DNA of 64,000 nt from Thalassovita mediterranea (lineage in GTDB: Bacteria; Pseudomonadota; Alphaproteobacteria; Rhodobacterales; Rhodobacteraceae). The first letter of the stretch is position 1. Each line of letters starts with the position of its first letter. The DNA lies in the NCBI RefSeq assembly GCF_001458435.1, contig NZ_CYSF01000007.1:124001-188000 (forward strand). The letters run 5' to 3'. Of the stretch, positions 1 through 64,000 are shown piece by piece. A model generated the notes under the pieces. That model made no database searches and was not told the origin of the DNA. It saw only the letters and a program-made list of their open reading frames with translations. The translations under genes and the position numbers were made by a program.

Positions 1-485
1 TCAATTGGGTCGCCGTCTACATCCATGATCTCAACCACTGGAATGCCTGCACCCCGCAGCATCGCACGAGAGGCATCCGAATGTTCCAGTCCCGCGATAA
101 TCACCCCAGAGGGACGCCAAGACAGCATTTCGTAGAGAACCTTTTCCTCTTTTTCTGGAAGATAGTCTGTAATGCCGACAACCGGCTGCAGATCCGTATC
201 CTCCAGGATGCGGCTGATGCCGGTCATCACCTCGGGAAAGACCATGTTGGACATTGACGGAATGATCACGCCCACCAGATTGACGCGCTGACTGGCCAGT
301 GCGCCCGCGATTTTGTTGGGCACATATCCCAGTTGCTTGGCAGCCTGCAGCACCTTTTCGCGGGTTGCTTCACTGACGTCACTGCGATTGCGCAACACGC
401 GGCTGACGGTCATTTCCGACACACCCGAGGCCTCAGACACATCACGCAGGGTAAGGGGGCGGTTCTCGTTCTGGCTCAATCGCAT
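1..485 (-). CDS. LacI-family transcriptional regulator, gluconate-type (partial)
   Basis: The gene is read on the minus strand and runs off the left edge, so only about the first 160 residues are visible. The N-terminus carries a LacI helix-turn-helix (LTLRDVSEASGVSEMTVSRV, residues about 10-29), followed by the hinge (GYVPNKIAGALASQR) and the start of the periplasmic-binding-like effector domain (NLVGVIIPSMSNMVFPEV). The helix-turn-helix and the following LSWRPSGVI segment resemble GntR-type gluconate repressors, so a sugar-acid effector is inferred, not shown. The start at 485 has an AGGA just upstream; an in-frame ATG at 509 is possible but has no visible ribosome site. It would act as a DNA-binding repressor, probably of genes beyond the left edge. 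Confidence 0.85.
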   Translation of the reverse strand, partial: MRLSQNENRPLTLRDVSEASGVSEMTVSRVLRNRSDVSEATREKVLQAAKQLGYVPNKIAGALASQRVNLVGVIIPSMSNMVFPEVMTGISRILEDTDLQPVVGITDYLPEKEEKVLYEMLSWRPSGVIIAGLEHSDASRAMLRGAGIPVVEIMDVDGDPI

Positions 486-574
486 GTTCCTGAATAAAAG
501 GATTTCCATATTGTTAGCGCGATCCTGCGGCCTTGTTCAAGCCACAGTCAGAGTCTAATACACCTCTTGCAGAC

Positions 575-651
575 GGCCCCGTGGCTCAACTGGATAGAGC
601 AGCCCCCTCCTAAGGGGCAGGTTGCAGGTTCGAATCCTGCCGGGGTCGCCA
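575..651 (+). tRNA. tRNA-Arg (anticodon CCU)
   Basis: A complete 77-base cloverleaf with encoded CCA. The acceptor stem GGCCCCG pairs with CGGGGTC, the D arm is GGCTCAACTGGATAGAGC, the anticodon stem GCCCC/GGGGC holds the loop CTCCTAA (anticodon CCT), and the T arm GCAGG-TTCGAAT-CCTGC is canonical. The 3' 47 bases are duplicated at 8224-8270, marking the gene as the integration site of the island that follows. Confidence 0.97.
605..651 (+). repeat. attL: tRNA-internal copy of the 47-bp attachment repeat
   Basis: These bases, from within the anticodon stem through the CCA end, are identical to 8224-8270. The repeat ends exactly at the tRNA 3' end, the usual footprint of tyrosine-recombinase integration into a tRNA gene. 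The tRNA is kept intact on this side. Confidence 0.9.
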
Positions 652-754
652 AAACCACCTGAAAAATATGACTTATTTACAGGATGTTGTGCGGATGCGT
701 GCAGAAACGCCCGTCGGCCTTCGCGGCGAAATCGGCTGAAACGGACGATTTCTC

Positions 755-789
755 GTACAAAACCTGTACAAAATTCGCACGTTTGTGCG
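755..789. promoter_or_regulatory. Direct repeats and palindrome upstream of the replication-like gene
   Basis: Two copies of GTACAAAA at 755-762 and 766-773 are exactly 11 bp apart, one helical turn. They are followed by the inverted repeat CGCAC-gttt-GTGCG at 776-789. The set ends 17 bases before the start codon at 807, a position suited to an operator or autoregulatory site of the downstream DNA-binding protein. This role is inferred from position and symmetry only. Confidence 0.4.
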
Positions 790-806
790 TATTTCGGGGG
801 CCAACC

Positions 807-1664
807 ATGAGCCGCCATAGCTTTGATCCCGAAATCGCGGGACGTGTTGGCCTGAACGCGGCGGTGATTTTCCAGAACATCACCTTCTGGATCGAGAAGA
901 ACCAAGCCAATCGCCGTAACCTTCGAGACGGGCGGTATTGGACCTACAATTCGATCTCGGCCTTTGGCGAGTTGTTCCCCTATCTGAGCGAAAAGCAGAT
1001 CCGAACAGCGCTCGAAAAACTGGTCAGCGCAGATCTGATCATCAAGGGCAATTTCAGCGATGATCGCTATGATCGGACCTGTTGGTATGCCCTGGGCAAC
1101 TCCATTTGCCCAAATGGGCAAATCGATCCGACCGAAAGGGAAAATGATGCATTTGCCCCTGAGGGCGAGCCATCTGCCCCAGAGGGCAAATCCTATAAGA
1201 ACAGATATAAACCATATCAAAAACCAGATCCTTCGCACGCGAAGGCGGAGATGGAGGATGAAATTTCGGAAAAGATTCTGTCCGCCTATCCCGAGGATCG
1301 TATTCGCAGCAAAGCGGTTTGCCTCTCACAAATTCGCCAAGCGCTGGCCGACGGCGTGGACGCGAAGGGCTTCGAGGAAGCAGTGCGGGCTTACGCGAGC
1401 GAGAGCGAAGGCTTCACCCGATCAAAGGTATGTTTCTCCGACAATTGGTTCACCTCTGGCCGTTGGTTGAAATACCTTCACGACGTCGAGGAGGCGCGAG
1501 AAGCGGGCAAGGCCAAAGAGGCTGAGTTGCTGAAAGGCTTGGCCGACTGGGTCACAGACAAACACCCACTGTGCCGCCATATCACGCCGGGCCAAGTGAC
1601 TGCGTTGCTGGCCGCAAACCTGGTCAGCCCTGCTGAAATCGAAGCGGCGGGGCTCAGAGAATGA
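807..1664 (+). CDS. Winged-helix DNA-binding protein, putative replication initiator
   Basis: A 285-residue protein. Residues about 1-95 form a winged-helix-like domain of the type seen in phage and plasmid replication proteins (GRYWTYNSISAFGELFPYL, then SEKQIRTALEKL). The middle (about 95-140) is a repetitive, proline- and charge-rich linker (CPNGQ, APEGE, APEGK). The C-terminal part has a helical segment with FSDNWFTSGRWLKYL, reminiscent of phage replication organisers. I chose ATG 807 over the upstream in-frame start at 684 because homology-like sequence begins there and a GGGGG tract lies six bases upstream. The stop overlaps the mobC start (ATGA), so it is translated with the mob genes. 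The DNA repeats encoding the linker are origin-like. It could instead be a regulator; the initiator role is an inference. Confidence 0.6.
   Translation: MSRHSFDPEIAGRVGLNAAVIFQNITFWIEKNQANRRNLRDGRYWTYNSISAFGELFPYLSEKQIRTALEKLVSADLIIKGNFSDDRYDRTCWYALGNSICPNGQIDPTERENDAFAPEGEPSAPEGKSYKNRYKPYQKPDPSHAKAEMEDEISEKILSAYPEDRIRSKAVCLSQIRQALADGVDAKGFEEAVRAYASESEGFTRSKVCFSDNWFTSGRWLKYLHDVEEAREAGKAKEAELLKGLADWVTDKHPLCRHITPGQVTALLAANLVSPAEIEAAGLRE
1087..1230. repeat. Palindromic repeats plus AT-rich stretch inside the replication-like gene (candidate origin)
   Basis: A perfect inverted repeat ATTTGCCC-AAAT-GGGCAAAT lies at 1104-1123. Two variants follow, ATTTGCCC-ctga-GGGC at 1151-1166 and ATCTGCCC-caga-GGGCAAAT at 1172-1191, and a shorter one, TGCCC-t-GGGCAA, precedes them near 1089. 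The centres of the last two full copies are 21 bp apart, two helical turns. Immediately downstream (about 1188-1230) is a clearly AT-rich stretch. Iterons inside an initiator gene followed by an AT-rich unwinding region is the layout of the lambda O gene origin. Function as oriV is inferred. Confidence 0.5.
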
Positions 1665-2131
1665 GTGCGATCGATCCCCACAAAGAGCAGAGAGCAAGGT
1701 TACCCACCGATTACATCGGCGGGACTTGTGAGGGGCGGCAAGACTCCCCTTCAAACCCCAACCAGACGCGCGCAAGCGGCGTCAAAGAAGGCCTTTCCGA
1801 GACCGTGATCTTTCGATGCACGCCGTCGGAAAAGGCTGCGCTTGTGGCCAAGGCGCGGGCTGCTGGCCTGCCCAATGCCACGTTGATGCGCGAGGCCTTG
1901 GGGCTGACCGAGGCACGTCGGCGCAAGCCCGTCCCTCGCGTTGATCCGAAGCTGACCTTTGCGATTGCCCGTGTCGGCGGCAACCTCAATCAGCTCTCCC
2001 GCTGGATCAACGGCGCGGTCAAATCCGGCCGCGCGAGCCAGATCGATGCGCTCAAGGTCGCTGCTCAGCTGGTGATCATCGAACGGCAGATGGCGCGGAT
2101 TGTGGCTGAACACACTGCCGGTGGAGAATGA
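1661..2131 (+). CDS. mobC: MobC-family relaxosome accessory protein
   Basis: A 156-residue protein with a disordered N-terminus, a ribbon-helix-helix-like segment (about residues 48-80: TVIFRCTPSEKAALVAKARA) and the hallmark MobC motif VGGNLNQLSRWINGA near residues 105-119. MobC proteins bind oriT DNA and help the relaxase nick it. The start ATG overlaps the stop of the replication-like gene, and its own TGA overlaps the mobA ATG (ATGA at 2128), so the two mob proteins are translationally coupled. The order mobC-mobA matches ColE1-family mobilization regions. oriT itself was not located. Confidence 0.88.
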   Translation: MSAIDPHKEQRARLPTDYIGGTCEGRQDSPSNPNQTRASGVKEGLSETVIFRCTPSEKAALVAKARAAGLPNATLMREALGLTEARRRKPVPRVDPKLTFAIARVGGNLNQLSRWINGAVKSGRASQIDALKVAAQLVIIERQMARIVAEHTAGGE

Positions 2132-3696
2132 TCCTCTCGTTCTTCTCCACCGGCACAGGCGGCGGTGCGGCCCCCGTCGACTACCTGACAGCGCGTGCAG
2201 TTCTGGCCTATGACGAGAACCGCAATCTGATCCGTGACGACACTGGCCAGCCGCAAACCAAGATCCGCGACCCGCTGCCCGAGGTACTGCACGGTAATCC
2301 AGACCAGACCCGTGACCTGATCGATGCGAGCCCCAACAAATGGAGCTACACCGCAGGCGTGATCAGCTTTGCCGACAGCGATGATCCCAGTCCCGACGCC
2401 CAGCAAGAGGCCATTGAGCTATTTGAGGCTCTGGCCTTTGCCGGGCTGGACAGGGATCAATACGATTGCCTTTGGGTGCGCCACTCGCATGAGGGCAACA
2501 TCGAGCTGCACTTTTGCACGCCGCGCCTTGAGCTCAGCTCTGGCAAGGCGCTGAACATCGCGCCTCCAGGGCATGAGAACGCCTTTTCCAGCCTGCGTGA
2601 TCTGATGAACAAGACCCACGGTTGGGCAGACCCTTTGGACCCAGAACGCGCCCGTGAAGTGAGAGCGACGATTGAAGCGCCGACGCGCGCGCAAGGTCGC
2701 GAGGCGCTACACGAATGGATACTCGATCAGATCAGCGTCGGCACCATCACCGACCGCGCCAGCATGATCGATGCTTTGGCCGATGCAGGCTTTGATATCC
2801 CCCGTGCCAGCAAGAATTACATCACCGCCAAAGACCCCGACACCGGCGAGCGCTGGCGATTGAAAGGAGAGATTTTCCATGACGACTGGCAAGCCGAACC
2901 GCCTCGCCGAGAAATTGAACGCGGACCTGGAGACAGTACGCAGCGACCACGCCGCCTTGATGGCATCTCAACTGGAGAGCTTCAGGAGCGATTTCAGCAG
3001 CATTGCGACCAGCGCGCTGCATACAATCGAGACCGATATCAGGTTCTTTCTGAGCGACAGCAGGAGCGAGTTGGAGAGGCGGAGCGAGACGATCAGGCGC
3101 TGGTTGACGATCTCGCCGTGGGTGATCGTGGGGATGGTCTCAGCCTGGATCGCGATGGTGCTGATCGCGAGTTGGCTTTGGACGGGTTTGATTTCGCGCT
3201 CGGAGATGGCGAGGCTTGGCCTGACACGGATCGAACAGGCTGGGCAAACATGGGTGACGCTGGACCCGAACCGGACCGAACTGAAGACCTGCACGATGGC
3301 GCAAACGCCAATCATCTGCATCGAGATCAAGGAGCCTTAGATGACCAATCCACCGACAACGCCCCTGACAGCATTGGAGCGCGAATTGCTCGCATCCGTC
3401 GAGCGGTTGGTGACGGCCTGCGAGAGCTCAGCCACGGAATTGCACGCCTTGGAGAAGCGCTCGACCAGCAGGATCGAAAGCAAGGTGAATGGCTTGGCGC
3501 ATTGCGTGGCGCTATTGATGAAATCACATCTCATGTCCGTCACCACATTGGCCGACTTGCTGCGCGAGGAGCAGAATTACGCGACGCTTCAGGCGGGATT
3601 AGAAACCAGCTGGAAACTAGCGAAAGACGCCGAGAAGCGGCTGAACGAGAGCTAGACGCGCGGGATAGTCACCGCAGCGCAGGGCATTCGCTTTGA
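2128..3696 (+). CDS. mobA: ColE1/MbeA-type mobilization relaxase (MOB-HEN group)
   Basis: A 522-residue relaxase that would nick oriT and lead the strand into a recipient. The N-terminus follows MbeA of ColE1 closely: GTGGGAAPVDYL at 9-20, HGNPDQTRDLIDASP at about 55-69, the SYTAGVISFA block, and the catalytic segment WVRHSHEGNIELHF. In ColE1-type enzymes that segment carries the His-Glu-Asn (HEN) triad; here the positions are H119, E126 and H128, so the final Asn is replaced by His. Motifs typical of the family tail, such as ADPxxGxxxRLKG-like KDPDTGERWRLKGEIF, follow at about 236-251. The region after residue 250 is low-complexity because mobB and mobD are encoded in another frame within it. 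The stop at 3694-3696 lies just before the next small gene. Confidence 0.88.
   Translation: MILSFFSTGTGGGAAPVDYLTARAVLAYDENRNLIRDDTGQPQTKIRDPLPEVLHGNPDQTRDLIDASPNKWSYTAGVISFADSDDPSPDAQQEAIELFEALAFAGLDRDQYDCLWVRHSHEGNIELHFCTPRLELSSGKALNIAPPGHENAFSSLRDLMNKTHGWADPLDPERAREVRATIEAPTRAQGREALHEWILDQISVGTITDRASMIDALADAGFDIPRASKNYITAKDPDTGERWRLKGEIFHDDWQAEPPRREIERGPGDSTQRPRRLDGISTGELQERFQQHCDQRAAYNRDRYQVLSERQQERVGEAERDDQALVDDLAVGDRGDGLSLDRDGADRELALDGFDFALGDGEAWPDTDRTGWANMGDAGPEPDRTEDLHDGANANHLHRDQGALDDQSTDNAPDSIGARIARIRRAVGDGLRELSHGIARLGEALDQQDRKQGEWLGALRGAIDEITSHVRHHIGRLAARGAELRDASGGIRNQLETSERRREAAERELDARDSHRSAGHSL
2879..3340 (+). CDS. mobB: MobB/MbeB-like mobilization protein, encoded inside mobA in another frame
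   Basis: A 153-residue protein read in a different frame fully within the 3' half of mobA. Residues 1-75 are charged and helical, with a likely coiled coil (NRLAEKLNADLETVRSDHAA). Residues about 80-105 form one membrane segment (WVIVGMVSAWIAMVLIASWL). The C-terminal domain has a pair of cysteines (KTCTMAQTPIICIEI). This plan matches ColE1 MbeB: coiled N-terminus, single membrane span, and a C-terminal segment containing a Cys pair. ColE1 mbeB likewise overlaps mbeA out of frame. MbeB-type proteins anchor or stabilise the relaxosome at the membrane. The stop codon directly abuts the mobD start. This is a genuine overlapping gene and not a shadow frame, given the protein architecture and synteny. 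Confidence 0.8.
   Translation: MTTGKPNRLAEKLNADLETVRSDHAALMASQLESFRSDFSSIATSALHTIETDIRFFLSDSRSELERRSETIRRWLTISPWVIVGMVSAWIAMVLIASWLWTGLISRSEMARLGLTRIEQAGQTWVTLDPNRTELKTCTMAQTPIICIEIKEP
3341..3655 (+). CDS. mobD: MobD/MbeD-like mobilization protein, encoded inside mobA in another frame
   Basis: A 104-residue helical protein starting immediately after the mobB stop, in the same frame, and ending within the last codons of mobA. The N-terminus TPLTALERELLASVERL resembles the start of MbeD (short leader, then ELExxLLxALExL). The rest is predicted coiled coil rich in Leu, Glu and Ser. In ColE1, mbeD also follows mbeB and overlaps mbeA. MbeD-type proteins are small accessory mobilization proteins; some exert entry exclusion. 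The assignment rests on position, length and the N-terminal motif, so it is weaker than that for mobB. Confidence 0.7.
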   Translation: MTNPPTTPLTALERELLASVERLVTACESSATELHALEKRSTSRIESKVNGLAHCVALLMKSHLMSVTTLADLLREEQNYATLQAGLETSWKLAKDAEKRLNES

Positions 3697-3725
3697 CAAA
3701 TTCCCAAGCCGCAGAGAGGCACCTC

Positions 3726-4028
3726 ATGCAATTTGACCATCCCCAATTCACCCTCGGTTTCAGGCAAGCCCTAGAATACGGCATCGACTATCGCGGCTAT
3801 GACAGAGTCGACCGATTGCCGGAAGACATTCCTCTGATGGCCATCGCCGGCGTCTGGGGCGATTACAACGACATTCGCTGTCTATTCATCGACCAAACAG
3901 GCAAAACCTACCGCCGCCACATTACAGGCCGTGCCGGCCAGTACGTGATCCGTGAGCTGGATCTGAATGCGATGGATCTGGAGGTTGGGCAGGTGGTTGT
4001 GGCGGCAAGTTGGCCCACTGTCAAATGA
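3726..4028 (+). CDS. Small hypothetical island protein
   Basis: I do not recognise this 100-residue protein. It begins MQFDHPQFTLGFRQ and is rich in aromatic and acidic residues, with a Tyr-rich segment (EYGIDYRGYDRVDR), a central IAGVWGDYNDIRCLFID segment and no membrane span. The start at 3726 is preferred because AGAGG lies six bases upstream; a TTG at 3693 overlapping the mobA stop would add 11 residues. It lies between mobA and the methyltransferase on the same strand, and the compact predicted beta-rich sequence suggests a folded cytoplasmic protein. Confidence 0.6.
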   Translation: MQFDHPQFTLGFRQALEYGIDYRGYDRVDRLPEDIPLMAIAGVWGDYNDIRCLFIDQTGKTYRRHITGRAGQYVIRELDLNAMDLEVGQVVVAASWPTVK

Positions 4029-4078
4029 TCAAACTATCACCAGCGCGCCCTGGAGGTTGAAGGAAATGTCGTATATTG

Positions 4079-5380
4079 ATGAAGAAAAACGTTGAGACTG
4101 GAAGTTCTGTGAGCTCAGATTTTGAATGCCGTGAGAAGTTGGCGACAACGCGAAAGCGGCTGCGCATTGACTATCGAGTCATGGCGACGCTCCTCGGCCT
4201 AGGGCCGGATGGAGCTGACATGGTGAAGCAATGGGAGCGCGGGTGCGGGCGAATAAGTCCAACGAAGCAACGTGCAATCGAGAACCTGCCTGATACTATC
4301 CCATTCAAGGACGACCGCAAAAAAGGCTCCTTTCAGTTTATTGATCTTTTTGCTGGCATCGGGGGTATCCGCATTCCGTTTCAGAAATTTGGCGGGAAGT
4401 GCGTATTCACAGCGGAAATCGACAAGCATAGCAAAGTCACATATGCGGCAAATTTCGGGGAGGTTCCTCAGAGGAACGGGGATATTACAAAGTTCACGGC
4501 GTCCGAAATTCCTGATCATGATGTGCTTCTTGCCGGCTTTCCCTGCCAAGCTTTCTCACAAGCCGGAAGGAAGCAGGGTTTTCTAGATACACGTGGCACG
4601 ATGTTCTTCGAAATACAGAGAATTCTTGCCGCACATCATCCGAAAGCCTTTTTGCTCGAGAACGTAAAGCAACTAAAAGGTCACAATGGTGGGGACACGT
4701 TGAAGACCATCATGGCGATTTTAAGGGGCGAAGCCTCTGCGGAAATCCCAAGTGATGTCATGATGTCAGAAGAAGCTCGCGCCAGTCTGGGAACTCATTT
4801 TGACTATGATGTCGATTTCGAAGTCTTGCGTGCGCGGGATTTCGGTGTGCCCCAGATCCGTGAGCGTATCTATATCGTGGGTATCCGTCGCGATAAAGGC
4901 GCGCCGGCCAATCACGAGCGGATCAAGGAGATGTTCGGCAGGATCATTGAGAACTATCAGTTGAAAGTACCTCTCAAAGATATCCTCGTCGATGATCCCG
5001 AGCGCACTAGGGACTTCACTATATCGGATAACCTCTGGACTGGGCACAAGGAACGCAAAGAGCGGAACCGTGCGAATGGCAAGGGGTTCGGGTACAGCCT
5101 TTTTGATCGGACGTCCGAGTATTGCAGCACGATGAGTGCGCGATACTATAAGGATGGTAGCGAAATTCTCATTGATCAGTCGGATTTGGGGCGAAATCCG
5201 CGTAAGCTCCTTCCTGAAGAGGCCCGCGCGTTGCAGGGATTTCCCGAAGAATTCGTGATCGATCGGGTCGGCAGATCTCAACTTTATAAGCAGTTCGGGA
5301 ATTCTGTTGCAGTCCCTGTGATCCGAGCGATAGCAAGCGAGATGCTTAGAGAGGCCAATATCCGGACAAGGAAAACCTGA
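4079..5380 (+). CDS. DNA (cytosine-5-)-methyltransferase with N-terminal HTH-like domain
   Basis: A 433-residue C5 methyltransferase that transfers a methyl group from S-adenosylmethionine to cytosine in DNA. Visible motifs: motif I FIDLFAGIGG (about residues 87-96), motif IV GFPCQAFSQAG with the catalytic Cys near 156, motif VI ENV near 195, motif VIII QIRERIYIVG, and motif X YKQFGNSVAVPVI near the C-terminus. The first 75 residues look like a helix-turn-helix (MATLLGLGPDGADMVKQWER), as in Dcm-like enzymes that bind DNA beyond their target. The start ATG at 4079 lies inside a nine-codon out-of-frame reading frame (4066-4095) that has the better ribosome site, so initiation may be coupled. 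It overlaps vsr by one base (TGATG). No matching restriction endonuclease is present. The recognition sequence cannot be read from sequence. Confidence 0.93.
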   Translation: MKKNVETGSSVSSDFECREKLATTRKRLRIDYRVMATLLGLGPDGADMVKQWERGCGRISPTKQRAIENLPDTIPFKDDRKKGSFQFIDLFAGIGGIRIPFQKFGGKCVFTAEIDKHSKVTYAANFGEVPQRNGDITKFTASEIPDHDVLLAGFPCQAFSQAGRKQGFLDTRGTMFFEIQRILAAHHPKAFLLENVKQLKGHNGGDTLKTIMAILRGEASAEIPSDVMMSEEARASLGTHFDYDVDFEVLRARDFGVPQIRERIYIVGIRRDKGAPANHERIKEMFGRIIENYQLKVPLKDILVDDPERTRDFTISDNLWTGHKERKERNRANGKGFGYSLFDRTSEYCSTMSARYYKDGSEILIDQSDLGRNPRKLLPEEARALQGFPEEFVIDRVGRSQLYKQFGNSVAVPVIRAIASEMLREANIRTRKT

Positions 5381-5733
5381 TGGTCGACATCGTGTCCTCG
5401 GAGGCTCGTAGTCGAATGATGTCAGGCATCAAAGGCAAGGACACGAAGCCGGAAATCCTGGTAAGGCAATTACTGCACCGCGCTGGCTACAGATTCAGGC
5501 TTCATCGGAAAGATCTTCCCGGTCGACCAGATCTTGTCCTTTCACGCTACAATACAGCGCTATTCGTGAATGGCTGTTTCTGGCATGGGCACGAGGATTG
5601 CCATCTTTTTCGCCTCCCGAAATCGCGCCAGGACTTCTGGGAAGTGAAGATTTCCGGCAATAAGGCACGGGACCTTCGAAAACAAACAGAACTCTTTGAG
5701 TGTGAACGGCGGAGCAATACTCGGCCACGGTAG
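5380..5733 (+). pseudogene. vsr: vsr, very short patch repair endonuclease, 3'-truncated by IS21
   Basis: Vsr nicks DNA at T:G mismatches produced when 5-methylcytosine deaminates, and its gene typically follows the methyltransferase as here. Residues 1-107 are native: MMSGIKGKDTKPE near 13-25, the catalytic Asp51 in GRPDLVL, and the zinc-site segment VNGCFWHGHEDC at 63-74. Family members run to about 140 residues and need a later Cys to complete the zinc site. That part is missing, because the frame enters the IS left end at 5701 and stops after ten foreign residues. His64 of E. coli Vsr corresponds to Asn here. The remnant is very unlikely to be active. Confidence 0.9.
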
Positions 5734-5802
5734 CGACGGCATAGTGTTGTCGCGGGCGGCGTAAAAGTCGTCCACTTTTGCCCTTTCGGATTTCGGGAGG
5801 GC

Positions 5803-7308
5803 TTGGGGATATACACCGTGGACTTGTATTTGAAGGTGCGTCACGCTCATTTCCAGGATGGATTGAGCGGGCGTCAGATTGCCCGGGATTTTGGGATCAG
5901 CCGGGACAGTGTTGCGAAGATGTTGGCCTATTCGGAACCGCCGGGATATCGGCGGACAGCGCCGATCAGGCGCCCGAAGCTGGATGCGTTCACCAGCCAG
6001 ATGGACCAATGGCTTGCTGAAGACAGGAGCCGCCCTCGCAAGCAGCGTCACACCGCCAAGCGTATTTTCGAGCGGTTGCGGGACGAGTGCGGTTTTGATG
6101 GCAGCTACACCATCGTCAAGGATTACGTTCGAGACCGGAAGCGGACCGGCAAGGAGATGTTCGTGCCGCTGAGCCATCCGCCCGGTCATGCACAGGCCGA
6201 TTTTGGTGAAGCGCTTGTCGTGATCGGCGGCGTCGAGCAGAAGGCACACTTCTTTGCCCTCGATCTGCCGCACAGCGACGCATGCTACATCCGGGCCTAT
6301 CCTGCGGCCAATACCGAGGCGTGGCTTGACGGCCATGTCCATGCCTTTGCGTTCTTCGGCGCGGTTCCCCAGTCGGTTCTTTATGACAATGACCGCTGTC
6401 TGGTGGCCCGGATTCTGCCGGATGGCTCCCGGCAAAGAACCCAGCGGTTCAGCGCGATGTTGTCGCATTACGTGATCCGGGACCGCTATGGCCGTCCCGG
6501 CAAGGGCAATGACAAAGGGGCCGTGGAGGGGCTGGTCGGCTACGGACGTCGCAACTTCATGGTGCCGATCCCGTCCTTTCCGGACTGGCACGCGTTCAAC
6601 GCTCACCTGGAAGAGCAGTGCCGCAAGCGCCAGGGTGATGTTCTGCGTGGCCACAAGGTCAGCATCGGGGAACGGCTGAAGGCCGATCTCGCGGCGATGC
6701 GGGATTTGCCCGGCACCCCCTTTGAGGCCTGTGAGTTGCAAAGTGGCCAGGTCACATCGACATCGGTGGTGCGTTATCGCGGCAATGATTACTCGGTGCC
6801 GGTTGCCTACGGCCACCGTGCGGTCTGGATCAAGGGCTTCGTGACCCGGGTTGTCATCGGCTGCGGCGCCGAGGTGATCGCTGAGCATTCGCGCTCCTAT
6901 GACACCGGCGACATGGTGTTTGATCCACTGCATTACCTGGCGCTGATCGAACGCAAGATCATGTCCTTCGATCAGGCCGCGCCTCTGCAGGGCTGGGAGT
7001 TGCCCGAAGCGTTCAAAACCCTGCGCCGACTGCTGGAAGCCCGGCAGGGAAAGGCCGGCAAGCGCGAGTATGTGCAGGTCCTGCGCCTTCTGGAGCGCTT
7101 CGAGATTGACGTGCTGCATCTTGCCGTCAAAGATGCCCTGCGAATGGGAGCGGTCAGCTTCGATGCAATCAAGCACCTGATCTTGTGCAGGGTCGAGCAA
7201 AGGCCTCCGAGGCTGGATCTGGATGTCTATCCCTTCCTGCCCAGAACCAACATCACCACCACCTCCGCCGCATCCTACATGAGCCTGCTGGCAGGAGGTG
7301 GGGCATGA
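5803..7308 (+). CDS. istA: IS21-family transposase IstA
   Basis: A 501-residue transposase. The N-terminus has a helix-turn-helix (LSGRQIARDFGISRDSVAKM, about residues 22-41). The DDE catalytic core shows Asp in HAQADFGEALV (near 129), Asp in SVLYDNDRC, and Glu in GAVEGLVGYGRR. The C-terminal beta-rich DNA-binding part includes VVRYRGNDYSVPV. TTG at 5803 follows a GGGAGG closely; an in-frame GTG at 5818 is an alternative. The stop overlaps the istB start, so IstB is translationally coupled. IstA binds the terminal repeats and cuts and joins the ends with the help of IstB. The frame appears intact. Confidence 0.95.
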   Translation: MGIYTVDLYLKVRHAHFQDGLSGRQIARDFGISRDSVAKMLAYSEPPGYRRTAPIRRPKLDAFTSQMDQWLAEDRSRPRKQRHTAKRIFERLRDECGFDGSYTIVKDYVRDRKRTGKEMFVPLSHPPGHAQADFGEALVVIGGVEQKAHFFALDLPHSDACYIRAYPAANTEAWLDGHVHAFAFFGAVPQSVLYDNDRCLVARILPDGSRQRTQRFSAMLSHYVIRDRYGRPGKGNDKGAVEGLVGYGRRNFMVPIPSFPDWHAFNAHLEEQCRKRQGDVLRGHKVSIGERLKADLAAMRDLPGTPFEACELQSGQVTSTSVVRYRGNDYSVPVAYGHRAVWIKGFVTRVVIGCGAEVIAEHSRSYDTGDMVFDPLHYLALIERKIMSFDQAAPLQGWELPEAFKTLRRLLEARQGKAGKREYVQVLRLLERFEIDVLHLAVKDALRMGAVSFDAIKHLILCRVEQRPPRLDLDVYPFLPRTNITTTSAASYMSLLAGGGA

Positions 7309-8069
7309 CGGATGCACCCGAACTGCTGCTGGCCCACCATCTCAAAACGCTTCGGCTGCCCACGTTCCTGCGTGAACATGACAAGCAGGCCCGTATCTGC
7401 GCCGCTGAAGGCGTAGATCACGTGCGTTACCTGGCCCGGCTGACCGAGCTGGAACTGATCGACCGGGAACGGCGCATGGTGGAACGCCGGATCAAGGCCG
7501 CAAAGTTCCCGACCATCAAAAGCCTGGACAGCTTCGACTTCAAGGCGATCCCGTCGCTCAACAAGATGATGGTGCTGGAGCTGGCGCGCTGCGAATGGAT
7601 CGAACGCAAGGAGAATGTGATCGCGCTCGGTCCCTCCGGCACCGGCAAGACCCATGTCGCCCTCGGGCTGGGACTGGCTGCCTGCCAGAAAGGATTGCCT
7701 GTCGCCTTCGTGACCGCCGCAGCCCTCGTGCACGAGATGATGGAGGCCCGCGACGAAAAACGCCTCCTGCAACTCCAGCGCAAACTCGCCAAGGTCAAAC
7801 TGCTGATCATCGACGAGCTGGGATTCGTCCCCTTGAGCAAAACCGGCGCCGAGCTTCTGTTCGAGCTGATCTCACAGCGCTACGAGCGAGGGTCGACCCT
7901 GATCACAAGCAACCTGCCCTTCGAGGAGTGGACCGAAACCTTCGGCACCGAACGCCTGACCGGCGCGCTGCTGGACCGGCTGACACACCACGTCAACATC
8001 CTCGAGATGAACGGCGAAAGCTACCGCCTCAATCAAAGCCGCGCCCGCCTCGCCGCCGCTAACAAATGA
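7305..8069 (+). CDS. istB: IS21-family ATPase helper IstB
   Basis: A 254-residue AAA+ ATPase that assists IstA in target selection. Walker A is ALGPSGTGKTHVALGLG (about residues 106-122), Walker B is LLIIDELGFV, and further on come the sensor-like TLITSNLPFEEW and the arginine-containing end TGALLDRLTHH. The ATG overlaps the istA TGA (ATGA at 7305), so I do not use the longer upstream reading frame. Length and motifs are standard and the gene looks functional. The non-coding tail up to 8207 holds the right terminal repeats. Confidence 0.95.
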   Translation: MTDAPELLLAHHLKTLRLPTFLREHDKQARICAAEGVDHVRYLARLTELELIDRERRMVERRIKAAKFPTIKSLDSFDFKAIPSLNKMMVLELARCEWIERKENVIALGPSGTGKTHVALGLGLAACQKGLPVAFVTAAALVHEMMEARDEKRLLQLQRKLAKVKLLIIDELGFVPLSKTGAELLFELISQRYERGSTLITSNLPFEEWTETFGTERLTGALLDRLTHHVNILEMNGESYRLNQSRARLAAANK

Positions 8070-8223
8070 ACCTCACAGAATTGGCCTGACGGCCAATGCG
8101 CCTTGGACCGGGCTTGCTATATGAGGGCCGCACGCTCCAAGGCGCTCGCCCCAAACTGGCCGACTTTTGCTCCGCCACAATGGCCGAATTTTACTCCGCC
8201 GTTGACAAGCACTATGAACACAT

Positions 8224-8270
8224 CCCTCCTAAGGGGCAGGTTGCAGGTTCGAATCCTGCCGGGGTCGCCA
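8224..8270 (+). repeat. attR: second copy of the 47-bp tRNA-Arg 3' end
   Basis: Identical over 47 bases to 605-651, the 3' part of tRNA-Arg including the CCA. Sequences diverge at 8223 and 8271. It is only a tRNA fragment, lacking acceptor 5' strand and D arm, and so is not a tRNA gene. Just 16 bases separate it from the IS right end. Confidence 0.92.
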
Positions 8271-8284
8271 GATCGTCGCTTGTG

Positions 8285-9304
8285 TTATTGCTTTGGACTG
8301 GTACGTGCCAGCTGGCCGGGGGCGGTGCCGTATTCTTTTTTGAACGCGCGGATGAAACTGGACGGCTCGGCGTAGCCGGCGCGCCAGGCGATGTTTGAAA
8401 CAGACAAAGTTGTCGTGGTCAGCAGTTCGTGTGCCACAGCCAGACGGGCCCGCAGCAACAGTGTGCGAAATGTTGTTTTTTCTTCGGCGAGACGACGGGT
8501 CAGTGTCCGTTCGCTGGTGTCGAGTGTTTGCGCAATCGATTGTAGCGTCGGAGAGCCGTGTAATTCGGCCAAGATGGCGTCGTGGGTTCGGGCGCTCCAG
8601 CTGTTTTGGGCAATCTGGCTTTGCAGGTTCTCACACTGCTTCAGACAAACTGCTAGAACTTCGGGATTGTGCTGAGGCAGGGGTTCGTCCAGTAGTTTGC
8701 GCGGCATGACAACGGTGTTGGTGTCGGCATCAGGCACAACGGTCAGGCCTAGTTCCGCCTCCAGTGTGGCGGCGAAGTCTGGGGTGTATTCGGTCGTGCG
8801 GAAGATGACTGGCTCTGCCATCATTTGTGGGATCATTGTGCTGGTAAAGTTCAGCAGCACAGTCAGGTGCCGTTCAAGGATGAATTTCCTGATCTGAGAG
8901 GGCAGGCTGGACACGTCAAAGATCAGGTGTCCCTCGTCACCGACTTCTTGCAGGTCCATTGGTGCGATCAGAAAAGACAGCTCATAGTATTTGATGGCGG
9001 TTGTGATGCTGACACGCGGCGTTGGGCTGGTCAGCAGGGCATAACCCCAAATGCCTAGAACCTCTGGTTTGATCCGGCGGCCAATCTCGATCCCGATTCC
9101 ATGTCGGGTTTCCGTGAGGTTCAGGAAATTTGCGATGGCAGCAAATTCCTGAGTGATCGTGATTTTGTTTCCGCTGTCATAAAGGTCGGCGAGTTTTAGG
9201 CCCGTTCCAGACAGGCATTGTTCCGCAGTGACGCCGTAGTCCGGTGCGCATTCGCACAGGATTCGCAGGCTGCCGGGGCGTCGATTGCGGGGATGGCTGA
9301 TCAT
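8285..9304 (-). CDS. AraC-family transcriptional regulator with arabinose-binding-like N-terminal domain
   Basis: A 339-residue regulator. The N-terminal part matches the AraC-type arabinose-binding domain family typical of OruR/MmsR-like regulators (CECAPDYGVTAEQCLSGTGL near residues 18-37; RIKPEVLGIWGYALLTSPT near 87-105). The C-terminal 100 residues hold the two helix-turn-helix motifs (LQSIAQTLDTSERTLTRRLA, then SVSNIAWRAGYAEPSSFIRA) and the closing FKKEYGTAPGQ. It is divergent from the tautomerase-dehydrogenase-ligase genes starting at 9407. A two-copy direct repeat in the shared intergenic region suggests it activates them. It is the first chromosomal gene after the island. Confidence 0.9.
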   Translation of the reverse strand: MISHPRNRRPGSLRILCECAPDYGVTAEQCLSGTGLKLADLYDSGNKITITQEFAAIANFLNLTETRHGIGIEIGRRIKPEVLGIWGYALLTSPTPRVSITTAIKYYELSFLIAPMDLQEVGDEGHLIFDVSSLPSQIRKFILERHLTVLLNFTSTMIPQMMAEPVIFRTTEYTPDFAATLEAELGLTVVPDADTNTVVMPRKLLDEPLPQHNPEVLAVCLKQCENLQSQIAQNSWSARTHDAILAELHGSPTLQSIAQTLDTSERTLTRRLAEEKTTFRTLLLRARLAVAHELLTTTTLSVSNIAWRAGYAEPSSFIRAFKKEYGTAPGQLARTSPKQ

Positions 9305-9321
9305 GTACTTAGCTTACACAA

Positions 9322-9349
9322 AATGGCGTAAAATGTCAATTTAATGGCG
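9322..9349. promoter_or_regulatory. Candidate AraC-type operator (two direct repeats)
   Basis: The heptamer AATGGCG occurs at 9322-9328 and again at 9343-9349, exactly 21 bp apart, in an otherwise AT-rich gap between the divergent AraC-type gene (start 9304) and the operon start at 9407. Tandem direct repeats spaced two helical turns apart are the usual form of AraC-family binding sites. No binding evidence exists beyond pattern and position. Confidence 0.45.
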
Positions 9350-9406
9350 AGTTCTAACATCGACCCACCGCTTCTTGCAGTGCTAGCGTCGAGGTGGGAG
9401 GACAAC

Positions 9407-9856
9407 ATGAAATCACTTATCGCCATCCAGGAGGGGCAAATCCCACTGGAGAAGATCAAGCAGCTCGAAGCAACATTGCGTGAGGTTTACGCACAGCATG
9501 TCAGCGATGGGAAGCTCACCATCATCTGGAATGTCGCAGATCGTCAGCACACCATCACCGATCGCCGTTGGTCGCGTTCTTCGGCCTGTTCGGTATCGGT
9601 GCCTGATGGGTTTTGCGGCGACAAGCGCGAGGCGTTCTTGCTGGATCTGGATAAACGCTGGCGGGCGATCTCGGGGCAGCACCCGGATCAGACATCTTTT
9701 GTCGCGTTCGACAACAAGCGCTTTGATGAGGTTGTGAAGGGCAATTTGGAACGGTTCTCGCCCGCGGGACGTTTTCTGTACCTGTCCAAGATAATGTTTC
9801 GGGTTCTGGTGTCCAAGATGCGTCACGGCATCCTGATCACTCGCTTCAATCAGTAA
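9407..9856 (+). CDS. Tautomerase-fold-like protein lacking Pro-1
   Basis: A 149-residue protein starting MKSLIAIQEGQIPLEKIKQL. The opening beta strand followed by a long helix and a second strand (KLTIIWNVADRQHTI) resembles the beta-alpha-beta tautomerase (MIF/4-OT) repeat. The residue after Met is Lys, so the catalytic amino-terminal proline is absent. A strong GGGAGG precedes ATG 9407, which I prefer over the in-frame ATG at 9344. It is the first gene of the plus-strand operon and sits directly before a cis-CaaD-like tautomerase. The family call is tentative; a structural or partner subunit role is possible. Confidence 0.55.
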   Translation: MKSLIAIQEGQIPLEKIKQLEATLREVYAQHVSDGKLTIIWNVADRQHTITDRRWSRSSACSVSVPDGFCGDKREAFLLDLDKRWRAISGQHPDQTSFVAFDNKRFDEVVKGNLERFSPAGRFLYLSKIMFRVLVSKMRHGILITRFNQ

Positions 9857-9880
9857 TGTGCATTTTTCGGGGAGGAAGAC

Positions 9881-10300
9881 ATGCCACTTTATACCATTGC
9901 CACGCGCAAACCGCTCGCCGAAGATTTGCGATTTGCGATCGCGCAGACGATCACGGATGTGCATTGCGGACTGACTGGGGCGCCGCCTGAATTTGTGAAT
10001 GTGATTTTCATGACTGGTTATCGAATGCGCCGTGGGTGTGTGCTGGGGTTGAATGGCAACGTGCGAATTGGCGGAAATCGGGGGCGCCAATTGTATGAAG
10101 ACCTGAACAAAACCTTGCATGCAGAGGTGGCCAAAACATCTGGCATAGACCCGACGCAGGTTTTCGTGAAATTGATCGGCGTTGAATTTAACTGGGTTGT
10201 AGAGGGGGCGATGACCATGCCGGCCCCTGGCGACGAAGGCGACTGGCTCGAGCGTAAGAACGCACTGCATGCGGCCATGGGTATCGCCAAAGTTGCGTGA
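9881..10300 (+). CDS. Tautomerase-superfamily protein, cis-3-chloroacrylic acid dehalogenase-like
   Basis: A 139-residue protein beginning Met-Pro, giving the catalytic N-terminal proline after Met removal. It tracks the cis-CaaD family: AQTITDVHCGLTG near residues 20-32 matches the ITDAHRGLTG segment carrying the active-site His, an Arg-bearing loop NVRIGGNRGRQ lies near the position of the two active-site arginines, and VVEG...PAPGDEGDW near the end matches the Glu-containing tail. The position of the cis-CaaD active-site Tyr appears to be Lys, so the exact substrate is probably not chloroacrylate. A SD-like GGGGAGGAAG precedes the start. It is likely a hydratase or tautomerase in the pathway encoded around it. 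Confidence 0.75.
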   Translation: MPLYTIATRKPLAEDLRFAIAQTITDVHCGLTGAPPEFVNVIFMTGYRMRRGCVLGLNGNVRIGGNRGRQLYEDLNKTLHAEVAKTSGIDPTQVFVKLIGVEFNWVVEGAMTMPAPGDEGDWLERKNALHAAMGIAKVA

Positions 10301-10323
10301 ATAAAGAATTTGGAGATTTGCAC

Positions 10324-11784
10324 ATGTCTGCACCACATTTGACACCTGTTGAAACCAAGATGCCCGATCTTGAGGGGCTGTTGCTGGTACAAAAGAAAGC
10401 GGCGCTGGCGGATCCGATGCCTGATCGTGCCACGCGGATCCGTCGTTTGGACAAACTGCATAATGCAGTGGTCGACAATCGGGCGCGTATCATCGCTGCC
10501 TGCAACAAGGACTTCTCTTCGCGCGCGGCGGCTGAAACGCAACTGGCGGAAATTGGGCCGATCCTCGAGGGGATTGCGTACTATCGCAAACGCCTGAAGA
10601 AATTCATGAAGCCGCAGCGCCGTCATGCGCCGATGACCACCATGCCAGCCCGCGTCGAAGTGCATTATCAACCCGTTGGTGTGGTTGGGATTGTGGTCCC
10701 TTGGAACTTTCCTTTCTTTTTGGGGCTGTCACCGTTGGTTGGGGCGATTGCAGCTGGCAACCGTGCGATGATCAAGACATCGGAATTTGCGCCAGCGTCG
10801 GGTGAGCTGATGAAATCGCTCTTGAGCGAGGCTTTTGGCGAGGACGAAGTTGCAGTGGTAACGGGGGGTGTCGACGTTGCCACCGAATTTACCAAATTGC
10901 CCTTTGATCATCTGGTGTTCACTGGGTCCACGCAGGTGGGCAAAATTGTAATGCGGGCGGCGGCAGAAAACCTGACGCCAGTTACGCTGGAACTGGGTGG
11001 CAAATCGCCCGCTATTATTCATCCAGACTATCCACTGGACGAAGCGGCCAGTCGCATCGGTTTTGGCAAAGGCTTCAACGCAGGTCAGATTTGTGTGTCG
11101 CCGGATTATGTGCTGTGCCCCAGAGATAAGGTAAACGCCTTTGCCACGCAATTTGCGGACACAATGAGCAAGGCCTATCCGGCGGTGCGCGACAATGCGG
11201 ACTTCACCGCGATCATCACCGACCGGCAGAAACAGCGTCTTGAGGGCTATTTGAAAGACGCAGAAGAAAAGGGCGCCGAGATCATCCGCATCAATCCGAA
11301 GAATGAGGATTTTTCTGGGACGCGCAAGATGCCCCTGACCATTGTTCTGGGGGCAACAGATGACATGTTGGTGATGCAGGAAGAGATCTTTGGCCCAATC
11401 TTGCCAGTGATCCCTTACGACACGATGGACGATGCAATTGCCTATGTTCATGCCCGGCCGCGTCCCTTGGCGCTGTATTACTTTGACTGGGATAAGGCGC
11501 GGGGCGATGACATTCTGGCCAAAACCCATTCGGGTGGCGTTTGCATCAACGACACGGTCATGCATGTCGGCGTGGATGACATTCCGTTTGGTGGTATCGG
11601 CCCGTCAGGCATGGGCCATTATCATGGCGAAGAAGGGTTCCGGACCTTCTCCAAGGCCAAGGGTGTGCTGCGCAAGGGCAAGATCAATGCGACTGCATTT
11701 GTGGCGCCGCCTTGGGGCAATGCCAGCTTCAAGGGGTTGATGAAGTTGCAAAACCTGCGGTTCCGCAAACGCAAGATCAAATAA
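10324..11784 (+). CDS. Coniferyl aldehyde dehydrogenase-type NAD(P)-dependent aldehyde dehydrogenase
   Basis: A 486-residue aldehyde dehydrogenase oxidising an aldehyde to its acid. Family landmarks include GIVVPWNFPFFLGLSPLVGA, the nucleotide-binding FTGSTQVGK near residue 200, the catalytic Glu in TLELGGKSP, and the catalytic Cys in FNAGQICVSPDYVL near residue 257. The shorter length and the QICVSPDYVL signature fit the CalB (coniferyl aldehyde dehydrogenase) subgroup. The start ATG has TTGGAG eight bases upstream; a GTG at 10297 overlapping the previous stop is an alternative. It lies between a tautomerase and an acyl-CoA synthetase, suggesting aldehyde to acid to CoA thioester. Confidence 0.88.
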   Translation: MSAPHLTPVETKMPDLEGLLLVQKKAALADPMPDRATRIRRLDKLHNAVVDNRARIIAACNKDFSSRAAAETQLAEIGPILEGIAYYRKRLKKFMKPQRRHAPMTTMPARVEVHYQPVGVVGIVVPWNFPFFLGLSPLVGAIAAGNRAMIKTSEFAPASGELMKSLLSEAFGEDEVAVVTGGVDVATEFTKLPFDHLVFTGSTQVGKIVMRAAAENLTPVTLELGGKSPAIIHPDYPLDEAASRIGFGKGFNAGQICVSPDYVLCPRDKVNAFATQFADTMSKAYPAVRDNADFTAIITDRQKQRLEGYLKDAEEKGAEIIRINPKNEDFSGTRKMPLTIVLGATDDMLVMQEEIFGPILPVIPYDTMDDAIAYVHARPRPLALYYFDWDKARGDDILAKTHSGGVCINDTVMHVGVDDIPFGGIGPSGMGHYHGEEGFRTFSKAKGVLRKGKINATAFVAPPWGNASFKGLMKLQNLRFRKRKIK

Positions 11785-11953
11785 CCAAAGGGTAAACAAG
11801 TACCGCGGTCATGGAGGTAGGGCCGCGGTCAACCTTCACAACACTTGGTGCAGCATGATGCTGCATAACAATGGGAGGCTCAGCCGTACCCACAGGCCCC
11901 GGGAACCGTTTTCCGCGGCATGCCGGAGGTATGGTTGAGGATACGGGACATAG

Positions 11954-13897
11954 ATGGACGACATGAACGGTTTCGCTCAGGGTTTTACAAACTATCAGGA
12001 AATCCAGGCATTTGAAGAAACGCCATTTCTGGATCACGATATGCCTGCGACGACCTATGAGGCGTTGCAAAAGGGTACGCAACTTAACCCGCATAGCCCG
12101 GCGCTGACCTTTTTCATTTCGGGTGAAGCGTATGAGAAGTCATACACCCTGACCCATGCTGAACTGATGGCCAAGGTAAACCAGACAGCAAATGCTCTGC
12201 GGTCGATCGGCATTGGGCGCGACGATGTGGTGGCTTTTGTGCTGCCGAACCTGCCGGAAACGCACTACGTCATTTGGGGGGGATCCGCTGCGGGGCAGGT
12301 TCTGGCCATCAACCCCTTGCTGGAAGCTGACCAGATTGCAGATCTGATGCGGGTGGCCAATGTGCAGGTGTTGGTGACCTTGGAAAAAACACCCAAAACC
12401 GACCTGTGGCAGAAATGCGTTGCCGCACTTCCTAGCGTGCCTAGCATTCGTCAGGTCATCACCTGTTCTGTTTTCGATTGGATGGATGGGCCTGCCGCCG
12501 CGATCTTTGGCACGTTGGGCAAACTGCGTGCGGCCAAGTTGAAGGTCGCAGATCGTGTGGTTCCCGTGACTAGCTTGTCAAAACTGATCTCTGGTGCGCG
12601 GGCGGATGCGCTGACGTTTGAGCCGCCCAAAGGGGAGGATATTTCCACCCTCTTGTGTACCGGGGGGACGACTGGCCTGCCGAAAATCGCACGCCGCACC
12701 CATTTTTCTGAGGTGTTCGATTGCTGGGCTGTGTCCCAGTACAACCCCGAGCACATTAACCAAGGGGCTGCAATTTTTGTCGGTCTTCCGTTGTTCCATT
12801 CAAACGCCATTCTGGTCACAGGCCTGTTGCCCTTAATGACGGGTGGACATGTTATTCTGGCGACACCGCAGGGCTATCGTGGCGATGGGGTGATCAAAAA
12901 CTTCTGGAAGATGGCGGACCATTTCAAATTTGCCACCTTCTCTGGGGTGCCGACGGTTTATGCGGCGCTGTTGGATTTGCCGCGCGATGGTTTGGATATT
13001 TCGTCGATCAGGTTCGGGGTCTGCGGCGCAGCCCCCATGCCTGTCGAATTGTTCAACAATTTCGTCAAGAAAACCGGTGTGCCCATCGTCGAAGGCTACG
13101 GCATGACCGAAGGCGCAGTTGCGTCGTCCCTGAACCCGACCGATCCCGAGGGCGGGGTGCGGATCGGGTCGATTGGCTTGCCGTTGCCTTATCAGAAAAT
13201 GCGCTGCGCCATTTTGCGTGATGACGATACGTTTGAGCGCTGGGCCGATGTAGATGAGGCAGGCGTGATCATGATTTCAGGCGCCAATGTCTTCGAAGGC
13301 TACATGATCGAAAGCCAGAACAAAGGCATCTTCTTTGAGATCGAGGGGAGGCGTTGGTTCAATTCTGGCGATTTGGCGCGCCAGGACAGCGACGGCTATT
13401 TCTGGATGACCGGCCGCAAGAAAGAGCTGATCATTCGCGGTGGTCACAACATTGACCCCAAAATTATCGAAGAGGCCATGCATGCACATTCGGGTATCGC
13501 AATGGCTGCAGCGGTGGGGCGCCCCGATGTCAAAGCAGGCGAATTGCCCGTTCTGTACTACGAATCCACAACCGGAAACGACCTGTCGATTGATGATCTT
13601 GCAGACTTCGCCATGACCCACGTCAGCGAACGCGCTGCGGTGCCCAAAGACTTCGTCCGCTTGGATGCTTTGCCGCTGACCGCGGTGGGCAAGATCCACA
13701 AGCCCACCCTGAACATGATGGAAATTGAACGCGCTATCCGCGCTGAGGCCCAAGCCACCGGTTCAGAGATCGCGGCATTGGATGTTGTGCAAGATAGCAA
13801 ACGCGGCGTGGTCGCCAAGCTGCAGCTAAAGTCCGGCATCGACGAGATGCGTCACGTTCTGGGCAACTACACATTTGCCGTCGACTACATCGCATAA
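11954..13897 (+). CDS. Acyl-CoA synthetase (AMP-forming)
   Basis: A 647-residue class I adenylate-forming enzyme that activates a carboxylic acid with ATP and joins it to CoA. The P-loop-like motif is LLCTGGTTGLPK (near residue 235), the second signature VEGYGMTEGAV lies near 382, the adenylate site GDLARQDSDGYFWMTGRKKELI near 475, and the catalytic Lys in AVGKIHKP near 578. It is longer than most relatives, with a roughly 60-residue C-terminal extension after the catalytic Lys. It follows the aldehyde dehydrogenase after a 169-bp gap that contains no gene. The substrate is unknown; an aryl or branched acid produced by the dehydrogenase is a reasonable inference. Confidence 0.88.
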   Translation: MDDMNGFAQGFTNYQEIQAFEETPFLDHDMPATTYEALQKGTQLNPHSPALTFFISGEAYEKSYTLTHAELMAKVNQTANALRSIGIGRDDVVAFVLPNLPETHYVIWGGSAAGQVLAINPLLEADQIADLMRVANVQVLVTLEKTPKTDLWQKCVAALPSVPSIRQVITCSVFDWMDGPAAAIFGTLGKLRAAKLKVADRVVPVTSLSKLISGARADALTFEPPKGEDISTLLCTGGTTGLPKIARRTHFSEVFDCWAVSQYNPEHINQGAAIFVGLPLFHSNAILVTGLLPLMTGGHVILATPQGYRGDGVIKNFWKMADHFKFATFSGVPTVYAALLDLPRDGLDISSIRFGVCGAAPMPVELFNNFVKKTGVPIVEGYGMTEGAVASSLNPTDPEGGVRIGSIGLPLPYQKMRCAILRDDDTFERWADVDEAGVIMISGANVFEGYMIESQNKGIFFEIEGRRWFNSGDLARQDSDGYFWMTGRKKELIIRGGHNIDPKIIEEAMHAHSGIAMAAAVGRPDVKAGELPVLYYESTTGNDLSIDDLADFAMTHVSERAAVPKDFVRLDALPLTAVGKIHKPTLNMMEIERAIRAEAQATGSEIAALDVVQDSKRGVVAKLQLKSGIDEMRHVLGNYTFAVDYIA

Positions 13898-13966
13898 CCC
13901 ACGTGTTGGGAGGCACGTGGGGGATCGCGCGCGGATGCGTGCGGATCAAATTCAGGGAGGGATGAA

Positions 13967-14869
13967 ATGGAATTCGCAGTAAAGGTGATATTGCCGCTCG
14001 CGCAGGCGTTCATCATGTTTTCGCTCGGCCTCGGGCTGACTTTTGCTGATTTCGGTCGGGTGTTCAAAGGCGGCAAGGCGATCTTGATCGGGGTAATGTG
14101 CCAGATCGTATTGCTGCCGGTTGTGGCGTTTGTGCTGTTGCTGGCTTTCGATCTGCCACCTGTCCTGGCGGCAGGTACCATGCTGGTGGCCTTTTGCCCC
14201 GGTGGGGTCAGTTCCAATGTGATCAGCAAATTGTCCAAAGGTGATCTGGCGTTGGCTGTATCGCTGACAGCTGCGACAAGCTTGATTGCCTTTATTACCG
14301 TGCCGCCGCTCGCCGCATTCTCGATTGTTCACTTCATGGGGGCTGAGGCGCCAGAGGTGTCGATCGCTGATTTGGCCGTGTTCACGTTCGTGCTGACAAC
14401 AGTACCAGTGCTAAGCGGCGTTTTGGTGCGCGCGATTTTCACGTCCTTTGCGGTCCGCTATGAAAAGGCGTTCAACAATACAGCGGTGACTTTGTGGGTT
14501 ATTTTGCTGATCTTCCTGTTCGGGGGCAACCAAGCGCTGGTGCTGCAGTGGTTTTCAACCCTTGGGCCAGTTCTGCTGGCGCTGCCGTTGTGTTTGATGG
14601 CGTTGGGGTGGTTCGCTGGTCGCGCGTTGGGCGTCAGTAAAACACAGTCGAAAACCCTGGGCATTGAAACCGCGGTGCAAAATGCCCCGCTGGGGATCGC
14701 GCTGGGCACAGCGATAATGGGCGCCACAGCTGAAATCAGCGCCTTGGCTCTGCCGTCGGCCATCTACTCGATCACCATGTATATCGTTGTTTTGCCGTTC
14801 ATTTTCATCTTCCGCCGCATCAACGACGTCACCCAAACATACGGGCAGGCTGGAACGGCCACGTCCTAA
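13967..14869 (+). CDS. BASS-family (bile acid:sodium symporter-like) transporter
   Basis: A 300-residue inner-membrane protein with eight to ten hydrophobic segments. Family motifs include LSLGLGLTFADFGR-like FSLGLGLTFADF near residue 17-28, the CPGGVSSNVISKLSKGD core near 85-101 and the second-half GIETAVQNAPLGIAL near 231-245. BASS proteins import organic anions such as bile acids, pantoate or keto acids with sodium. GGGAGGGATGAA upstream is a strong ribosome site. Its position inside a CoA-ligase and reductase cluster suggests it imports the organic acid that the cluster degrades. Confidence 0.9.
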   Translation: MEFAVKVILPLAQAFIMFSLGLGLTFADFGRVFKGGKAILIGVMCQIVLLPVVAFVLLLAFDLPPVLAAGTMLVAFCPGGVSSNVISKLSKGDLALAVSLTAATSLIAFITVPPLAAFSIVHFMGAEAPEVSIADLAVFTFVLTTVPVLSGVLVRAIFTSFAVRYEKAFNNTAVTLWVILLIFLFGGNQALVLQWFSTLGPVLLALPLCLMALGWFAGRALGVSKTQSKTLGIETAVQNAPLGIALGTAIMGATAEISALALPSAIYSITMYIVVLPFIFIFRRINDVTQTYGQAGTATS

Positions 14870-14964
14870 AAAAAAATCGGGCGAACCGCCGGATAGCGGT
14901 CGCTCAGTGAATTCAAGAAACCCTGCAATCAGACAGATTGCGGGACACAAACGGAGACCAAGGA

Positions 14965-16194
14965 ATGGCCGCTCTTCAGGATAATCTTATCCTTCGCTCG
15001 GGGACGGTGCTGCGCAATCGGATTTGCAAAGCGTCGATGAACGAAGCTTTGGCAACGCCCGATGGCAAGGTGCAGCCCGAACATGTTGCCCTATATGATG
15101 TTTGGGCCAACAGCGGCGCGAGCCTGTTGATTACGGGCAATATGATGGTGGATGGCGCGCATATGAACGAACCGTTGGTCGTAGATGCGTTGCTGGATGC
15201 TAACATGGATCTGCTGCGCAAATGGGCGGCTACCGGAAAACGCACCAACACCCATATCTGGCCGCAGCTGAACCATCCGGGCAAACAGTCACCTAAAATG
15301 GTGAACGACGCCCCTGTTGCGCCATCGGTTGTGCCGATCCCCAATGACATGTTCGTACCGCCACGCGAATTGTCTGACGCCGAGATCGAAGGCATTACTG
15401 ATCGCTTTGTAGAGGCTGCCGTCCGTCTGGAAGATGCTGGGTTTACCGGTGTGCAATTGCACGGGGCTCATGGCTATCTGATTGGTCAGTTCCTATCGCC
15501 GCATCACAATCGCCGGACTGATAGATGGGGCGGTTCGTTTGAAAATCGCTTCCGTTTTGTCGAAGAGATCTACCGTCGTATCCGCGCCAAAACAGGTCCT
15601 GAGTTTAACATCGGGATCAAGATCAACTCCTCCGACTTTCAAAAAGGTGGCTTCACCGAAGAGGATTCGATCAACGTCGCCAAGGCGCTTGATGCGTTGG
15701 GCATCGACCTGATCGAAATTTCTGGCGGTTCTTGGGAAAATCCGGTGAACCGGAAAGGGAAGCAGGAGGAGAAGATGGAAAGCACCAAGAAGCGCGAAGC
15801 CTACTTTCTGGAGTATGCAGAAAAGGTGAAATCCCAAATTGGCGCGCCATTGGTGGTTACTGGTGGATTCCGGTCGTCGGCTGGTATTTCTGATGCGTTG
15901 GCGTCTGGCGCAATGGATATGGCGGGTGTTGCCCGTCCCTTTGCGGTTGAGCCCAAGTTTGGGACCCAGATCATCCAAAACCCCAACCATACGTCGCCTG
16001 TTGCGCCGATCCGGTCGGGCCTCAAGAAAATTGACGCAATGGCGATCATGGAAATCAGTTGGTACACCATGCAGATCGAACGCATTGCCCAAGGCAAAAA
16101 GGTTCAAACCAAAGCGGACGGTGTTTGGCCCGCCCTGCGTGTGATGTATCGGTTCTGGAAAAACGGCAAAGCGGTCAAGCGTGTGCGCGCTTAG
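14965..16194 (+). CDS. NADH:flavin oxidoreductase (Old Yellow Enzyme family)
   Basis: A 409-residue FMN-dependent TIM-barrel reductase. Visible features are RNRICKASMNEALA near the N-terminus (FMN contact), HIWPQLNHPGKQS near residue 100, the substrate-binding GVQLHGAHGYLIGQFLSP near 163-180, the classic RTDRWGGSFENR, and the phosphate-binding VTGGFRS and VARPF near the end. Such enzymes reduce activated C=C bonds, often of enones or enoyl-CoAs. ATG 14965 has AGGA directly upstream; a TTG 27 bases earlier is less likely. It is the last gene of the plus-strand catabolic run, followed by a hairpin terminator. Confidence 0.9.
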   Translation: MAALQDNLILRSGTVLRNRICKASMNEALATPDGKVQPEHVALYDVWANSGASLLITGNMMVDGAHMNEPLVVDALLDANMDLLRKWAATGKRTNTHIWPQLNHPGKQSPKMVNDAPVAPSVVPIPNDMFVPPRELSDAEIEGITDRFVEAAVRLEDAGFTGVQLHGAHGYLIGQFLSPHHNRRTDRWGGSFENRFRFVEEIYRRIRAKTGPEFNIGIKINSSDFQKGGFTEEDSINVAKALDALGIDLIEISGGSWENPVNRKGKQEEKMESTKKREAYFLEYAEKVKSQIGAPLVVTGGFRSSAGISDALASGAMDMAGVARPFAVEPKFGTQIIQNPNHTSPVAPIRSGLKKIDAMAIMEISWYTMQIERIAQGKKVQTKADGVWPALRVMYRFWKNGKAVKRVRA

Positions 16195-16225
16195 ACTGAG
16201 GCGATGAGTCGATCTTAGATCTGAG

Positions 16226-16250
16226 ACGGCGGTGCAGATAGCACCGCCGT
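16226..16250 (+). terminator. Hairpin after the flavin oxidoreductase gene
   Basis: Perfect 10-bp inverted repeat ACGGCGGTGC-agata-GCACCGCCGT followed by TTTGTGGTTT. It separates the plus-strand operon from the convergent CoA ligase and may serve both directions. The T tract is weak. Confidence 0.65.
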
Positions 16251-16287
16251 TTGTGGTTTGGGGCGGGTCATGTCCTGCCTTTTGGCG

Positions 16288-17823
16288 TCAAGCGTCCAGG
16301 CCTTTGTCCAGTTCAGTCAGTTCCGCGTCGAAAACCGGTAGCAGCTTCGCCTTGAGGATCTTGCCCGTACTGGCCTGCGGCAGAGCATCGGCCACAACGA
16401 TATGCAATGGGATCTTATATGGCGCCAGTTTGTCCCGTAACCAGTTGCGCAGATCTTCGTGCTGATCCGGGTCGCGCAGCGTCACAAAGCCTAGCACATC
16501 TTCGTTGCCATTTCGCGCGCGTCCCACCACCGCAGAATGCACAATGTTAGGGTGCGCGTTTAGCGCGGCCTCGACTTCGGGCGGGTAGACGTTGAAACCG
16601 GAATGAATGATCAGCTCTTTGCATCGTCCGACCAGATGCAGGGCGCCGTCGGGGTCCATGGTGGCCAAATCCCCTGTGCGCAGAAACCCGTCAGCAGTGA
16701 TTGTTTCAGCAGTGGCTGCGGGATTGCCGTAGTAGCCCTTCATGACATTAGGGCCACGCAGCCAAACTTCGCCCACGCCTTCTGCGTTGGGGTTATGAAT
16801 GATCACTTCTGTTCCTGCCAGGGCACGACCAACAGACGTGTCGCTGCGTTGTTCACCTGTGCCGGTTGCAGCCACGATGGGGGATGCTTCGGTCATGCCG
16901 TACCCATTGTGTAGATGGCAGCCAAAGGCGTTTTGCACCTCTTGCTTCCAGCTCGGGTCCAGTGGGGCGCCGCCGGATGACATGTAGCGTAGCGTATTGG
17001 GTGCGGTGCTCAGCCCATCTGTTTTCAGCTGTTTCAGTAGCAGCGCATACATTTGCGGTACCGCGGAAAACAGCGTTGCACCTTCGGTCAGGGCTGTCAG
17101 GACAGCAGTGGGATCGAACCGTGGCATCAAGCGAATAGTTGCACCCGCATTCAAAACGGACAGCAGGCTGGATCCGAAGGCAAAAACATGGGTGCCGGGT
17201 AGAACACTCAGCAGTTGGTCCTGCGGCGACAGGGAGCGTAGTTGCGCGGACGCTTGCGCCATGAACAGCAGGTTGGCATGGCTCAGCATCACCCCTTTGG
17301 GCGCGCCCGTTGTGCCTGTAGTGTAGAACATGGCGCAGACCTGTTCGTCACTGTCATCTAACGGTTCCACGGCTACATCTCGCACTGGCGAGACAAGCAG
17401 CTTTCCGCAGTCTAGTTGCCCCAGATCGACCCCGCCGAAAGTGTCGGCATGTTTTGCCGAACTGGGGGAAACCTCCGGGGTGTAGATGATGCAGCGCGCG
17501 CCAGATGCATTCAGTACGCGATCCAATTCTGTATCGGTGACACGGGCGTTCATGAACACGATCCAGGCATTTAACTTACTCAGGGCAAGGATCGCGACGA
17601 TATGTGTAGTGCAGTTTTCCGACAGTACGATAACGCGATCGCCCGCGCGCACTCCGTGCGCTGCCAGACGTTCGGCCATTACGTCCGATAGCCTGTGGAG
17701 ATCGCAGTAGGAATAGCGCCGTTCGTCATAGTCGATAACAGCGAGGTTCGGGGTTGGCTGGGGTACAGTGTCGGTTTGCGCAGCCACCGTCTGGCGCTGA
17801 ACCAATTCGTGAAGACGTTTCAT
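16288..17823 (-). CDS. AMP-dependent acyl/aryl-CoA ligase
   Basis: A 511-residue adenylate-forming ligase with full-length core: FYTTGTTGAPKGVMLSH near residues 168-184, HNGYGMTEASPI near 311-322, GDLATMDPDGALHLVGRCKE near 400-419, and PQASTGKILKAKLL with the catalytic Lys near the end. Length and motifs suit medium-chain or aromatic acid ligases. GGGAGGAACTT precedes the ATG. It is convergent with the OYE operon and downstream of the IclR-type regulator on the same strand. With the plus-strand 647-residue synthetase it makes two CoA ligases in one cluster. Substrate is not deducible. Confidence 0.88.
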   Translation of the reverse strand: MKRLHELVQRQTVAAQTDTVPQPTPNLAVIDYDERRYSYCDLHRLSDVMAERLAAHGVRAGDRVIVLSENCTTHIVAILALSKLNAWIVFMNARVTDTELDRVLNASGARCIIYTPEVSPSSAKHADTFGGVDLGQLDCGKLLVSPVRDVAVEPLDDSDEQVCAMFYTTGTTGAPKGVMLSHANLLFMAQASAQLRSLSPQDQLLSVLPGTHVFAFGSSLLSVLNAGATIRLMPRFDPTAVLTALTEGATLFSAVPQMYALLLKQLKTDGLSTAPNTLRYMSSGGAPLDPSWKQEVQNAFGCHLHNGYGMTEASPIVAATGTGEQRSDTSVGRALAGTEVIIHNPNAEGVGEVWLRGPNVMKGYYGNPAATAETITADGFLRTGDLATMDPDGALHLVGRCKELIIHSGFNVYPPEVEAALNAHPNIVHSAVVGRARNGNEDVLGFVTLRDPDQHEDLRNWLRDKLAPYKIPLHIVVADALPQASTGKILKAKLLPVFDAELTELDKGLDA

Positions 17824-17895
17824 AAGTTCCTCCCGTAACTTACGTGCCCGCCGATTTAGGGGAAGTTTCCTGTATGCGTCAATATGTGGTTTAAT

Positions 17896-17912
17896 GCTCC
17901 ATTATGCGGAGC
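17896..17912. promoter_or_regulatory. Candidate operator between IclR-type gene and CoA ligase
   Basis: The inverted repeat GCTCC-attatgc-GGAGC, flanked by AAT and ATT, lies 73 bases upstream of the CoA ligase start in a 174-bp gap. IclR-type regulators bind short imperfect palindromes of this kind. Assignment is by position only. Confidence 0.35.
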
Positions 17913-17997
17913 GTATTGAGACATCAATTCACAAGCCAAAACGCAGGCGCCTTGCTGCGCGCCTGTGCTGTTTGGATCCGTTTGTGGAGGGAACGCC

Positions 17998-18783
17998 TTA
18001 GGCGAGGCCCATTGCGGCTTTCAGTCGGGTGACGGATGACAGCAATGCTGGTCCAACCTCGTTTAACAGCCGGGGTTCTCCCAGGCTTTCCCCCAGTGCG
18101 CCGCACAGAAAGGCAAACGGCAATCCCATTGGATCAGGGGAAAAGGGGGTGGCACAGGCGTTGATTTCGCGGTTCCAACCCCCGATTGAGGTCACGAAGC
18201 CACGCGCGATGAGTGTTTGTCGATCCAGTTTGATTGCGTCGCTGTCGGTATCGCTCACCGGGCGGCTGGCCAGCAGGGCACGTCCGGGCGCACTGTTGTC
18301 CAAGGGCAAGCGGTGCCCTTCGCTGAGCCAGATTGAGGGGCGCCGGGTAGGTCGCCAGATCCGGGCCATAATGGCGTCGCTTTCATCCTGAACACATACC
18401 GCCACCAGCGTCGATGTCTGTTCGGCCAGATCCTGCATGATTGGATCAGCCTGCTGGAAAAACGAAAACCCTTCGCGCGCGGTATAGCCCACAGCGATTG
18501 CCGCAGGCCCCAGCTTGAATGCTTCTGACGGATGCTGTTGAATCAGGAAACCGTGCTGCGCCAACGTGTAGGTCAGTCGCGATACGGTTGCGGATGGGAA
18601 CCCGGTTCTGCGCGAAATTTCACGATTTCCCAACGCGCCATCACTTGGCGTGAATGCGCGCAGAATGATTAGCCCTTTGCCAAGTGTACTGGCATATCGT
18701 GCATCTTTGGCTGTTTTTTCCAAGGGACGTCCGATCTGTAAGGCTAACACTGCGGGGATTGGAGATTCCGATATAATTACCAT
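17998..18783 (-). CDS. IclR-family transcriptional regulator
   Basis: A 261-residue regulator. The N-terminal winged helix is seen in STLGKGLIILRAF followed by NREISRRTGFPSATVSRLTYTL (about residues 33-75). The C-terminal effector domain includes VAVCVQDESDAIMARIW, the NSAPGRALLAS motif (matching the conserved xAxGrAxLA helix) and FAFLCGAL. I chose ATG 18783; an upstream TTG would add six residues. It sits upstream of the CoA ligase on the same strand and may control it and the adjacent catabolic operon. Such regulators typically sense aromatic or short organic acids. Confidence 0.88.
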   Translation of the reverse strand: MVIISESPIPAVLALQIGRPLEKTAKDARYASTLGKGLIILRAFTPSDGALGNREISRRTGFPSATVSRLTYTLAQHGFLIQQHPSEAFKLGPAAIAVGYTAREGFSFFQQADPIMQDLAEQTSTLVAVCVQDESDAIMARIWRPTRRPSIWLSEGHRLPLDNSAPGRALLASRPVSDTDSDAIKLDRQTLIARGFVTSIGGWNREINACATPFSPDPMGLPFAFLCGALGESLGEPRLLNEVGPALLSSVTRLKAAMGLA

Positions 18784-18822
18784 ACCCCAACGCAGAGGCA
18801 ATCATTGCCGCTACGACGCAGG

Positions 18823-19506
18823 TCAGCCCAATGGGTAAACCCCAATAATGAGGCCGTGACCGCGTAGAAGAGCGATATAAAGCAGGATTGATAGGCCCAA
18901 GCGGATGGTAAAGCTGCCCCAGTGCCTTGGGGTTGAACGTCGGCTGCTGGCGCGCATTGCCGATAGCTGTTGTGACCAATCGGGCATCTCCCGCTGTTTG
19001 CGGCGGTCGATCATTCGCATACCCAGCAGTGCGAATAGGGTAAAAACGCCAAACATGATGACATGGGCCAAATGACCATTCGCGACCGTATGTGCTGCGG
19101 CCCAAAGTGCCAGCGCAGCGAGTGCAGGGTGACGGATCAGGCGGATCAAGCCGGGCTCACGGGGATCAAATTGATCGTTTTTGCGCCCACCAAAGGAAAA
19201 AGGGTTGGGGCGTGCCAGCCCAAAACAGAGGATGGCACAAACAGGGATCATCGCGATAACAGGCACCATATTCTGCCACGGTGCCCACGCCCATACTTCC
19301 ACAATCGGGGCGCGGCCTGCTGACATGAGCAACCAATAAAGCGCCACCAATGACACCAAGCCATATCCGATCCCAAACCCACGCGCACCGATCCGTGCGG
19401 TGATCGCTGTTTTTACAGAGGGACGTGTTGGGATGTTATGCGCGGCAAAAAACACAACAAAGGCCACGCAGTATTCCGCCCAGCCTGCCAGTTCCCATGC
19501 CATCAT
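18823..19506 (-). CDS. NnrU family membrane protein
   Basis: A 227-residue polytopic membrane protein with about six hydrophobic segments. NnrU family marks include the early FFAAHNIPTRPSVK, the ARIGARGFGIGYGLVSLVALYWL segment near residues 38-60, and the loop LIRLIRHPALAALALWAAAHTVANG near 120-145 with a conserved His-Pro and an Asn-Gly. NnrU was named from denitrification loci but also occurs, as here, without denitrification genes, and its function is unclear. It starts three bases after the pncB stop on the same strand, so it is probably co-transcribed with the NAD salvage genes. Confidence 0.85.
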   Translation of the reverse strand: MMAWELAGWAEYCVAFVVFFAAHNIPTRPSVKTAITARIGARGFGIGYGLVSLVALYWLLMSAGRAPIVEVWAWAPWQNMVPVIAMIPVCAILCFGLARPNPFSFGGRKNDQFDPREPGLIRLIRHPALAALALWAAAHTVANGHLAHVIMFGVFTLFALLGMRMIDRRKQREMPDWSQQLSAMRASSRRSTPRHWGSFTIRLGLSILLYIALLRGHGLIIGVYPLG

Positions 19507-19509
19507 GGA

Positions 19510-20802
19510 TTAGACCACCACATCCATTGCCTGTTGCTGTCCGATGTCAAAGACTCGCTTGTAGCGTTCAATTTCGTCGGCGGGTCCCATAGCTTTGTTT
19601 GGGTTGTCTGACAGTTTCACCGTAGGATGGCCATCTGCCGCCACCGCTTTGCATACCAGCGAAAAGGGTGACAGGGCATCGTTCGGGGTTAGACCGCGGA
19701 AATCATTGGTCAACAGTGTGCCCCAGCCAAACGAGGGACGCACACGACCGGCGAACTGATTATGCAGCTTTTCGATCTTTTCCACGTCCAGCCCATCGGA
19801 GAAGATGACCATCTTCTGCGTTGGGTCCTCGCCACGCGATTTCCACCAGTTGATCGCGGTTTCCGCGCCAGTGGCGGGATCGCCGCTATCAATGCGGATT
19901 CCGGTCCATCCGGCCAGCCAGTCGGGGGCGTGTTGCAGGAACCCTTCGCTGCCGTATGTATCGGGCAGGATGATGCGCAGGTTGCCGTCATGCTCTTCCT
20001 GCCAGTCGGCTAGAACTTTGTAGGGGGATTGGCGCAGGGCGCTGTCATCCTCGGCCAATGCGGCATAGACCATCGGCAGTTCATGGGCGTTGGTGCCGAT
20101 CGCCTCTAGATCGCGGTTTTTGGCGATCAGACAGTTGGAGGTGCCGACAAAGGCGTTGCCCAAACCTTCGGTCATCGCCTGCACGCACCAGTCCTGCCAC
20201 AGGAAGGAATGACGGCGGCGGGTGCCGAAATCGGCGATGCGCAATCCGTCCACCTGTCGCAGGCGTTCGATCTTTTCCCACAGCTTGGTCATGCCGCGCG
20301 CATAAAGCACCTGCAATTCGAACCGGCCCATATCCTTCAGCACCGCACGCGAGCGCAGTTCCATCAGGACGGACAGGGCGGGGATTTCCCACAGCATCAC
20401 CTCTGGCCAGCTGCCCTCAAAGGTCAGTTCATACTGACCATCGCGCTTTTCCAACTGGTAGTCAGGCAGGCGCAGCTGCTCGAACCACTCCATAAAGTCG
20501 GACCGAAACATCTGGCGCTTGCCGTAGAACATATTCCCGCGCAGCCAGGTGCTTTCGCCACGGGTCAGCGACAGCGACCGGATGTGATCCAACTGTTCCC
20601 GCAGCTCACCTTCATCAATCAACTCGGCCAAACGAATATCGCTGGAACGGTTGATCAGGCTGAACTGCACCCGCGTGTTGCGCTGGTTGCGAAACACCGA
20701 TTGGCACATCAACAGCTTGTAGAAATCCGTATCAATGAGGGATCGCACAATTGGATCAATCTTCCATTTGTGGTTCCAGACGCGGGTGGCGATATCGACC
20801 AT
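19510..20802 (-). CDS. pncB: Nicotinate phosphoribosyltransferase
   Basis: A 430-residue enzyme that converts nicotinate and PRPP, with ATP, to nicotinate mononucleotide in NAD salvage. Motifs are SLIDTDFYKLLMCQSVF near residues 20-36, RVQFSLINRS, the active-site His region DFGTRRRHSF near 211-220, FVGTSNCLIA near 235-244, RIDSGDPATGAE near 315-326 and SFGWGTLLTND near 370-380. ATG 20802 is preferred over an upstream start at 20844 that would add 14 residues. It lies in a minus-strand run pncA, unknown zinc-ribbon gene, pncB, nnrU. PncA supplies its substrate. Confidence 0.95.
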   Translation of the reverse strand: MVDIATRVWNHKWKIDPIVRSLIDTDFYKLLMCQSVFRNQRNTRVQFSLINRSSDIRLAELIDEGELREQLDHIRSLSLTRGESTWLRGNMFYGKRQMFRSDFMEWFEQLRLPDYQLEKRDGQYELTFEGSWPEVMLWEIPALSVLMELRSRAVLKDMGRFELQVLYARGMTKLWEKIERLRQVDGLRIADFGTRRRHSFLWQDWCVQAMTEGLGNAFVGTSNCLIAKNRDLEAIGTNAHELPMVYAALAEDDSALRQSPYKVLADWQEEHDGNLRIILPDTYGSEGFLQHAPDWLAGWTGIRIDSGDPATGAETAINWWKSRGEDPTQKMVIFSDGLDVEKIEKLHNQFAGRVRPSFGWGTLLTNDFRGLTPNDALSPFSLVCKAVAADGHPTVKLSDNPNKAMGPADEIERYKRVFDIGQQQAMDVVV

Positions 20803-20883
20803 GAAACAGTCCTTATTTGACGGCCCTTTGTTGCGCTGTGACATTCGTTCAGTGCGTCACATTTCACCGGGGGTGGCGGCGGC

Positions 20884-21705
20884 TTACAAGTCCGGATCCG
20901 AGCGCAGGACTTCCCCCAAAAACACCGATGCACAGCTCGGGCACCGAAGTTTTAGAGAGCGTTCAAGATATTTACCAGTGGGGAAGGCGAATTTCTCGGT
21001 GCAGGCTGGGCACTGGATCATCAACAGACGCTGCCCTGACTGGTCCGCGCTGTAACGCGCCAATTGGTTTGGCAGGATCGCATCATGTGTCGGATTTTGA
21101 GGTAACAGGGGTTGTACGGGCTGCAGGCCACCCGGCCCAACCGGCATGTCGTCAAATAGCCAGTTGGTCAGGGCCGTAACATCACCCAGTGGTTGGTGAC
21201 GCACCCCAAGCATTTGCAGTAGGCTGCGCGGTGCAAATCCCATCTGTTCGGTGGCTTCATCGCCAGTCACCAGATGCCAGCATTGCGTGCGTAGATCCTG
21301 CGGTAGGGCGTCTGCAGTCACATGATCGTTTAGTGGGGAAAGATGCGTCAGATACCGTTCTGGGGCTGTTAGCAACCGGCTGGCAAAGTCCGGATCGACC
21401 TCCAACTCGCATTCGGTGATGTATAGACCCGACAGAGCGCGTGGGCGTGGCAATATGCAGCCCGCTGTTGCGTTGATCACACCCGTTGCACCTGCTGTTA
21501 CCGCAAGAGAGTTGATGCGCTGATGCAGGTCGGATGCGGTGAGAGACGCGCCTAAATATGCGGTTTCAGCGCCATCCTGCAGTGTAAAACGCCGTGTTTG
21601 CGTGTCGATCGTTCGGGCGCGGTTGAAGCCGGACAAACGCGCGCGGCCCGTGTGTTTGCACAGGCCAAGGATCAATCCGCGTTGGGTTCTTTCTAGCGCC
21701 GTCAT
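20884..21705 (-). CDS. Unknown protein with C-terminal zinc ribbon, between pncA and pncB
   Basis: I do not recognise the family of this 273-residue protein. The first two thirds show no membrane span; they contain LGLCKHTGRARLSGFNRAR near residues 12-30, an INATAGCILPRPRALSGLY segment, and an acidic stretch. The last 50 residues form a clear zinc ribbon with two CPxC knuckles (IQCPACTEKF and LRCPSCASVF), as in MJ0042-type ribbons. ATG 21705 has AGGGGGG just upstream. Placement between pncA and pncB on the same strand suggests a link to nicotinate salvage or its regulation, but no activity can be read. A palindrome lies about 60 bases upstream. Confidence 0.7.
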   Translation of the reverse strand: MTALERTQRGLILGLCKHTGRARLSGFNRARTIDTQTRRFTLQDGAETAYLGASLTASDLHQRINSLAVTAGATGVINATAGCILPRPRALSGLYITECELEVDPDFASRLLTAPERYLTHLSPLNDHVTADALPQDLRTQCWHLVTGDEATEQMGFAPRSLLQMLGVRHQPLGDVTALTNWLFDDMPVGPGGLQPVQPLLPQNPTHDAILPNQLARYSADQSGQRLLMIQCPACTEKFAFPTGKYLERSLKLRCPSCASVFLGEVLRSDPDL

Positions 21706-21765
21706 TATGCCCCCCTGGCGGCAGGGTGGCGCAAACGTAGCGAAATAGTTGCTAGGACAACGCCA

Positions 21766-21787
21766 TTTGTTGAATTTAGTCAACAAA
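21766..21787. promoter_or_regulatory. Perfect palindrome upstream of the zinc-ribbon gene and pncB
   Basis: The 22-bp site TTTGTTGA-atttag-TCAACAAA has perfect 8-bp arms, lies 61-82 bases upstream of the zinc-ribbon gene start, and is within the 137-bp gap after pncA. It looks like the operator of a dimeric repressor controlling pncB transcription. The regulator is not identified. Confidence 0.45.
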
Positions 21788-21842
21788 ACAGAGGGCCGCC
21801 CAGTGCGCAACTATTCCAATGTATAACAGGGTTTATACGGTG

Positions 21843-22439
21843 TTACTGTAGGTTGGCCCCAGCGGCCTGCATCCCCGCCTGCGCTGCAGCGAGGGACCCG
21901 TCAAAGTCGATAGCGCGGCATAGATCCTGTTTGACGCTGACATTGAAACCTAGTTTGGCTGCATCTACCGCCGAGAAGTTGACGCAGAAATCGGTCGCCA
22001 GTCCCACCATTACCAGATCAGTGATGGCACGGGTACGCAGGTAGCCCTCTAGCCCTGTTGGCGTGGTCTGGTCGTTTTCAAAGAACGCGGAATAGCTGTC
22101 GATCGCCGGGTTATAGCCCTTGCGGATGATCAGATCGGCGCGGGTGGTGTTGAGGTCAGCGTGAAACGCCGCACCCTCGCTGCCCTGAACGCAGTGATCG
22201 GGCCACAGCACCTGCGGGCCGTAGGGCATGTCGATCATCTCCATCGGCGCCTTGCCCGCGTGGCTGGACGCGAAGGACGAATGCCCCGCCGGATGCCAAT
22301 CCTGCGTTAGGATCACCGTCTGAAACTGATCCATCAGCGCGTTGATGCCGGGGACGATCAGGTCGCCCTCTGGCACTGCCAGCGCACCACCGGGGCAGAA
22401 ATCATTTTGCACGTCGATCACGATCAGGGCTTGGGTCAT
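21843..22439 (-). CDS. pncA: Nicotinamidase
   Basis: A 198-residue isochorismatase-fold hydrolase that deamidates nicotinamide to nicotinate, feeding PncB. The catalytic Asp is in ALIVIDVQNDFCPGGAL near residue 10, the metal-binding segment is LTQDWHPAGHSSFAS near 48-62, Lys is in LIIRKGYN near 107, and the nucleophile Cys is in GLATDFCVNFSAVDA near 147. ATG 22439 follows AGGAG by eight bases, so the longer upstream frame is discarded. It is divergent from the yegD-like gene and first in the minus-strand salvage run. Confidence 0.95.
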   Translation of the reverse strand: MTQALIVIDVQNDFCPGGALAVPEGDLIVPGINALMDQFQTVILTQDWHPAGHSSFASSHAGKAPMEMIDMPYGPQVLWPDHCVQGSEGAAFHADLNTTRADLIIRKGYNPAIDSYSAFFENDQTTPTGLEGYLRTRAITDLVMVGLATDFCVNFSAVDAAKLGFNVSVKQDLCRAIDFDGSLAAAQAGMQAAGANLQ

Positions 22440-22556
22440 CGAAAACTCCTCTGTTGTGGATGTTTTGCCCTGTTTTGGGGTAATCCTCAATTGCAACGCG
22501 CGGCACGGGGGCGTATTTCTGCGCTCTTTCGTAAGAGGGATGGAAAGGGCAGCGCG

Positions 22557-23780
22557 ATGACGGTTCTGGGCATTGATTTTGGCACCTCCAACACGGCGGC
22601 GGCTGTGGCGGTGAACGGGCGGCCTTTCGTAATCCCGCTGGAGGCGGGGGAGCAGACCTTGCCCACCGCAGTGTTTCTGGATTTCGCCAACCGCCGCACC
22701 CTTTACGGTCGTCCCGCCGCCCGCGCAATGATGGAGGGAGAGGAGGGGCGTTTTCTGCGCGCGTTGAAGTCCGTTCTAGGCACCCCGCTGGCGCAGGAAA
22801 AGCGGCAGTTCATGAATGAAAAACTGTCGCTGATCGAAGTGGTCGCGCGGTTTCTGGAAGAGATCCGCAAGCGGGCAGAGGCAGCGATTTATCAGGATGT
22901 GACCGGCGTTCTGTCGGGTCGTCCGGTGCGGTTCCATTCCGCTGACGCGGCGCGCAATGCGCAGGCGCTTGCGGATCTGGAACAGGCCTACCGCATGGCG
23001 GGATTCAAAACCGTTGATTTCCTGCCCGAACCCGAAGCGGCCGCATTGGCCGCAGGTGGGCATGGGCGCAGCCTGATCGTGGATATTGGCGGTGGTACGT
23101 CGGATTTCACCCTATGTGACCGCGATGGCGATGGGTTTCGCGTGCTGGCGTCCCAAGGTATCCGACTGGGCGGCACCGATTTTGATAAGGCACTGAGCCT
23201 TGGACATGTGATGCCGCTCATGGGCTATGGGGCAGAGATTGGCAATGAAATGGGTGCGGGCAGTCACCGTGCCCCGCGCGCCCTGTTTCAGGATCTGGCC
23301 AGTTGGGAAAAGATTACCTTTGTCTATGGCCCCGCGATATTGCGTGATGTGCGCCGCTGGGAACGACTGGCGCGCGATCCGCAGCTGTTTGCCCGTTTGG
23401 GCGAGGTGTTGGAAATGCACCTAGGCCATGATGTCGCCTACGCGGTAGAGGCGGGCAAGATCCGCGCAAATGGCGAGGGTGAGGGTCTCATCCGCCTTGA
23501 TCCGGTGGAAAAAGGTCTGAACGTCCCCCTGATGCGCGACCTGATGCAGGCAGAGCTGTCAGGCTACGCCGACCAGATCGCTGCCTGTGCGACTGAGACA
23601 TTGGCGCAGGCAGATGTCGCGCCTTCGAGTGTGGACCGGATTGTTTACGTAGGTGGCTCCTCTTTGCTGGGTGTGGTGCAGCAGCGGATGGAGGCGTTGC
23701 TGCCTGATGCACAGCCCGAAACGTCCGAGGTGTTTACCGCCGTTGTCGATGGTCTGGCATTGGCAGCCGCGGGGCGCTGA
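22557..23780 (+). CDS. YegD-like Hsp70-family protein
   Basis: A 407-residue actin-fold ATPase of the Hsp70 superfamily lacking the substrate-binding domain. Phosphate-1 motif is LGIDFGTSNTAAAVAV (residues 4-19), the connect region SGRPVRFHSAD, the adenosine segment LIVDIGGGTSDFTL near 172-185, and a late VYVGGSSLLG near 362-371. Length and order resemble E. coli YegD, a putative chaperone of unknown client. The start ATG at 22557 aligns with the family N-terminus. It is divergent from pncA with a 117-bp shared gap. Confidence 0.88.
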   Translation: MTVLGIDFGTSNTAAAVAVNGRPFVIPLEAGEQTLPTAVFLDFANRRTLYGRPAARAMMEGEEGRFLRALKSVLGTPLAQEKRQFMNEKLSLIEVVARFLEEIRKRAEAAIYQDVTGVLSGRPVRFHSADAARNAQALADLEQAYRMAGFKTVDFLPEPEAAALAAGGHGRSLIVDIGGGTSDFTLCDRDGDGFRVLASQGIRLGGTDFDKALSLGHVMPLMGYGAEIGNEMGAGSHRAPRALFQDLASWEKITFVYGPAILRDVRRWERLARDPQLFARLGEVLEMHLGHDVAYAVEAGKIRANGEGEGLIRLDPVEKGLNVPLMRDLMQAELSGYADQIAACATETLAQADVAPSSVDRIVYVGGSSLLGVVQQRMEALLPDAQPETSEVFTAVVDGLALAAAGR

Positions 23781-23834
23781 GCCGCGCCTTTCAGGGGTCT
23801 TGTTTCATTGGGGTGAAAGGTGTATCGCCGCCGC

Positions 23835-24749
23835 ATGTATATCGTTTGCGCCCTCTACCACTTCACCCGATTCTCTGACCCTGCTGCGTTGAAACCTGCG
23901 CTGCTGGAGCTGGCCCTTGAAAAAGGTGTTACCGGCTCGCTGCTGCTGGCGCGCGAGGGGATCAATGGTACCATCGCCGGATCGCGCGACGGCATCGACG
24001 CGGTGCTGGCGCATGTACGTGCCCTGCCGGGTTGTGCTGATCTGGAATGGAAGGAAAGCACCGCCAAGGATGCGCCGTTCCCCCGTATGAAGGTCAAGCT
24101 GAAGAAAGAGATCGTCACCATGGGCCAGCCGGATGTCGATCCGCTGGCCAAGGTTGGTCATTACGTCGATCCGCAGGATTGGAACGACCTGATCCGCAGC
24201 GACGATGTGGCGGTGATCGACACCCGCAACGATTATGAGGTCGCCATCGGCACCTTTGAGGGCGCGGTGGATCCTGAAACCGACACCTTCCGCGATTTTC
24301 CCGCGTGGTGGGAGGCGAACAAAGAACGCTTTCACAACAAACGCATCGCGATGTTCTGCACCGGCGGCATCCGCTGTGAGAAATCGACCAACTATCTGAT
24401 GTCGCAGGGGGTCGAGGACGTCTACCACCTGAAGGGTGGCATTTTGAAATACCTCGAAGAGGTGCCACAGGAAGACAGCAGCTGGGAAGGCGAATGTTTC
24501 GTCTTTGACGGTCGGGTGTCTGTGGGTCACGGACTGGCCGAGGGACCGCATGTGCTGTGCCACGCATGCCGTCGCCCGATCCTGCCAGAGGATCTGAAGC
24601 GACCAGAGTATGAAGATGGCGTGACCTGCCATCTGTGCATTGATGAGAAAACAGAGGCCGACAAAGCCCGTTTCCGCGAACGCCAGAAACAGATCGAACT
24701 GGCGAAAAAACGCGGTGAAACCCACATGGGCGGATCGCGCGGGGTTTAA
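23835..24749 (+). CDS. trhO: tRNA uridine(34) hydroxylase TrhO (rhodanese-like)
   Basis: A 304-residue protein of the YceA/TrhO family, which uses O2 to make 5-hydroxyuridine at tRNA position 34. The N-terminal ferredoxin-like part has [15 protein letters not shown] near residues 37-51. The rhodanese domain holds [20 protein letters not shown] near 122-141 and the active-site loop [13 protein letters not shown] near 172-184. The C-terminal zinc-binding-like region shows [11 protein letters not shown] and CHLCIDEK. Start ATG 23835 matches the family; GTG 23820 would add five residues. It follows the yegD-like gene by 54 bases. Confidence 0.92.
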
Positions 24750-24776
24750 GCGTGATTTTGGCGCGGGCGTCAGCCC

Positions 24777-24908
24777 GGGCCGCGCCTGACCTTCCCCCTG
24801 GGAAGGCGCACTTGCGATAACAGTGGCAAATTTGACCAACGTGAGTGTTGAAGCGTTTCGCGTTGCAAACAGTGCGGAATTGCGCCTCCCCAAGGTCAGG
24901 CGCGGCCC
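24777..24908. repeat. 132-bp intergenic element with 17-bp perfect inverted termini
   Basis: The termini at 24777-24793 and 24892-24908 are perfect inverted copies (GGGCCGCGCCTGACCTT on the plus strand at the left). Further imperfect pairing continues inward (GGGAAGGCGCA against the inverse of TGCGCCTCCCC), then an AT-richer centre. It fills the gap between trhO and the convergent thiolase terminator. The form suggests a MITE-like or palindromic intergenic repeat and not a simple terminator. No coding potential. Confidence 0.6.
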
Positions 24909-24950
24909 TTCTTGCTTTGCGCGCCGTCGATACTCTCCGCTCTCACCAAA

Positions 24951-24980
24951 AGAAAAAGGGCCGCCGTAGCAGCCCTTTCC
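24951..24980 (-). terminator. Rho-independent terminator of the thiolase gene
   Basis: On the minus strand the sequence reads AAAGGGCTGC-tacg-GCGGCCCTTTTTCTTTT: a short GC-rich stem followed by a T-rich run, 24 bases beyond the thiolase stop. Confidence 0.8.
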
Positions 24981-25003
24981 TCATTCTGTGATGCAATCAA
25001 GCC

Positions 25004-26182
25004 TTACAGACGCTCGATCGCGATGGCGATGCCTTGACCGCCGCCGATGCACATGGTGATCAGCGCTTTGGACCCGCCAACACGCTCCAGCTCGTGCAGG
25101 GCTTTCACGGTGATGATGGCACCGGTTGCACCAACAGGGTGGCCCAGTGCGATGGCGCCGCCGTTCGGGTTCACCTTCGCAGTGTCCAGACCCAGACCGT
25201 TGTTTACGGCGATGGCCTGCGATGCGAAGGCTTCGTTGCTTTCGATCACGTCGAAGTCGCTGACCGACAGGCCGGTTTTGGCCAGCAGGTTTTCAACCGC
25301 AGGCACCGGACCGATGCCCATAACTTCGGGACGAACGCCAGCGTGGGCGTAACCCAGAATGCGGGCTTTCGGCTTCAGGCCGGCCTTTTCGGCGGCTTCA
25401 GCGCGGGCCAGAACCAGTGCGGCGGCACCGTCGTTCAGACCGGATGCGTTACCTGCGGTGACGCGGCCGTCTTTCTTGAACGCGGGGCGCAGGCCGGCCA
25501 GCACTTCGGCGGTGGTGTCACCTTTGACGTGCTCATCGGTGGCGAAGGACACCATCTTGCGGCGCTGTTTGACCTCAACCGGCACGATCTGGCTGTCGAA
25601 GTACCCCGCTTCGATCGCGGCTGCGGCACGCTTCTGGCTTTCCAGTGCGAAGGCGTCCATTTCTTCGCGAGTCACGGTATGCTCATCCGCTACGTTTTCA
25701 GCAGTCACACCCATGTGGCCGGTGCCGAACGGGCAGTTCAGCGCGCCCAGCATCATGTCGATGGTGCGTGCGTCGCCCATTTTCGACCCCCAACGGTGGT
25801 CGGGCAGGATATAGGGGGCGCGGCTCATGCTTTCGGCGCCGCCTGCGATTGCGAAATCGGCATCGCCCAGCATCAACGTTTGGGTGGCTGACACAACGGC
25901 CTGTGCACCGGAACCACACAGACGGTTCACGTTATAGGCCGGGGTGGTTTCGGGGATGCCTGCGTCCATCCCGGCAACACGGCTTAGATACATGTCGCGC
26001 GGTTCTGTGTTCAGCACGTGACCAAAAACGACGTGGCCGATCTGGCCGCCTTCGACACCGGCGCGCGCCATTGCTTCGCGCGTTACGGTGGCACCCAGAT
26101 CAATGGGGGCCACGCCCGCCAGAGAACCGCCAAAGGTGCCGATTGCGGTGCGTACACCGTCAAGGATTACGATATCAGACAT
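25004..26182 (-). CDS. Acetyl-CoA C-acetyltransferase / beta-ketothiolase (BktB/PhaA-like)
   Basis: A 392-residue type II thiolase that joins or splits acyl-CoA units. The nucleophile Cys89 lies in NVNRLCGSGAQAV, followed by GGAESMSRAPY near 115-125, the ESNEAFASQA segment, the catalytic His in GGAIALGHPVGATGA near 345-359, and the acid-base Cys in MCIGGGQGIA near 375-384. GAGG precedes ATG 26182. It stands alone, so a role in beta-oxidation or polyhydroxyalkanoate precursor supply cannot be separated. A terminator follows. Confidence 0.93.
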   Translation of the reverse strand: MSDIVILDGVRTAIGTFGGSLAGVAPIDLGATVTREAMARAGVEGGQIGHVVFGHVLNTEPRDMYLSRVAGMDAGIPETTPAYNVNRLCGSGAQAVVSATQTLMLGDADFAIAGGAESMSRAPYILPDHRWGSKMGDARTIDMMLGALNCPFGTGHMGVTAENVADEHTVTREEMDAFALESQKRAAAAIEAGYFDSQIVPVEVKQRRKMVSFATDEHVKGDTTAEVLAGLRPAFKKDGRVTAGNASGLNDGAAALVLARAEAAEKAGLKPKARILGYAHAGVRPEVMGIGPVPAVENLLAKTGLSVSDFDVIESNEAFASQAIAVNNGLGLDTAKVNPNGGAIALGHPVGATGAIITVKALHELERVGGSKALITMCIGGGQGIAIAIERL

Positions 26183-26283
26183 GAGGAGCCTCCCAAGTAA
26201 AACTGGGGGCAAACTAGCTTATTGGTTTTGAATTGATACGAAGACGTTCCGTCATAATCCTGTTGTTGCGACGCTCTACGTAG

Positions 26284-27030
26284 TTACCACATTGAATCGG
26301 TAAGGGGTTCTAGGGGTTGGCGCCCAAAAGGGCCCAGTTCAAAGACCCGGCCGCCTTCGAATACAGCGGCGGTGATGGGACGATCAAAACCAGCACCAGA
26401 ATCCAGATTGACCCGATTGCCGCAATGTTCGGCCCGCAGGATCGCGGTATGCCCATGCACCACCAGCCACGGATGTGGGGCCGTATGATCCAGAAATTCC
26501 TGACGGATCCAACAGAAATCCTCTGGATCTTGCAGTTCCAGGGCTATGCCGGGGCGGATGCCGGCATGGACAAACAGCATTTCGTCTTGCTGATGATACC
26601 GCGGCAGGCTGCGCAGAAAACTGAGGTGGCGATAAGGGACGTGTTCCAGTGCAGCGACCTTTAGGTCCTGCGGATCCTCGATGCTGACATCCACGCCATA
26701 AGATCGCAACGTGGCCCGCCCGCCGATGTTGTCATCTACAAAGGATCGGCCTAGGCGCGTGCGCGGATGGAACACTTCGCCATTTTCCAAAAACGCCTGA
26801 AACATCGCATCATGGTTGCCCTTCAGCACCACCCAGTTACGACCTTCATAAATGCCGGTTTCCAGCCGTTCGATGACCCCGCAACTGTCTGGCCCGCGAT
26901 CTACCAGATCCCCGAGGAAGATCACCCGCGCGTCCACGCCACCGTCCTGTTCGATCAACGCTAGCGCATGGTCCAGCTGATCCAAATGGCCGTGAATGTC
27001 GCCGATTGCATAAATCGGTGCGGTGTTCAT
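26284..27030 (-). CDS. Calcineurin-like metallophosphoesterase (protein phosphatase-type)
   Basis: A 248-residue PPP-superfamily hydrolase using two metal ions. All signature motifs are present: GDIHGH (residues 10-15), GDLVDRGPDS near 40-49, LKGNHD near 68-73, and the later VVHGHT near 190 and HAG near 151. The closest recognised types are PrpA/PrpB-like serine/threonine phosphatases and bis(5'-nucleosyl)-tetraphosphatases, and the sequence does not decide between them. It is a single gene between the thiolase and serA, with no other gene overlapping. Confidence 0.88.
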   Translation of the reverse strand: MNTAPIYAIGDIHGHLDQLDHALALIEQDGGVDARVIFLGDLVDRGPDSCGVIERLETGIYEGRNWVVLKGNHDAMFQAFLENGEVFHPRTRLGRSFVDDNIGGRATLRSYGVDVSIEDPQDLKVAALEHVPYRHLSFLRSLPRYHQQDEMLFVHAGIRPGIALELQDPEDFCWIRQEFLDHTAPHPWLVVHGHTAILRAEHCGNRVNLDSGAGFDRPITAAVFEGGRVFELGPFGRQPLEPLTDSMW

Positions 27031-27148
27031 CTGTCCCCCTTGCGCCCCTTATTGCAGCCTGCAGGCGCTTTGCCTGTTGGACCTAACGGCATTTTTCCCA
27101 AAGGGTAAAGGCGAACCCAGCGTATGCCCCCTGTTTTTCAACGCAAAA

Positions 27149-27171
27149 GCGCGACCCCATAGGGGCCGCGC
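27149..27171 (-). terminator. Terminator downstream of serA
   Basis: Minus-strand stem GCGCGGCCCC-tat-GGGGTCGCGC followed by TTTTGCG, ending the serC-serA transcription unit 26 bases after the serA stop. Confidence 0.8.
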
Positions 27172-27196
27172 CTGAAGTGTTTGCAAAGATGCCAGA

Positions 27197-28792
27197 TCAG
27201 TGAACGTCGAACTGCATCGGTTTGATCTGCTTGAACATGCCGGTGTCAGCCAGTTTGCCCAGCACGGTGGCATCCACCTGCGCATCCACATAGAGGAGCG
27301 CGATTGCCTCCCCACCTGCAGCGGCGCGGCCAAGGGTGAAGTTTGCGATGTTCACACCCGCCTCACCAAAGATGCTACCCAGTGTACCGATGATGCCCGG
27401 CACGTCTTCGTTGGTGGTGTAGAGCATGTGTTCACCCACCTCGGCGTCGATGTTGATACCTTTGATCTGGATAAAGCGCGGCTTGCCATCGCTGAACACG
27501 GTCCCCCCGATGGAGCGTTCACGTTCGTCCGTCACGATGGTCACTTTGATGTAGCCATCAAAGGCGCCCGATTTGTCCTGATTGGTGGTCGAGATTTTGA
27601 TGCCACGCTCTTTGGCTACAACGGGGGCCGACACCATGTTCACATCTGGGTTCACCTTTTTCATGATGCCCGCCACCACGGCGCAGTTCAGCGCCGGCAG
27701 GTTCATGTCAGCGACCACACCGTCATAAAGGATGTTGATCGCTTTGATCGGTTCATCCGTCAGCTGACCGATGAAACCACCCAAGTGACCCGCCAGTTTG
27801 ACCCATGGGCCCATGACCTTAGCTTCTTCGGCGGTCATCGACGGCATGTTCAGCGCGTTTTCAACGGCACCGTCCAGCAGGTAGTTCGACATCTGGTCTG
27901 CCACCTGCAGCGCCACGTTTTCCTGTGCCTCGGTGGTCGATGCGCCAAGGTGCGGGGTGCAGACCACGTTGGGCAGGTTGAACAGAACGTTCTCTTTCGC
28001 AGGCTCAACGGCAAACACGTCAAAGGCCGCACCAGCCACATGGCCGGATTTCAGCAGATCGGCCAGCGCCTCTTCGTCCACCAGACCACCACGGGCACAG
28101 TTGATGATGCGCACGCCCTTCTTGGTCTTTTCCAGCGCTTCGCGGCTGAGGATGTTTTTGGTTTGCTCGGTGAAGGGCACGTGCAGGGTGATGAAATCGG
28201 CGCGGGTCAGCAGTTCGTCCAGCTCCACCTTCTCAACCTGCATTTTCTTCGCCTTCTCCTCGCTGAGGAAGGGATCATAAGCGACCACTTTCATTTTCAG
28301 GCCACGGGCACGGTCACAGACGATGCCACCGATGTTGCCAGCGCCAATGACGCCGAGGGTTTTGTTGGTCAGCTCAACGCCCATAAATTTCGACTTCTCC
28401 CATTTTCCTGCATGGGTGGAGGCGCTGGCCTCTGGCAGTTGGCGGGCGACGGCGAACATCATGGCGATGGCATGTTCGGCGGTGGTGATCATGTTGCCGA
28501 AAGGCGTGTTCATCACGATCACACCTTTTTTCGACGCGGCATCCTTGTCGACGTTGTCGGTGCCGATACCGGCGCGACCTACGACCTTGAGGTTGGTGGC
28601 GGCGTCCAGAATGGTCGGTGTCACCTTGGTGGCCGAGCGGATGGCAAGGCCGTCATACTGGCCGATGATTTCGGCCAGCTTTTCCTTGTCCTTGCCCACG
28701 TCGGGCAGGAAGTCCACGTCGATGCCGCGATCACGGAAGATCTGCACGGCGGTTTCGCTGAGTTTGTCGGATACGAGTACTTTGGGAGCCAT
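27197..28792 (-). CDS. serA: D-3-phosphoglycerate dehydrogenase (long, ACT-domain type)
   Basis: A 531-residue enzyme of the first serine step, oxidising 3-phosphoglycerate with NAD. The NAD-binding Rossmann motif is LGVIGAGNIGGIV near residues 145-157, with the catalytic Arg in NCARGGLVDE near 230-239, Glu in the AFDVFAVEP segment and His in VVCTPHLGAST near 277-287. The C-terminal 200 residues are the intervening and ACT domains (VPGIIGTLGSIFGEAGVNI near 470-488), giving possible serine feedback. ATG 28792 has AGGA upstream; the much longer upstream frame is discarded. It is second in the serC-serA unit, separated by two strong hairpins. Confidence 0.96.
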   Translation of the reverse strand: MAPKVLVSDKLSETAVQIFRDRGIDVDFLPDVGKDKEKLAEIIGQYDGLAIRSATKVTPTILDAATNLKVVGRAGIGTDNVDKDAASKKGVIVMNTPFGNMITTAEHAIAMMFAVARQLPEASASTHAGKWEKSKFMGVELTNKTLGVIGAGNIGGIVCDRARGLKMKVVAYDPFLSEEKAKKMQVEKVELDELLTRADFITLHVPFTEQTKNILSREALEKTKKGVRIINCARGGLVDEEALADLLKSGHVAGAAFDVFAVEPAKENVLFNLPNVVCTPHLGASTTEAQENVALQVADQMSNYLLDGAVENALNMPSMTAEEAKVMGPWVKLAGHLGGFIGQLTDEPIKAINILYDGVVADMNLPALNCAVVAGIMKKVNPDVNMVSAPVVAKERGIKISTTNQDKSGAFDGYIKVTIVTDERERSIGGTVFSDGKPRFIQIKGINIDAEVGEHMLYTTNEDVPGIIGTLGSIFGEAGVNIANFTLGRAAAGGEAIALLYVDAQVDATVLGKLADTGMFKQIKPMQFDVH

Positions 28793-28887
28793 TTTTAAGC
28801 GTCCTTTATGTCGGGCCGCGATATGCGCGGTAAGAAAAGAAGATGTCAGTGATGCTGAGAGCAGCGACCGACCGAGGGTGGGAGCGA

Positions 28888-28937
28888 AGCGCCCGCCCGT
28901 GGGGGCGGTCGGGCGCTGCCCGGCGGTGCCGCCGGGC
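28888..28937. repeat. Tandem hairpins between serC and serA
   Basis: Two adjacent perfect inverted repeats: AGCGCCCG (28888-28895) with CGGGCGCT (28910-28917), and GCCCGGCGG (28918-28926) with CCGCCGGGC (28929-28937). No T run follows on either strand, so they may tune mRNA stability or differential expression rather than end transcription. Confidence 0.6.
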
Positions 28938-28943
28938 GTGCTT

Positions 28944-30092
28944 TTAACCTTGCGCGGCGATCTCGGCCTCGAAGGCCCATTCCAGCCACGGCAGCATGGC
29001 CGCCACATCGGCGGTTTCCACCGTGCCACCACACCAGATCCGCAGACCGGCAGGCGCATCACGATAGGCCCCGATGTCCAACGCGATGTTTTCAGCCTCC
29101 AGCCGTTTGGCAACAGCCTTGGCGAATACCGCGCCGTCTTGAATACGGTCATCCGTGAACTTCAGGCAGACAGAGGTGTTGGACCGGGTCGCCGCATCCT
29201 CGGCCAGATTGGCCAGCCACGGTTTCGCGTCGCAGAAATCAAACACCGCCTGCGCGTTGGCATCGGCGCGGGCGATCAGCCCTTGCAGACCACCAACCGA
29301 ACGGGCCCAGTCCAGCGCCAGCAGGTAATCTTCAACCGCCAGCATCGACGGCGTGTTGATAGTGGCCCCGGTGAAGATACCGTCGATCAGCTTGCCACCT
29401 TTGGTCAGGCGGAAGATTTTCGGCAGCGGCCACGGTGGCGTGTAGCTTTCCAGACGTTCAACCGCGCGCGGGCTGAGGATCAGCATGCCATGCGCCGCCT
29501 CACCGCCCAGCACTTTCTGCCAGCTGAAGGTGGTCACATCCAGTTTGTCCCACGGCAGATCCATCGCAAAGGCGGCGGAGGTCGCGTCGCAGATGGTCAG
29601 GCCGTCGCGGTCGTCGGCAATCCAATCGGCATTGGGCACGCGCACACCGGCGGTGGTGCCGTTCCAGGTGAACACAACATCGTTGTTCTTGGTGTCCACG
29701 GTGGCCAGATCAACGATTTGGCCATAGTCGGCGGTTTTCACTTCGGCGTCGATCTTCAGCTGTTTGACCACGTCGGTGACCCAGCCCGCGCCGAAGGATT
29801 CCCACGCCAGCATTTCAACCTTGCGTGCGCCCAGCATCGACCACAGGGCCATTTCAACCGCACCGGTGTCGGATGCGGGAACGATGCCGATCTTGTAATC
29901 GGCGGGGATGCCCAGAACCTCGCGGGTGCCTTCGATCGCGGCCTTCAGCTTGTCCTTGCCAATCGCGGCACGGTGGCTGCGGCCCAGAGCGGCATCCGCC
30001 AGTTTGGTCACATCAAATGTAGGGGGTTTGGCACAGGGGCCCGAAGAAAAACGCGGATTGGCCGGCCGCGTGGCCGGAGCGTGAGTAGCCAT
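28944..30092 (-). CDS. serC: Phosphoserine aminotransferase
   Basis: A 382-residue PLP enzyme that converts 3-phosphohydroxypyruvate and glutamate to phosphoserine. It belongs to the alphaproteobacterial SerC type: [14 protein letters not shown] near residues 14-27, [14 protein letters not shown] near 36-49, [14 protein letters not shown] near 69-82, [19 protein letters not shown] near 160-178 and the PLP Lys in [16 protein letters not shown] near 180-195. ATG 30092 follows AAGGATAG, which pairs in the leader RNA described upstream. It is first in the serC-serA unit and divergent from serB. Confidence 0.95.
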
Positions 30093-30096
30093 TACT

Positions 30097-30155
30097 GCTA
30101 TCCTTCCAGATAAATGCCTCTCGTTGGGGAGAGGTGTCCCACAGACTAGGATAGA
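30097..30155 (-). ncRNA. serC-type leader RNA element sequestering the serC ribosome site
   Basis: On the minus strand CTATCC (30154-30149) pairs with GGATAG (30103-30098), which contains part of the serC Shine-Dalgarno GGAAGGA. Between them is a hairpin CCTCTC (30134-30129) with GAGAGG (30122-30117). Layout, distance to the start codon and gene context fit the serC RNA motif described upstream of serC in Alphaproteobacteria. Its ligand, if any, is not known to me. Confidence 0.75.
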
Positions 30156-30332
30156 GGGCGGTTTTCCTAAGTGCAACCGTCAAAATATCCCAAAAGCGTC
30201 ACTTTGATGTTTCTGCGCGACGCAAATGTTGCGGATCGGAAACTTTGGCTGCATTGGGAAAACTGCATTACGAGAGGCTGGAAATCGCGCCACACATCCG
30301 CTAAGCGGCCTTAACAGACAGGAGTTTTGACC

Positions 30333-31208
30333 ATGTTCATCGCCACCCTTTTGACCAATCCCGCACAGGTAAAACTGGACCCCGCACTGGTGGAAAACCT
30401 GCGCAATGCTTGGGGCGGTGGTGATGCGGTGTGGCTGTCGGCGGATGAAGCTGCAGAGTTCACATTGGAAACACTGCCGGGGAATCAGTGGGACGTCTGG
30501 GCGGATCTGCAAACCCTTGGTGTTGATCTGATCGTGCAGCCGCTGGAGGGACGCCGCAAGAAGATGCTGCTGGCCGATATGGACAGTACGATGATTCAGC
30601 AGGAATGCATTGATGAACTGGCGGCAGAGGCAGGCATTGGTGAACGTGTCGCAGATATCACCGCCCGCGCCATGAATGGCGAATTGGATTTTGAAGGTGC
30701 GCTCTTGGAACGTGTGGGTCTGCTGAAAGGCTTGCCAGAGGCGATCATCGAAAGGGTGCTGGCAGAACGCATCACCTATATGCCGGGTGGCAAGGCACTG
30801 CTGGCGACGATGAAGGCCAACGGGGGCTATGCGGCGCTGGTGTCGGGGGGCTTCACCGCCTTCACCGCCAAGGTCGCGGCAGAGCTGGGGTTTGACGAAA
30901 ACCACGCCAACACTCTGATCGTCGAAGATGGCGCGCTGAACGGTGACGTGGGCCGCCCGATCCTTGGTAAACAGGCGAAGGTGGATCAGCTGGAACGCAT
31001 CACCGCCAAGCTGGGTATTGGTGAGGATGAGGTGGTTGCCGTGGGCGATGGGGCCAATGATCTGGGCATGCTATCCCGCGCAGGCAGTGGTGTGGCGCTG
31101 CATGCCAAACCGTCTGTGGCGGCACAATGTCAGATCCGTATTAACCACGGTGATCTGACCGCGCTCTTGTTCATTCAGGGTTATGCCCGTAGTGATTTCG
31201 CGACCTGA
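30333..31208 (+). CDS. serB: Phosphoserine phosphatase
   Basis: A 291-residue HAD-family hydrolase for the last serine step. The nucleophile Asp is in LLADMDSTMIQQECIDELA near residues 81-99, the Ser motif in ALVSGGFTAFTAKVA near 170-184, and the metal-binding Asp pair in VVAVGDGANDLGML near 233-246. The N-terminal 75 residues form an ACT-like extension common in proteobacterial SerB. The start at 30333 follows AGGAG; a TTG six bases earlier is possible. It is divergent from serC, so all three serine genes lie in one locus. Confidence 0.95.
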   Translation: MFIATLLTNPAQVKLDPALVENLRNAWGGGDAVWLSADEAAEFTLETLPGNQWDVWADLQTLGVDLIVQPLEGRRKKMLLADMDSTMIQQECIDELAAEAGIGERVADITARAMNGELDFEGALLERVGLLKGLPEAIIERVLAERITYMPGGKALLATMKANGGYAALVSGGFTAFTAKVAAELGFDENHANTLIVEDGALNGDVGRPILGKQAKVDQLERITAKLGIGEDEVVAVGDGANDLGMLSRAGSGVALHAKPSVAAQCQIRINHGDLTALLFIQGYARSDFAT

Positions 31209-31225
31209 CCATCTGAAAGCTCTTC

Positions 31226-31987
31226 ATGATTGATCTAAGTATTGAGTTGCTGGCCCTGCTGCTGGCAGCGGCCTTTGCGGCTGGGTTCATTGACGCCATT
31301 GCCGGGGGTGGCGGGTTGATCACTGTGCCGGTGCTGATGCTGTCTGGTGTGCCGCCCGTTCAGGCACTGGCGACCAACAAGGTGCAGGGCATGTTCGGCG
31401 CGGGCACCGCGGCCTTTGCCTATGCGCGCAACGGTCAGGTGGACCTGCGGGCACAGGCGCCAGTGGCGTTGATTGCGTTCGGCGCAGCGGTCTGCGGGGC
31501 GCTGTTGGTGTCGGTCCTGCCGACCGATTGGATTCGTATGATCCTTCCGGTGCTCTTGATCGGCATCGCGTTGTTTTTCGCGCTACGGCCGGGGTTGAGC
31601 GACATGGACCGCCCAAGTCGTCTATCGCCGTTGATGTTCCATGCCACCGCTGTGCCGCTGGTGGCGGGCTACGATGGCCTGCTGGGACCGGGGGCGGGCA
31701 GTTTCTACATGCTGGCCTTTGTGATGCTGGGCGGTTTTGGCATCCTGAAGGCGACGGCGCATACCAAATTGTTGAACTTCGCCTCTAACGCGGGCGGGCT
31801 GGCGGCCTTTGCCGTGGTGGCGCAACCGCTTTGGGCGCTGGGCCTTGCGATGGGAGGAATGCAGATCATCGGCGCGCGTCTGGGCGCCGGCATGGCGATG
31901 AAACAGGGCGCACGGGTGATCAAGCCTCTGTTGGTCCTCACCTCCCTCAGCCTTGCGCTTAAATTGCTGTGGGATTTTAGTATTTAA
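31226..31987 (+). CDS. TSUP-family (TauE/SafE-like) membrane permease
   Basis: A 253-residue inner-membrane protein with about eight spans. The family repeat is seen as FIDAIAGGGGLITVPVLML near residues 21-39 with LATNKVQGMFGAG next, and again as GYDGLLGPGAGSFYMLAF near 148-165 with KATAHTKLLNFASN. TSUP proteins move sulfite, sulfoacetate, taurine-derived or other small organic anions across the membrane. It starts 18 bases after serB and is probably co-transcribed with it. The substrate is not deducible from this context. Confidence 0.88.
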   Translation: MIDLSIELLALLLAAAFAAGFIDAIAGGGGLITVPVLMLSGVPPVQALATNKVQGMFGAGTAAFAYARNGQVDLRAQAPVALIAFGAAVCGALLVSVLPTDWIRMILPVLLIGIALFFALRPGLSDMDRPSRLSPLMFHATAVPLVAGYDGLLGPGAGSFYMLAFVMLGGFGILKATAHTKLLNFASNAGGLAAFAVVAQPLWALGLAMGGMQIIGARLGAGMAMKQGARVIKPLLVLTSLSLALKLLWDFSI

Positions 31988-32007
31988 GGATCATTGAAAA
32001 GGGCTGT

Positions 32008-33228
32008 TCACTCCTCCAGTCGTAGGCGTAGCAGGGCGTAGATCAGCAGTGCGGCGCAGCAGGTGGCGGCCAGCAGGAAGGGTGCGCGCAGGGCCATTTC
32101 GCGCCCCAGATCAGGTTCCAGTAGGCGCACGGTTGCACCGCCCGCCAAGGCACCCAAGGGCATCGAGCCCCAGCCGAAGAAGCGATAGATGCTGTTCACC
32201 CGCCCCAACAGCTGTGGCGGAATGCGGCGTTGGCGCCAGCTGACGGTGATGACGTTCCAAAGCATTGCGGCGGCCAGCACAATAAACAGCGCCGTGGCCA
32301 TGGTGGCGGGGTGATTGCTAAGGCCAACAGTTGCGTATCCAATGGCCCAAGCGGCAATCGCGAGATAGAGGCAAGGGTGCAGGCCCAACCGCCGGATCGC
32401 CAGCGGGGCCAGCAGGCTGCCGGTGACAGCGCCCAAGGCCTCTACCGACAATACGGTGCCATATCCGGCGGGGCTAAGGCCCAGCACATCCTGGGCGAAC
32501 AGTATCTGCACGGTGATCACGGCGGTGGCGAGGAAATTAGAAATGCCCAACACAATCGCCAACCGCAGCAGCATCCGGTCACTGCGCATAAACGCAACAC
32601 CTTCTTTCAGCGCGTGCCAGAACGGTTGGATCACCGGCGCATCAGGGGTGTAGCGGATCAGCCAGACACAGCCCGCCGCCAGTACCAGCGCGGCCAGATC
32701 GACGCCGAAAGGCAGGGCGATCCCGGCCGCGATCAGCAGGCCCGCAAGGGGTGGGCCTATGAATTGACCTGCTAGTTGCTCGGCACTCCACATCTGGCCA
32801 TTGGCCTGCTCCAGATCCTCCTGACGCACAAGCGCAGGCAGGATGGTTTGCGCCGCGTTGTCGCGCAGCACCTCTGCCGCGCCGAGGAGGAAGGCGAGGC
32901 CTGTGAGTAGCCAGATCGCGCCAGCGGAGGGCGCGCTGAGCGCCAGGATCAGGATCGCGCCGACAATGGCCGCGCGCAGCATATCCGCCTGTGCGATTAA
33001 CCGCCGTTGATCGCTGCGGTCCACTATCACCCCCGCAGGCACCGACATCAGCAACCAAGGCAGTCGTCCAGCGGCGGCGACAGCGGCAATCGCCACCGGA
33101 TCGCGGGTCATCAGTGATGCCAGCCACGGCAGCGCCAGCGCCACCATGCCGTCACCAAGGTTGGTCAACGCACCTGCTGTGAACAACAGACGGTAATTGC
33201 GATTGCGGAGGAGAAGTGCGCGAGTCAT
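32008..33228 (-). CDS. MFS transporter (EntS/MFS_3-like exporter)
   Basis: A 406-residue major facilitator with about twelve hydrophobic segments. It starts MTRALLLRNRNYRLLFTAGA, typical of the EntS-like subgroup, and carries the loop motif GVIVDRSDQRRLI near residues 65-77 and a second-half WRQRRIPPQLLGRVNSIYRF near 333-352, both features of the family. The substrate could be a siderophore, macrolide or other hydrophobic compound, and no neighbouring gene decides this. ATG 33228 replaces an upstream start 36 bases earlier. It is convergent with the TSUP gene and downstream of ribH2. Confidence 0.87.
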   Translation of the reverse strand: MTRALLLRNRNYRLLFTAGALTNLGDGMVALALPWLASLMTRDPVAIAAVAAAGRLPWLLMSVPAGVIVDRSDQRRLIAQADMLRAAIVGAILILALSAPSAGAIWLLTGLAFLLGAAEVLRDNAAQTILPALVRQEDLEQANGQMWSAEQLAGQFIGPPLAGLLIAAGIALPFGVDLAALVLAAGCVWLIRYTPDAPVIQPFWHALKEGVAFMRSDRMLLRLAIVLGISNFLATAVITVQILFAQDVLGLSPAGYGTVLSVEALGAVTGSLLAPLAIRRLGLHPCLYLAIAAWAIGYATVGLSNHPATMATALFIVLAAAMLWNVITVSWRQRRIPPQLLGRVNSIYRFFGWGSMPLGALAGGATVRLLEPDLGREMALRAPFLLAATCCAALLIYALLRLRLEE

Positions 33229-33317
33229 GCCCGCGAGGGTGTCGAAACCGCCTAAGGGTTTCAAGGCTGCGATCCGGCACCACTGTTGGTGTGTGGCGCC
33301 GGAAGCACGGAAGGCGC

Positions 33318-33752
33318 TTAGCCCGCCAGTTTGGCGCGGGTTTCGCCGATCATCAGGGCGGCGCGTGCAGCTTCGCGTCCCTTTTCGACGAAATGGTCGC
33401 GGTAGATGGCGATGTGATGGGCGCTTTCCTGGAAATGGTGCGGGGTGAGTGAGACGGATAGAACCGGCACACCGGTGTCCATGCCTGCACGCATCAGCCC
33501 ATCGACCACGGCCTGCGCCACAAAGTCATGGCGGTAGATGCCGCCATCCACCACCAGCGCGGCAGCCGCAACAGCGGCGTAGCGGCCAGTGGCGGCCAGA
33601 TCGCGCGCCAGCAGCGGCATTTCAAAGGCACCGGGGACGTCATAGACGTCAACCTGTTCGGCGGGAATCAATTCGCAGAAACCGGCCAGCGCCTGATCGA
33701 CGATATCGGCGTGCCAGTTGGCCTTGATGAAGGCGTAGCGGGTGGATGTCAT
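33318..33752 (-). CDS. ribH2: 6,7-dimethyl-8-ribityllumazine synthase, type II (RibH2)
   Basis: A 144-residue enzyme for the penultimate riboflavin step. The sequence follows the rhizobial and Brucella RibH2 type: AFIKANWHADIVDQAL near residues 7-22, VYDVPGAFEMPLLARDLA near 36-53, GRYAAV then VVDGGIYRHDFVA near 69-81 with the catalytic His, and VPVLSVSLTPHHFQES near 97-112. The leader contains an FMN riboswitch, so expression should fall when FMN is plentiful. It stands apart from other rib genes. Confidence 0.94.
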   Translation of the reverse strand: MTSTRYAFIKANWHADIVDQALAGFCELIPAEQVDVYDVPGAFEMPLLARDLAATGRYAAVAAAALVVDGGIYRHDFVAQAVVDGLMRAGMDTGVPVLSVSLTPHHFQESAHHIAIYRDHFVEKGREAARAALMIGETRAKLAG

Positions 33753-33843
33753 GTCATAGTCCTTTCCTGTTTCGACACATCCCCCCAAGGCGTTTGTCAC
33801 GAACAGAAAAGGCACCGCGCCTGTGGGCGGGGTTCCTGACTGT

Positions 33844-33988
33844 CGCTCTCTTCCATCCGGACTATGACCGTCGGCTCTGGAGTTGCACCAAATCTGCTGA
33901 CCCACCTCCAGTGACGAAGGTGGCGCTCGCGGGCTTCGGCGCGTGCGCCGTTACCGCCGGTGGGGAATTTCACCCCGCCCTGAGAACG
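33844..33988 (-). ncRNA. FMN riboswitch (RFN element)
   Basis: Read on the minus strand, the conserved blocks are all present: CTCAGGGCGGGGTGAAATTC, then CCCACCGGCGGTAA, then GTCAGCAGATTTGGTGCAAC near the 3' half, and CCGACGGTCATAGTCCGGAT. The closing P1 helix pairs CGTTCTC (33988-33982) with GAGAGCG (33850-33844). It precedes ribH2 by 92 bases. The gap to the start has only a weak stem with TTTT, so control of either transcription or translation is possible. Confidence 0.95.
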
Positions 33989-34025
33989 CGCGCACCGTGT
34001 CAGAGAGCGTTTGAAAAGGAAAGTG

Positions 34026-35303
34026 TTATCTGCGCAAGCTTTGCAACAAACGCAGCGATGCAAATCCGTCCGGCACCGCCCCGCGAGAGGACTGATAAGC
34101 GCGGATGGCGCGTTGAGTCATCGGGCCAACGCGACCGTCGACACCGCCGGTTGAAAACCCTTTGCGGGTTAGCAGGGTTTGCATCTCTTTGCGTTCGGCA
34201 AATTTCAACGCGCGGTCATCGCGGGGCCAGTCGGCGGCAATCGGGCCACTGCCTTTCAGCCGGTCAGACAGATGGCCCACCCCGATCACGTAGGAGGTGG
34301 AGAGGTTGTAGCGCGAAATCACTTTGAAATTCTTGAAGATCATAAAGGCCGCGCCCTGATGCCCCGCAGGCAGCAGGATGGAGGCGGATCCATAATCGCG
34401 CACTTTGCCGCCCTGCATGTCGCGCACGCCAAGGCGGGCCCATTCGCTGGGGGATTTGCTGATCTTGCGACTGGCCAGCGCATAGTTGAACCCGCGCGGC
34501 AGCTGCACCTCAACCCCCCAAGGTTGTCCGCTGACCCAGCCGTGCTTTTTCAGGTACGCGGCAGTCGACGCCAACGCGTCAGCCGGATTTTCCGACCAGA
34601 TATCGCGCCGTCCGTCGCCAGTGAAATCCACTGCAAAGGCCTGATAAGAGGTTGGTATAAACTGGGTATGGCCCATCGCACCGGCCCAGCTGCCTTTCAG
34701 TTTGGCAGGGGTCGTATCACCGGTTTGCAGGATCTTCAGCGCCGCGATCAGCTGTTTTTCAAAGAACCGTCCGCGCCGCCCGTCATAGGCCAGCGTCGCC
34801 AGCGCGCGGATGATGTTGTGATCACCGCGATATTCGCCATAGGCACTTTCTAGGCCCCAGACGGCTGTCACCACCTCTTTGTCGACGCCATATCGGCGTT
34901 CGATTTGATCCAGCACGCGGCGATGTTCGCGCAGCGCGGCACGGCCGTTTTTCACCCGTTTGTCTGACGCCGCACTGTCGAGGTAGTCCCAGATCGACTT
35001 CGTAAACTCGCTCTGATTGCGGTCGCGTTTGATCACATCGGGGTCAAAGGTGACACCGCGAAACGCGCGGTTGAAGGTACGGTCGGAAATCCCCGCCGCC
35101 CGTGCGCGCGGCTGGAAACCACGGATCCAGCGCTGGAACGCTGCCTCTTTGGCAGAGCTGGTCACAGGGATTGGCGCCGCAACGACAGTTGGCCGCGCCG
35201 CGGGGCGCAGGGATACATCGACAGGCATGGCTGTCAGGGATGCGGGGGCCACGATGATCGCGGCTGTGATTAGGGATCTGCGGAGTTTCGCGCCAAACTG
35301 CAT
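34026..35303 (-). CDS. Lytic murein transglycosylase (MltB-like) with peptidoglycan-binding domain
   Basis: A 425-residue periplasmic enzyme that cleaves the glycan strand of peptidoglycan. The N-terminus has a signal peptide (KLRRSLITAAIIVAPASLTA, about residues 5-24). The MltB-type catalytic domain follows: the catalytic Glu in TAVWGLESAYGEYRGD near 144-159, AMGHTQFIPTSYQAFAVDFT near 208-227 and GDGRRDIWSENPADALAS. The last 60 residues are a peptidoglycan-binding domain (LTRKGFSTGGVDGRVGPMTQ, RAIRAYQ). The start is at one of two adjacent ATG codons at 35306 and 35303 after GAGG. It is upstream of the FMN riboswitch on the same strand and is an unrelated unit. Confidence 0.93.
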   Translation of the reverse strand: MQFGAKLRRSLITAAIIVAPASLTAMPVDVSLRPAARPTVVAAPIPVTSSAKEAAFQRWIRGFQPRARAAGISDRTFNRAFRGVTFDPDVIKRDRNQSEFTKSIWDYLDSAASDKRVKNGRAALREHRRVLDQIERRYGVDKEVVTAVWGLESAYGEYRGDHNIIRALATLAYDGRRGRFFEKQLIAALKILQTGDTTPAKLKGSWAGAMGHTQFIPTSYQAFAVDFTGDGRRDIWSENPADALASTAAYLKKHGWVSGQPWGVEVQLPRGFNYALASRKISKSPSEWARLGVRDMQGGKVRDYGSASILLPAGHQGAAFMIFKNFKVISRYNLSTSYVIGVGHLSDRLKGSGPIAADWPRDDRALKFAERKEMQTLLTRKGFSTGGVDGRVGPMTQRAIRAYQSSRGAVPDGFASLRLLQSLRR

Positions 35304-35445
35304 CATCACCTCTGCCTCTGATTGTGTTCTTTTCAAACGAACTTGGGCAAGAGGGTAGCGCGCGACAAGGCCCGCGCAAGCGAAATGCGCGGGCACAGGG
35401 GGGAATGGCAGGAATGCGCCTGAGCGTGTGCTGGCGCTGTTGGGA

Positions 35446-36435
35446 TCAGATTTTCAGGATGACCGATCCTGCGCGTTGGCCGCTGGCGATGATGTCGTGG
35501 GCTTCGGCACAGTCTTCCAACGACAGCGTGTGAGAGATGCGAATATCCAATGCGCCTTGCTCCAACAGCGCGGTCAGCTGCGCCTCTGCCTTGCGGCGGG
35601 CGTCGTCCGACAGGATGTAAACCAGCGCCATTTCCAGCGTCACACCTTTGAACATCAGCGGGTAGAACGGCAGCACCGGCGCGCGGTCCTTGGCTGATCC
35701 ATAGGCGACAATGCGGCCACGTTCGGCGATCACAGCGGTGTTCACCTCAGCATTTGGACCAAATTCGACCTCGACAATCTGGTCGACGGGCTTGCCGTCG
35801 TTGGCGGCCAGAATACCAGCGGCCAGATCTGGATCATTGTAGCCCAGCACGGCATCGGCACCAGCCTGTCGTGCCGCATCCTGTTGTGCTGCACTGCCTG
35901 CCGTGGCGATCACCCGCGCACCGGATGCTTTGGCGATTTGCACTGCCAAACGACCGACGGTGCCACCACCGCCGCTGACCAGCAGGGTTTTTCCGGCCAC
36001 GTCACCGCCGCCCAGCACGCAATAGGTCGCGGTCATTGCTGGGATACCCAGAACAGCCCCTTCTGCAAAGGTGGTGTTGTTGGGCAGGGCCACCGCTTGT
36101 TCGGACGGTAGCGCGATGAACTCAGCCGCAGTGCCAAAGGCGCGTTGCCATTGGCCGTTCCAGATCCACACCCGCTGACCGATCCGGGCGGGATCCACAC
36201 CTTCGCCGACGGCCTTGATCACGCCCGCGCCGTCGCTGTGTGGAATGATCTGCGGGTAGGCGGGTTTGGTCACGCCTGGGCGCATGCCAGAACGTCCAGA
36301 AATGTCGGACGGGTTCACGCCAGATGTTTTCAGCCGCACCAGCACTTCGCCTGGGGCCGGTTCCGGAGTTGGTAGGTCGACCAGTTTCAAGACATCGTTT
36401 GCTGGGCCAAATTCTGAATATGTAATCGCGCGCAT
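35446..36435 (-). CDS. Zinc-independent NADPH:quinone oxidoreductase (MDR family)
   Basis: A 329-residue medium-chain dehydrogenase/reductase lacking the zinc ligands. Motifs are GEVLVRLKTSGVNPSDI near residues 29-45, IPHSDGAGVIKAVGEGVD near 64-81, the NADPH site LLVSGGGGTVGRLAVQIAKA near 150-169 and the end SGQRAGSVILKI. ATG 36435 has GGAG nine bases upstream. It is divergent from a LysR regulator across a 95-bp gap that holds a LysR-type palindrome, so it is the probable target of that regulator. It likely reduces quinones or reactive enones. Confidence 0.9.
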   Translation of the reverse strand: MRAITYSEFGPANDVLKLVDLPTPEPAPGEVLVRLKTSGVNPSDISGRSGMRPGVTKPAYPQIIPHSDGAGVIKAVGEGVDPARIGQRVWIWNGQWQRAFGTAAEFIALPSEQAVALPNNTTFAEGAVLGIPAMTATYCVLGGGDVAGKTLLVSGGGGTVGRLAVQIAKASGARVIATAGSAAQQDAARQAGADAVLGYNDPDLAAGILAANDGKPVDQIVEVEFGPNAEVNTAVIAERGRIVAYGSAKDRAPVLPFYPLMFKGVTLEMALVYILSDDARRKAEAQLTALLEQGALDIRISHTLSLEDCAEAHDIIASGQRAGSVILKI

Positions 36436-36499
36436 TGTGTTTCTCCGATTTGCTTGAGTCTTCATTACGTCGGGTTAGAAGATAAACAAAATGAATTGA

Positions 36500-36518
36500 T
36501 CATATCTCGCAAATATGA
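36500..36518. promoter_or_regulatory. Candidate LysR-type binding site
   Basis: TCATAT-ctcgcaa-ATATGA is a perfect 6-bp inverted repeat with T-N11-A geometry. It lies 13 bases upstream of the LysR start in the 95-bp gap to the divergent quinone oxidoreductase gene, the usual place for an autoregulatory LysR site. Confidence 0.5.
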
Positions 36519-36530
36519 AAATCAAATTAT

Positions 36531-37391
36531 ATGCAAGATATTGATATTGACCTCCTCCGTTGTTTTGTCACCGTCGCCGAAGTGAACGGCTTCACCGAGG
36601 CAGGCGCGCGCCTAGGGCGATCGCAATCCGCGGTGTCTGTGCGCATTCGCAAGCTCGAGGAGTTGCTGGAACAGCCTTTGCTGAACCGCAACAGCCGTTA
36701 CGTGCAGCTGACAGAGGCGGGGCGTCGTCTGTTGCCCAAAGCACGGGATATGTTGCAGGCAAGTGAACGCCTGTTGGCAGAAATGCGTGGCCCTGATGTG
36801 TCAGGTGCGTTGCGGATCGGTGTTGTGGAGTATTTCGCGCCGCATCGCATGCCGGACCTACTGCAAACGATGGAGAGGCATTTGCCAGGGGCGGATTTGT
36901 CATTTCGGGTTGGGCTTAGTTCCTCTTTGCGTGACGCATTGGCGGCAGGGCAGATTGATTTGGCGTTGGCCCTACACGAGCCAGGGGAGGGTGGATCCCT
37001 TTATCTGGGGACGGATCCGATGGTGTGGATTGAACCTGCGGATGGTCCCGCACTGCACCCCGGTGATACTGTGCCACTATGTATGATGCGGGCGCCCTGT
37101 GCCTATCGCACTGCCGCCGCCGAAGCGATGGGGCGGGACCAGTCGTTAATCAGCGATGTGTTGATTGCTGATAGTGTCGGCTACGTCCGTAGTGCAGTTG
37201 CAGCTGGGCTTGGTGTGACGGTGTTGGGGGCATCCAGTCTTGGACCAGATGTGCGGATCAACCGCGAGATGATGCGCGCCTATCCGTTGCCACAGATCAC
37301 ATTGGGTCTGCACGGCACAGATCCCCGCCGCGATCAGGTCGCCAATGTCCTGAAGGAAGTGCTGGCGCAGCAGGTGCCGCGCCAGATGTGA
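36531..37391 (+). CDS. LysR-family transcriptional regulator
   Basis: A 286-residue regulator. The N-terminal helix-turn-helix is DLLRCFVTVAEVNGFTEAG followed by RLGRSQSAVSVRIRKLEELL (about residues 7-46), leading to the coiled linker. The substrate-binding domain starts near GALRIGVVEYFAPHRMPD at 90 and includes AGQIDLALALHEP near 138 and YVRSAVAAGLGVTVLG near 221. It is divergent from the quinone oxidoreductase gene and probably controls it in response to an electrophile or quinone. The effector is not deducible. Confidence 0.9.
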   Translation: MQDIDIDLLRCFVTVAEVNGFTEAGARLGRSQSAVSVRIRKLEELLEQPLLNRNSRYVQLTEAGRRLLPKARDMLQASERLLAEMRGPDVSGALRIGVVEYFAPHRMPDLLQTMERHLPGADLSFRVGLSSSLRDALAAGQIDLALALHEPGEGGSLYLGTDPMVWIEPADGPALHPGDTVPLCMMRAPCAYRTAAAEAMGRDQSLISDVLIADSVGYVRSAVAAGLGVTVLGASSLGPDVRINREMMRAYPLPQITLGLHGTDPRRDQVANVLKEVLAQQVPRQM

Positions 37392-37395
37392 CGTT

Positions 37396-39684
37396 TTAGC
37401 TGCGGCGGGTGCGGCTAACCTTGCGCTGGACCTTCGCGGTCTTCTTCTTGGCGCGGGTCAGCTTGCGTTTGCCGGGGTGACCTTTGCCGCCACCTTTGCC
37501 GCGTCCCTTGCGGTAGCCGCCACGCCCACCGCGCGGCACCTCATCGCCTTCGACCGAAATCAGCTCCAACGCGATCGAGCCTGAAACGGGCGCAGCCTCT
37601 GTCAGCTTCACCGTGACCTTCTGGCCCAGTGCGAGGGTGAAGCCGCTATCGGCCCCCATCAGCGTGCCGCTATCACGGTCGAAGTGGAAGAACTCGTTCC
37701 CAAGCGATCGCACAGGCACCAGCCCGTCCGCGCCGGTATCATCCAGCCGCACAAAGGCGCCATACTTCGCCACACCGCTGATGCGACCGGCAAATTCATT
37801 GCCCACCCGTTCCGACAGGAAGGCCGCCAGATAGCGATCTGTGGTGTCGCGTTCCGCCATCATCGAGCGGCGTTCGGTGTCGCTGATGTGGTTGGCGGTG
37901 CCTTCCAGATCCTCGGCATCCTGCGGGGTCAGGCCGTCATCGCCCCATTGGTGCGAGGACACCAGCGCGCGGTGTACGATCAGGTCCGAATAGCGCCGGA
38001 TGGGGGAGGTGAAATGCGCGTAGCTGCGCAGTGCCAGACCGAAGTGGCCGAAGTTTGCCGGGCTGTAATAGGCCTGCGTCATAGACCGCAGGGTGGCCAT
38101 ATTGATCAGCTCGGCAAAATCGCCATCCTTCGCCGCTGCCAGCAGACGGTTCAGATGCGCGGTCTGCAACACCTGCCCCTTGGCCAGCGTCAGGCCAGAG
38201 GTCTGCGCGGTTTCCCGCAGTGCATCCAATTTTTCGGGACTTGGTTCCTCATGCACACGGAAGAGGAGCGGCGATTTCTTCGCACTCAACGTCTCGGCAG
38301 CCGCGACATTGGCGAGGATCATGAACTCTTCGATCAGCTTGTGCGCATCCAGACGGTCGCGGAAGTTGACGCTGATCACCTCACCGGCGTCAGACAGTTC
38401 CACCTTGCGCTCTGGCAGGTCCAGATCCAGCGGCTGACGGCGCGCGCGTGCTTTGACCAATAGATCGTAAGCTTCGTAGAGGGGATCAATCACTTCTGCC
38501 ATCAGCGGCGCGCATTTTTCGTTTACGTCGCCATCACGGGCGCGCTGCACCTCTTGGTAATTCAGCGACGCGGCAGATCGCATCAGGCCGCGCACAAACC
38601 GGTGGCCGATCTTGTCACCTGTGGCGTCAATCTGCATCCGTACGGCGATACAGGCGCGCGGCACGCCTTCGTGCAGGGAACACAGATCGCCGGACAGGCG
38701 GTCGGGCAGCATCGGCACCACGCGGTCGGGGAAATAGCTGGAATTGCCTCGCTTGCGCGCCTCACGGTCAAGTGCAGACCCGGGCGTGACGTAGTGGGCG
38801 ACATCCGCAATGGCGACCCAGATGACATAGCCGCCTTTGTTTTTCGGATCATCATCAGCATGCGCCCAGCAGGCATCGTCGTGGTCGCGGGCATCTGCGG
38901 GGTCGATGGTGACCAGTGGCATGTCGCGCATGTCTTCGCGGCCGGTCAGGACGGCGGGTTTCTTGCCGTCTGCCTCAGCAATCACGGCATCAGGGAACTG
39001 ATCGGGGATGCCGTGTTGATGGATGGCGATCAGTGACACGGCCTTGGGCGCGCTGGGATCACCCAGACGCGACACGATACGTGCGCGCGGCAGGCCCATG
39101 CGACCCTTGGGTCCGGATTGTTCGGCCTCGACCAGCTCGCCTTCTTTGGCGCCGTTCGTGGCACCAGCGGGGACCAGCCATTCCTTTTGGTCGCCCTTGT
39201 CGATGGGCAGGATGCGGCCACCCTCGGCGGATTTGCGGAACACGCCCAGCACCCGCTGCGGGTTGGTGCCGATGCGGCGGATCAGCTTGGCCTCATATTG
39301 ATGGTTCTCACCCTTCACCTCAGCCAGACGGCCCAGAATGCGATCCCCAGGGCCAAGTGCTGGGTCCGAGGCGCGCAGGCTCATCAGAATGCGTGGCTCC
39401 GCACCCTCACCTTGCCATTCCATCGGACGGGCGTAGAGGTCACCGTCACTGTCGGCCTCGGTGATCTGGATCACAGAAACGGGCGGCAGTTTGTCAGGAT
39501 CGCGGAAGGTTTTCTTGCGCTTTTGCAAGTGGCCCTCGGCCTCCAGCTCTTTGAGGATACGCTTTAGGTCGATACGCGCAGCCCCTTTGATGCCAAAGGC
39601 CTTGGCGATGTCACGTTTCGAGGTGAGGGTCGGGTTGTCCGAGATCCATTCGATGATCTCGGCCTTGGTTGGCAGCTTGCTCAT
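37396..39684 (-). CDS. rnr: Ribonuclease R
   Basis: A 762-residue 3'-5' exoribonuclease of the RNB family. An N-terminal winged-helix (TSKRDIAKAFGIKGAARIDL near residues 17-36) and cold-shock regions precede the catalytic RNB domain, with the metal-binding Asp cluster TIDPADARDHDDACW near 259-273 and HFTSPIRRYSDLIVHRAL near 555-572. A C-terminal S1 domain (GVAKYGAFVRLDDTGADGLV near 638-657) is followed by a strongly basic tail. RNase R degrades structured RNA, including tRNA and rRNA fragments. It is the last gene of a minus-strand run. Confidence 0.95.
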   Translation of the reverse strand: MSKLPTKAEIIEWISDNPTLTSKRDIAKAFGIKGAARIDLKRILKELEAEGHLQKRKKTFRDPDKLPPVSVIQITEADSDGDLYARPMEWQGEGAEPRILMSLRASDPALGPGDRILGRLAEVKGENHQYEAKLIRRIGTNPQRVLGVFRKSAEGGRILPIDKGDQKEWLVPAGATNGAKEGELVEAEQSGPKGRMGLPRARIVSRLGDPSAPKAVSLIAIHQHGIPDQFPDAVIAEADGKKPAVLTGREDMRDMPLVTIDPADARDHDDACWAHADDDPKNKGGYVIWVAIADVAHYVTPGSALDREARKRGNSSYFPDRVVPMLPDRLSGDLCSLHEGVPRACIAVRMQIDATGDKIGHRFVRGLMRSAASLNYQEVQRARDGDVNEKCAPLMAEVIDPLYEAYDLLVKARARRQPLDLDLPERKVELSDAGEVISVNFRDRLDAHKLIEEFMILANVAAAETLSAKKSPLLFRVHEEPSPEKLDALRETAQTSGLTLAKGQVLQTAHLNRLLAAAKDGDFAELINMATLRSMTQAYYSPANFGHFGLALRSYAHFTSPIRRYSDLIVHRALVSSHQWGDDGLTPQDAEDLEGTANHISDTERRSMMAERDTTDRYLAAFLSERVGNEFAGRISGVAKYGAFVRLDDTGADGLVPVRSLGNEFFHFDRDSGTLMGADSGFTLALGQKVTVKLTEAAPVSGSIALELISVEGDEVPRGGRGGYRKGRGKGGGKGHPGKRKLTRAKKKTAKVQRKVSRTRRS

Positions 39685-39780
39685 AAGGCGCAGGTAGCAC
39701 GGGACGGCGGGGGCGTCACGCGATTATGCGTTTTAGTGGAGTTGGTTTGGCGAGGCGGAATGCCAGCGAAGGATGTCCCG

Positions 39781-39820
39781 CCCAACAGGAACTGTTGGGC
39801 TGCGTCACGCCAAAGGCGTG
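39781..39820. repeat. Two short perfect hairpins in the gap upstream of rnr
   Basis: CCCAACAG-gaa-CTGTTGGG at 39781-39799 and CACGCC-aaa-GGCGTG at 39806-39820 lie in a 193-bp non-coding gap between the glycosyltransferase-like gene and rnr. Neither has a T tract in the sense of transcription, so they look like an intergenic repeat or RNA structure and not an efficient terminator. Confidence 0.5.
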
Positions 39821-39877
39821 CCTCCGGCCCGAACCGCCCCCTCGGAACGGCGCTAGGCTTAAGCGTTCTATCGAGTG

Positions 39878-40471
39878 CTATTTACCCATCGCCTGCAAGT
39901 CCGCCAGCGTGTCCACATCGTCCAGCTCATCAATCAGGGCGATGCGTTTGCCGGGCAGGCTGGCCATGGTGTCCGCCAGCGCGTGTTCAGTGGACCAGCG
40001 CACATTCTGAAACAGGGTGCGCGGCGGGCGGGTGGCCTGTTTCATCCCGACCAGCCAGTAGCCGCCATCAGGTGCAGGACCAAAACAAGCGTCATGATTG
40101 CCAAGCGCGGCAAAGGCGCGGGCGATATGGGCGCGGGTGACGCCGGGAATATCCGCGCCGATGATGCAAACAGGCCCAACCGGCGCGGTCAGGAACACGC
40201 GGCCCATCCGGTCGCCCAGATCGCCGCGTCCCTGTGGAATGCGCGGCAGGTGGGCGGGCCAGACGCGGCTATTCATGCCCTCCACATCCGGCGCAACGGC
40301 CAGCACCGTGTCCCAACGCGGATCTTCGATCCGGCGCAGCAGCGACTGCACTTGATGGCGGAACCACCATGCGGCCGTGGTCATGCCCAGATCGCGGCCC
40401 AGACGGGTTTTCACCCGACCGGGGTGGGGTTCCTTGACCATGATCACCAGATGTGGGCGGCGTGTTGTCAT
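39878..40471 (-). CDS. DUF2064-family glycosyltransferase-like protein
   Basis: A 197-residue protein of the nucleotidyl/glycosyl-transferase-A fold family DUF2064. The N-terminus HLVIMVKEPHPGRVKTRLGR (about 7-26) is the family nucleotide-binding motif, followed by GDLGDRMGRVF near 83-93, PVCIIGADIPGVT near 99-111 (DxD-like region) and FGPAPDGGYWLVGM near 129-142. The real activity is unknown; relatives sit in cofactor or glycan loci. The start overlaps the GNAT stop (ATGA), so the two are translationally coupled. Confidence 0.82.
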   Translation of the reverse strand: MTTRRPHLVIMVKEPHPGRVKTRLGRDLGMTTAAWWFRHQVQSLLRRIEDPRWDTVLAVAPDVEGMNSRVWPAHLPRIPQGRGDLGDRMGRVFLTAPVGPVCIIGADIPGVTRAHIARAFAALGNHDACFGPAPDGGYWLVGMKQATRPPRTLFQNVRWSTEHALADTMASLPGKRIALIDELDDVDTLADLQAMGK

Positions 40472-40896
40472 TTGGGGAGCTCCATCTTCATATCGCGGTG
40501 GTCGATGCCAGCGTCGTCATAGACCGGACCAAAGGCGCTGAAGCCCAGTTTTTCGTAGAACCCGATGGCGCTGACCTGCGCGCCCAGTTTGACGGTGCGG
40601 ATGTCGGGTGTCGCTGCCGCGATGTCGATGCAGGCGCGGATGATCGCCGCGCCCAGACCCGTGCCGCGTGCGGATTGAATCACGCAAACGCGGCCCACCT
40701 TGGCAACATCGCCATTAAACAGGATGCGTGCAGCGCCTTTCGGCGTGCCGTCTACGCTGGCAAGGATATGCGTCGCGGTTGCATCAAGTGCATCCTGCTC
40801 CTCGGCCAAAGGCACGCCTTGTTCCAGCACAAACACCTCATGGCGCAGGGCGAAGCAGGTGGTCAGATCCTCGGTGGGCGCGATTTGCCAGTTCAT
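40468..40896 (-). CDS. ElaA-like GNAT N-acetyltransferase
   Basis: A 142-residue GNAT-fold protein. The N-terminal [20 protein letters not shown] near residues 15-34 is the ElaA-type signature, and the acetyl-CoA loop is [21 protein letters not shown] near 68-88 (RGTGLG motif). The tail [10 protein letters not shown] near 110-119 is the usual GNAT ending. The substrate is unknown. It overlaps dapE upstream and the DUF2064 gene downstream, each by ATGA, making a three-gene coupled run dapE-GNAT-DUF2064. Confidence 0.87.
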
Positions 40897-42053
40897 GCAA
40901 AGTAGTCCGCTAGGATGCGGCTGTAGATCGCCTTCAGCTGGTGGATCTGCTCCACTTCGATACGCTCATCCACCTGATGCATGGTTTTGCCGACCAGACC
41001 AAATTCGACCACCGGACAATGCGCCTGAATGAAACGTGCGTCCGAGGTGCCGCCGGTGGTGGATAGTTCCGGCACAACGCCGGTTTCAGCCTCCACCGAC
41101 TTTGCAACCAGATCAGACAGCGGACCGGGCGGGGTGATGAAGCTTTCGCCGGAGATTTTCACCACCATATCCACTTCAACACCGGTGTCGGCGGTGATTT
41201 TGTTTGCTTGCTCTTGCAGCCACTCCGTCAAATCTGCACCCGTGTGGGCGTCGTTGAAACGAATGTTCACCGCTGCAGTGCATTTGGCGGGGATCACGTT
41301 GGTTGCGGGGTTGCCGGTGTCCATTGTCACCACCGCTAACGTCGAGGGATCGAAGTGATCGGTGCCCTGATCCAATTCATGACTGGCGAGTTGATCCATC
41401 AACCGCGCCATCGCGGGCAGCGGGTTGTTGGCGCGATGAGGATAGGCCGCATGGCCCTGTTTGCCGGTGAATGTGAACCATGCGGTCATCGAGCCGCGAC
41501 GGCCGATTTTCATCATCTCGCCCATATGGTTGGGGCAGGTGGGTTCACCTACCAAACAGGCCGACATTGCTTCGCCGTTCTGGTCCATCCAGTCCAGCAG
41601 CGCGGTGGTGCCGAAATCCGCATCACCTTCTTCGTCGCCGGTGATCGCTAGAATGACCGATCCATCGGGCGCCTTGTCGCGCACAAAATCCACCGCTGCG
41701 GCGGCAAAGGCGGCAACGCCGGTTTTCATATCAGTCGCACCGCGCCCCCAGAGTATGCCATCCTCTACTTCACCGCAGAACGGTGGTTTGGTCCATGCGG
41801 CTTCATCCCCTACGGGGACCACGTCGGTGTGACCATTGAACCCAAAGCTGCGCGCGTGGCCTTTATCGCCCCAGCGGGCGTAAAGGTTTGGAATGCCTTC
41901 GCGATCTACCCGTGTGCAGCTAAAGCCCGCGTCGCTCAATAGTTCCTCCAACAGGACCAGCGCTCCGCCTTCCAAGGGCGTGATCGAAGGGCACTGAATC
42001 AGTTTGGCCGACAGATCAACCGGACAAATGGGAGAGGGATGAGATTGCGACAT
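40893..42053 (-). CDS. dapE: Succinyl-diaminopimelate desuccinylase
   Basis: A 386-residue M20 zinc peptidase-like enzyme that releases succinate to give LL-diaminopimelate, needed for lysine and cell wall. Zinc ligands and catalytic residues are visible: His in [14 protein letters not shown] near residues 69-82, Asp in [15 protein letters not shown] near 98-112, the Glu pair in [13 protein letters not shown] near 133-145, Glu in [14 protein letters not shown] near 164-177, and His in [14 protein letters not shown] near 354-367. ATG 42053 replaces an upstream start 63 bases earlier. dapD is about 6 kb away, beyond the Hint block. Confidence 0.95.
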
Positions 42054-42353
42054 GACGGGGCTCCTTGCATTGGGCCAAGGGCTAGCGCGTCTTGGGCCAA
42101 AGGGCAACAAAACCATGCTTTGCGGGCAGGCGATGCAGAAGCGTCACAAACGCCATGCGACTTTTTTCAAGGTAAACAGAATCTTAACGCCAGTCTCAAA
42201 AGTATGTATAGTCAAAGAAAATGACCCGAGGCAGGGCGCAAGAATCACAGAGGCCAAAAGGCCCAGATGAGCAGAGATTTCAAAGGATGATCCAGACGTG
42301 ATGTCTGGGCTGCTCTGGCTGCGTGCTGCCCGCTGAAAGGGGTGGGTGAGCAT
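42054..42353. other. 300-bp intergenic region upstream of the Hint cluster
   Basis: No gene is visible. The middle is AT-rich for this genome (around 42160-42225), a likely promoter zone for the Hint operon and for divergent dapE. A perfect hairpin CCAGAC-gtgat-GTCTGG lies at 42292-42308, 46 bases before the Hint gene start. A G-rich AAGGGG/GGGTGAG stretch before 42354 is the likely ribosome site. Confidence 0.6.
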
Positions 42354-43958
42354 ATGGCGATTGCGCAGGAACTGCCGATTAACAACAACGCCAGCGCTGT
42401 TCAGATGGCGCAGGAAATTTTTGGTGATGGCGTCACAGTGGTGAATGCCAGTTATTCTGGCGATCGGCGCTCTTCGGGAACGTATTCGGACGGTGACAAC
42501 GTGTCAGATGGCGTCACGCCGGGTGACACTGGGGTAATTCTGTCGACTGGGCGCACCAGCAATTTCACCCGCAGCAGTGGTTCGTTTAACACCAACACTT
42601 CGGGTAGCACCTCTTCAAACACGCGTGGTGTTGATAACAACGCAGATTTCAATGCGGCGGCTGGTACGCGCACTTACGATGCGGCGTTTCTGGATGTGGC
42701 CTTTATCCCGACCGGCGACACGATGACGATCCAGTTTGTGTTCGCGTCCGAGGAATATCCTGAATACGTCAGCAGTCTCTATCAGGATTTTATCGGCGTT
42801 TGGGTGAATGGCGAACAGGTTGATCTGGCGATTGGGGATGGGGACATCGACCCGCTCAACATCAACGCGGGCAACAACGAGTCGCTCTTCATTTCGAACC
42901 TGAACGATCAGTATAATACTGAAATGGACGGTTTTACCGCCACGATGACGCTGAAAATGGACGTTAACGTCGGTGATGTGAACACCCTGCGGATCGGCAT
43001 CGCAGATGTGACCGATTCGAGCTATGACTCGACCCTGCTGATTGCCGGCGACAGCGTGCAGACCGCGTTTATAGCGACCAACGACAGTGTCGATGTGGCG
43101 CCGGGGTTTTCCAAAACAGTTGATGTGCTGGCCAACGATGGTGACGGCACCAGCACATTGACCCTGACCCACATCAACGGTCAGGCTGTATCGGCGGGAT
43201 CGGTGATTACGCTGGCGACAGGTCAGCAATTGCAGGTGAATGCTGATGGCACCCTCACGGTGCTGGCAGACGGTGATCTGGAAAGCGTAACCTTTTCCTA
43301 CACCGCCGAAACTAGTGGCGGCGTCAGCGATACGGCCTTTGTGACGATCAATCAGGTGCCTTGCTTTGTCGAAGGCACGCGCGTGAAAACCCCAGAGGGT
43401 GAAATCGCGGTAGAGCATTTGCAGGTCGGCAATCTGGTTTTGACCAAGGATGATGGCGCACAGCCAGTGCGCTGGATCGGGTCCCGTACTGTTGCCGCAG
43501 AAGGGGATTTTGCCCCGATTCATATTCGGCGTGGCACCTTTGGAGAGCATAGCGACCTGTGGGTCTCGCCGTTGCATCGGGTGATGTTGAACGATCCACG
43601 CAGCGAGCTGCTGTTTGGCGAAGCCGAAGTGCTGGTTGCCGCCAAAGAGTTGGTGGATGGTGTCAACGTGCGCCAGATCGCGGGGGGGGATGTGACCTAT
43701 GTGCATCTGATGTTCGATCGTCATCAGATCCTATGGTCAGAAGGTTTGGAAACCGAAAGCTTCCTGCCAGGGCCGCAAATGGCCAGTGCTTTGGAACAGG
43801 ACATCATGAACGAAATCTGCACCTTGTTCCCTGAAATTGACCCCACCACTGGTGAGGGGTACGGGCCGACAGCTCGCAAGGCGCTGCGCCGATTTGAGGC
43901 GAGCTTGTTGCATCCTGACGCAGAGGGTCCCGCGACAACACAGGAGCAGGTTGCCTGA
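42354..43958 (+). CDS. Choice-of-anchor L plus Hint-domain protein, copy 1
   Basis: A 534-residue, acidic, Asn/Asp/Thr-rich protein. Residues about 1-230 are a choice-of-anchor-L-type domain (ASAVQMAQEIFGDGVTVVNA at the start; the FVFASEEYPEY motif near 125; YNTEMDGFTATMTL). A bacterial cadherin-like/VCBS-type linker with HINGQ and NADGTLTVLADGD follows at about 240-325. From residue 335 there is a Hint domain: nucleophile Cys337 in VPCFVEGTRVKTPEGE, then LWVSPLHRVML, EVLVAAKELVDG and TYVHLMFDRHQIL. Hint domains self-splice or self-cleave. No classical signal peptide is visible, so export may use a C-terminal type I signal. The Cys, the HR pair and the FDRH motif are intact, so autoprocessing is plausible. 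It is followed after three bases by copy 2. Confidence 0.85.
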   Translation: MAIAQELPINNNASAVQMAQEIFGDGVTVVNASYSGDRRSSGTYSDGDNVSDGVTPGDTGVILSTGRTSNFTRSSGSFNTNTSGSTSSNTRGVDNNADFNAAAGTRTYDAAFLDVAFIPTGDTMTIQFVFASEEYPEYVSSLYQDFIGVWVNGEQVDLAIGDGDIDPLNINAGNNESLFISNLNDQYNTEMDGFTATMTLKMDVNVGDVNTLRIGIADVTDSSYDSTLLIAGDSVQTAFIATNDSVDVAPGFSKTVDVLANDGDGTSTLTLTHINGQAVSAGSVITLATGQQLQVNADGTLTVLADGDLESVTFSYTAETSGGVSDTAFVTINQVPCFVEGTRVKTPEGEIAVEHLQVGNLVLTKDDGAQPVRWIGSRTVAAEGDFAPIHIRRGTFGEHSDLWVSPLHRVMLNDPRSELLFGEAEVLVAAKELVDGVNVRQIAGGDVTYVHLMFDRHQILWSEGLETESFLPGPQMASALEQDIMNEICTLFPEIDPTTGEGYGPTARKALRRFEASLLHPDAEGPATTQEQVA

Positions 43959-43961
43959 GCC

Positions 43962-45065
43962 ATGGGTTGGATCGCGCTATCAGATCAAACACGGCAGGTA
44001 TTTGACCTCGCAGGGATCGGCGCATCGGCAGCGGATGACCTGCGCCCTGTGCGCCATGATCTTTCGCCCAATAGCCTGTTGGTGCGCGGTTCCCTGATGT
44101 TTGAAATGCGCCTGCCCGGCGACGGACGTCCACGCCGTTTGCTGGGGTATCACCGCGACCATCCGTGGATCAGCTCGCTCTCTGTGCAGGAATTACCGAC
44201 GGGTGGCATCGCGTTGGTCATCACGCAGGGGCGCGATGTTTTTCATACTGTTCTGGAGCATGATGCGGTCACACAGGCCGAAGAGTTGCGCGTTACCTAC
44301 AGTTGGGATGCGCCTGCCCGCTGGGGGCGTTTGGCAATCGAACGTATCCGGTCAGGGCGTGTGTTCTTGAAAGAGCTGCATGACCCCAAGCCGCTGTTGT
44401 TGAATGATCTACAGGTCATGACGCTGGATCCGTTGCAGCGCCAGATGGATCGAAGCGTGTTGTTCTTTGCTGTTTCGGATGCCGTGGAGCCGATCGGGCC
44501 TATGCCCAGCCTGACAGCACAGGTGCCTGTGTTGACCGATCGGGGATATCGCGCCGCAGCGCGCATTCGGCGTGGTGACCTGCTGCGTACGGGCAGCGGT
44601 GAACTGGTGCCTGTGCTGCACGTTATTTCTCGCGAAGTGCCCAGCCTTGGAAGTTTTGCGCCGGTTCTGTTGCGGGCCCCCTATTTTGGGCTGCAACGCG
44701 ATCTGGTGGTCGGTGCGGAACAATATCTGCGCACAGCTGGGTCGGCTGTGGAATATCTTTTTGGTCGATCCCACGTGCGTATTCCCGCGACTCATCTGGT
44801 CAATGGGGTGTCTGCCATTCGGCCACGTGTTGGGGATACGCTGCGGTATTATCAATTCGTGACCCCGGGAAATGAGCCCTGTATTGCCGCAGGTGCGCTG
44901 TTGGAAACCCTGTTTTTGGGCCGCAAACGGCGCGATGCAGCGTTAATGCGCGCATCGCTGCTGTCCGAGGTGGAGCGCGCGCGCTTGCCAGAGCATCTGG
45001 CGCCAAGCTGTCCCTTGCTGGATCAGTTCGAAGCGATCACGCTGGCAGAGTTGCGCGCGGCCTGA
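43962..45065 (+). CDS. Degenerate Hint-domain protein, copy 2
   Basis: A 367-residue protein beginning three bases after the stop of copy 1. The first 190 residues are a non-repetitive domain I do not recognise (SWDAPARWGRLAIERIRSGR near 109-128). From about residue 190 it follows the Hint_2 layout: VPVLTDRGYRAAARIRRGDL in place of the Cys-starting motif, APVLLRAPYFGLQRDLVVGAEQ for the SPxHR block, ATHLVNGVSAIRP for the LVDG block, and YQFVTPGNEP for the FDRH block. The nucleophile Cys and both His positions seem lost, so autoprocessing is unlikely. It may be a partner, regulator or inhibitor of copy 1, or a divergent paralogue with another role. Confidence 0.65.
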   Translation: MGWIALSDQTRQVFDLAGIGASAADDLRPVRHDLSPNSLLVRGSLMFEMRLPGDGRPRRLLGYHRDHPWISSLSVQELPTGGIALVITQGRDVFHTVLEHDAVTQAEELRVTYSWDAPARWGRLAIERIRSGRVFLKELHDPKPLLLNDLQVMTLDPLQRQMDRSVLFFAVSDAVEPIGPMPSLTAQVPVLTDRGYRAAARIRRGDLLRTGSGELVPVLHVISREVPSLGSFAPVLLRAPYFGLQRDLVVGAEQYLRTAGSAVEYLFGRSHVRIPATHLVNGVSAIRPRVGDTLRYYQFVTPGNEPCIAAGALLETLFLGRKRRDAALMRASLLSEVERARLPEHLAPSCPLLDQFEAITLAELRAA

Positions 45066-45086
45066 AGACGCGCACAACCGGCGTAT

Positions 45087-45464
45087 TTACTGGACCGTTT
45101 CGCCGTCAAGATCACTCAGATCTTCGCCATCAAAAAACGGCGTCATTTGCGCCACAATGACAGAGTTCTCCTCGAGGGCGCGGGCCATGAGTGCGCGTTC
45201 TTCATCATTGATGTCGTGGCCCTGTTCCAGACGTTCGTCCAGCGTGCCATAGCCGGTCACATCCAACGGCGCCAGATCGGCCTGTTTCAGGATCGCCACG
45301 GTTTCACGCACAGCTTCTGCTTCGTCTACGCCGCTGGCATAGATCATCAGGGCGCCGCCTGTGGCCCCTTCGGGCAGGCCATCGCCATCCTTGCGGCCAA
45401 CCTGCACCAGCAGCGTATAGACCTGCTGGCGCGACGGTTTCTTTTGTTTCTTTTTCTCGGTCAT
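45087..45464 (-). CDS. Small acidic hypothetical protein
   Basis: I do not recognise this 125-residue cytoplasmic protein. It opens with a lysine-rich segment (MTEKKKQKKPSRQQVYTLLV) followed by GRKDGDGLPEGATGGALMIYASGVDEAEAV with a predicted alpha/beta fold, and ends in an acidic tail (FFDGEDLSDLDGETV). No membrane span, Cys pair or catalytic motif is visible. It is transcribed against the surrounding Hint genes, convergent with copy 2. Small proteins of this type are common conserved hypotheticals in Roseobacters, an impression not checked here. Confidence 0.7.
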   Translation of the reverse strand: MTEKKKQKKPSRQQVYTLLVQVGRKDGDGLPEGATGGALMIYASGVDEAEAVRETVAILKQADLAPLDVTGYGTLDERLEQGHDINDEERALMARALEENSVIVAQMTPFFDGEDLSDLDGETVQ

Positions 45465-45535
45465 GGGCCATGCCAATACGCTGATAGGATCAGTGGATCA
45501 AGCGCGAAGCCGCGGCCTTTAGTCAGTGTATCCAG

Positions 45536-46363
45536 TTACCGGCGCCGTTGCAGGTCACGGCTAACAGTCCCTTTGAAACAGCGCGGGAAGAAGGGATATG
45601 TATCGGTGGCAAAGTAGACATACCGCCCTTCGACCGTTGCGCCGTTGCATTCGTCTAGCGTGCCACTGTCTGCGCGATAGGCATAGTCTTGTTCGTAGGT
45701 TCCATCATAGCGTCCACCTGGGCTGTTCGCGCCTGCGGGGCGGGTGCCGGATTTCAGTTGCCAACTGCTGCGCGCCTGATCCCCAATATAGTGGATTTCA
45801 AATCCGTCTGCCGCATAGCCAATCAGGCTGGCGCTATCACCACCGATCAGGTCTGCTGTCCAGATGTCCGCTGGGGCGTGGTAATGATAAAGCCCGCGGT
45901 GATCGACGTGGGCATTGGCGTGATCCATGCCCAATTGGCTGGCGGCGCCCATACCTTCAACCCGCCAACCGCTGGAACGGTCACGCGAAAATCCGCGGCG
46001 CCCGTTTGGATCATAGTATTCGGCAGTGCCGGGGCGCAGTAGGATGCCCGACAGCGTGATGCCGGAAGCGCTGGTGCTGCGAGTCACCTGGCCGGTTTTT
46101 TCGGGCGTAGCGTCGACACAAACAGTCAGGTCCTGAGGGCGGAAGCTATGCGGGTTCCCGCGCGTCGGAAATTGTCCGACGCTATGTGCGGGTGTGGCCT
46201 GTGAGCGAATGCAACGCTGATCGCCCTTGATCGACATTTGGACGTGGCTGGCACTGTGGTAATGAGCGTGTTCATGACTATGCGAGGTGTCGCTGCCTGC
46301 CTTGGAGGATTGAACACAGCCGCCAATGATGATGGCAACGCCAAGTAGGGCAATTCGGTACAT
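45536..46363 (-). CDS. YHYH-domain lipoprotein
   Basis: A 275-residue secreted lipoprotein. The N-terminus MYRIALLGVAIIIGGCVQSS has a lipobox (IGGC) with Cys16, then a His-rich linker (HSHEHAHYHSASH). The YHYH domain has the name-giving GLYHYHAPAD near residue 155-164, preceded by the conserved GMDHANAHVDHRG. The YHYH domain is of unknown function, often in metal- or oxidation-related membrane contexts; the His-rich linker would allow copper or zinc binding, which is an inference. It is divergent from Hint copy 3 across a 279-bp gap. Confidence 0.85.
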   Translation of the reverse strand: MYRIALLGVAIIIGGCVQSSKAGSDTSHSHEHAHYHSASHVQMSIKGDQRCIRSQATPAHSVGQFPTRGNPHSFRPQDLTVCVDATPEKTGQVTRSTSASGITLSGILLRPGTAEYYDPNGRRGFSRDRSSGWRVEGMGAASQLGMDHANAHVDHRGLYHYHAPADIWTADLIGGDSASLIGYAADGFEIHYIGDQARSSWQLKSGTRPAGANSPGGRYDGTYEQDYAYRADSGTLDECNGATVEGRYVYFATDTYPFFPRCFKGTVSRDLQRRR

Positions 46364-46642
46364 GTGGGGTCCTCTTAATGCTAGATTTCCCACTGATACG
46401 CAGCTCCATTTGGTTTCCGTCGCTTTTATGGGATTCGTTTCTGCATTGGCGGCGCACCACCTTTTGCAGGGGTGCGTTCCTCATAACCCAAACTTTGGGA
46501 TTTGTGCGCTACGAACAAACCCCCATATCGTGCCAGCAAAAAAGGGGGGTGGGCTCTACGTTTGATGTGCAGAGTTTGCGGCGGATCAATGATAAATTTT
46601 AATGATAAATATTTAGCATGAATTAAGCGTACGAGTTCTGAA
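46364..46642. promoter_or_regulatory. Shared upstream region of the YHYH lipoprotein and Hint copy 3
   Basis: No gene is visible. The side near Hint copy 3 is AT-rich, with a 9-bp direct repeat ATGATAAAT at 46589-46597 and 46602-46610 (13 bp apart). No clear Shine-Dalgarno precedes the Hint start at 46643. Promoters for both divergent genes must lie here. Confidence 0.5.
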
Positions 46643-48211
46643 ATGGTTGCTGCAAGCAAGTTGAGCGTCAATGTAAATGCCTCTGCAAATCAGATGGCCG
46701 ATGCTATTTTCGGGTCTGGTGTAACCGTTCAGGACGCCACCTATCATGGGGATGCCCGTTCATCGGGGATCTATTCCGGTGCCGATGAGACAATGCCGGG
46801 CGTGGCGCCCTCAGACAGTGGCGTTATCCTGTCCACTGGCAAGGCGCACAAGATCACCAATGCGTGGGGGGCTGCAAACAAATCCACGCAGACCACGACC
46901 GATACAAACGGTGTCGACAACCATGCAGGGCTAAACTCTATCGCTGGCGTTGAAACCTTTGACGCCGCCATCTTTGAGGCAGAGTTTATCCCACAGGGAA
47001 ATACCCTGTCGATGCAGCTAACCTTTTCATCCGAAGAGTATCTGGAATGGGTCGATTCCGGTTTCAACGATGCTGTTGGCATCTGGGTCAACGGCGAGCA
47101 GGCAGAATTGACCCTTGGTGACAGTGAAATCTCGATCGATGAGATCAACCCAGATAGCAATCCCGACTGGTACATCGACAACGCGAACGGTGACTACAAT
47201 ACCGAAATGGACGGGATGACCATCACCCTGACCCTGCGGGCGCCGGTCAAACCTGGTGAGTTGAACACGCTTGAGATTGGGATCGCTGACGCAGGCGATA
47301 CCGCATATGACAGCAACCTGATGATCAAGGCCGACAGTATTCAAAGTTCGATTACGGTATTGGACGATGAAATTGACCTGCAGGTCGGTTCCGAAGGTAC
47401 GCTGGATGTCCTTGCAAATGACAGCACCTATGATGGTGGCCAGCTGACACTGACCCATATCAACAATCAGCCGTTGGTGGCGGGAAATGTCATTACGCTG
47501 GCCTCTGGCACACAGATCAGTCTGAACCCCGACGGCACGCTGCAAATCACAGCCGCTGATGTCGATGATGAAAGCACCTTTACATATACCGTTGTCGATG
47601 GCTCTGGCGCAGAAGCTGCGGGGTATGTCACCGTATCGTCTGTTCCATGTTTTGTTGCCGGCACCCGCGTTGATACTGCACGTGGACCATTGCCGGTGGA
47701 GCAGCTGGTCGCTGGTGATCTGGTTCTGACCCGCGATCACGGATACCAGCCTGTGCGCTGGGCGGGCAGTTGTCATACTGCGGTGACCCCCGAGAACGCC
47801 CCTATCGAGGTTGCGCCAAATGCCTTGGGTGAACATGGTCGGCTGCTGATTTCGCCACAGCACCGTTTGCTAATCCGCGAAGAACGTGTGTCGATGTTGT
47901 TTGAGGCGAACGAAGTTTTGGTTGCAGCGAAACATCTGGTGGATGGCAAGACGGTCTGTCGCTGCCTGCAAAACCCCGAAGTGACCTACGTGCATCTTTT
48001 GTTTGATCGCCACGAAGTGTTGCACACCAACGGAATCTGGAGCGAGAGCTACCTGCCCGGACCCGAAGCTGCCGCAGGTTTCGATCGCGGCGCGCAGGCT
48101 GAGATTTTGGCGCTGTTTCCGCAATTGGATCTGGCAACTGGACGCGGTTATGGCCCGGCGGCGCGGATGTCTTTGCGGGGTTATGAAGCTCAGGCGCTAC
48201 GCGCCGGCTGA
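46643..48211 (+). CDS. Choice-of-anchor L plus Hint-domain protein, copy 3
   Basis: A 522-residue paralogue of copy 1 with the same domain plan. The anchor-L-like domain (SANQMADAIFGSGVTVQDAT near residues 14-33; LTFSSEEYLEW near 128; YNTEMDGMTITLTLRA) and the VCBS-like linker (HINNQ, NPDGTLQITA) are followed by a Hint domain with Cys336 in VPCFVAGTRVDTARGPLPVE, then LLISPQHRLLI, EVLVAAKHLVDGK and YVHLLFDRHEVLH. The key Cys, HR and FDRH motifs are intact. Similar length and near-identical nucleophile position suggest duplication of copy 1. There is no classical signal peptide. A bidirectional terminator follows. Confidence 0.85.
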   Translation: MVAASKLSVNVNASANQMADAIFGSGVTVQDATYHGDARSSGIYSGADETMPGVAPSDSGVILSTGKAHKITNAWGAANKSTQTTTDTNGVDNHAGLNSIAGVETFDAAIFEAEFIPQGNTLSMQLTFSSEEYLEWVDSGFNDAVGIWVNGEQAELTLGDSEISIDEINPDSNPDWYIDNANGDYNTEMDGMTITLTLRAPVKPGELNTLEIGIADAGDTAYDSNLMIKADSIQSSITVLDDEIDLQVGSEGTLDVLANDSTYDGGQLTLTHINNQPLVAGNVITLASGTQISLNPDGTLQITAADVDDESTFTYTVVDGSGAEAAGYVTVSSVPCFVAGTRVDTARGPLPVEQLVAGDLVLTRDHGYQPVRWAGSCHTAVTPENAPIEVAPNALGEHGRLLISPQHRLLIREERVSMLFEANEVLVAAKHLVDGKTVCRCLQNPEVTYVHLLFDRHEVLHTNGIWSESYLPGPEAAAGFDRGAQAEILALFPQLDLATGRGYGPAARMSLRGYEAQALRAG

Positions 48212-48234
48212 ACTGTTCGGAAATTCAGGACCAC

Positions 48235-48268
48235 AAAAAAACGGCGTCCCGAGAGGCGCCGTTTTCAT
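48235..48268. terminator. Bidirectional terminator between Hint copy 3 and dapD
   Basis: AAAAAAACGGCG-tcccgagagg-CGCCGTTTTCATTT: a stem ACGGCG with CGCCGT flanked by an A run and a T run, placed between two convergent genes, so it can stop transcription from both sides. Confidence 0.8.
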
Positions 48269-48286
48269 TTCCGTAACCGGATCGGA

Positions 48287-49114
48287 TCAATCGCGCAGCA
48301 GCTCGTTGATGCCGGTTTTCGAACGGGTTTTTTCGTCCACACGTTTCACGATCACCGCGCAGTAGAGGTTGATGCCGTTTTTCGACGGCATGGAGCCCGA
48401 CACAACAACCGAATAGGGCGGCACTTCGCCATACATCACTTCGCCGGTTTCGCGGTCAACGATCTTGGTCGACTGGCCGATGTAAACGCCCATGCCCAGA
48501 ACCGAGCCTTCGCGCACGATGCAGCCTTCGACCACTTCGGAGCGGGCACCGATGAAGCAGTTGTCTTCGATGATGGTCGGGCCAGCTTGCATCGGCTCCA
48601 GAACGCCGCCAATGCCTACGCCACCCGACAGGTGCACGTTTTTACCGATCTGCGCGCAGGAACCAACGGTGGCCCAGGTGTCTACCATGGTGCCTTCATC
48701 CACATAGGCGCCGAGGTTCACAAACGACGGCATCAGCACTACGCCGGGTGCGACGAAGGCGGATTTACGAACGATGGCGTTGGGCACGGAACGGAAACCA
48801 GCGGCTTTGTATTCCGCTTCGCCCCAACCGGCGAACTTGCTGTCCACTTTGTCCCACCAGCTGGACCCCTGCGGGCCGCCGGATTGCAGTTCCATGTCCT
48901 TGATGCGGAAACCCAGCAGAACGGCCTTTTTGGCCCACTGGTTCACATGCCAGTCACCGCTTTCCAGCTTCTCAGCCACGCGCAGCTTGCCCGAATCCAG
49001 CGCTTGCAGCGTGTCCTCGATAGCGTCGCGGGTTTCGCCGGTGGTGGCGGGGGTGATGGTGTCGCGGGCGTCCCAGGCGGCTTCGATTGCCTGTTCCAGT
49101 TGAGCGTTCGACAT
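48287..49114 (-). CDS. dapD: 2,3,4,5-tetrahydropyridine-2,6-dicarboxylate N-succinyltransferase
   Basis: A 275-residue enzyme of the succinylase branch of lysine/diaminopimelate synthesis. The N-terminal helical part is followed by a left-handed beta-helix (hexapeptide repeats): [20 protein letters not shown] near residues 108-127, [19 protein letters not shown] near 130-148, [14 protein letters not shown] near 163-176, and [19 protein letters not shown] 49114 is chosen over an upstream frame. dapE, its usual partner, is 6 kb away, past the Hint block. Confidence 0.95.
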
Positions 49115-49204
49115 GGGCTGTCCTCTGTATCCTGTGGGTCTTTTGGGCTGCGTTTCGCCCTTGCTATAGGTGAGCAAGGGCCTTTGCGCAATCTTGGGCG
49201 TCAC

Positions 49205-50194
49205 TTACGTGGCGCTTAGCGACCCAAGGGCGGCAAACATATCGCGGTCATCACCGGTGCCCGCGTTTGGCGCGGTCAGCAGCACATCGCCGTAAAAGAC
49301 AGAGTTTGCCCCCGCAAGGAAACACAGCGCCTGCTCCGCCGCCGAGAAGTCAGAGCGCCCCGCCGACAGACGCACGCGGGTTTTCGGCATCAGGATCCGC
49401 GCGGTGGCGACCATGCGCAGCAGATCAAACGCCTGCACCTTTTCGCGGTGTTCCAGCGGCGTGCCTTTGGTGGCGATCAATGCGTTGATCGGCACGCTTT
49501 CGGGGTGGGGATCAAAGCCTGCCAGCACCTGCAGCATCGATGCACGATCACGCCAGCTTTCGCCCATGCCGATGATGCCACCGCAGCACAGATCCAGACC
49601 CGCATCGCGGCAGTGCGCCAGCGTTTCCAGACGGTCCTGATAGGTGCGGGTGCCGATAATTTCGCCATAAAATTCAGGGCTGGTGTCGAGGTTGTGGTTG
49701 TACGCTTTCAACCCCGCCTCGGCCAAAGCCTGCGCCTGATGGGGTTCCAGCATGCCAAGGGTGACACAGGCCTCCATCCCCAGATCATTCACGCCGCGCA
49801 CCATTTCCAGCACGTTGTCAAATTCCTGCCCATCGCGCACGCGGCGCCACGCGGCCCCCATGCAGAACCGTTCGGCGCCTGCCTGCTGCGCGCGTTTGGC
49901 CAGCGACACAACATGTTTGGGGTTCATCAGTTTTTCTTTGTCCAGATCCACCTCTTTGTGGTGGGCGGATTGCGGGCAATAGGCGCAATCTTCGGGACAG
50001 CCGCCGGTTTTAATCGACAGAAGGCTGGCCTTCTGGATGTCCTCGGCGTCGTGGTGGCGGCGGTGAATTTCATTTGCACGGCCAACCAGGTCTAGCAAGG
50101 GGAAGCGCAAAAGCGCCTCCACCTCATCCACGGTCCAGTCAGAGCGGAACTCCGACGCGGTCAGGGATGCCTTCTGGGGATCTTGATCAAGCAT
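49205..50194 (-). CDS. bioB: Biotin synthase
   Basis: A 329-residue radical SAM enzyme that inserts sulfur into dethiobiotin. The radical SAM cluster motif is [16 protein letters not shown] near residues 64-79, followed by [17 protein letters not shown] near 109-125, [13 protein letters not shown] near 162-174 and [18 protein letters not shown]. It overlaps the end of bioY by eight bases and is transcribed after it, so BioY import and BioB synthesis are co-expressed under BioR-type boxes. Other biotin synthesis genes are not in this window. Confidence 0.96.
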
Positions 50195-50765
50195 CCGATG
50201 CAGTCCCGCGGATTTTCGCGATCAATGCGGCAGGCGCGCCCAACACCACAACAGCGGCAAGGGTGATTTTCACCAGATCGCCCGCGATAAACGGGGTGAA
50301 GCCCCACGCCAGCAGTTTGCCCTCAGGCGCAAATTGTGCCAGCCACGCCAGACCGAAGGCGTAGATTGCGGCCAGACCGGCGAACATCGCAGGCCACAGC
50401 GCCAGTTTCGGCAGTTTGTCCGCCGCGTAGCCGACAATGGCCGTCGCCACGAGGAAACCCACCAGATAGCCGCCCGAGGTGCCCATCATATAGGCCAGAC
50501 CGATGCCTTTTTCCGGGGTGCCAGCGAAAACAGGTAGGCCAGCGGCCCCGGCCACCAGATAGCCCATCATCGTCGACGTGCCGAGGCGCAGGCCGTAGGT
50601 CGCGGCGATCATCATCAGGGCGGCAACCTGCAGGGTCATCGGTACGGGCCAGAACGGCACCTGTACCTTGGCGCTGACGGTCAACAGCGCAACGCCGGTG
50701 GCGACACGCAGGATCTGTGCGGGCAGGCTGAGGCTGCCTGCAGTGGTGTTTGCGGTAGTGGTCAT
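50187..50765 (-). CDS. bioY: Biotin transporter substrate-binding subunit
   Basis: A 192-residue membrane protein with about six spans, the S component of a biotin ECF-type transporter. Family marks are [19 protein letters not shown] near residues 35-53, [20 protein letters not shown] near 60-79 and [13 protein letters not shown] near 96-108. No BioM/BioN energising pair is nearby; solo BioY occurs in many bacteria. Ten-base BioR-like boxes lie 15 and 57 bases upstream of its start. Confidence 0.94.
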
Positions 50766-50780
50766 CGCGGGGATTCCTTT

Positions 50781-50873
50781 TTATAGATAAAAATTACCAT
50801 TTGCTGCGGTGCATCATTTACATAATAGATAATTTTTCAAGACGAATTTTTAATACGGTGATTTTGTCTATAA
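50781..50873. promoter_or_regulatory. Three BioR-like boxes upstream of bioY-bioB
   Basis: Against the BioR consensus TTATMKATAA (M=A/C, K=G/T), 50781-50790 reads TTATAGATAA (perfect), 50823-50832 TAATAGATAA (one mismatch) and 50864-50873 TTGTCTATAA (one mismatch). They lie in the gap between bioY and bioR, covering the bioY promoter. Confidence 0.8.
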
Positions 50874-50883
50874 AATCGGGATT

Positions 50884-51501
50884 TTAGCGCAGGGTGATGC
50901 GATCCGTTTTGCGCAGATGGCGACGCAGTAACTCGCAGGCGGCGCTGACATCACGTCGCCGCAGCAGCGATAGAATCGCCGCATGGTCCTTATCCTCGCG
51001 CTGGATCCAGCCGCTTTTCCAGTTAGCCAGCAGGTGACGGGCGGATGCGATGTGCAGATCGTCAATGGTCGCCAGCAGACGTGGCATACGGCAGGGCGCG
51101 AGGATTGTGCGGTGAAAGGCGCGGTTTTTTGCTTCCCAACTGGGCAGATCTTCTGCCGCATCGCAGGCCTTGCGCGCCTCTTCAGCCTTATGCAGATCGG
51201 CGCTGGTCATCACCATACCCGCGTGTTGCAGCGCCAGAACCTCCAGCGATGCGCGCATATCGGTGATTTCACGCAGCTCTGCCGGATCCAGTTCGCTGAC
51301 CCGCGTGCCCCGGCGCGGTTGGCTGATCGCCAGCCCGTGCGCTTCTAGTTTCAGCAGTGCTTCACGCACAGGCACATGGCTGGTGTCAAAGGCCCGCGCG
51401 ATGTGATCCTGACGCAGTTTTTCCCCCGGCGGCAGGGTGCCCCGGATGATTTGTTCGGACAGGTCGGCGTAAATGCGGTCGGCGATGGTGGCGTTTGACA
51501 T
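50884..51501 (-). CDS. bioR: BioR-type GntR-family biotin repressor
   Basis: A 205-residue GntR/FadR-subfamily regulator. The N-terminal winged helix is IYADLSEQIIRGTLPPGEKL then RQDHIARAFDTSHVPVREALLKLEAHGL (about 9-56). The C-terminal all-helical FCD-like domain includes ITDMRASLEVLALQHA near 79-94 and FHRTILAPCRMPRLLATIDD near 128-147. Context with bioY-bioB and the boxes identifies it as BioR, an alphaproteobacterial biotin repressor. A perfect TTATCTATAA lies three bases before the start, implying autoregulation. Confidence 0.9.
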   Translation of the reverse strand: MSNATIADRIYADLSEQIIRGTLPPGEKLRQDHIARAFDTSHVPVREALLKLEAHGLAISQPRRGTRVSELDPAELREITDMRASLEVLALQHAGMVMTSADLHKAEEARKACDAAEDLPSWEAKNRAFHRTILAPCRMPRLLATIDDLHIASARHLLANWKSGWIQREDKDHAAILSLLRRRDVSAACELLRRHLRKTDRITLR

Positions 51502-51504
51502 GAA

Positions 51505-51514
51505 TTATCTATAA
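51505..51514 (-). promoter_or_regulatory. BioR box at the bioR start (autoregulation)
   Basis: TTATCTATAA, a perfect match to the BioR consensus, sits three bases upstream of the bioR ATG and overlaps its ribosome-binding region, so BioR binding would block its own expression. Confidence 0.8.
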
Positions 51515-51661
51515 TTTTTCAGCCCTAATCGGGCAAGTCTCGAAATGGCGTGTTGCTGCGTAATTTCCCCCTTTGCGCCGCCTCAAACCTGTGTGAGGCT
51601 CACTGGTCAGAAGGTAGGGCGCGCGCTAGGCTAACCCTATAGACAATAAGGATTTCCGAGC

Positions 51662-52507
51662 ATGACAGACGACCGCCGCAACCCGCTGCGCGATGCGCAT
51701 ACCGACATTGAAACCAGCCATGAGGTGCCCGATACCCCGCAAACGCGGGCGCCGTCCTATAAGCTGGCGTTCAACGACAATGACTTCCTGTGCCGCGAAG
51801 ATCTGCGCCCTGTGCGGTTGCAGCTGGAATTGCTGAAGCCGGAACTCTTGATGGATGAATATGGTGTCGAGGGCACGGTGGTGCTGTTTGGTGGCGCCCG
51901 TATCCCACGTCCTGAGGCAAAGGATCAGGCGCGCACCCAGACCTTGGCTGATCTGTCGAAGTATTATGATGAGGCACGAGAGTTCGCCCGTCTGATGACG
52001 CTCAAAGATCGCGAAACCGATCGTCATGACTATGTGGTCTGCACCGGCGGTGGCCCCGGCGTGATGGAGGCGGGGAACCTCGGCGCACGGGATGCGGGCG
52101 GTGAATCCATCGGTCTGAACATCGTGCTGCCGCATGAACAGGCGCCGAATGAATATGTGTCACCGGACCTGTGCTTTAACTTCCACTACTTCGCCATCCG
52201 CAAAATGCACTTCCTCATGCGTGCCAAGGCGATCACCGTGTTCCCCGGCGGTTTCGGCACACTGGACGAGCTGTTCGAAGCATTGACGCTGATTCAGACG
52301 GGCCGCATGGCGCGGGTGCCGTTCCTGTTGTTTGGCGAAAGCTTCTGGCGATCGATCATCAACTGGGAAGCCCTGTCCGAGGCAGGCACCATTTCGGCTG
52401 AGGATCTGGAACTGTTCCGGTTCGTCGAAACAGCCGCCGAGGCGGTCGAGGCGATTGAAACCTGGGAAGGCGCGGGCACCACGCGGGAGGCCATTCCGGG
52501 GCGGTAA
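51662..52507 (+). CDS. LOG-family (cytokinin riboside phosphoribohydrolase-like) protein
   Basis: A 281-residue protein with a LOG/TIGR00730-type core after an acidic, Arg-rich N-terminus. Signature motifs are VVLFGGARIP near residue 74, YVVCTGGGPGVMEAGNLGA near 124-142 and VFPGGFGTLDELFEALT near 194-210 (PGGxGTxxE). LOG proteins hydrolyse nucleoside 5'-monophosphates to release the base; this longer subgroup is often mislabelled lysine decarboxylase. It is divergent from bioR, with a BioR-like sequence (CTATAGACAA, two mismatches) 16 bases before the start, so a biotin link is possible but weak. Confidence 0.88.
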   Translation: MTDDRRNPLRDAHTDIETSHEVPDTPQTRAPSYKLAFNDNDFLCREDLRPVRLQLELLKPELLMDEYGVEGTVVLFGGARIPRPEAKDQARTQTLADLSKYYDEAREFARLMTLKDRETDRHDYVVCTGGGPGVMEAGNLGARDAGGESIGLNIVLPHEQAPNEYVSPDLCFNFHYFAIRKMHFLMRAKAITVFPGGFGTLDELFEALTLIQTGRMARVPFLLFGESFWRSIINWEALSEAGTISAEDLELFRFVETAAEAVEAIETWEGAGTTREAIPGR

Positions 52508-52525
52508 GCCCCAGATGTATCTGGC

Positions 52526-52741
52526 TTAATGCATCAATTCACGCGGCAGCTTGCAGATCTCTTTCTGTGAGCTGACGCTTTCCACCACCGCGCCGCGCGC
52601 GGTTTGGCGGATTTTATAACCGTAGCCCATCAGGCGGTGTTTAAATTCACGCAGGGACAAGGATTTACGACGCTCTTCGCGCAGCAACTCGATAACGGCG
52701 AGGGACTGAAGGGGGTTCTTTTCAATAGCACTGGTAAACAT
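52526..52741 (-). CDS. Small conserved hypothetical protein
   Basis: I do not recognise the 71-residue product MFTSAIEKNPLQSLAVIELL with a basic core (REERRKSLSLREFKHRLMGYGYKIRQ) and a Cys near the C-terminus. GGAG lies ten bases before the chosen ATG 52741; an ATG at 52759 with weaker support is also possible. The predicted helix-turn-helix-like basic segment could bind nucleic acid. It sits alone, convergent with the LOG gene. Confidence 0.65.
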   Translation of the reverse strand: MFTSAIEKNPLQSLAVIELLREERRKSLSLREFKHRLMGYGYKIRQTARGAVVESVSSQKEICKLPRELMH

Positions 52742-52963
52742 AACAACGATCTCCAACATGGGTTCACATGTTGAGTAGAGCGTATGTTTGATCCCCTGCG
52801 CAGCCCGCCAAAACGGTAATGTTCGCGGCAAAGGGCGGCAGCTACCGCCAAAAGGCGGTAGCAAATGACGAATTCCCGGCTGGTTTCAAGCCGAGAGAAT
52901 CAGGATACTAGACCCTATCAAGGCCGCCGGTTTCGGTCGCTGCCTTGCGGCCCTATTCCCAAA

Positions 52964-54157
52964 TTACCCGTTTAGACCTGCCTCTGCCTCAATCTGCTTG
53001 CGCGATTTCCGGGCGCGTTCGGTGGCCGATTTCAGCTGACCACAGGCAGCCATGATGTCATCACCACGGGTTTTGCGAATTGGGCTGGCGTAACCTGCCT
53101 TGTAGATGATGTCGGCAAAGGCGCGGATGCGGTTGTTCGACGAACATTTGTAGGGCGATCCGGGCCATTCGTTGAACGGGATCAGGTTGATCTTGGCCGG
53201 GATGTTGTAATCCTTCAGGTATTGGATCAGGCGATGGGCATCCTCATCGCTGTCGTTCACACCATCCAGCATCACATATTCAAAGGTGATCCGTTCCGAA
53301 TTCGACGCCTTGGGGTATTCGGCCAGCGCGGTCAGCAGTTCGTGGATGTTCCACTTCTTGTTGATCGGGACCAGAACGTCGCGGGTTTCATTTGTCGTCG
53401 CGTGGAAGCTGATCGCCAGCAGGCACCCAATTTCCTGCGCGGTTTTCGCAATCTCCGACACCACACCAGAAGTGGACAGAGTGATACGGCGACGGCTGAG
53501 GCTGATGCCTTCGCCATCCATGGCGATCTTCATCGCGTCACGCACGTTGTCGAAGTTGTAAAGCGGCTCACCCATGCCCATCAGAACGATGTTCGACAAC
53601 AGACGCGGGCCAGCATCGCCGGTGCCAACACCGGGTTCGGGCCATTCGTCCAGATCGTCGCGCGCCATCATGATCTGACCGACAATTTCGCCAGCAGTCA
53701 GGTTGCGCACCAGTTTCTGCGTGCCGGTGTGGCAGAAGGAACAGGTCAGTGTGCAGCCCACCTGCGACGACACACACAGCGTGCCGCGGCCTTCTTCGGG
53801 GATATAGACTACCTCAACCTCATGGCCGCCGGCGATGCGCACCAGATATTTGCGGGTGCCATCGGTCGATACCAGCTTGCTGACCACCTCAGGCACTTCG
53901 ATGACGAAATTTTCGGCCAGTTTGGCGCGGTAGGCTTTGGCCAGGTTGGTCATTTCGGCGAAATCGCGCACGCCCCACTGATAGACCCACTGCCAGATCT
54001 GGTTGACCCGCATTTTGGCCTGTTTTTCAGGCGTTCCAATTTCGATCAACGCTTCGCGCAGACCATCGCGGGTCAGGCCGACGATATTTTTCGGCCCCTC
54101 CGGCAGTTTGCGGGGGAAGGTTTTCACATCCTGAGTAATCGGTGCAGTGGCCGTCAT
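52964..54157 (-). CDS. rlmN: Dual-specificity 23S rRNA/tRNA adenine C2 methyltransferase
   Basis: A 397-residue radical SAM enzyme that methylates A2503 of 23S rRNA and A37 of certain tRNAs. The CxxxCxxC cluster is [20 protein letters not shown] near residues 128-147. [13 protein letters not shown] near 195-207 and [12 protein letters not shown] follow, with the methylated catalytic Cys in the final [13 protein letters not shown] near 368-380. The N-terminal helical domain includes [15 protein letters not shown] near 49-63. Length and motifs are standard and the gene stands alone. Confidence 0.96.
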
Positions 54158-54264
54158 ATCGCGCTTCCTAAATGGGATGAACGCGTCTCATACAGGATTC
54201 GGGGCAAATTGCCAAAGCCTATGTGGGGCAGGCTTTGGCCTTGCATGGCAGCTATGCGCGTGCC

Positions 54265-55323
54265 TTAGCCGTATAGTTGACGCGCCTGTGCGAAGCTTAG
54301 CAAACGCTGGGTTTTGTCGTCCCACAGGTGCAGGCGGGCATTGCGCAGGCTTTCGCGGATGTTCATCCGGTTGATTTTGGCCAGTTCTGCGTGGTCCTTC
54401 AGCACCTCTGGCAGGCGGTAGAAGGGGATACGGCTATAGACGTGATGCACATGGTGAATGCCGATATTGGCGCTGAACCATTGCAGCACTTTGGGCAGGA
54501 CGTAGTAGGACGATCCATAAAGCGCAGCATGCTGCATGTGCCAGTCACTGTCGGGCGCCCATTGGGTGCATTCAAACTGGTGCTGTACATAGAACAGCCA
54601 CATGCCGATGGTGGCGGCAATCAGGATAGAAGGCAGCGCGATCAGCAGCAGCGGGGCCAGACCGCCGAAATACCAGATCACACCGAACAAAACGGCGATT
54701 GACAGGTTGGTGGTCATCGCCGACATCCAGTAGCGGCGCTGATTCATCAGGCCAAGTGGCAGACGGTTTTGCAGGAAAAACAGGTAGCTGGGACCAAACC
54801 CGAACAGAATAAACGGGTTGCGGTACAGGCGATATTGCAGACGCCCCCACTTCGACAGCGCCTGATATTCTTCAACGGTTTTGGTGTGGACATCGCCCAT
54901 GCCGCGGCGATCTAGATTGCCTGCGGTGCCATGGTGGGCCGCGTGGGTGCGGCGCCAGACGTCATAAGGTGTCAGGGTTAGAACGCCGATGATCCGACCG
55001 GTCCAGTCGCTGAGGTGACGGTTGGCGAATAGGGCGCCGTGGCCGCAATCGTGCTGGATCGCAAACAGACGCAGAAGGAACAGTGCATTCACCGCACCTA
55101 GGGCGAAAGCCAGCAGATAACTGTAGCCGCTGACCCACCATGCTAGCGCCCAAATCGCCAGAAACGGCAGCAAAGTGATTGCCACTTCAGTCAGGCTGCG
55201 ACTGGTGCTGGGATCGCGGTAGCGGGCCATGATGCGGACCCATTTCTGGGCATCTGCCTTTGCTTTCTGCGATGTGGTGGAGGTGGGGGACTCGGGGGTG
55301 TCGAGGGTGCGCTCTGCTGCCAT
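54265..55323 (-). CDS. Membrane fatty acid desaturase
   Basis: A 352-residue non-heme diiron membrane enzyme. All three histidine boxes are visible: HDCGH near residues 93-97, RTHAAHHGTAGN near 130-141, and the third cluster HHVHHVYSRIPFYRL near 287-301. Four or more hydrophobic segments surround them (LTEVAITLLPFLAIWALAWW). The type introduces double bonds into acyl lipids and helps adjust membrane fluidity; the regiospecificity is not readable. It is separated from the IalB-like gene by a hairpin terminator. The ATG at 55323 replaces an upstream start 33 bases earlier. Confidence 0.9.
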   Translation of the reverse strand: MAAERTLDTPESPTSTTSQKAKADAQKWVRIMARYRDPSTSRSLTEVAITLLPFLAIWALAWWVSGYSYLLAFALGAVNALFLLRLFAIQHDCGHGALFANRHLSDWTGRIIGVLTLTPYDVWRRTHAAHHGTAGNLDRRGMGDVHTKTVEEYQALSKWGRLQYRLYRNPFILFGFGPSYLFFLQNRLPLGLMNQRRYWMSAMTTNLSIAVLFGVIWYFGGLAPLLLIALPSILIAATIGMWLFYVQHQFECTQWAPDSDWHMQHAALYGSSYYVLPKVLQWFSANIGIHHVHHVYSRIPFYRLPEVLKDHAELAKINRMNIRESLRNARLHLWDDKTQRLLSFAQARQLYG

Positions 55324-55405
55324 TGGCCTTCGGTCTTTTGTGGTTCGAACCCGCATAGACCAGTGGTGCTATTTCGCAAGGAAATAGTGACGTAGGGGCA
55401 AAAAT

Positions 55406-55438
55406 AAACCCCGATTGCGCCATTGGCGATCGGGGTTT
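55406..55438 (-). terminator. Terminator of the IalB-like gene
   Basis: Minus-strand stem AAACCCCGAT...ATCGGGGTTT, a perfect 10-bp inverted repeat with a 13-base loop, followed by TATTTTTG. It separates the IalB-like gene from the desaturase. Confidence 0.85.
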
Positions 55439-55465
55439 GCTGTTTCCACACCGGATGGGCTGCGT

Positions 55466-55999
55466 TTATTTGCAGCGCGCCTGTGCTTCCTCGATCGCGG
55501 CGGTGAAGCCCGAGAGGGAAAATGTGTCTTTGGTCGTGGTGCGGCTGCGCTGGGACAGACCGGTCACTGTGGCGGAGCGGCCGCGTTTCATTGCGGTGAT
55601 GATTTTAGCGTCATCGGCCGCGCTATTGGTCCAAGCCCATTCGCCCTGGGTGAACAGATTGAATTCGGCGCCGTCAATGTTGATTGTTACAGGCACACCA
55701 GATGCAAAATTATACCCACCCGTAAAGGCCAGTTGGCCCTGTACCCCAGAACCGGGGCGGTAGAATGCCATCAGCAAGATATCACTGCGTTTGACCGAAA
55801 CGATGCGGCCTTCGCGGGTGTTGACGGTTTCTTTGGGGGCGGCAACAGCCCAGCATTCCTTTGGATTGCTGTCTTCAAACACGCTCCAATCGGTTTTGGT
55901 TGCAACCTCATTGGTGCTGCTTGCCTGCGCTACCGCAGTGCCAGCGGTTGCCAGGGTCATTGCTGCCACAATCAATCCATGCGCAATACGCGATACCAT
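55466..55999 (-). CDS. IalB-family (invasion-associated locus B-like) secreted protein
   Basis: A 177-residue periplasmic protein with a signal peptide (AHGLIVAAMTLATAGTAVAQ, cut after AVA near residue 24). The mature part follows the IalB family: DWSVFEDSNPKECWAVAAPK near 37-56, VKRSDILLMAFYRPG near 69-83, and AFTGGYNFASGVPVTINIDG near 91-110, ending in a disulfide-capable Cys (AQARCK). In Bartonella IalB aids red-cell invasion; in free-living relatives the role is unknown and no invasion role is implied here. Confidence 0.87.
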   Translation of the reverse strand: MVSRIAHGLIVAAMTLATAGTAVAQASSTNEVATKTDWSVFEDSNPKECWAVAAPKETVNTREGRIVSVKRSDILLMAFYRPGSGVQGQLAFTGGYNFASGVPVTINIDGAEFNLFTQGEWAWTNSAADDAKIITAMKRGRSATVTGLSQRSRTTTKDTFSLSGFTAAIEEAQARCK

Positions 56000-56181
56000 C
56001 TAATCCAGCCTCCAGCTGTTCTTGCCTCAAATCGTGTCCGGCCTGATCCACGCCCAGCTTGGGCTGGCGTTTTAGTGTGGAAACAGGCACATCTGTCGCG
56101 ACAGTGCTACATTAACGCAAAAGTCGCCAGCAACGAAAGGCCGATTGGCGGATTTTCGCGAAACATCGAGGAGAGCGAGAG

Positions 56182-57183
56182 ATGACAGCAGCAGTGCCAT
56201 TGGTTGAAGTCTGGCGTGGCGATTTTCTGGAGAGCCTGCATTGTGGCCACGCGGTGATCTGCGGCGCCGATGGCCAGATTGTTGAGGCATGGGGCGATCC
56301 CCACGCCGTTGTTCTGCCGCGCTCTTCGTCCAAGATGTTGCAGGCGCTGCCGTTGGTGGAAAGCGGTGCCGCCGATGCCCGTGGTCTGACTCCTGCCCAT
56401 CTGGCATTGGCCTGCGCGTCCCACAATGGTGCCCCGATCCATGTCGAACGGGTCAACAATTGGTTGGCAGACTTAGGGTGTGGGGATGATGACTTCCGCT
56501 GTGGCCCACAAGAAAGCCGCGATGACGCGTTGCGCATCCAGATGATCCGTGACGGGCAGTCGCCCTGTCGTGTGCATAACAACTGTTCGGGTAAACACGC
56601 GGGCTTTCTTACGTTGAAACAGCATTTGGGTGGCGATGCGGAGTACTGCCAGATTGATCATCCGGTTCAGCAAGCCTGCCTGGATGCCTTTGAGAACGTC
56701 ACTGGTGAAAACAGCCCAGGCTTTGGTATCGACGGCTGTTCGGCACCAAACCATGCGGCGACCTTGCACGGTATTGCCCGCGCGATGGCGTTTTTCGCGG
56801 CCGCCGAGGAAGACGGCGATGCCCGCCAAAGCGCGGCTGCGCGCCTGCGCAATGCGATGGTGACCTATCCCGAACTGGTCGCCGGTGAAGGCCGCGCCTG
56901 CACCGAACTGATGCGCGCCTGCGGCGGGCGGGTCGCATTGAAAACGGGGGCCGAGGCGTTCTTCATTGCAATCATCCCAGAGATGAAACTGGGCGTCGCG
57001 CTAAAGATTATGGATGGCACGACACGCGGCGCCGAAGCGGCTATTGCTGCGATTTTGGTGCGGCTTGGCATTTTGGATGCGGCGCATCCTGCCGCACGCA
57101 AATTCATGACGCCTGCGATTCGCAATTGGGATGGGCTGGTAACGGGTGCAATCCGCCCGACGCGGGCGTTGCAATTCGCCTGA
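56182..57183 (+). CDS. L-asparaginase II-type amidohydrolase
   Basis: A 333-residue enzyme of the asparaginase II (rhizobial AnsA-like) family, unrelated to the classical bacterial type I/II fold. Motifs are the Ser-Ser-Lys in VLPRSSSKMLQALPLVESGA near residues 44-63, LACASHNGAPIHV near 75-87, HNNCSGKHAGFL near 132-143 and GIDGCSAPNHAATL near 178-191. These proteins hydrolyse L-asparagine to aspartate and ammonia. GAGGAGAGCGAGAG precedes the ATG. It is divergent from the IalB-like gene; a strong terminator follows. Confidence 0.9.
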   Translation: MTAAVPLVEVWRGDFLESLHCGHAVICGADGQIVEAWGDPHAVVLPRSSSKMLQALPLVESGAADARGLTPAHLALACASHNGAPIHVERVNNWLADLGCGDDDFRCGPQESRDDALRIQMIRDGQSPCRVHNNCSGKHAGFLTLKQHLGGDAEYCQIDHPVQQACLDAFENVTGENSPGFGIDGCSAPNHAATLHGIARAMAFFAAAEEDGDARQSAAARLRNAMVTYPELVAGEGRACTELMRACGGRVALKTGAEAFFIAIIPEMKLGVALKIMDGTTRGAEAAIAAILVRLGILDAAHPAARKFMTPAIRNWDGLVTGAIRPTRALQFA

Positions 57184-57216
57184 TCCGCCGTTGGTGGACG
57201 AATTTACGGGAACACT

Positions 57217-57249
57217 AAATAGGCGCCACCGTTGTTGGGGCGCCTATTT
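57217..57249. terminator. Bidirectional terminator between asparaginase and rppH
   Basis: Perfect 11-bp inverted repeat AAATAGGCGCC-N11-GGCGCCTATTT with A and T runs on either side, between convergent genes. Confidence 0.9.
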
Positions 57250-57261
57250 TATTGAGAAGTG

Positions 57262-57744
57262 TCAGAGATGATCTGCAAAGGCGTTTAGGACGCGGGTGTA
57301 GACGTCTCGTTTGAAGGGAACGATGTTTGCCACCAGTTCGTTGGCAGGCAACCAGCGCCATTCGGAAAATTCGGGGTGGTCGGTGGCAATGTTTACGTCG
57401 CTGTCTTGCCCGTTGAAACGCAACAGGAACCATTTCTGTTCCTGCCCCCGGTAGCGGCCTTTCCAGATGCGGGGCACGATGTCATGGGGCAGATCATAGG
57501 GCAGCCAGCCATCGGTTTCTGCGATGATCTCTGCCTTGTCAGCGGTTACGCCTGTTTCTTCCCATAGCTCCCGTAGGGCCGCATCGCGGGGGGCTTCGCC
57601 TTCGTCCACGCCGCCTTGGGGCATCTGCCAGGCTGGGGTTTCGTTATCCAGGCGCTGACCAACAAATACATGGCCATCTGCGTTTATCAGCATCACCCCG
57701 ACACAGGGGCGGTAGGGCAATTTGGCAATCTCTTCGGGTGTCAT
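57262..57744 (-). CDS. rppH: RNA pyrophosphohydrolase (Nudix)
   Basis: A 160-residue Nudix hydrolase that removes pyrophosphate from the 5' end of mRNA, initiating decay. It begins [20 protein letters not shown] near residues 5-24, with the Nudix box [20 protein letters not shown] near 45-64 continuing ETGV, and [20 protein letters not shown] near 91-110, the RppH-type segment. The length matches the alphaproteobacterial NudH/RppH. It lies downstream of the ctpA operon terminator, on the same strand. Confidence 0.94.
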
Positions 57745-57791
57745 CTGTCGATCCTGTGTTGCAGCGTAGGGCTTTGGTTCTGACTAAATGA

Positions 57792-57822
57792 AAAAGCCCC
57801 CGGTTGGAACCGGAGGCTTTTG
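57792..57822 (-). terminator. Terminator of the gpmI-envC-ctpA unit
   Basis: Minus-strand stem AAAAGCCTCCGGTT-cc-AACCGGGGGCTTTTTC with a T-rich tail, 26 bases after the ctpA stop. Confidence 0.88.
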
Positions 57823-57847
57823 AATGCCTATAGCATTGAGTGTGCGA

Positions 57848-59179
57848 TTACTCTTTCGCCGCGATGGCCGACAGGCCTTTCAACAGGTCGATGGCATAGG
57901 CCAGCTGATAGTCGTCTTCGCGCAGTTTCGCAGCCTCTTCGGCCTTGGCGCGCTCTTCTTCGATCTGCTGGATCTCATCCTCGGACAGCGAGTCGTTGGA
58001 GAGCGAACCGCGCAGGTCCGCCTCGGACCGGCTGTTGCGGTTGGCTTCCTCTTCCTCGGCGTCGGGGCGGCGGCGGGGTTGTTCAACGACGATGTCAGGC
58101 GACACGCCAAGGTTCTGGATCGAACGGCCCGACGGTGTGTAGTACCGCGCAGTGGTCAGGCGCATGGCGCCGTTGGAACGCAGCGGCATCACGGTTTGGA
58201 CCGATCCTTTGCCGAAACTCTTGGTGCCCACTACGATCGCACGGCGGTGATCCTGCAGCGCACCGGCTACAATTTCGGAGGCAGAGGCAGAGCCGCCGTT
58301 GATCAGTACAACAATCGGTTTGCCGTCGGCCAGATCGCCTTCTTTTGCGTTGTAACGCTCTCCTTCACCGGGGTTGCGGCCACGGGTCGAAACGATCTCG
58401 CCGCTTTCAAGGAAGGCGTCGGAAACGCGGATCGCTTGTGTCAGCAGACCACCGGGATTGTTGCGCAGGTCCAACACGATGCCGTTCACTGCGTCCAGAC
58501 CGCCCAGATCCTCGGCCGCCTTCTCCAGACCAGATTTCAGGTTCGGGAACGTTTGGTCGTTGAAGGTGGTGACGCGCAGCACCACGGTGTCGCCCTCGGT
58601 ACGGGTACGTACAGCGGTCAGCTTGATGGTGTCGCGAATGATCGAGATGTCGAAGGGTTCGGGTTCGCCTTCGCGTACAACGGTGATCAGGGTTTCACTG
58701 CCCACGGGACCGCGCATCAGTTCAACTGCATCATCCAGTGTCAGGCCCAGCAGGGTTTCGCCGTCTACATGGGTAATGAAATCGCCTGCCTCGACGCCCG
58801 CTTCGCTTGCTGGGGTGCCGTCGATGGGCGAAACCACTTTAACAAAGCCTTCTTCTTGCGTGACCTCGATGCCCAGACCGCCGAACTCGCCACGGGTTTG
58901 CACCCGCATGTCAGCCGCATCATCCGGCGACAGATACGAGGAATGTGGATCAAGCGATGTCAGCATGCCGTTGATGGCTGCCTCGATCAGATCTTTTTCA
59001 TCAACTTCTTCGACATACTGGGCGCGAATACGCTCAAAGATGTCACCGAACAGATCCAGCTGTTCATAGACATTGGTCTGAGTGTTGTTTTCTTGCGCCA
59101 GCAGGGGACCTGCCACCTGCGTGGTGGCGATCACCCCAGCCAGAGTGCCGCCCAATGCGGCCATCACAAATCTCTTCAT
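57848..59179 (-). CDS. ctpA: Carboxy-terminal processing peptidase (S41 family)
   Basis: A 443-residue periplasmic serine protease. The N-terminus MKRFVMAALGGTLAGVIATT is a signal peptide. The PDZ domain spans about 85-170 (GLGIEVTQEEGFVKVVSPID; GVEAGDFITHVDGE), and the protease core shows GIVLDLRNNPGGLLTQAIRV near 233-252, the catalytic Ser in LINGGSASASEIVAGALQDH near 291-310 and the catalytic Lys in GTKSFGKGSVQ near 317-327. The C-terminus is a long acidic, Arg/Glu-rich tail. Start follows the envC stop by three bases. EnvC and CtpA together suggest regulated cell-wall hydrolysis. Confidence 0.94.
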   Translation of the reverse strand: MKRFVMAALGGTLAGVIATTQVAGPLLAQENNTQTNVYEQLDLFGDIFERIRAQYVEEVDEKDLIEAAINGMLTSLDPHSSYLSPDDAADMRVQTRGEFGGLGIEVTQEEGFVKVVSPIDGTPASEAGVEAGDFITHVDGETLLGLTLDDAVELMRGPVGSETLITVVREGEPEPFDISIIRDTIKLTAVRTRTEGDTVVLRVTTFNDQTFPNLKSGLEKAAEDLGGLDAVNGIVLDLRNNPGGLLTQAIRVSDAFLESGEIVSTRGRNPGEGERYNAKEGDLADGKPIVVLINGGSASASEIVAGALQDHRRAIVVGTKSFGKGSVQTVMPLRSNGAMRLTTARYYTPSGRSIQNLGVSPDIVVEQPRRRPDAEEEEANRNSRSEADLRGSLSNDSLSEDEIQQIEEERAKAEEAAKLREDDYQLAYAIDLLKGLSAIAAKE

Positions 59180-59182
59180 GGG

Positions 59183-60322
59183 TTAGTTGTCCTTCCCGGT
59201 TGCGAACCACGCGACCGGGTCGACCGGGGCGTTGTTTTCTCTGACCTCTATATAGAGCGTTTCTGAGGCGGCAGTTCTACCCCCCTCACTAGCCTGTGAC
59301 ACAATCGTGCCGATTTGTGCATCCTGTCCGCCCATCAGACCGATCGGACTGCCGGATGGTAGGACTTGCCCTGCCTCTCCATAGACCACATCCAGTCCTG
59401 CCAGCACAAAGAGCAGATCCGCCTGTGGTTCCAGAATCACTACGTTGCCATAATCCAGCAACGGGCCGAGGTAACGGATGGTCGCCGCTGTAGGTGTCGT
59501 CACCAAAGCGCGCGGGCGGGTGGCCATGATCAGGCCGGGGCGTTTGATGCCAGCTGCATCCGCTTCGCCTGCGCGGCGCAGGATGGTGCCCTGAACGGGT
59601 AAAGGCAGTTTGCCTTTGCGGTGGCTCATATCGGGCAGCGATCCGGGCGCCTCGCCTTCGGCAATTTCGCTGAGGCCGGAGGCGAAACCCGCCAGAGTTT
59701 CAGTCGACGCGATAAGGATCGCGGTTTTTACCGGATCCTCGGTAAAGCGGCGGGGCAGGTTGGTGCGATCTGAAATAGCTTGGCTAAGATTGCTACGGGC
59801 CTGCTGCACACCGTCCAATCCGCGCGACAGAGTGTCGACAGCGTTTTCCTGTAGGGCACGTAGCATGGCGACCTCTTCCAGCTTTTCGCGCAGAGCGCTG
59901 GCACGGTCGGTCAGTGCGGGCGTCACATCGGCCAGCAGCATGCCGGATCGCGCAGTGCCTGTTGGCCCATCAGGGTGCAGGGCCAGAACCGGATCAGGGG
60001 TCGCGGCGATGGATTGCAACACACCGAGGAGCTGGGCCACCTCTGCCTCGCGCGATTGCAGCTCTGCTGTTAACTGCGCCTCACGCAGGGAGACACGGCG
60101 CAGACCTTCGCGCATCGCTTCCAGCCCATCCTCATAGGCGCGCAGCGTTTCAGACAGTGCTTTCACTCGATCGCGGGCCTTTTCGGCGCGGGCCAATGCC
60201 TGTCCCGCCTGATCCAGACGGATTGCTGCAGCCTCTGCCAAGGCGGCGGGATCAGTCGTCTGGGCCGCCGCCAAGGGCGCGAGGCCCATCAGGCAGAGGG
60301 AGAGGAGCGCGGCGCGAATCAT
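59183..60322 (-). CDS. envC: EnvC-type murein hydrolase activator (LytM-like)
   Basis: A 379-residue periplasmic protein with a signal peptide (ALLSLCLMGLAPLAAAQTTD) and a long coiled coil at about 25-190 (EKARDRVKALSETLRAYEDG; REAQLTAELQSREAEVAQLL). The C-terminal LytM-like domain, about 250-375, includes GPLLDYGNVVILEPQADLLF and VLPSGSPIGLMGGQD. In EnvC-type activators the domain often lacks metal ligands and activates amidases at the septum. The stop codon region overlaps none, but its start overlaps the gpmI stop by ATGA, and ctpA follows after three bases. Confidence 0.88.
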   Translation of the reverse strand: MIRAALLSLCLMGLAPLAAAQTTDPAALAEAAAIRLDQAGQALARAEKARDRVKALSETLRAYEDGLEAMREGLRRVSLREAQLTAELQSREAEVAQLLGVLQSIAATPDPVLALHPDGPTGTARSGMLLADVTPALTDRASALREKLEEVAMLRALQENAVDTLSRGLDGVQQARSNLSQAISDRTNLPRRFTEDPVKTAILIASTETLAGFASGLSEIAEGEAPGSLPDMSHRKGKLPLPVQGTILRRAGEADAAGIKRPGLIMATRPRALVTTPTAATIRYLGPLLDYGNVVILEPQADLLFVLAGLDVVYGEAGQVLPSGSPIGLMGGQDAQIGTIVSQASEGGRTAASETLYIEVRENNAPVDPVAWFATGKDN

Positions 60323-61851
60323 TCGGACAGGAGGCTCTGACCGGTCATCTCTGCCGGTTGGTCCAGCTCCATCAGCTGCAACAGCGTCGGGGCCAGATCC
60401 GCGAGACGGCCGTTGCGCAACACCGCACCTTCGGGGCCACCGATCAGTGCAACAGGCACGGGGTTGATGGTGTGGGCCGTATGCGGGCCGCCGGTTTCAG
60501 GGTCCACCATTGTTTCACAGTTGCCGTGATCTGCGGTGACGATCATTGCGCCACCCGCTTTCTCCAGCGCCTCAACCACGGCACCCAGACCTTGATCCAC
60601 GGCTTCGCAGGCCTTGATCGCCGCATCCAGATCGCCGGTGTGGCCGACCATATCTGGGTTGGCGTAGTTGGTGACGATCAGGTCATAGCCTTCTTCAATC
60701 GCGCGGACGAAGTTTTCGGTCACTTCCGGTGCGCTCATTTCTGGCTGTAGGTCATAGGTCGCCACCTTTGGCGAGGGGGCCATGTAGCGGTCTTCGCCCA
60801 CCTCGGGGTCTTCCTGACCGCCGTTGAGGAAGAAGGTCACGTGCGGATATTTCTCCGTCTCGGCCAGACGGAACTGACGTTTGCCCTGTTTGGCCACCCA
60901 TGCGCCCAGCGTGTTGACGATGTCACGCGGCGGGAAGACGGTGTTGAGGTAGGCGTTATGGCCTTCGGAATATTCCACCATGCCCAAGAGTGCAGCCCAG
61001 TCAGGCCGGGTGCCAATGTCAAAGGCGTCAAAACCCGGCTCACCAATGGCGCGCAGGATTTCACGGGCACGGTCGGCGCGGAAGTTCAGGCAGAAGAACC
61101 CATCGCCATCCTTCGCGCCTTCATACCCTTGGATGACGGTTGCGGTGATGAACTCATCGCTTTCCTCGCGCTGATAGGCGGCATCCACCGCGCGGCGGGC
61201 GTTGATCGCGCTGCCGCCTTTGGCGTGGATCATTGCATCATAGGCCTCTGACACCCGTTCCCAACGGTTGTCGCGGTCCATGGCGAAATAGCGGCCCGTC
61301 ACGGTGCCCACGCTGGCCCCTTCGGGCAGCGCTTCGTTCAGCTGTTCAACGTAGGTAAAGGCCGATTTGGGCGCCACATCGCGCCCGTCGGTCACGGCAT
61401 GCAGCACAACGGGCACACCCTGATCGGTGATCGCCTTGATTGCTGCAATGATATGGGTCAGGTGGCCGTGTACGCCACCATCGGAAATCAGCCCCATCAG
61501 ATGCGCGGAGCCACCGGATGCCTTCAGCTTGGTGGCAAACTCCACAATCGCCTCGGCGCTGTAGAAACTGCCATCTTCAATCGACAGGTCAATCTGCCCC
61601 AGATCCATCGCTACCACACGACCGGCACCGATGTTGGTGTGGCCCACTTCGGAATTGCCCATCTGACCGCTGGGCAGGCCTACGTCGGGTCCGTGGGTGA
61701 TCAGCTCTGCCGAGGGGCAGGTTTCCATGATCCGGTCAAAGGTCGGGGTGTTGGCCAGCGCAGGCGCGTTGGCGCCGTTTTCAGCGCGTTTGCCCCAACC
61801 ATCGAGAATGCACAAAACAACGGGTTTCGGATGTGTCGTTTGCTGTGTCAT
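60319..61851 (-). CDS. gpmI: 2,3-bisphosphoglycerate-independent phosphoglycerate mutase
   Basis: A 510-residue manganese enzyme of glycolysis interconverting 3- and 2-phosphoglycerate. The metal Asp is in VVLCILDGWGKRAENGANAP near residues 11-30, the nucleophile Ser in SGQMGNSEVGHTNIGAGRVV near 61-80, HAVTDGRDVAPKS near 130-142, NFRADRAREI near 263-272, and the C-terminal metal site VTADHGNCETM near 439-449 then GPHTAHTINPVPV near 456-468. Its stop overlaps the envC start (ATGA), so glycolysis and cell-wall genes share one transcript, an arrangement I recognise from other Rhodobacterales. Confidence 0.96.
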   Translation of the reverse strand: MTQQTTHPKPVVLCILDGWGKRAENGANAPALANTPTFDRIMETCPSAELITHGPDVGLPSGQMGNSEVGHTNIGAGRVVAMDLGQIDLSIEDGSFYSAEAIVEFATKLKASGGSAHLMGLISDGGVHGHLTHIIAAIKAITDQGVPVVLHAVTDGRDVAPKSAFTYVEQLNEALPEGASVGTVTGRYFAMDRDNRWERVSEAYDAMIHAKGGSAINARRAVDAAYQREESDEFITATVIQGYEGAKDGDGFFCLNFRADRAREILRAIGEPGFDAFDIGTRPDWAALLGMVEYSEGHNAYLNTVFPPRDIVNTLGAWVAKQGKRQFRLAETEKYPHVTFFLNGGQEDPEVGEDRYMAPSPKVATYDLQPEMSAPEVTENFVRAIEEGYDLIVTNYANPDMVGHTGDLDAAIKACEAVDQGLGAVVEALEKAGGAMIVTADHGNCETMVDPETGGPHTAHTINPVPVALIGGPEGAVLRNGRLADLAPTLLQLMELDQPAEMTGQSLLSE

Positions 61852-61980
61852 GGCCTGCCCTCTTATACCTACCCGCTATCTAAGGGGGTCTGAGAGAGGG
61901 GGCAAGCACTCTACCGGAATTGGCGCAAATCAGGCGGAAAGCGCTGCGTTTGTGCCGAAATCTATGCGATTTAAGCGCAT

Positions 61981-62451
61981 TTAAACGCGGTGATAGGGGC
62001 TACCCGCCTGAATGGACGCCGCGCGGTACAGCTGTTCGGCCAGCATCACCCGCACCATCATGTGGGGCCAAACCATCTTGCCCAGCGAAATGGCGAAATC
62101 CGCCCGCGCGCGTAGGCTGGGATCAATGCCGTCGGCACCGCCAATAATGATCGCCAGATCCTGACGGCCATTGTCACGCCATTCGCCCAGTTTGTCGGAA
62201 AACTGGGGCGAGGATAGCAGCTTGCCACGTTCATCCATCACGCACAGCAACGCACCCTTGGGGATCGCCCGATCCAACAGCGCCGCCTCGGCTGCCATGC
62301 CGCCACCCTTTTTGTCCTCAACCTCATGAAAGGTGAGGGGGCCAAGGCCATGGGCCCGGCCAGTGCGGTCAAAACGTTGGGTATAGTCGTCAACAAGCGC
62401 CTTTTCCGGGCCGGTACGCAACCGGCCCACGGCGCAGATGTGAACCCGCAT
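61981..62451 (-). CDS. rlmH: 23S rRNA pseudouridine(1915) N3-methyltransferase
   Basis: A 156-residue SPOUT-family methyltransferase acting on assembled 70S ribosomes. It starts MRVHICAVGRLRTGPEKALV and includes the EDKKGGGMAAEAALLDRAI segment, LLCVMDERGKLLSSPQFSDK near 69-88, the SAM-binding knot LAIIIGGADGIDPSLRARAD near 98-117 and FAISLGKMVWPHMMVRVMLA near 118-137, ending AASIQAGSPYHRV. ATG 62451 is chosen over an upstream frame. It begins four bases after the rsfS stop, so rsfS-rlmH form an operon of ribosome-linked factors. Confidence 0.95.
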   Translation of the reverse strand: MRVHICAVGRLRTGPEKALVDDYTQRFDRTGRAHGLGPLTFHEVEDKKGGGMAAEAALLDRAIPKGALLCVMDERGKLLSSPQFSDKLGEWRDNGRQDLAIIIGGADGIDPSLRARADFAISLGKMVWPHMMVRVMLAEQLYRAASIQAGSPYHRV

Positions 62452-62455
62452 GGGA

Positions 62456-62878
62456 TCAGCCCTGCGGTTTGTCCGGCGAAATGCCGTCCTGCCACATCTT
62501 TTCCATCTGGTAGAATTCGCGCACTTCGGGGCGGAAGACATGTACGATGATATCGCCCGTGTCGATCAGCACCCAGTCGCCGGTGGCTTTGCCTTCGATC
62601 CGGCTCAGACGGCCCAGATCCTGCTTCAGCTTGTCGACCAGTTTTTCCGAGATGGCAGAGACCTGGCGCGACGAACGGCCAGAGCAGACGACCATGTAGT
62701 CGCCGATCGAGGTTTTGCCGCGCAGATCAATCTGCTCGATATCCTCGGCCTTATCATCTTCGAGAGAGGCTAGGATGATTTCCAGCAGTTCTTCGCTGGT
62801 GACATCTTTGGGGGCGGCGCCGGACTGGCCAGCCGCAGTTTCGTTGAGAGACAGGACAATGTCCTCCTTCTTGCACAC
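62456..62878 (-). CDS. rsfS: Ribosomal silencing factor RsfS
   Basis: An about 140-residue protein that binds ribosomal protein uL14 and blocks subunit joining when nutrients are scarce. The family domain runs from SEELLEIILASLEDDKAEDI to the end, with IDLRGKTSIGDYMVVCSGRS near 49-68, RQVSAISEKLVDKLK and DWVLIDTGDIIVHVFRPEVR near 101-120. The start is uncertain: the only canonical start in frame is GTG 62878, yet a strong AAGGAGG lies just inside it, better placed for initiation at a non-ATG codon such as CTG 62854. It is co-transcribed with rlmH. Confidence 0.92.
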   Translation of the reverse strand: MCKKEDIVLSLNETAAGQSGAAPKDVTSEELLEIILASLEDDKAEDIEQIDLRGKTSIGDYMVVCSGRSSRQVSAISEKLVDKLKQDLGRLSRIEGKATGDWVLIDTGDIIVHVFRPEVREFYQMEKMWQDGISPDKPQG

Positions 62879-63028
62879 GCCGCGATAAGCCCCGGCGCCG
62901 GACTGTTTTTAGATTAGCACCGGATATGTGGAATCTCAATCTGGGCTTCAAGCGGGAAAACGCAGCAATTTGGCCAAATCGGTCTCGAAGTTGCGTATTT
63001 GAGCCCGAAATCTGGGGCGGAGCGTGAA

Positions 63029-64000
63029 TCACTGCTCTGTTTGCGGCAGCATGCGTACCTCATGCTGTGGGAATGGGATGGAGATGCTGTGGGCCTGAAA
63101 TGCATCCCACAGCGCCAGATAGACGTTGCCACGGATGTTGGTCAGCCCGCCGGTGGGGTCTTCGATCCAGAAGCGCAGGACGTAATCCACCGAACTGTCG
63201 CCGAACCCGATGATGTGACAGACGGGGGGCTTCTTGCTGAGGACGCGGTCGACGCTTTGCGCCGCCTCAATCGCGATGCGGCGCACCAGATGCGGGTCGT
63301 CGTGATAGGCGGTGCCAAAGTTGATATCGAGGCGCACGAAGTCGTTGGAATGCGACCAGTTGACCACCTGTCCGGTGATCAGATCCTCATTCGGGATGAG
63401 GTATTCCTTGCCGTCCCGTGTGACCACGCTGACATAGCGCGCGCCCAAGGCCTCAATCCAGCCAAAGGTCGCCCCCAGCGAGATGACGTCGCCCGGTTTG
63501 ATCGACTTATCCAGTAGGATGATCACCCCACTGACGAGGTTCGACACCACCTTTTGCAGGCCAAAGCCAAGGCCGACACCGATTGCACCGGATAGAAACG
63601 CTAGACCGGTCAGATCCACGCCCACAGCCTTCAGTCCAAGGAACAGTGCCGCACAGTAAAGGGCGAGTTGCAGGAGCTTGATCAACAGCACCTGCATTGA
63701 AGGCGAGATTTCATCGTTGCGCCTGATCCGGTCCGAACTGGTGCGGCTGAGGAAGCGTGCAACAGTGATCAAGGCACCCAAAACGATGACGGCCTGCACA
63801 ACGGTCCAGAGAGACAGGTGCAGATCGCCGAAATCAATCGCCGCGCTTTCCAGAATGGCGCGGGCAGTATCGGTCAGGTTCAGGATCGACAGGGTGACCC
63901 AAATCCAACCCAGATACCGGACACCGGACCGTAGGAATTTGTTGGTGATCAAACGGGTGGCGACTGCGATGATCAGCCACGCCAGCGACAATTGCGCGAT
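63029..64000 (-). CDS. MscS-family mechanosensitive ion channel (partial at right edge)
   Basis: The reading frame is open through the right edge, so the N-terminus is missing and about 324 residues are visible. Several hydrophobic spans (LHLSLWTVVQAVIVLGALIT, LLQLALYCAALFLGLKAVGV) precede the MscS pore helix and beta domain: LSGAIGVGLGFGLQKVVSNL near the middle (Gly/Ala-rich pore TM3), SGVIILLDKSIKPGDVISLG, and YLIPNEDLITGQVVNWSH. MscS channels open under membrane tension to release solutes in osmotic downshock. The apparent TTG start near 63991 is probably internal. Confidence 0.9.
   Translation of the reverse strand: MAQLSLAWLIIAVATRLITNKFLRSGVRYLGWIWVTLSILNLTDTARAILESAAIDFGDLHLSLWTVVQAVIVLGALITVARFLSRTSSDRIRRNDEISPSMQVLLIKLLQLALYCAALFLGLKAVGVDLTGLAFLSGAIGVGLGFGLQKVVSNLVSGVIILLDKSIKPGDVISLGATFGWIEALGARYVSVVTRDGKEYLIPNEDLITGQVVNWSHSNDFVRLDINFGTAYHDDPHLVRRIAIEAAQSVDRVLSKKPPVCHIIGFGDSSVDYVLRFWIEDPTGGLTNIRGNVYLALWDAFQAHSISIPFPQHEVRMLPQTEQ

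Follow-up and report, generated by a model that had tools for sequence, protein, structure and literature searches.

Does the relaxase gene of an alphaproteobacterial genomic island hold two further genes in another reading frame, and if so, did this arrangement arrive recently from a ColE1-type plasmid or does it reflect an old divergence? The question is raised by a stretch of 64,000 nucleotides of Thalassovita mediterranea (hereafter the window), in which an earlier note, made from the letters alone, had described ColE1-style mobB and mobD genes out of frame inside the 3′ half of mobA.

Layout of the Nested Genes

The genes and signals concerned are the following.

807 to 1664, forward strand: left-end gene, 285 aa, ATGA overlap with mobC; start codon provisional
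1661 to 2131, forward strand: mobC, NikA/MobC-like relaxosome accessory protein, 4-nt overlap with mobA
2128 to 3696, forward strand: mobA, MbeA-like (MOBP5-type) relaxase, 522 aa, motif III WVRHSHEGNIELHF
2863 to 2869, forward strand: mobB ribosome-binding site AAAGGAG, exact in 30 of 36 copies
2879 to 3340, forward strand: mobB, 153 aa, nested wholly in mobA in its +1 frame
3329 to 3334, forward strand: mobD ribosome-binding site AAGGAG, predicted from sequence within the mobB 3′ end
3341 to 3655, forward strand: mobD, 104 aa, helical, nested wholly in mobA in its +1 frame

The coordinates and frames agree with the earlier description, as do the mobB TAG that abuts the mobD ATG directly and the features of MobB, where a helical N-terminus is followed by a single hydrophobic span (residues 82-100) and then by Cys 138 and Cys 147; the order of the genes and their relative frame are likewise identical to those of ColE1 mbeA/B/D. 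The N-terminal motif of MobD reads LTALERELL. Upstream, the mobC product matches NikA-like (1.5e-10) and MobC (1.3e-4) in Pfam; the mobC annotation also draws on the codon pattern of the region. In 33 of 54 relatives tblastn places a match to the left-end gene ahead of mobA, often to the C-terminal half only; the product of this gene matches no Pfam family at E 5 and no NCBIfam model.

Conservation across Copies and Selection on Both Frames

In same-family genomes 39 copies passed our filter, and with three remote ones set aside 36 full-length copies remained, the window included. The mobB ATG stands at offset 751 in all 36, its frame is open in 34 (the exceptions being L051 and L060), and the exact AAAGGAG is missing only from L060, L061, L063, L066, L067 and L087. 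An ATG immediately follows the first stop of the mobB frame in 32 copies; of the others, L067 uses GTG there, the ATG of L066 comes one codon further on, and L051 and L060 stop early.

Divergence among the copies provides the main proof of nesting: within the nested stretch, variation shifts from mobA third positions to those of mobB and mobD. Over 78 pairs at 85-98% identity, third-position differences in mobA fall from 0.237 to 0.048 in the mobB stretch and 0.058 in the mobD stretch, and those of the nested frames rise to 0.123 (mobB) and 0.117 (mobD). Where mobA codes alone, in the 5′ half, its four-fold rate is likewise 0.253, vs. 0.036 in mobB and 0.025 in mobD, a pattern unchanged in nine disjoint pairs. 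Proteins are more alike in the nested frame than in mobA in 436 of 528 pairs for mobB and 515 of 528 for mobD, compared with 0 of 528 for the 5′ control.

These rates bear on a possible chance origin, in which GC-rich codon usage, together with selection on MobA alone, would suffice to keep the nested frames open. When mobA codons are shuffled synonymously, both frames remain open in 10 of 500 trials for the window and in a mean of 24 over 33 copies (range 0-127 of 500, the maximum being reached in one copy). In the 5′ half of L062 the longest open run of the unused +2 frame reaches 181 codons. Such an origin is nevertheless scarcely credible: the reversal of rates is position-specific and confined to the nested stretch, start, ribosome-binding site and junction are all conserved, two Cys past residue 100 occur in MobB in 33 of 33 aligned copies, and a like nested pair is found in 14 of the 18 named distant relaxase genes that we opened. 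We rejected chance open frames, which both the codon-position and the four-fold rates contradict.

A subtler alternative would accept mobB and mobD as real and regard the mobA frame in the 3′ half as a passive open tail, with selection acting on the nested genes only. It could draw on the identity of the mobA frame in the overlaps (0.540/0.535), barely above that of the unused +2 frame (0.517/0.491). However, four-fold sites of mobB and mobD, which are silent in these genes and fall on mobA first positions, change at 0.139 and 0.114, about half the free rate of 0.253, and both frames are thus selected. In addition, mobA stays open although shuffled mobB and mobD codons break it (0 of 500 trials open in the window, and 0-89 with a mean of 14 over copies). 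We therefore consider a passive tail improbable and hold to constraint on both frames, the outcome also of the check among relatives that the earlier note had proposed.

Kinship of MobB and MobD with MbeB and MbeD

No Pfam or NCBIfam mobilization family is matched by the window's MobB or MobD: MobB finds no match in Pfam MbeB_N and has only two Pfam matches, both at chance level (0.1 and 0.13), and MobD matches neither Pfam MbeD_MobD nor NCBIfam plas_excl_MbeD. For MobB, NCBIfam is uninformative, as ColE1 MbeB itself matches no MbeB model there. Some relatives come closer: the nested MobB of L075 reaches 0.0018 against Pfam MbeB_N (19.0 bits, below the cut-off of 22) and its MobD 0.0029 in Pfam and 0.00029 in NCBIfam, both under cut-off, where the marginal Pfam matches are accompanied by unrelated coiled-coil families scoring similarly; Zymomonas MobD matches Pfam above cut-off (1.8e-13).

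Profile comparison by hhalign, with E-values from single comparisons and the smallest of 20 column-shuffled controls at 0.028-0.14 for MobB, joins 33 MobB sequences to eight nested MobB-position proteins of other plasmids at 2.7e-15, and these same-position intermediates to the MbeB proteins of ColE1, Hafnia and Enterobacter at 2.3e-17. The direct comparison of the 33 with the three MbeB proteins gives 1.5e-5 (reversed 0.053, smallest of 20 shuffles 0.028), and that with ColE1 and Hafnia MbeB only gives 0.0034, near the reversed controls of 0.0049-0.035. For MobD, the eight other-plasmid proteins match ColE1/Hafnia MbeD at 2.6e-12, and the window group alone matches weakly both MbeD (0.002; smallest of 20 shuffles 0.11) and the eight (0.0015); a pooled profile including the window's MobD reaches 5.2e-9 against MbeD, a value to which other members may contribute the signal. 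An N-terminal (M/L)T-x-(L/F)E-xx-LL motif is present in 22 of 23 aligned MobD rows, Chondrocystis having MSELENQLR. Judged by these comparisons through intermediates, MobB is firmly linked to MbeB, and MobD, more tentatively, to MbeD. The earlier note had named as counterevidence a lack both of detectable similarity to these families and of dual-frame constraint; a direct family match is indeed lacking, and the constraint is present.

Among 385 genomes of the class, a MobB search matched nine, its own included, and the six weakest matches (E 1.3e-4 to 6.8e-4, 25-36% identity) may be coiled-coil chance. The topology of MobB derived from charge is weak (22 of 33), and a search of a phage collection with MobD gave no match.

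Relaxase Class and Spread of the Layout

MobA matches NCBIfam NF047848 relax_MbeA_E1 over residues 1-343 with 149.4 bits (E 1.8e-43), below the model's 500-bit cut-off. Motif III was located in 48 of 55 loci and carries His in all of them (ELHF), with Asn in ColE1, Hafnia and Enterobacter; by profile and motif the predicted relaxase is MbeA-like with an HEH motif III, and not HEN in the strict sense.

The earlier note had presented the compact layout as known for gammaproteobacterial ColE1-type plasmids, a restriction that does not hold. Nested pairs occur also on plasmids of Paracoccus, Yoonia, Zymomonas and the cyanobacterium Chondrocystis, and the layout is old and widespread, related to that of ColE1 plasmids without being peculiar to gammaproteobacteria. 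In the relaxase tree, which is rooted at the midpoint only and includes 11 gamma/beta rows, ColE1, Hafnia and Enterobacter form their own clade (100/100) on a long branch, the window lies inside a 35-row clade drawn from same-family genomes (100/95), and a Zymomonas-Klebsiella-Rahnella-Arsenophonus clade branches off between the two. Within the best 60 of 3610 plasmid records, the best matches of the window are from Ruegeria and Neotabrizicola, which supports the Rhodobacterales origin named in the earlier note, and identity is 42-57% to Rhodobacterales vs. 31-41% to gammaproteobacterial copies, over matches that differ in length. Recent acquisition of the module from a gammaproteobacterial ColE1-type plasmid, as the shared gene order and frame and the match to the MbeA model might suggest, is very unlikely in view of the separate ColE1 clade and the one branching between, the higher identity to Rhodobacterales copies, and the HEH motif. 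Of the "broad transfer or deep ancestry" that the earlier note had offered, the tree favors the second, an old divergence in preference to a recent transfer from ColE1.

An Integrated Element with a Candidate oriT

The module sits within a larger element, whose remaining features are these.

575 to 651, forward strand: tRNA-Arg(CCT), integration target (ARAGORN); attL is its last 45 nt, 607-651
1725 to 1759, forward strand: oriT-like element CTTGTGAGGGG...CCCCTTCAAACCCC, within the mobC reading frame or leader
4076 to 5380, forward strand: C5 cytosine DNA methyltransferase, cargo (Pfam DNA_methylase 1.4e-85)
5380 to 5733, forward strand: Vsr-like endonuclease, cargo (Pfam Vsr 4.2e-28), 3′ end entering the IS21-type insertion
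5705 to 8203, ends approximate, forward strand: IS21-type insertion sequence (Pfam Mu-transpos_C_2, IstB_IS21), 10-nt inverted repeats
8226 to 8270, forward strand: attR, exact 45-nt copy of the tRNA-Arg 3′ end

As read from these sequences, 45-nt direct repeats bound the "island" of the earlier note, which is an integrative mobilizable element inserted in tRNA-Arg(CCT). The repeats are exact in the window and five relatives and carry one or two mismatches in three more, and positions 8208-8270 match relative L044 at its right end (97%). In eight relatives a tyrosine integrase gene lies just inside the right repeat (that of L044 matching Phage_integrase at 1.8e-9), and 4 of 10 extended loci gave no integrase match. 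The window's element keeps its mob genes, and a search of it found no integrase; its corresponding place is taken by the IS21-type element (istA 5803-7308, istB ending at 8069), and the copy consequently looks defective. The same insertion appears to truncate the Vsr-like gene. A tRNA gene lies within 1600 nt upstream of mobA in 24 of 55 loci (20 Arg-CCT, 4 Pro-CGG; none within that distance in the other 31), at 1473-1479 nt in 16 of the 24. When 31 genomes were searched with the right-hand flank for an empty integration site, only the window's own genome and one weak match came up, and no empty site was found. Contig C19 of the window's genome carries T4SS-DNA_transf and VirB4-type genes, and of the ten ORF products checked from the element none has a match to a T4SS family.

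The oriT-like pattern, derived from the window group, is found with at most 7 mismatches in 43 of 55 loci, vs. 8-12 in 40 control stretches, and the element resembles the predicted oriT of plasmids pMARC2/pAES4; the true mobC start may lie downstream of it. Two covarying bases are paired in the folded common form and unpaired in the folded window form; DNA of the segment folds no better than shuffles in the window (z -0.20) or the common form (z 0.48), and the pMARC2 segment does fold better (z -2.13). A G/G pair in the comparison traces to one copy that has an additional G and is out of register.

Discussion

In light of these results, the nested pair very probably represents mobB and mobD of an MbeA-like mobilization module of MOBP5 type, oriT-mobC-mobA(mobB,mobD), which an integrative mobilizable element carries in tRNA-Arg(CCT). 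We propose that MobC and MobA would assemble into a relaxosome on the oriT-like element, that mobB would be translated from its own internal start on the mobA mRNA, and that mobD would follow by coupling at the mobB stop and mobD start. The membrane-anchored, helical MobB could then dock the relaxosome onto the coupling protein that belongs to a resident type IV secretion system, MobD may act as a small helical accessory protein, and transfer would proceed via a helper conjugative system. The docking and accessory roles are those of the ColE1 counterparts.

In ColE1 mbeC-mbeA-mbeB-mbeD (NC_001371), as here, the MobC gene precedes the relaxase gene, both small genes are nested in the latter in the +1 frame, MbeB has one membrane span, and mbeD comes right after mbeB. 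Unlike the element described here, ColE1 is a replicating plasmid, has its oriT upstream of mobC, has ELNF (HEN) in place of ELHF, and encodes an MbeB without Cys, and its MbeB and MbeD match Pfam models. Paracoccus pMARC2/pAES4 share a Rhodobacterales MOBP5 module, the ELHF motif, an oriT-like sequence ahead of mobC that has the same form, a nested MobB with a Cys pair, and a MobD beginning LTAFERALL/LTPFERALL, but are small replicating plasmids on a separate tree branch. Their overlapping mobA/mobB was printed in 2013 in a report whose available portion names mobA, mobB and mobC, not mobD (PMC3832669), and MbeA, MbeB, MbeC and MbeD homologues have been reported, in the text accessible to us, for Helicobacter pylori pHel4/pHel12 (PMC3447787).

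Canonical integrative mobilizable elements, as outlined in excerpts of a 2017 review, share with ours att repeats, an integrase (here in relatives), and their own relaxase and accessory protein, and those excerpts place no described Proteobacteria element in that category (PMC5704250); Mesorhizobium elements described in 2021 have, in the sections available, MOBF or MOBQ relaxases (PMC8627217). On a reading toward which we lean only slightly, the family at tRNA-Arg(CCT)/tRNA-Pro(CGG) in the host family would consist of canonical integrative mobilizable elements whose MOBP5-type module is fully compressed (mobB and mobD inside mobA, mobC overlapping mobA, and the oriT-like element in the 5′ region of mobC), the nesting having been kept since before cyanobacterial and proteobacterial relaxase lineages parted. 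If so, it would rank among the most persistent overlaps in bacteria.

Bacterial overlapping genes are easily mistaken for annotation noise, and the 33 aligned copies offer a clean quantitative two-frame case. Such elements are also a likely route for restriction-type and other cargo among these bacteria, via helper conjugation systems. The nested MobB and MobD escape current family models: in six Rhodobacterales plasmid records, as listed in an incomplete gene table, they are missing from three (Ruegeria, P. yeei and Yoonia) and annotated as hypothetical in the other three (Neotabrizicola, pMARC2 and pAES4).

Two genes nested in mobA

The nested mobB and mobD genes are real, selected and homologous to a known mobilization module. 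The module is of a known kind; the window's variant of it is integrated, has the HEH motif and has diverged MobB and MobD. The relevant features of the window are:

1661-2131, mobC, NikA/MobC-like, overlapping mobA by 4 bases, its start possibly 3' of the oriT-like element
1725-1759, oriT-like element, strongly conserved, within the mobC reading frame or leader
2128-3696, mobA, relaxase of 522 aa, enclosing mobB and mobD
2879-3340, mobB, 153 aa, +1 frame of mobA, terminating with TAG
3341-3655, mobD, 104 aa, +1 frame of mobA

No base separates the mobB TAG from the mobD ATG, and the mobB and mobD coordinates, the MobB membrane span and its Cys pair, as first read from the DNA, are all correct. 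The left-end gene (807-1664), which adjoins the attL side and matched neither Pfam nor NCBIfam, could encode a replication or regulatory protein.

Matches to mobA occurred in 67 of 394 same-family genomes (E 0.001, partial and weak matches counted) and in 5 of 385 class-wide genomes, three of these within the same family and the window's own among them. From the 82 non-window match rows of the same-family search we took 54 relatives, the remainder being mostly fragments or weak; of the resulting 55 loci, window included, 39 were full-length by filter, leaving 36 copies after subtraction of three remote ones. In these the mobB ATG lies at offset 751 in 36/36, its frame is uninterrupted in 34/36, AAAGGAG stands 5' of it in 30/36, and the first stop is followed directly by ATG in 32/36.

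Both frames are under selection

The mobA frame and the nested mobB/mobD frames are both under selection, and the dual-frame constraint among homologues that the earlier note had named as a check is present in codon-position and four-fold rates alike. Across 78 pairs of 85-98% identity, mobA third-position differences fall from 0.237 in the 5' half to 0.048 within mobB and 0.058 within mobD, while third positions of the nested frame rise from 0.059 to 0.123 (mobB) and 0.117 (mobD). Four-fold mobA sites change at 0.253 (0.227-0.277) outside the overlap, 0.036 within mobB and 0.025 within mobD; those of mobB (0.139; 0.106-0.173) and mobD (0.114; 0.081-0.149) change at about half the free rate, and mobA is therefore also constrained in the overlap. 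Nine disjoint pairs gave 0.246 for singly coding mobA four-fold sites, 0.029 in mobB and 0.030 in mobD, with 0.129 and 0.113 for the four-fold sites of mobB and mobD themselves. Nested protein identity exceeds mobA identity in 436/528 (mobB) and 515/528 (mobD) pairs, and in 0/528 for the same frame over the 5' half; as a counterpoint, mobA-frame identity in the overlap barely exceeds that of the unused frame. The rate comparisons comprise 33 copies because L063, an intact relative of 565 aa, exceeded the length limits. Synonymous reshuffling of mobA codons kept mobB and mobD both uninterrupted in 10/500 trials for the window (33 copies: mean 24, range 0-127), and the converse reshuffling of mobB/mobD codons kept mobA uninterrupted in 0/500 (mean 14, range 0-89).

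Family links of the three proteins

The mobA product matched NCBIfam relax_MbeA_E1 at 1.8e-43, under the model's own cut-off. Motif III, detected in 48/55 loci, carries His in 48/48, whereas ColE1, Hafnia and Enterobacter have Asn at this site; the 18 named plasmids divide into His 9, Asn 3 and pattern not detected 6. MobB and MobD of the window matched no mobilization family in Pfam or NCBIfam; their proposed kinship to MbeB and MbeD shows in profile comparison, clearly for MobB and more tentatively for window-group MobD. Thirty-three MobB sequences reach eight same-position nested proteins of other plasmids at 2.7e-15, these reach three MbeB at 2.3e-17, and the direct comparison gives 1.5e-5 (reversed controls 0.053-0.069; minimum of 20 shuffled 0.028-0.14); against ColE1 and Hafnia MbeB only, the value of 0.0034 is near reversed controls (0.0049-0.035). 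Against MbeD, MobD of the eight other plasmids gives 2.6e-12, the tRNA-Ser and Paracoccus types 1.4e-5, the window group alone 0.002 (minimum of 20 shuffles 0.11) and the pooled profile 5.2e-9. The N-terminal (M/L)T-x-(L/F)E-xx-LL recurs in 22 of the 23 MobD rows listed, and Zymomonas MobD matches Pfam at 1.8e-13; the nested products of L075, a tRNA-Ser-linked relative, match MbeB_N (0.0018) and MbeD (0.0029), with unrelated coiled-coil families scoring nearly alike. The roles of the window's MobB and MobD are presumed to be those of their ColE1 counterparts. Loci L117 and L120 of genome G026, from another family of the class, code for MbeA-type relaxases that have the HEN motif, and a MobB-like frame lies nested there.

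Spread and age of the arrangement

A clear nested pair is found in 14 of the 18 named plasmid relaxase genes, which were hand-picked from plasmid matches (ColE1 by accession) and are therefore no random sample: ColE1, Hafnia, Paracoccus marcusii, P. aestuarii, P. yeei, Yoonia, Zymomonas, Klebsiella, Rahnella, Arsenophonus, Chondrocystis, Halomonas, Methylomarinovum and Aeromonas. The compared Enterobacter stretch stops short of mobD, in Rippkaea a MobB-like frame is followed, after a gap, by one whose start is MobD-like, Polaromonas shows a MobB-like frame only, and the compared Acinetobacter relaxase stretch has no nested frame. Pairs in Paracoccus, Yoonia, Zymomonas and Chondrocystis, outside the gammaproteobacteria, mostly remove the taxonomic surprise initially attached to the layout. 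Overlapping mobA, mobB and mobC of MOBP5 type are described for Paracoccus pMARC2/pAES4 (PMC3832669), MbeA-D homologues for H. pylori plasmids (PMC3447787) and internally encoded MobB and MobD for a Salmonella ColE-type plasmid (PMC9282650).

In a midpoint-rooted tree of 55 relaxases, with several long branches and deep-lineage joins not settled, the window lies inside a 35-row clade of same-family genomes (100/95), separate from the ColE1 clade (100/100); the tRNA-Ser rows L075 and L076 fall outside the former. This speaks for an ancient split rather than a recent acquisition from ColE1, narrowing the earlier suggestion of broad transfer or deep ancestry.

The oriT-like element

The element follows the pattern CTTGnGAGGGG-CGGC-nnGCCTCCCCTTCn'AACCCC and lies 374-401 nt 5' of mobA (437 in the relative L073, counted from a mis-set mobA start). 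With a search pattern derived from the window group, 43/55 loci have it at ≤7 mismatches, against 8-12 in 40 control stretches. Its two marked bases covary, over few lineage changes (42 loci: C/G 31, T/A 9, G/C 1, G/G 1; 17 distinct segments: 10, 5, 1 and 1); only the folded common form backs their pairing, and folding energy lends no support to a hairpin in the window's segment. The predicted oriT of pMARC2/pAES4, 5' of their mobC, resembles it.

An integrated carrier at tRNA genes

A tRNA gene lies ≤1600 nt 5' of mobA in 24/55 loci (51/55 have that much upstream DNA), 20 being tRNA-Arg(CCT) and 4 tRNA-Pro(CGG), with 16/24 at 1473-1479 nt. In the window, the 45-nt 3' end of tRNA-Arg(CCT) (607-651) recurs exactly at 8226-8270 and bounds a 7.6-kb element. 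Exact 45-nt repeats likewise bound L042, L043, L044, L053 and L057 (11.5-17.9 kb), and repeats with 1-2 mismatches L040, L052 and L056; an integrase stands immediately inside the right repeat in all eight (L044: Phage_integrase 1.8e-9, Pfam), preceded by an XRE-type regulator in L044 and L057, the two with ORFs listed (Pfam support: L044). The integrase search of ten extended loci gave no match in four. No trace of an integrase was found in the window's element; its right part is an IS21-type insertion (about 5705-8203) between a Vsr-like gene and the right end, which is 97% identical to L044 over 63 nt.

According to a 2017 review, no canonical integrative mobilizable elements (IMEs) had been described in Proteobacteria (PMC5704250); later Mesorhizobium IMEs are MOBF or MOBQ (PMC8627217), and among the open-licence papers listed, none describes a MOBP5 IME from Rhodobacterales. 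A conjugation helper is conceivable, since contig C19 of the window's genome bears T4SS-DNA_transf and VirB4-type genes. Related mob modules lie ~3.9-4.3 kb 3' of tRNA-Ser(GCT) in L066, L070, L075 and L076, possibly a second element lineage; the compared stretches hold no exact repeat of the tRNA-Ser(GCT) end. As cargo, the window carries a C5 cytosine methyltransferase and the Vsr-like gene (4076-5733), and L044, judged by eye, another C5 methyltransferase and ATPase/response-regulator-like genes; the annotation of the Neotabrizicola plasmid L098 lists genes of the SIR2, Fic and HNH types.
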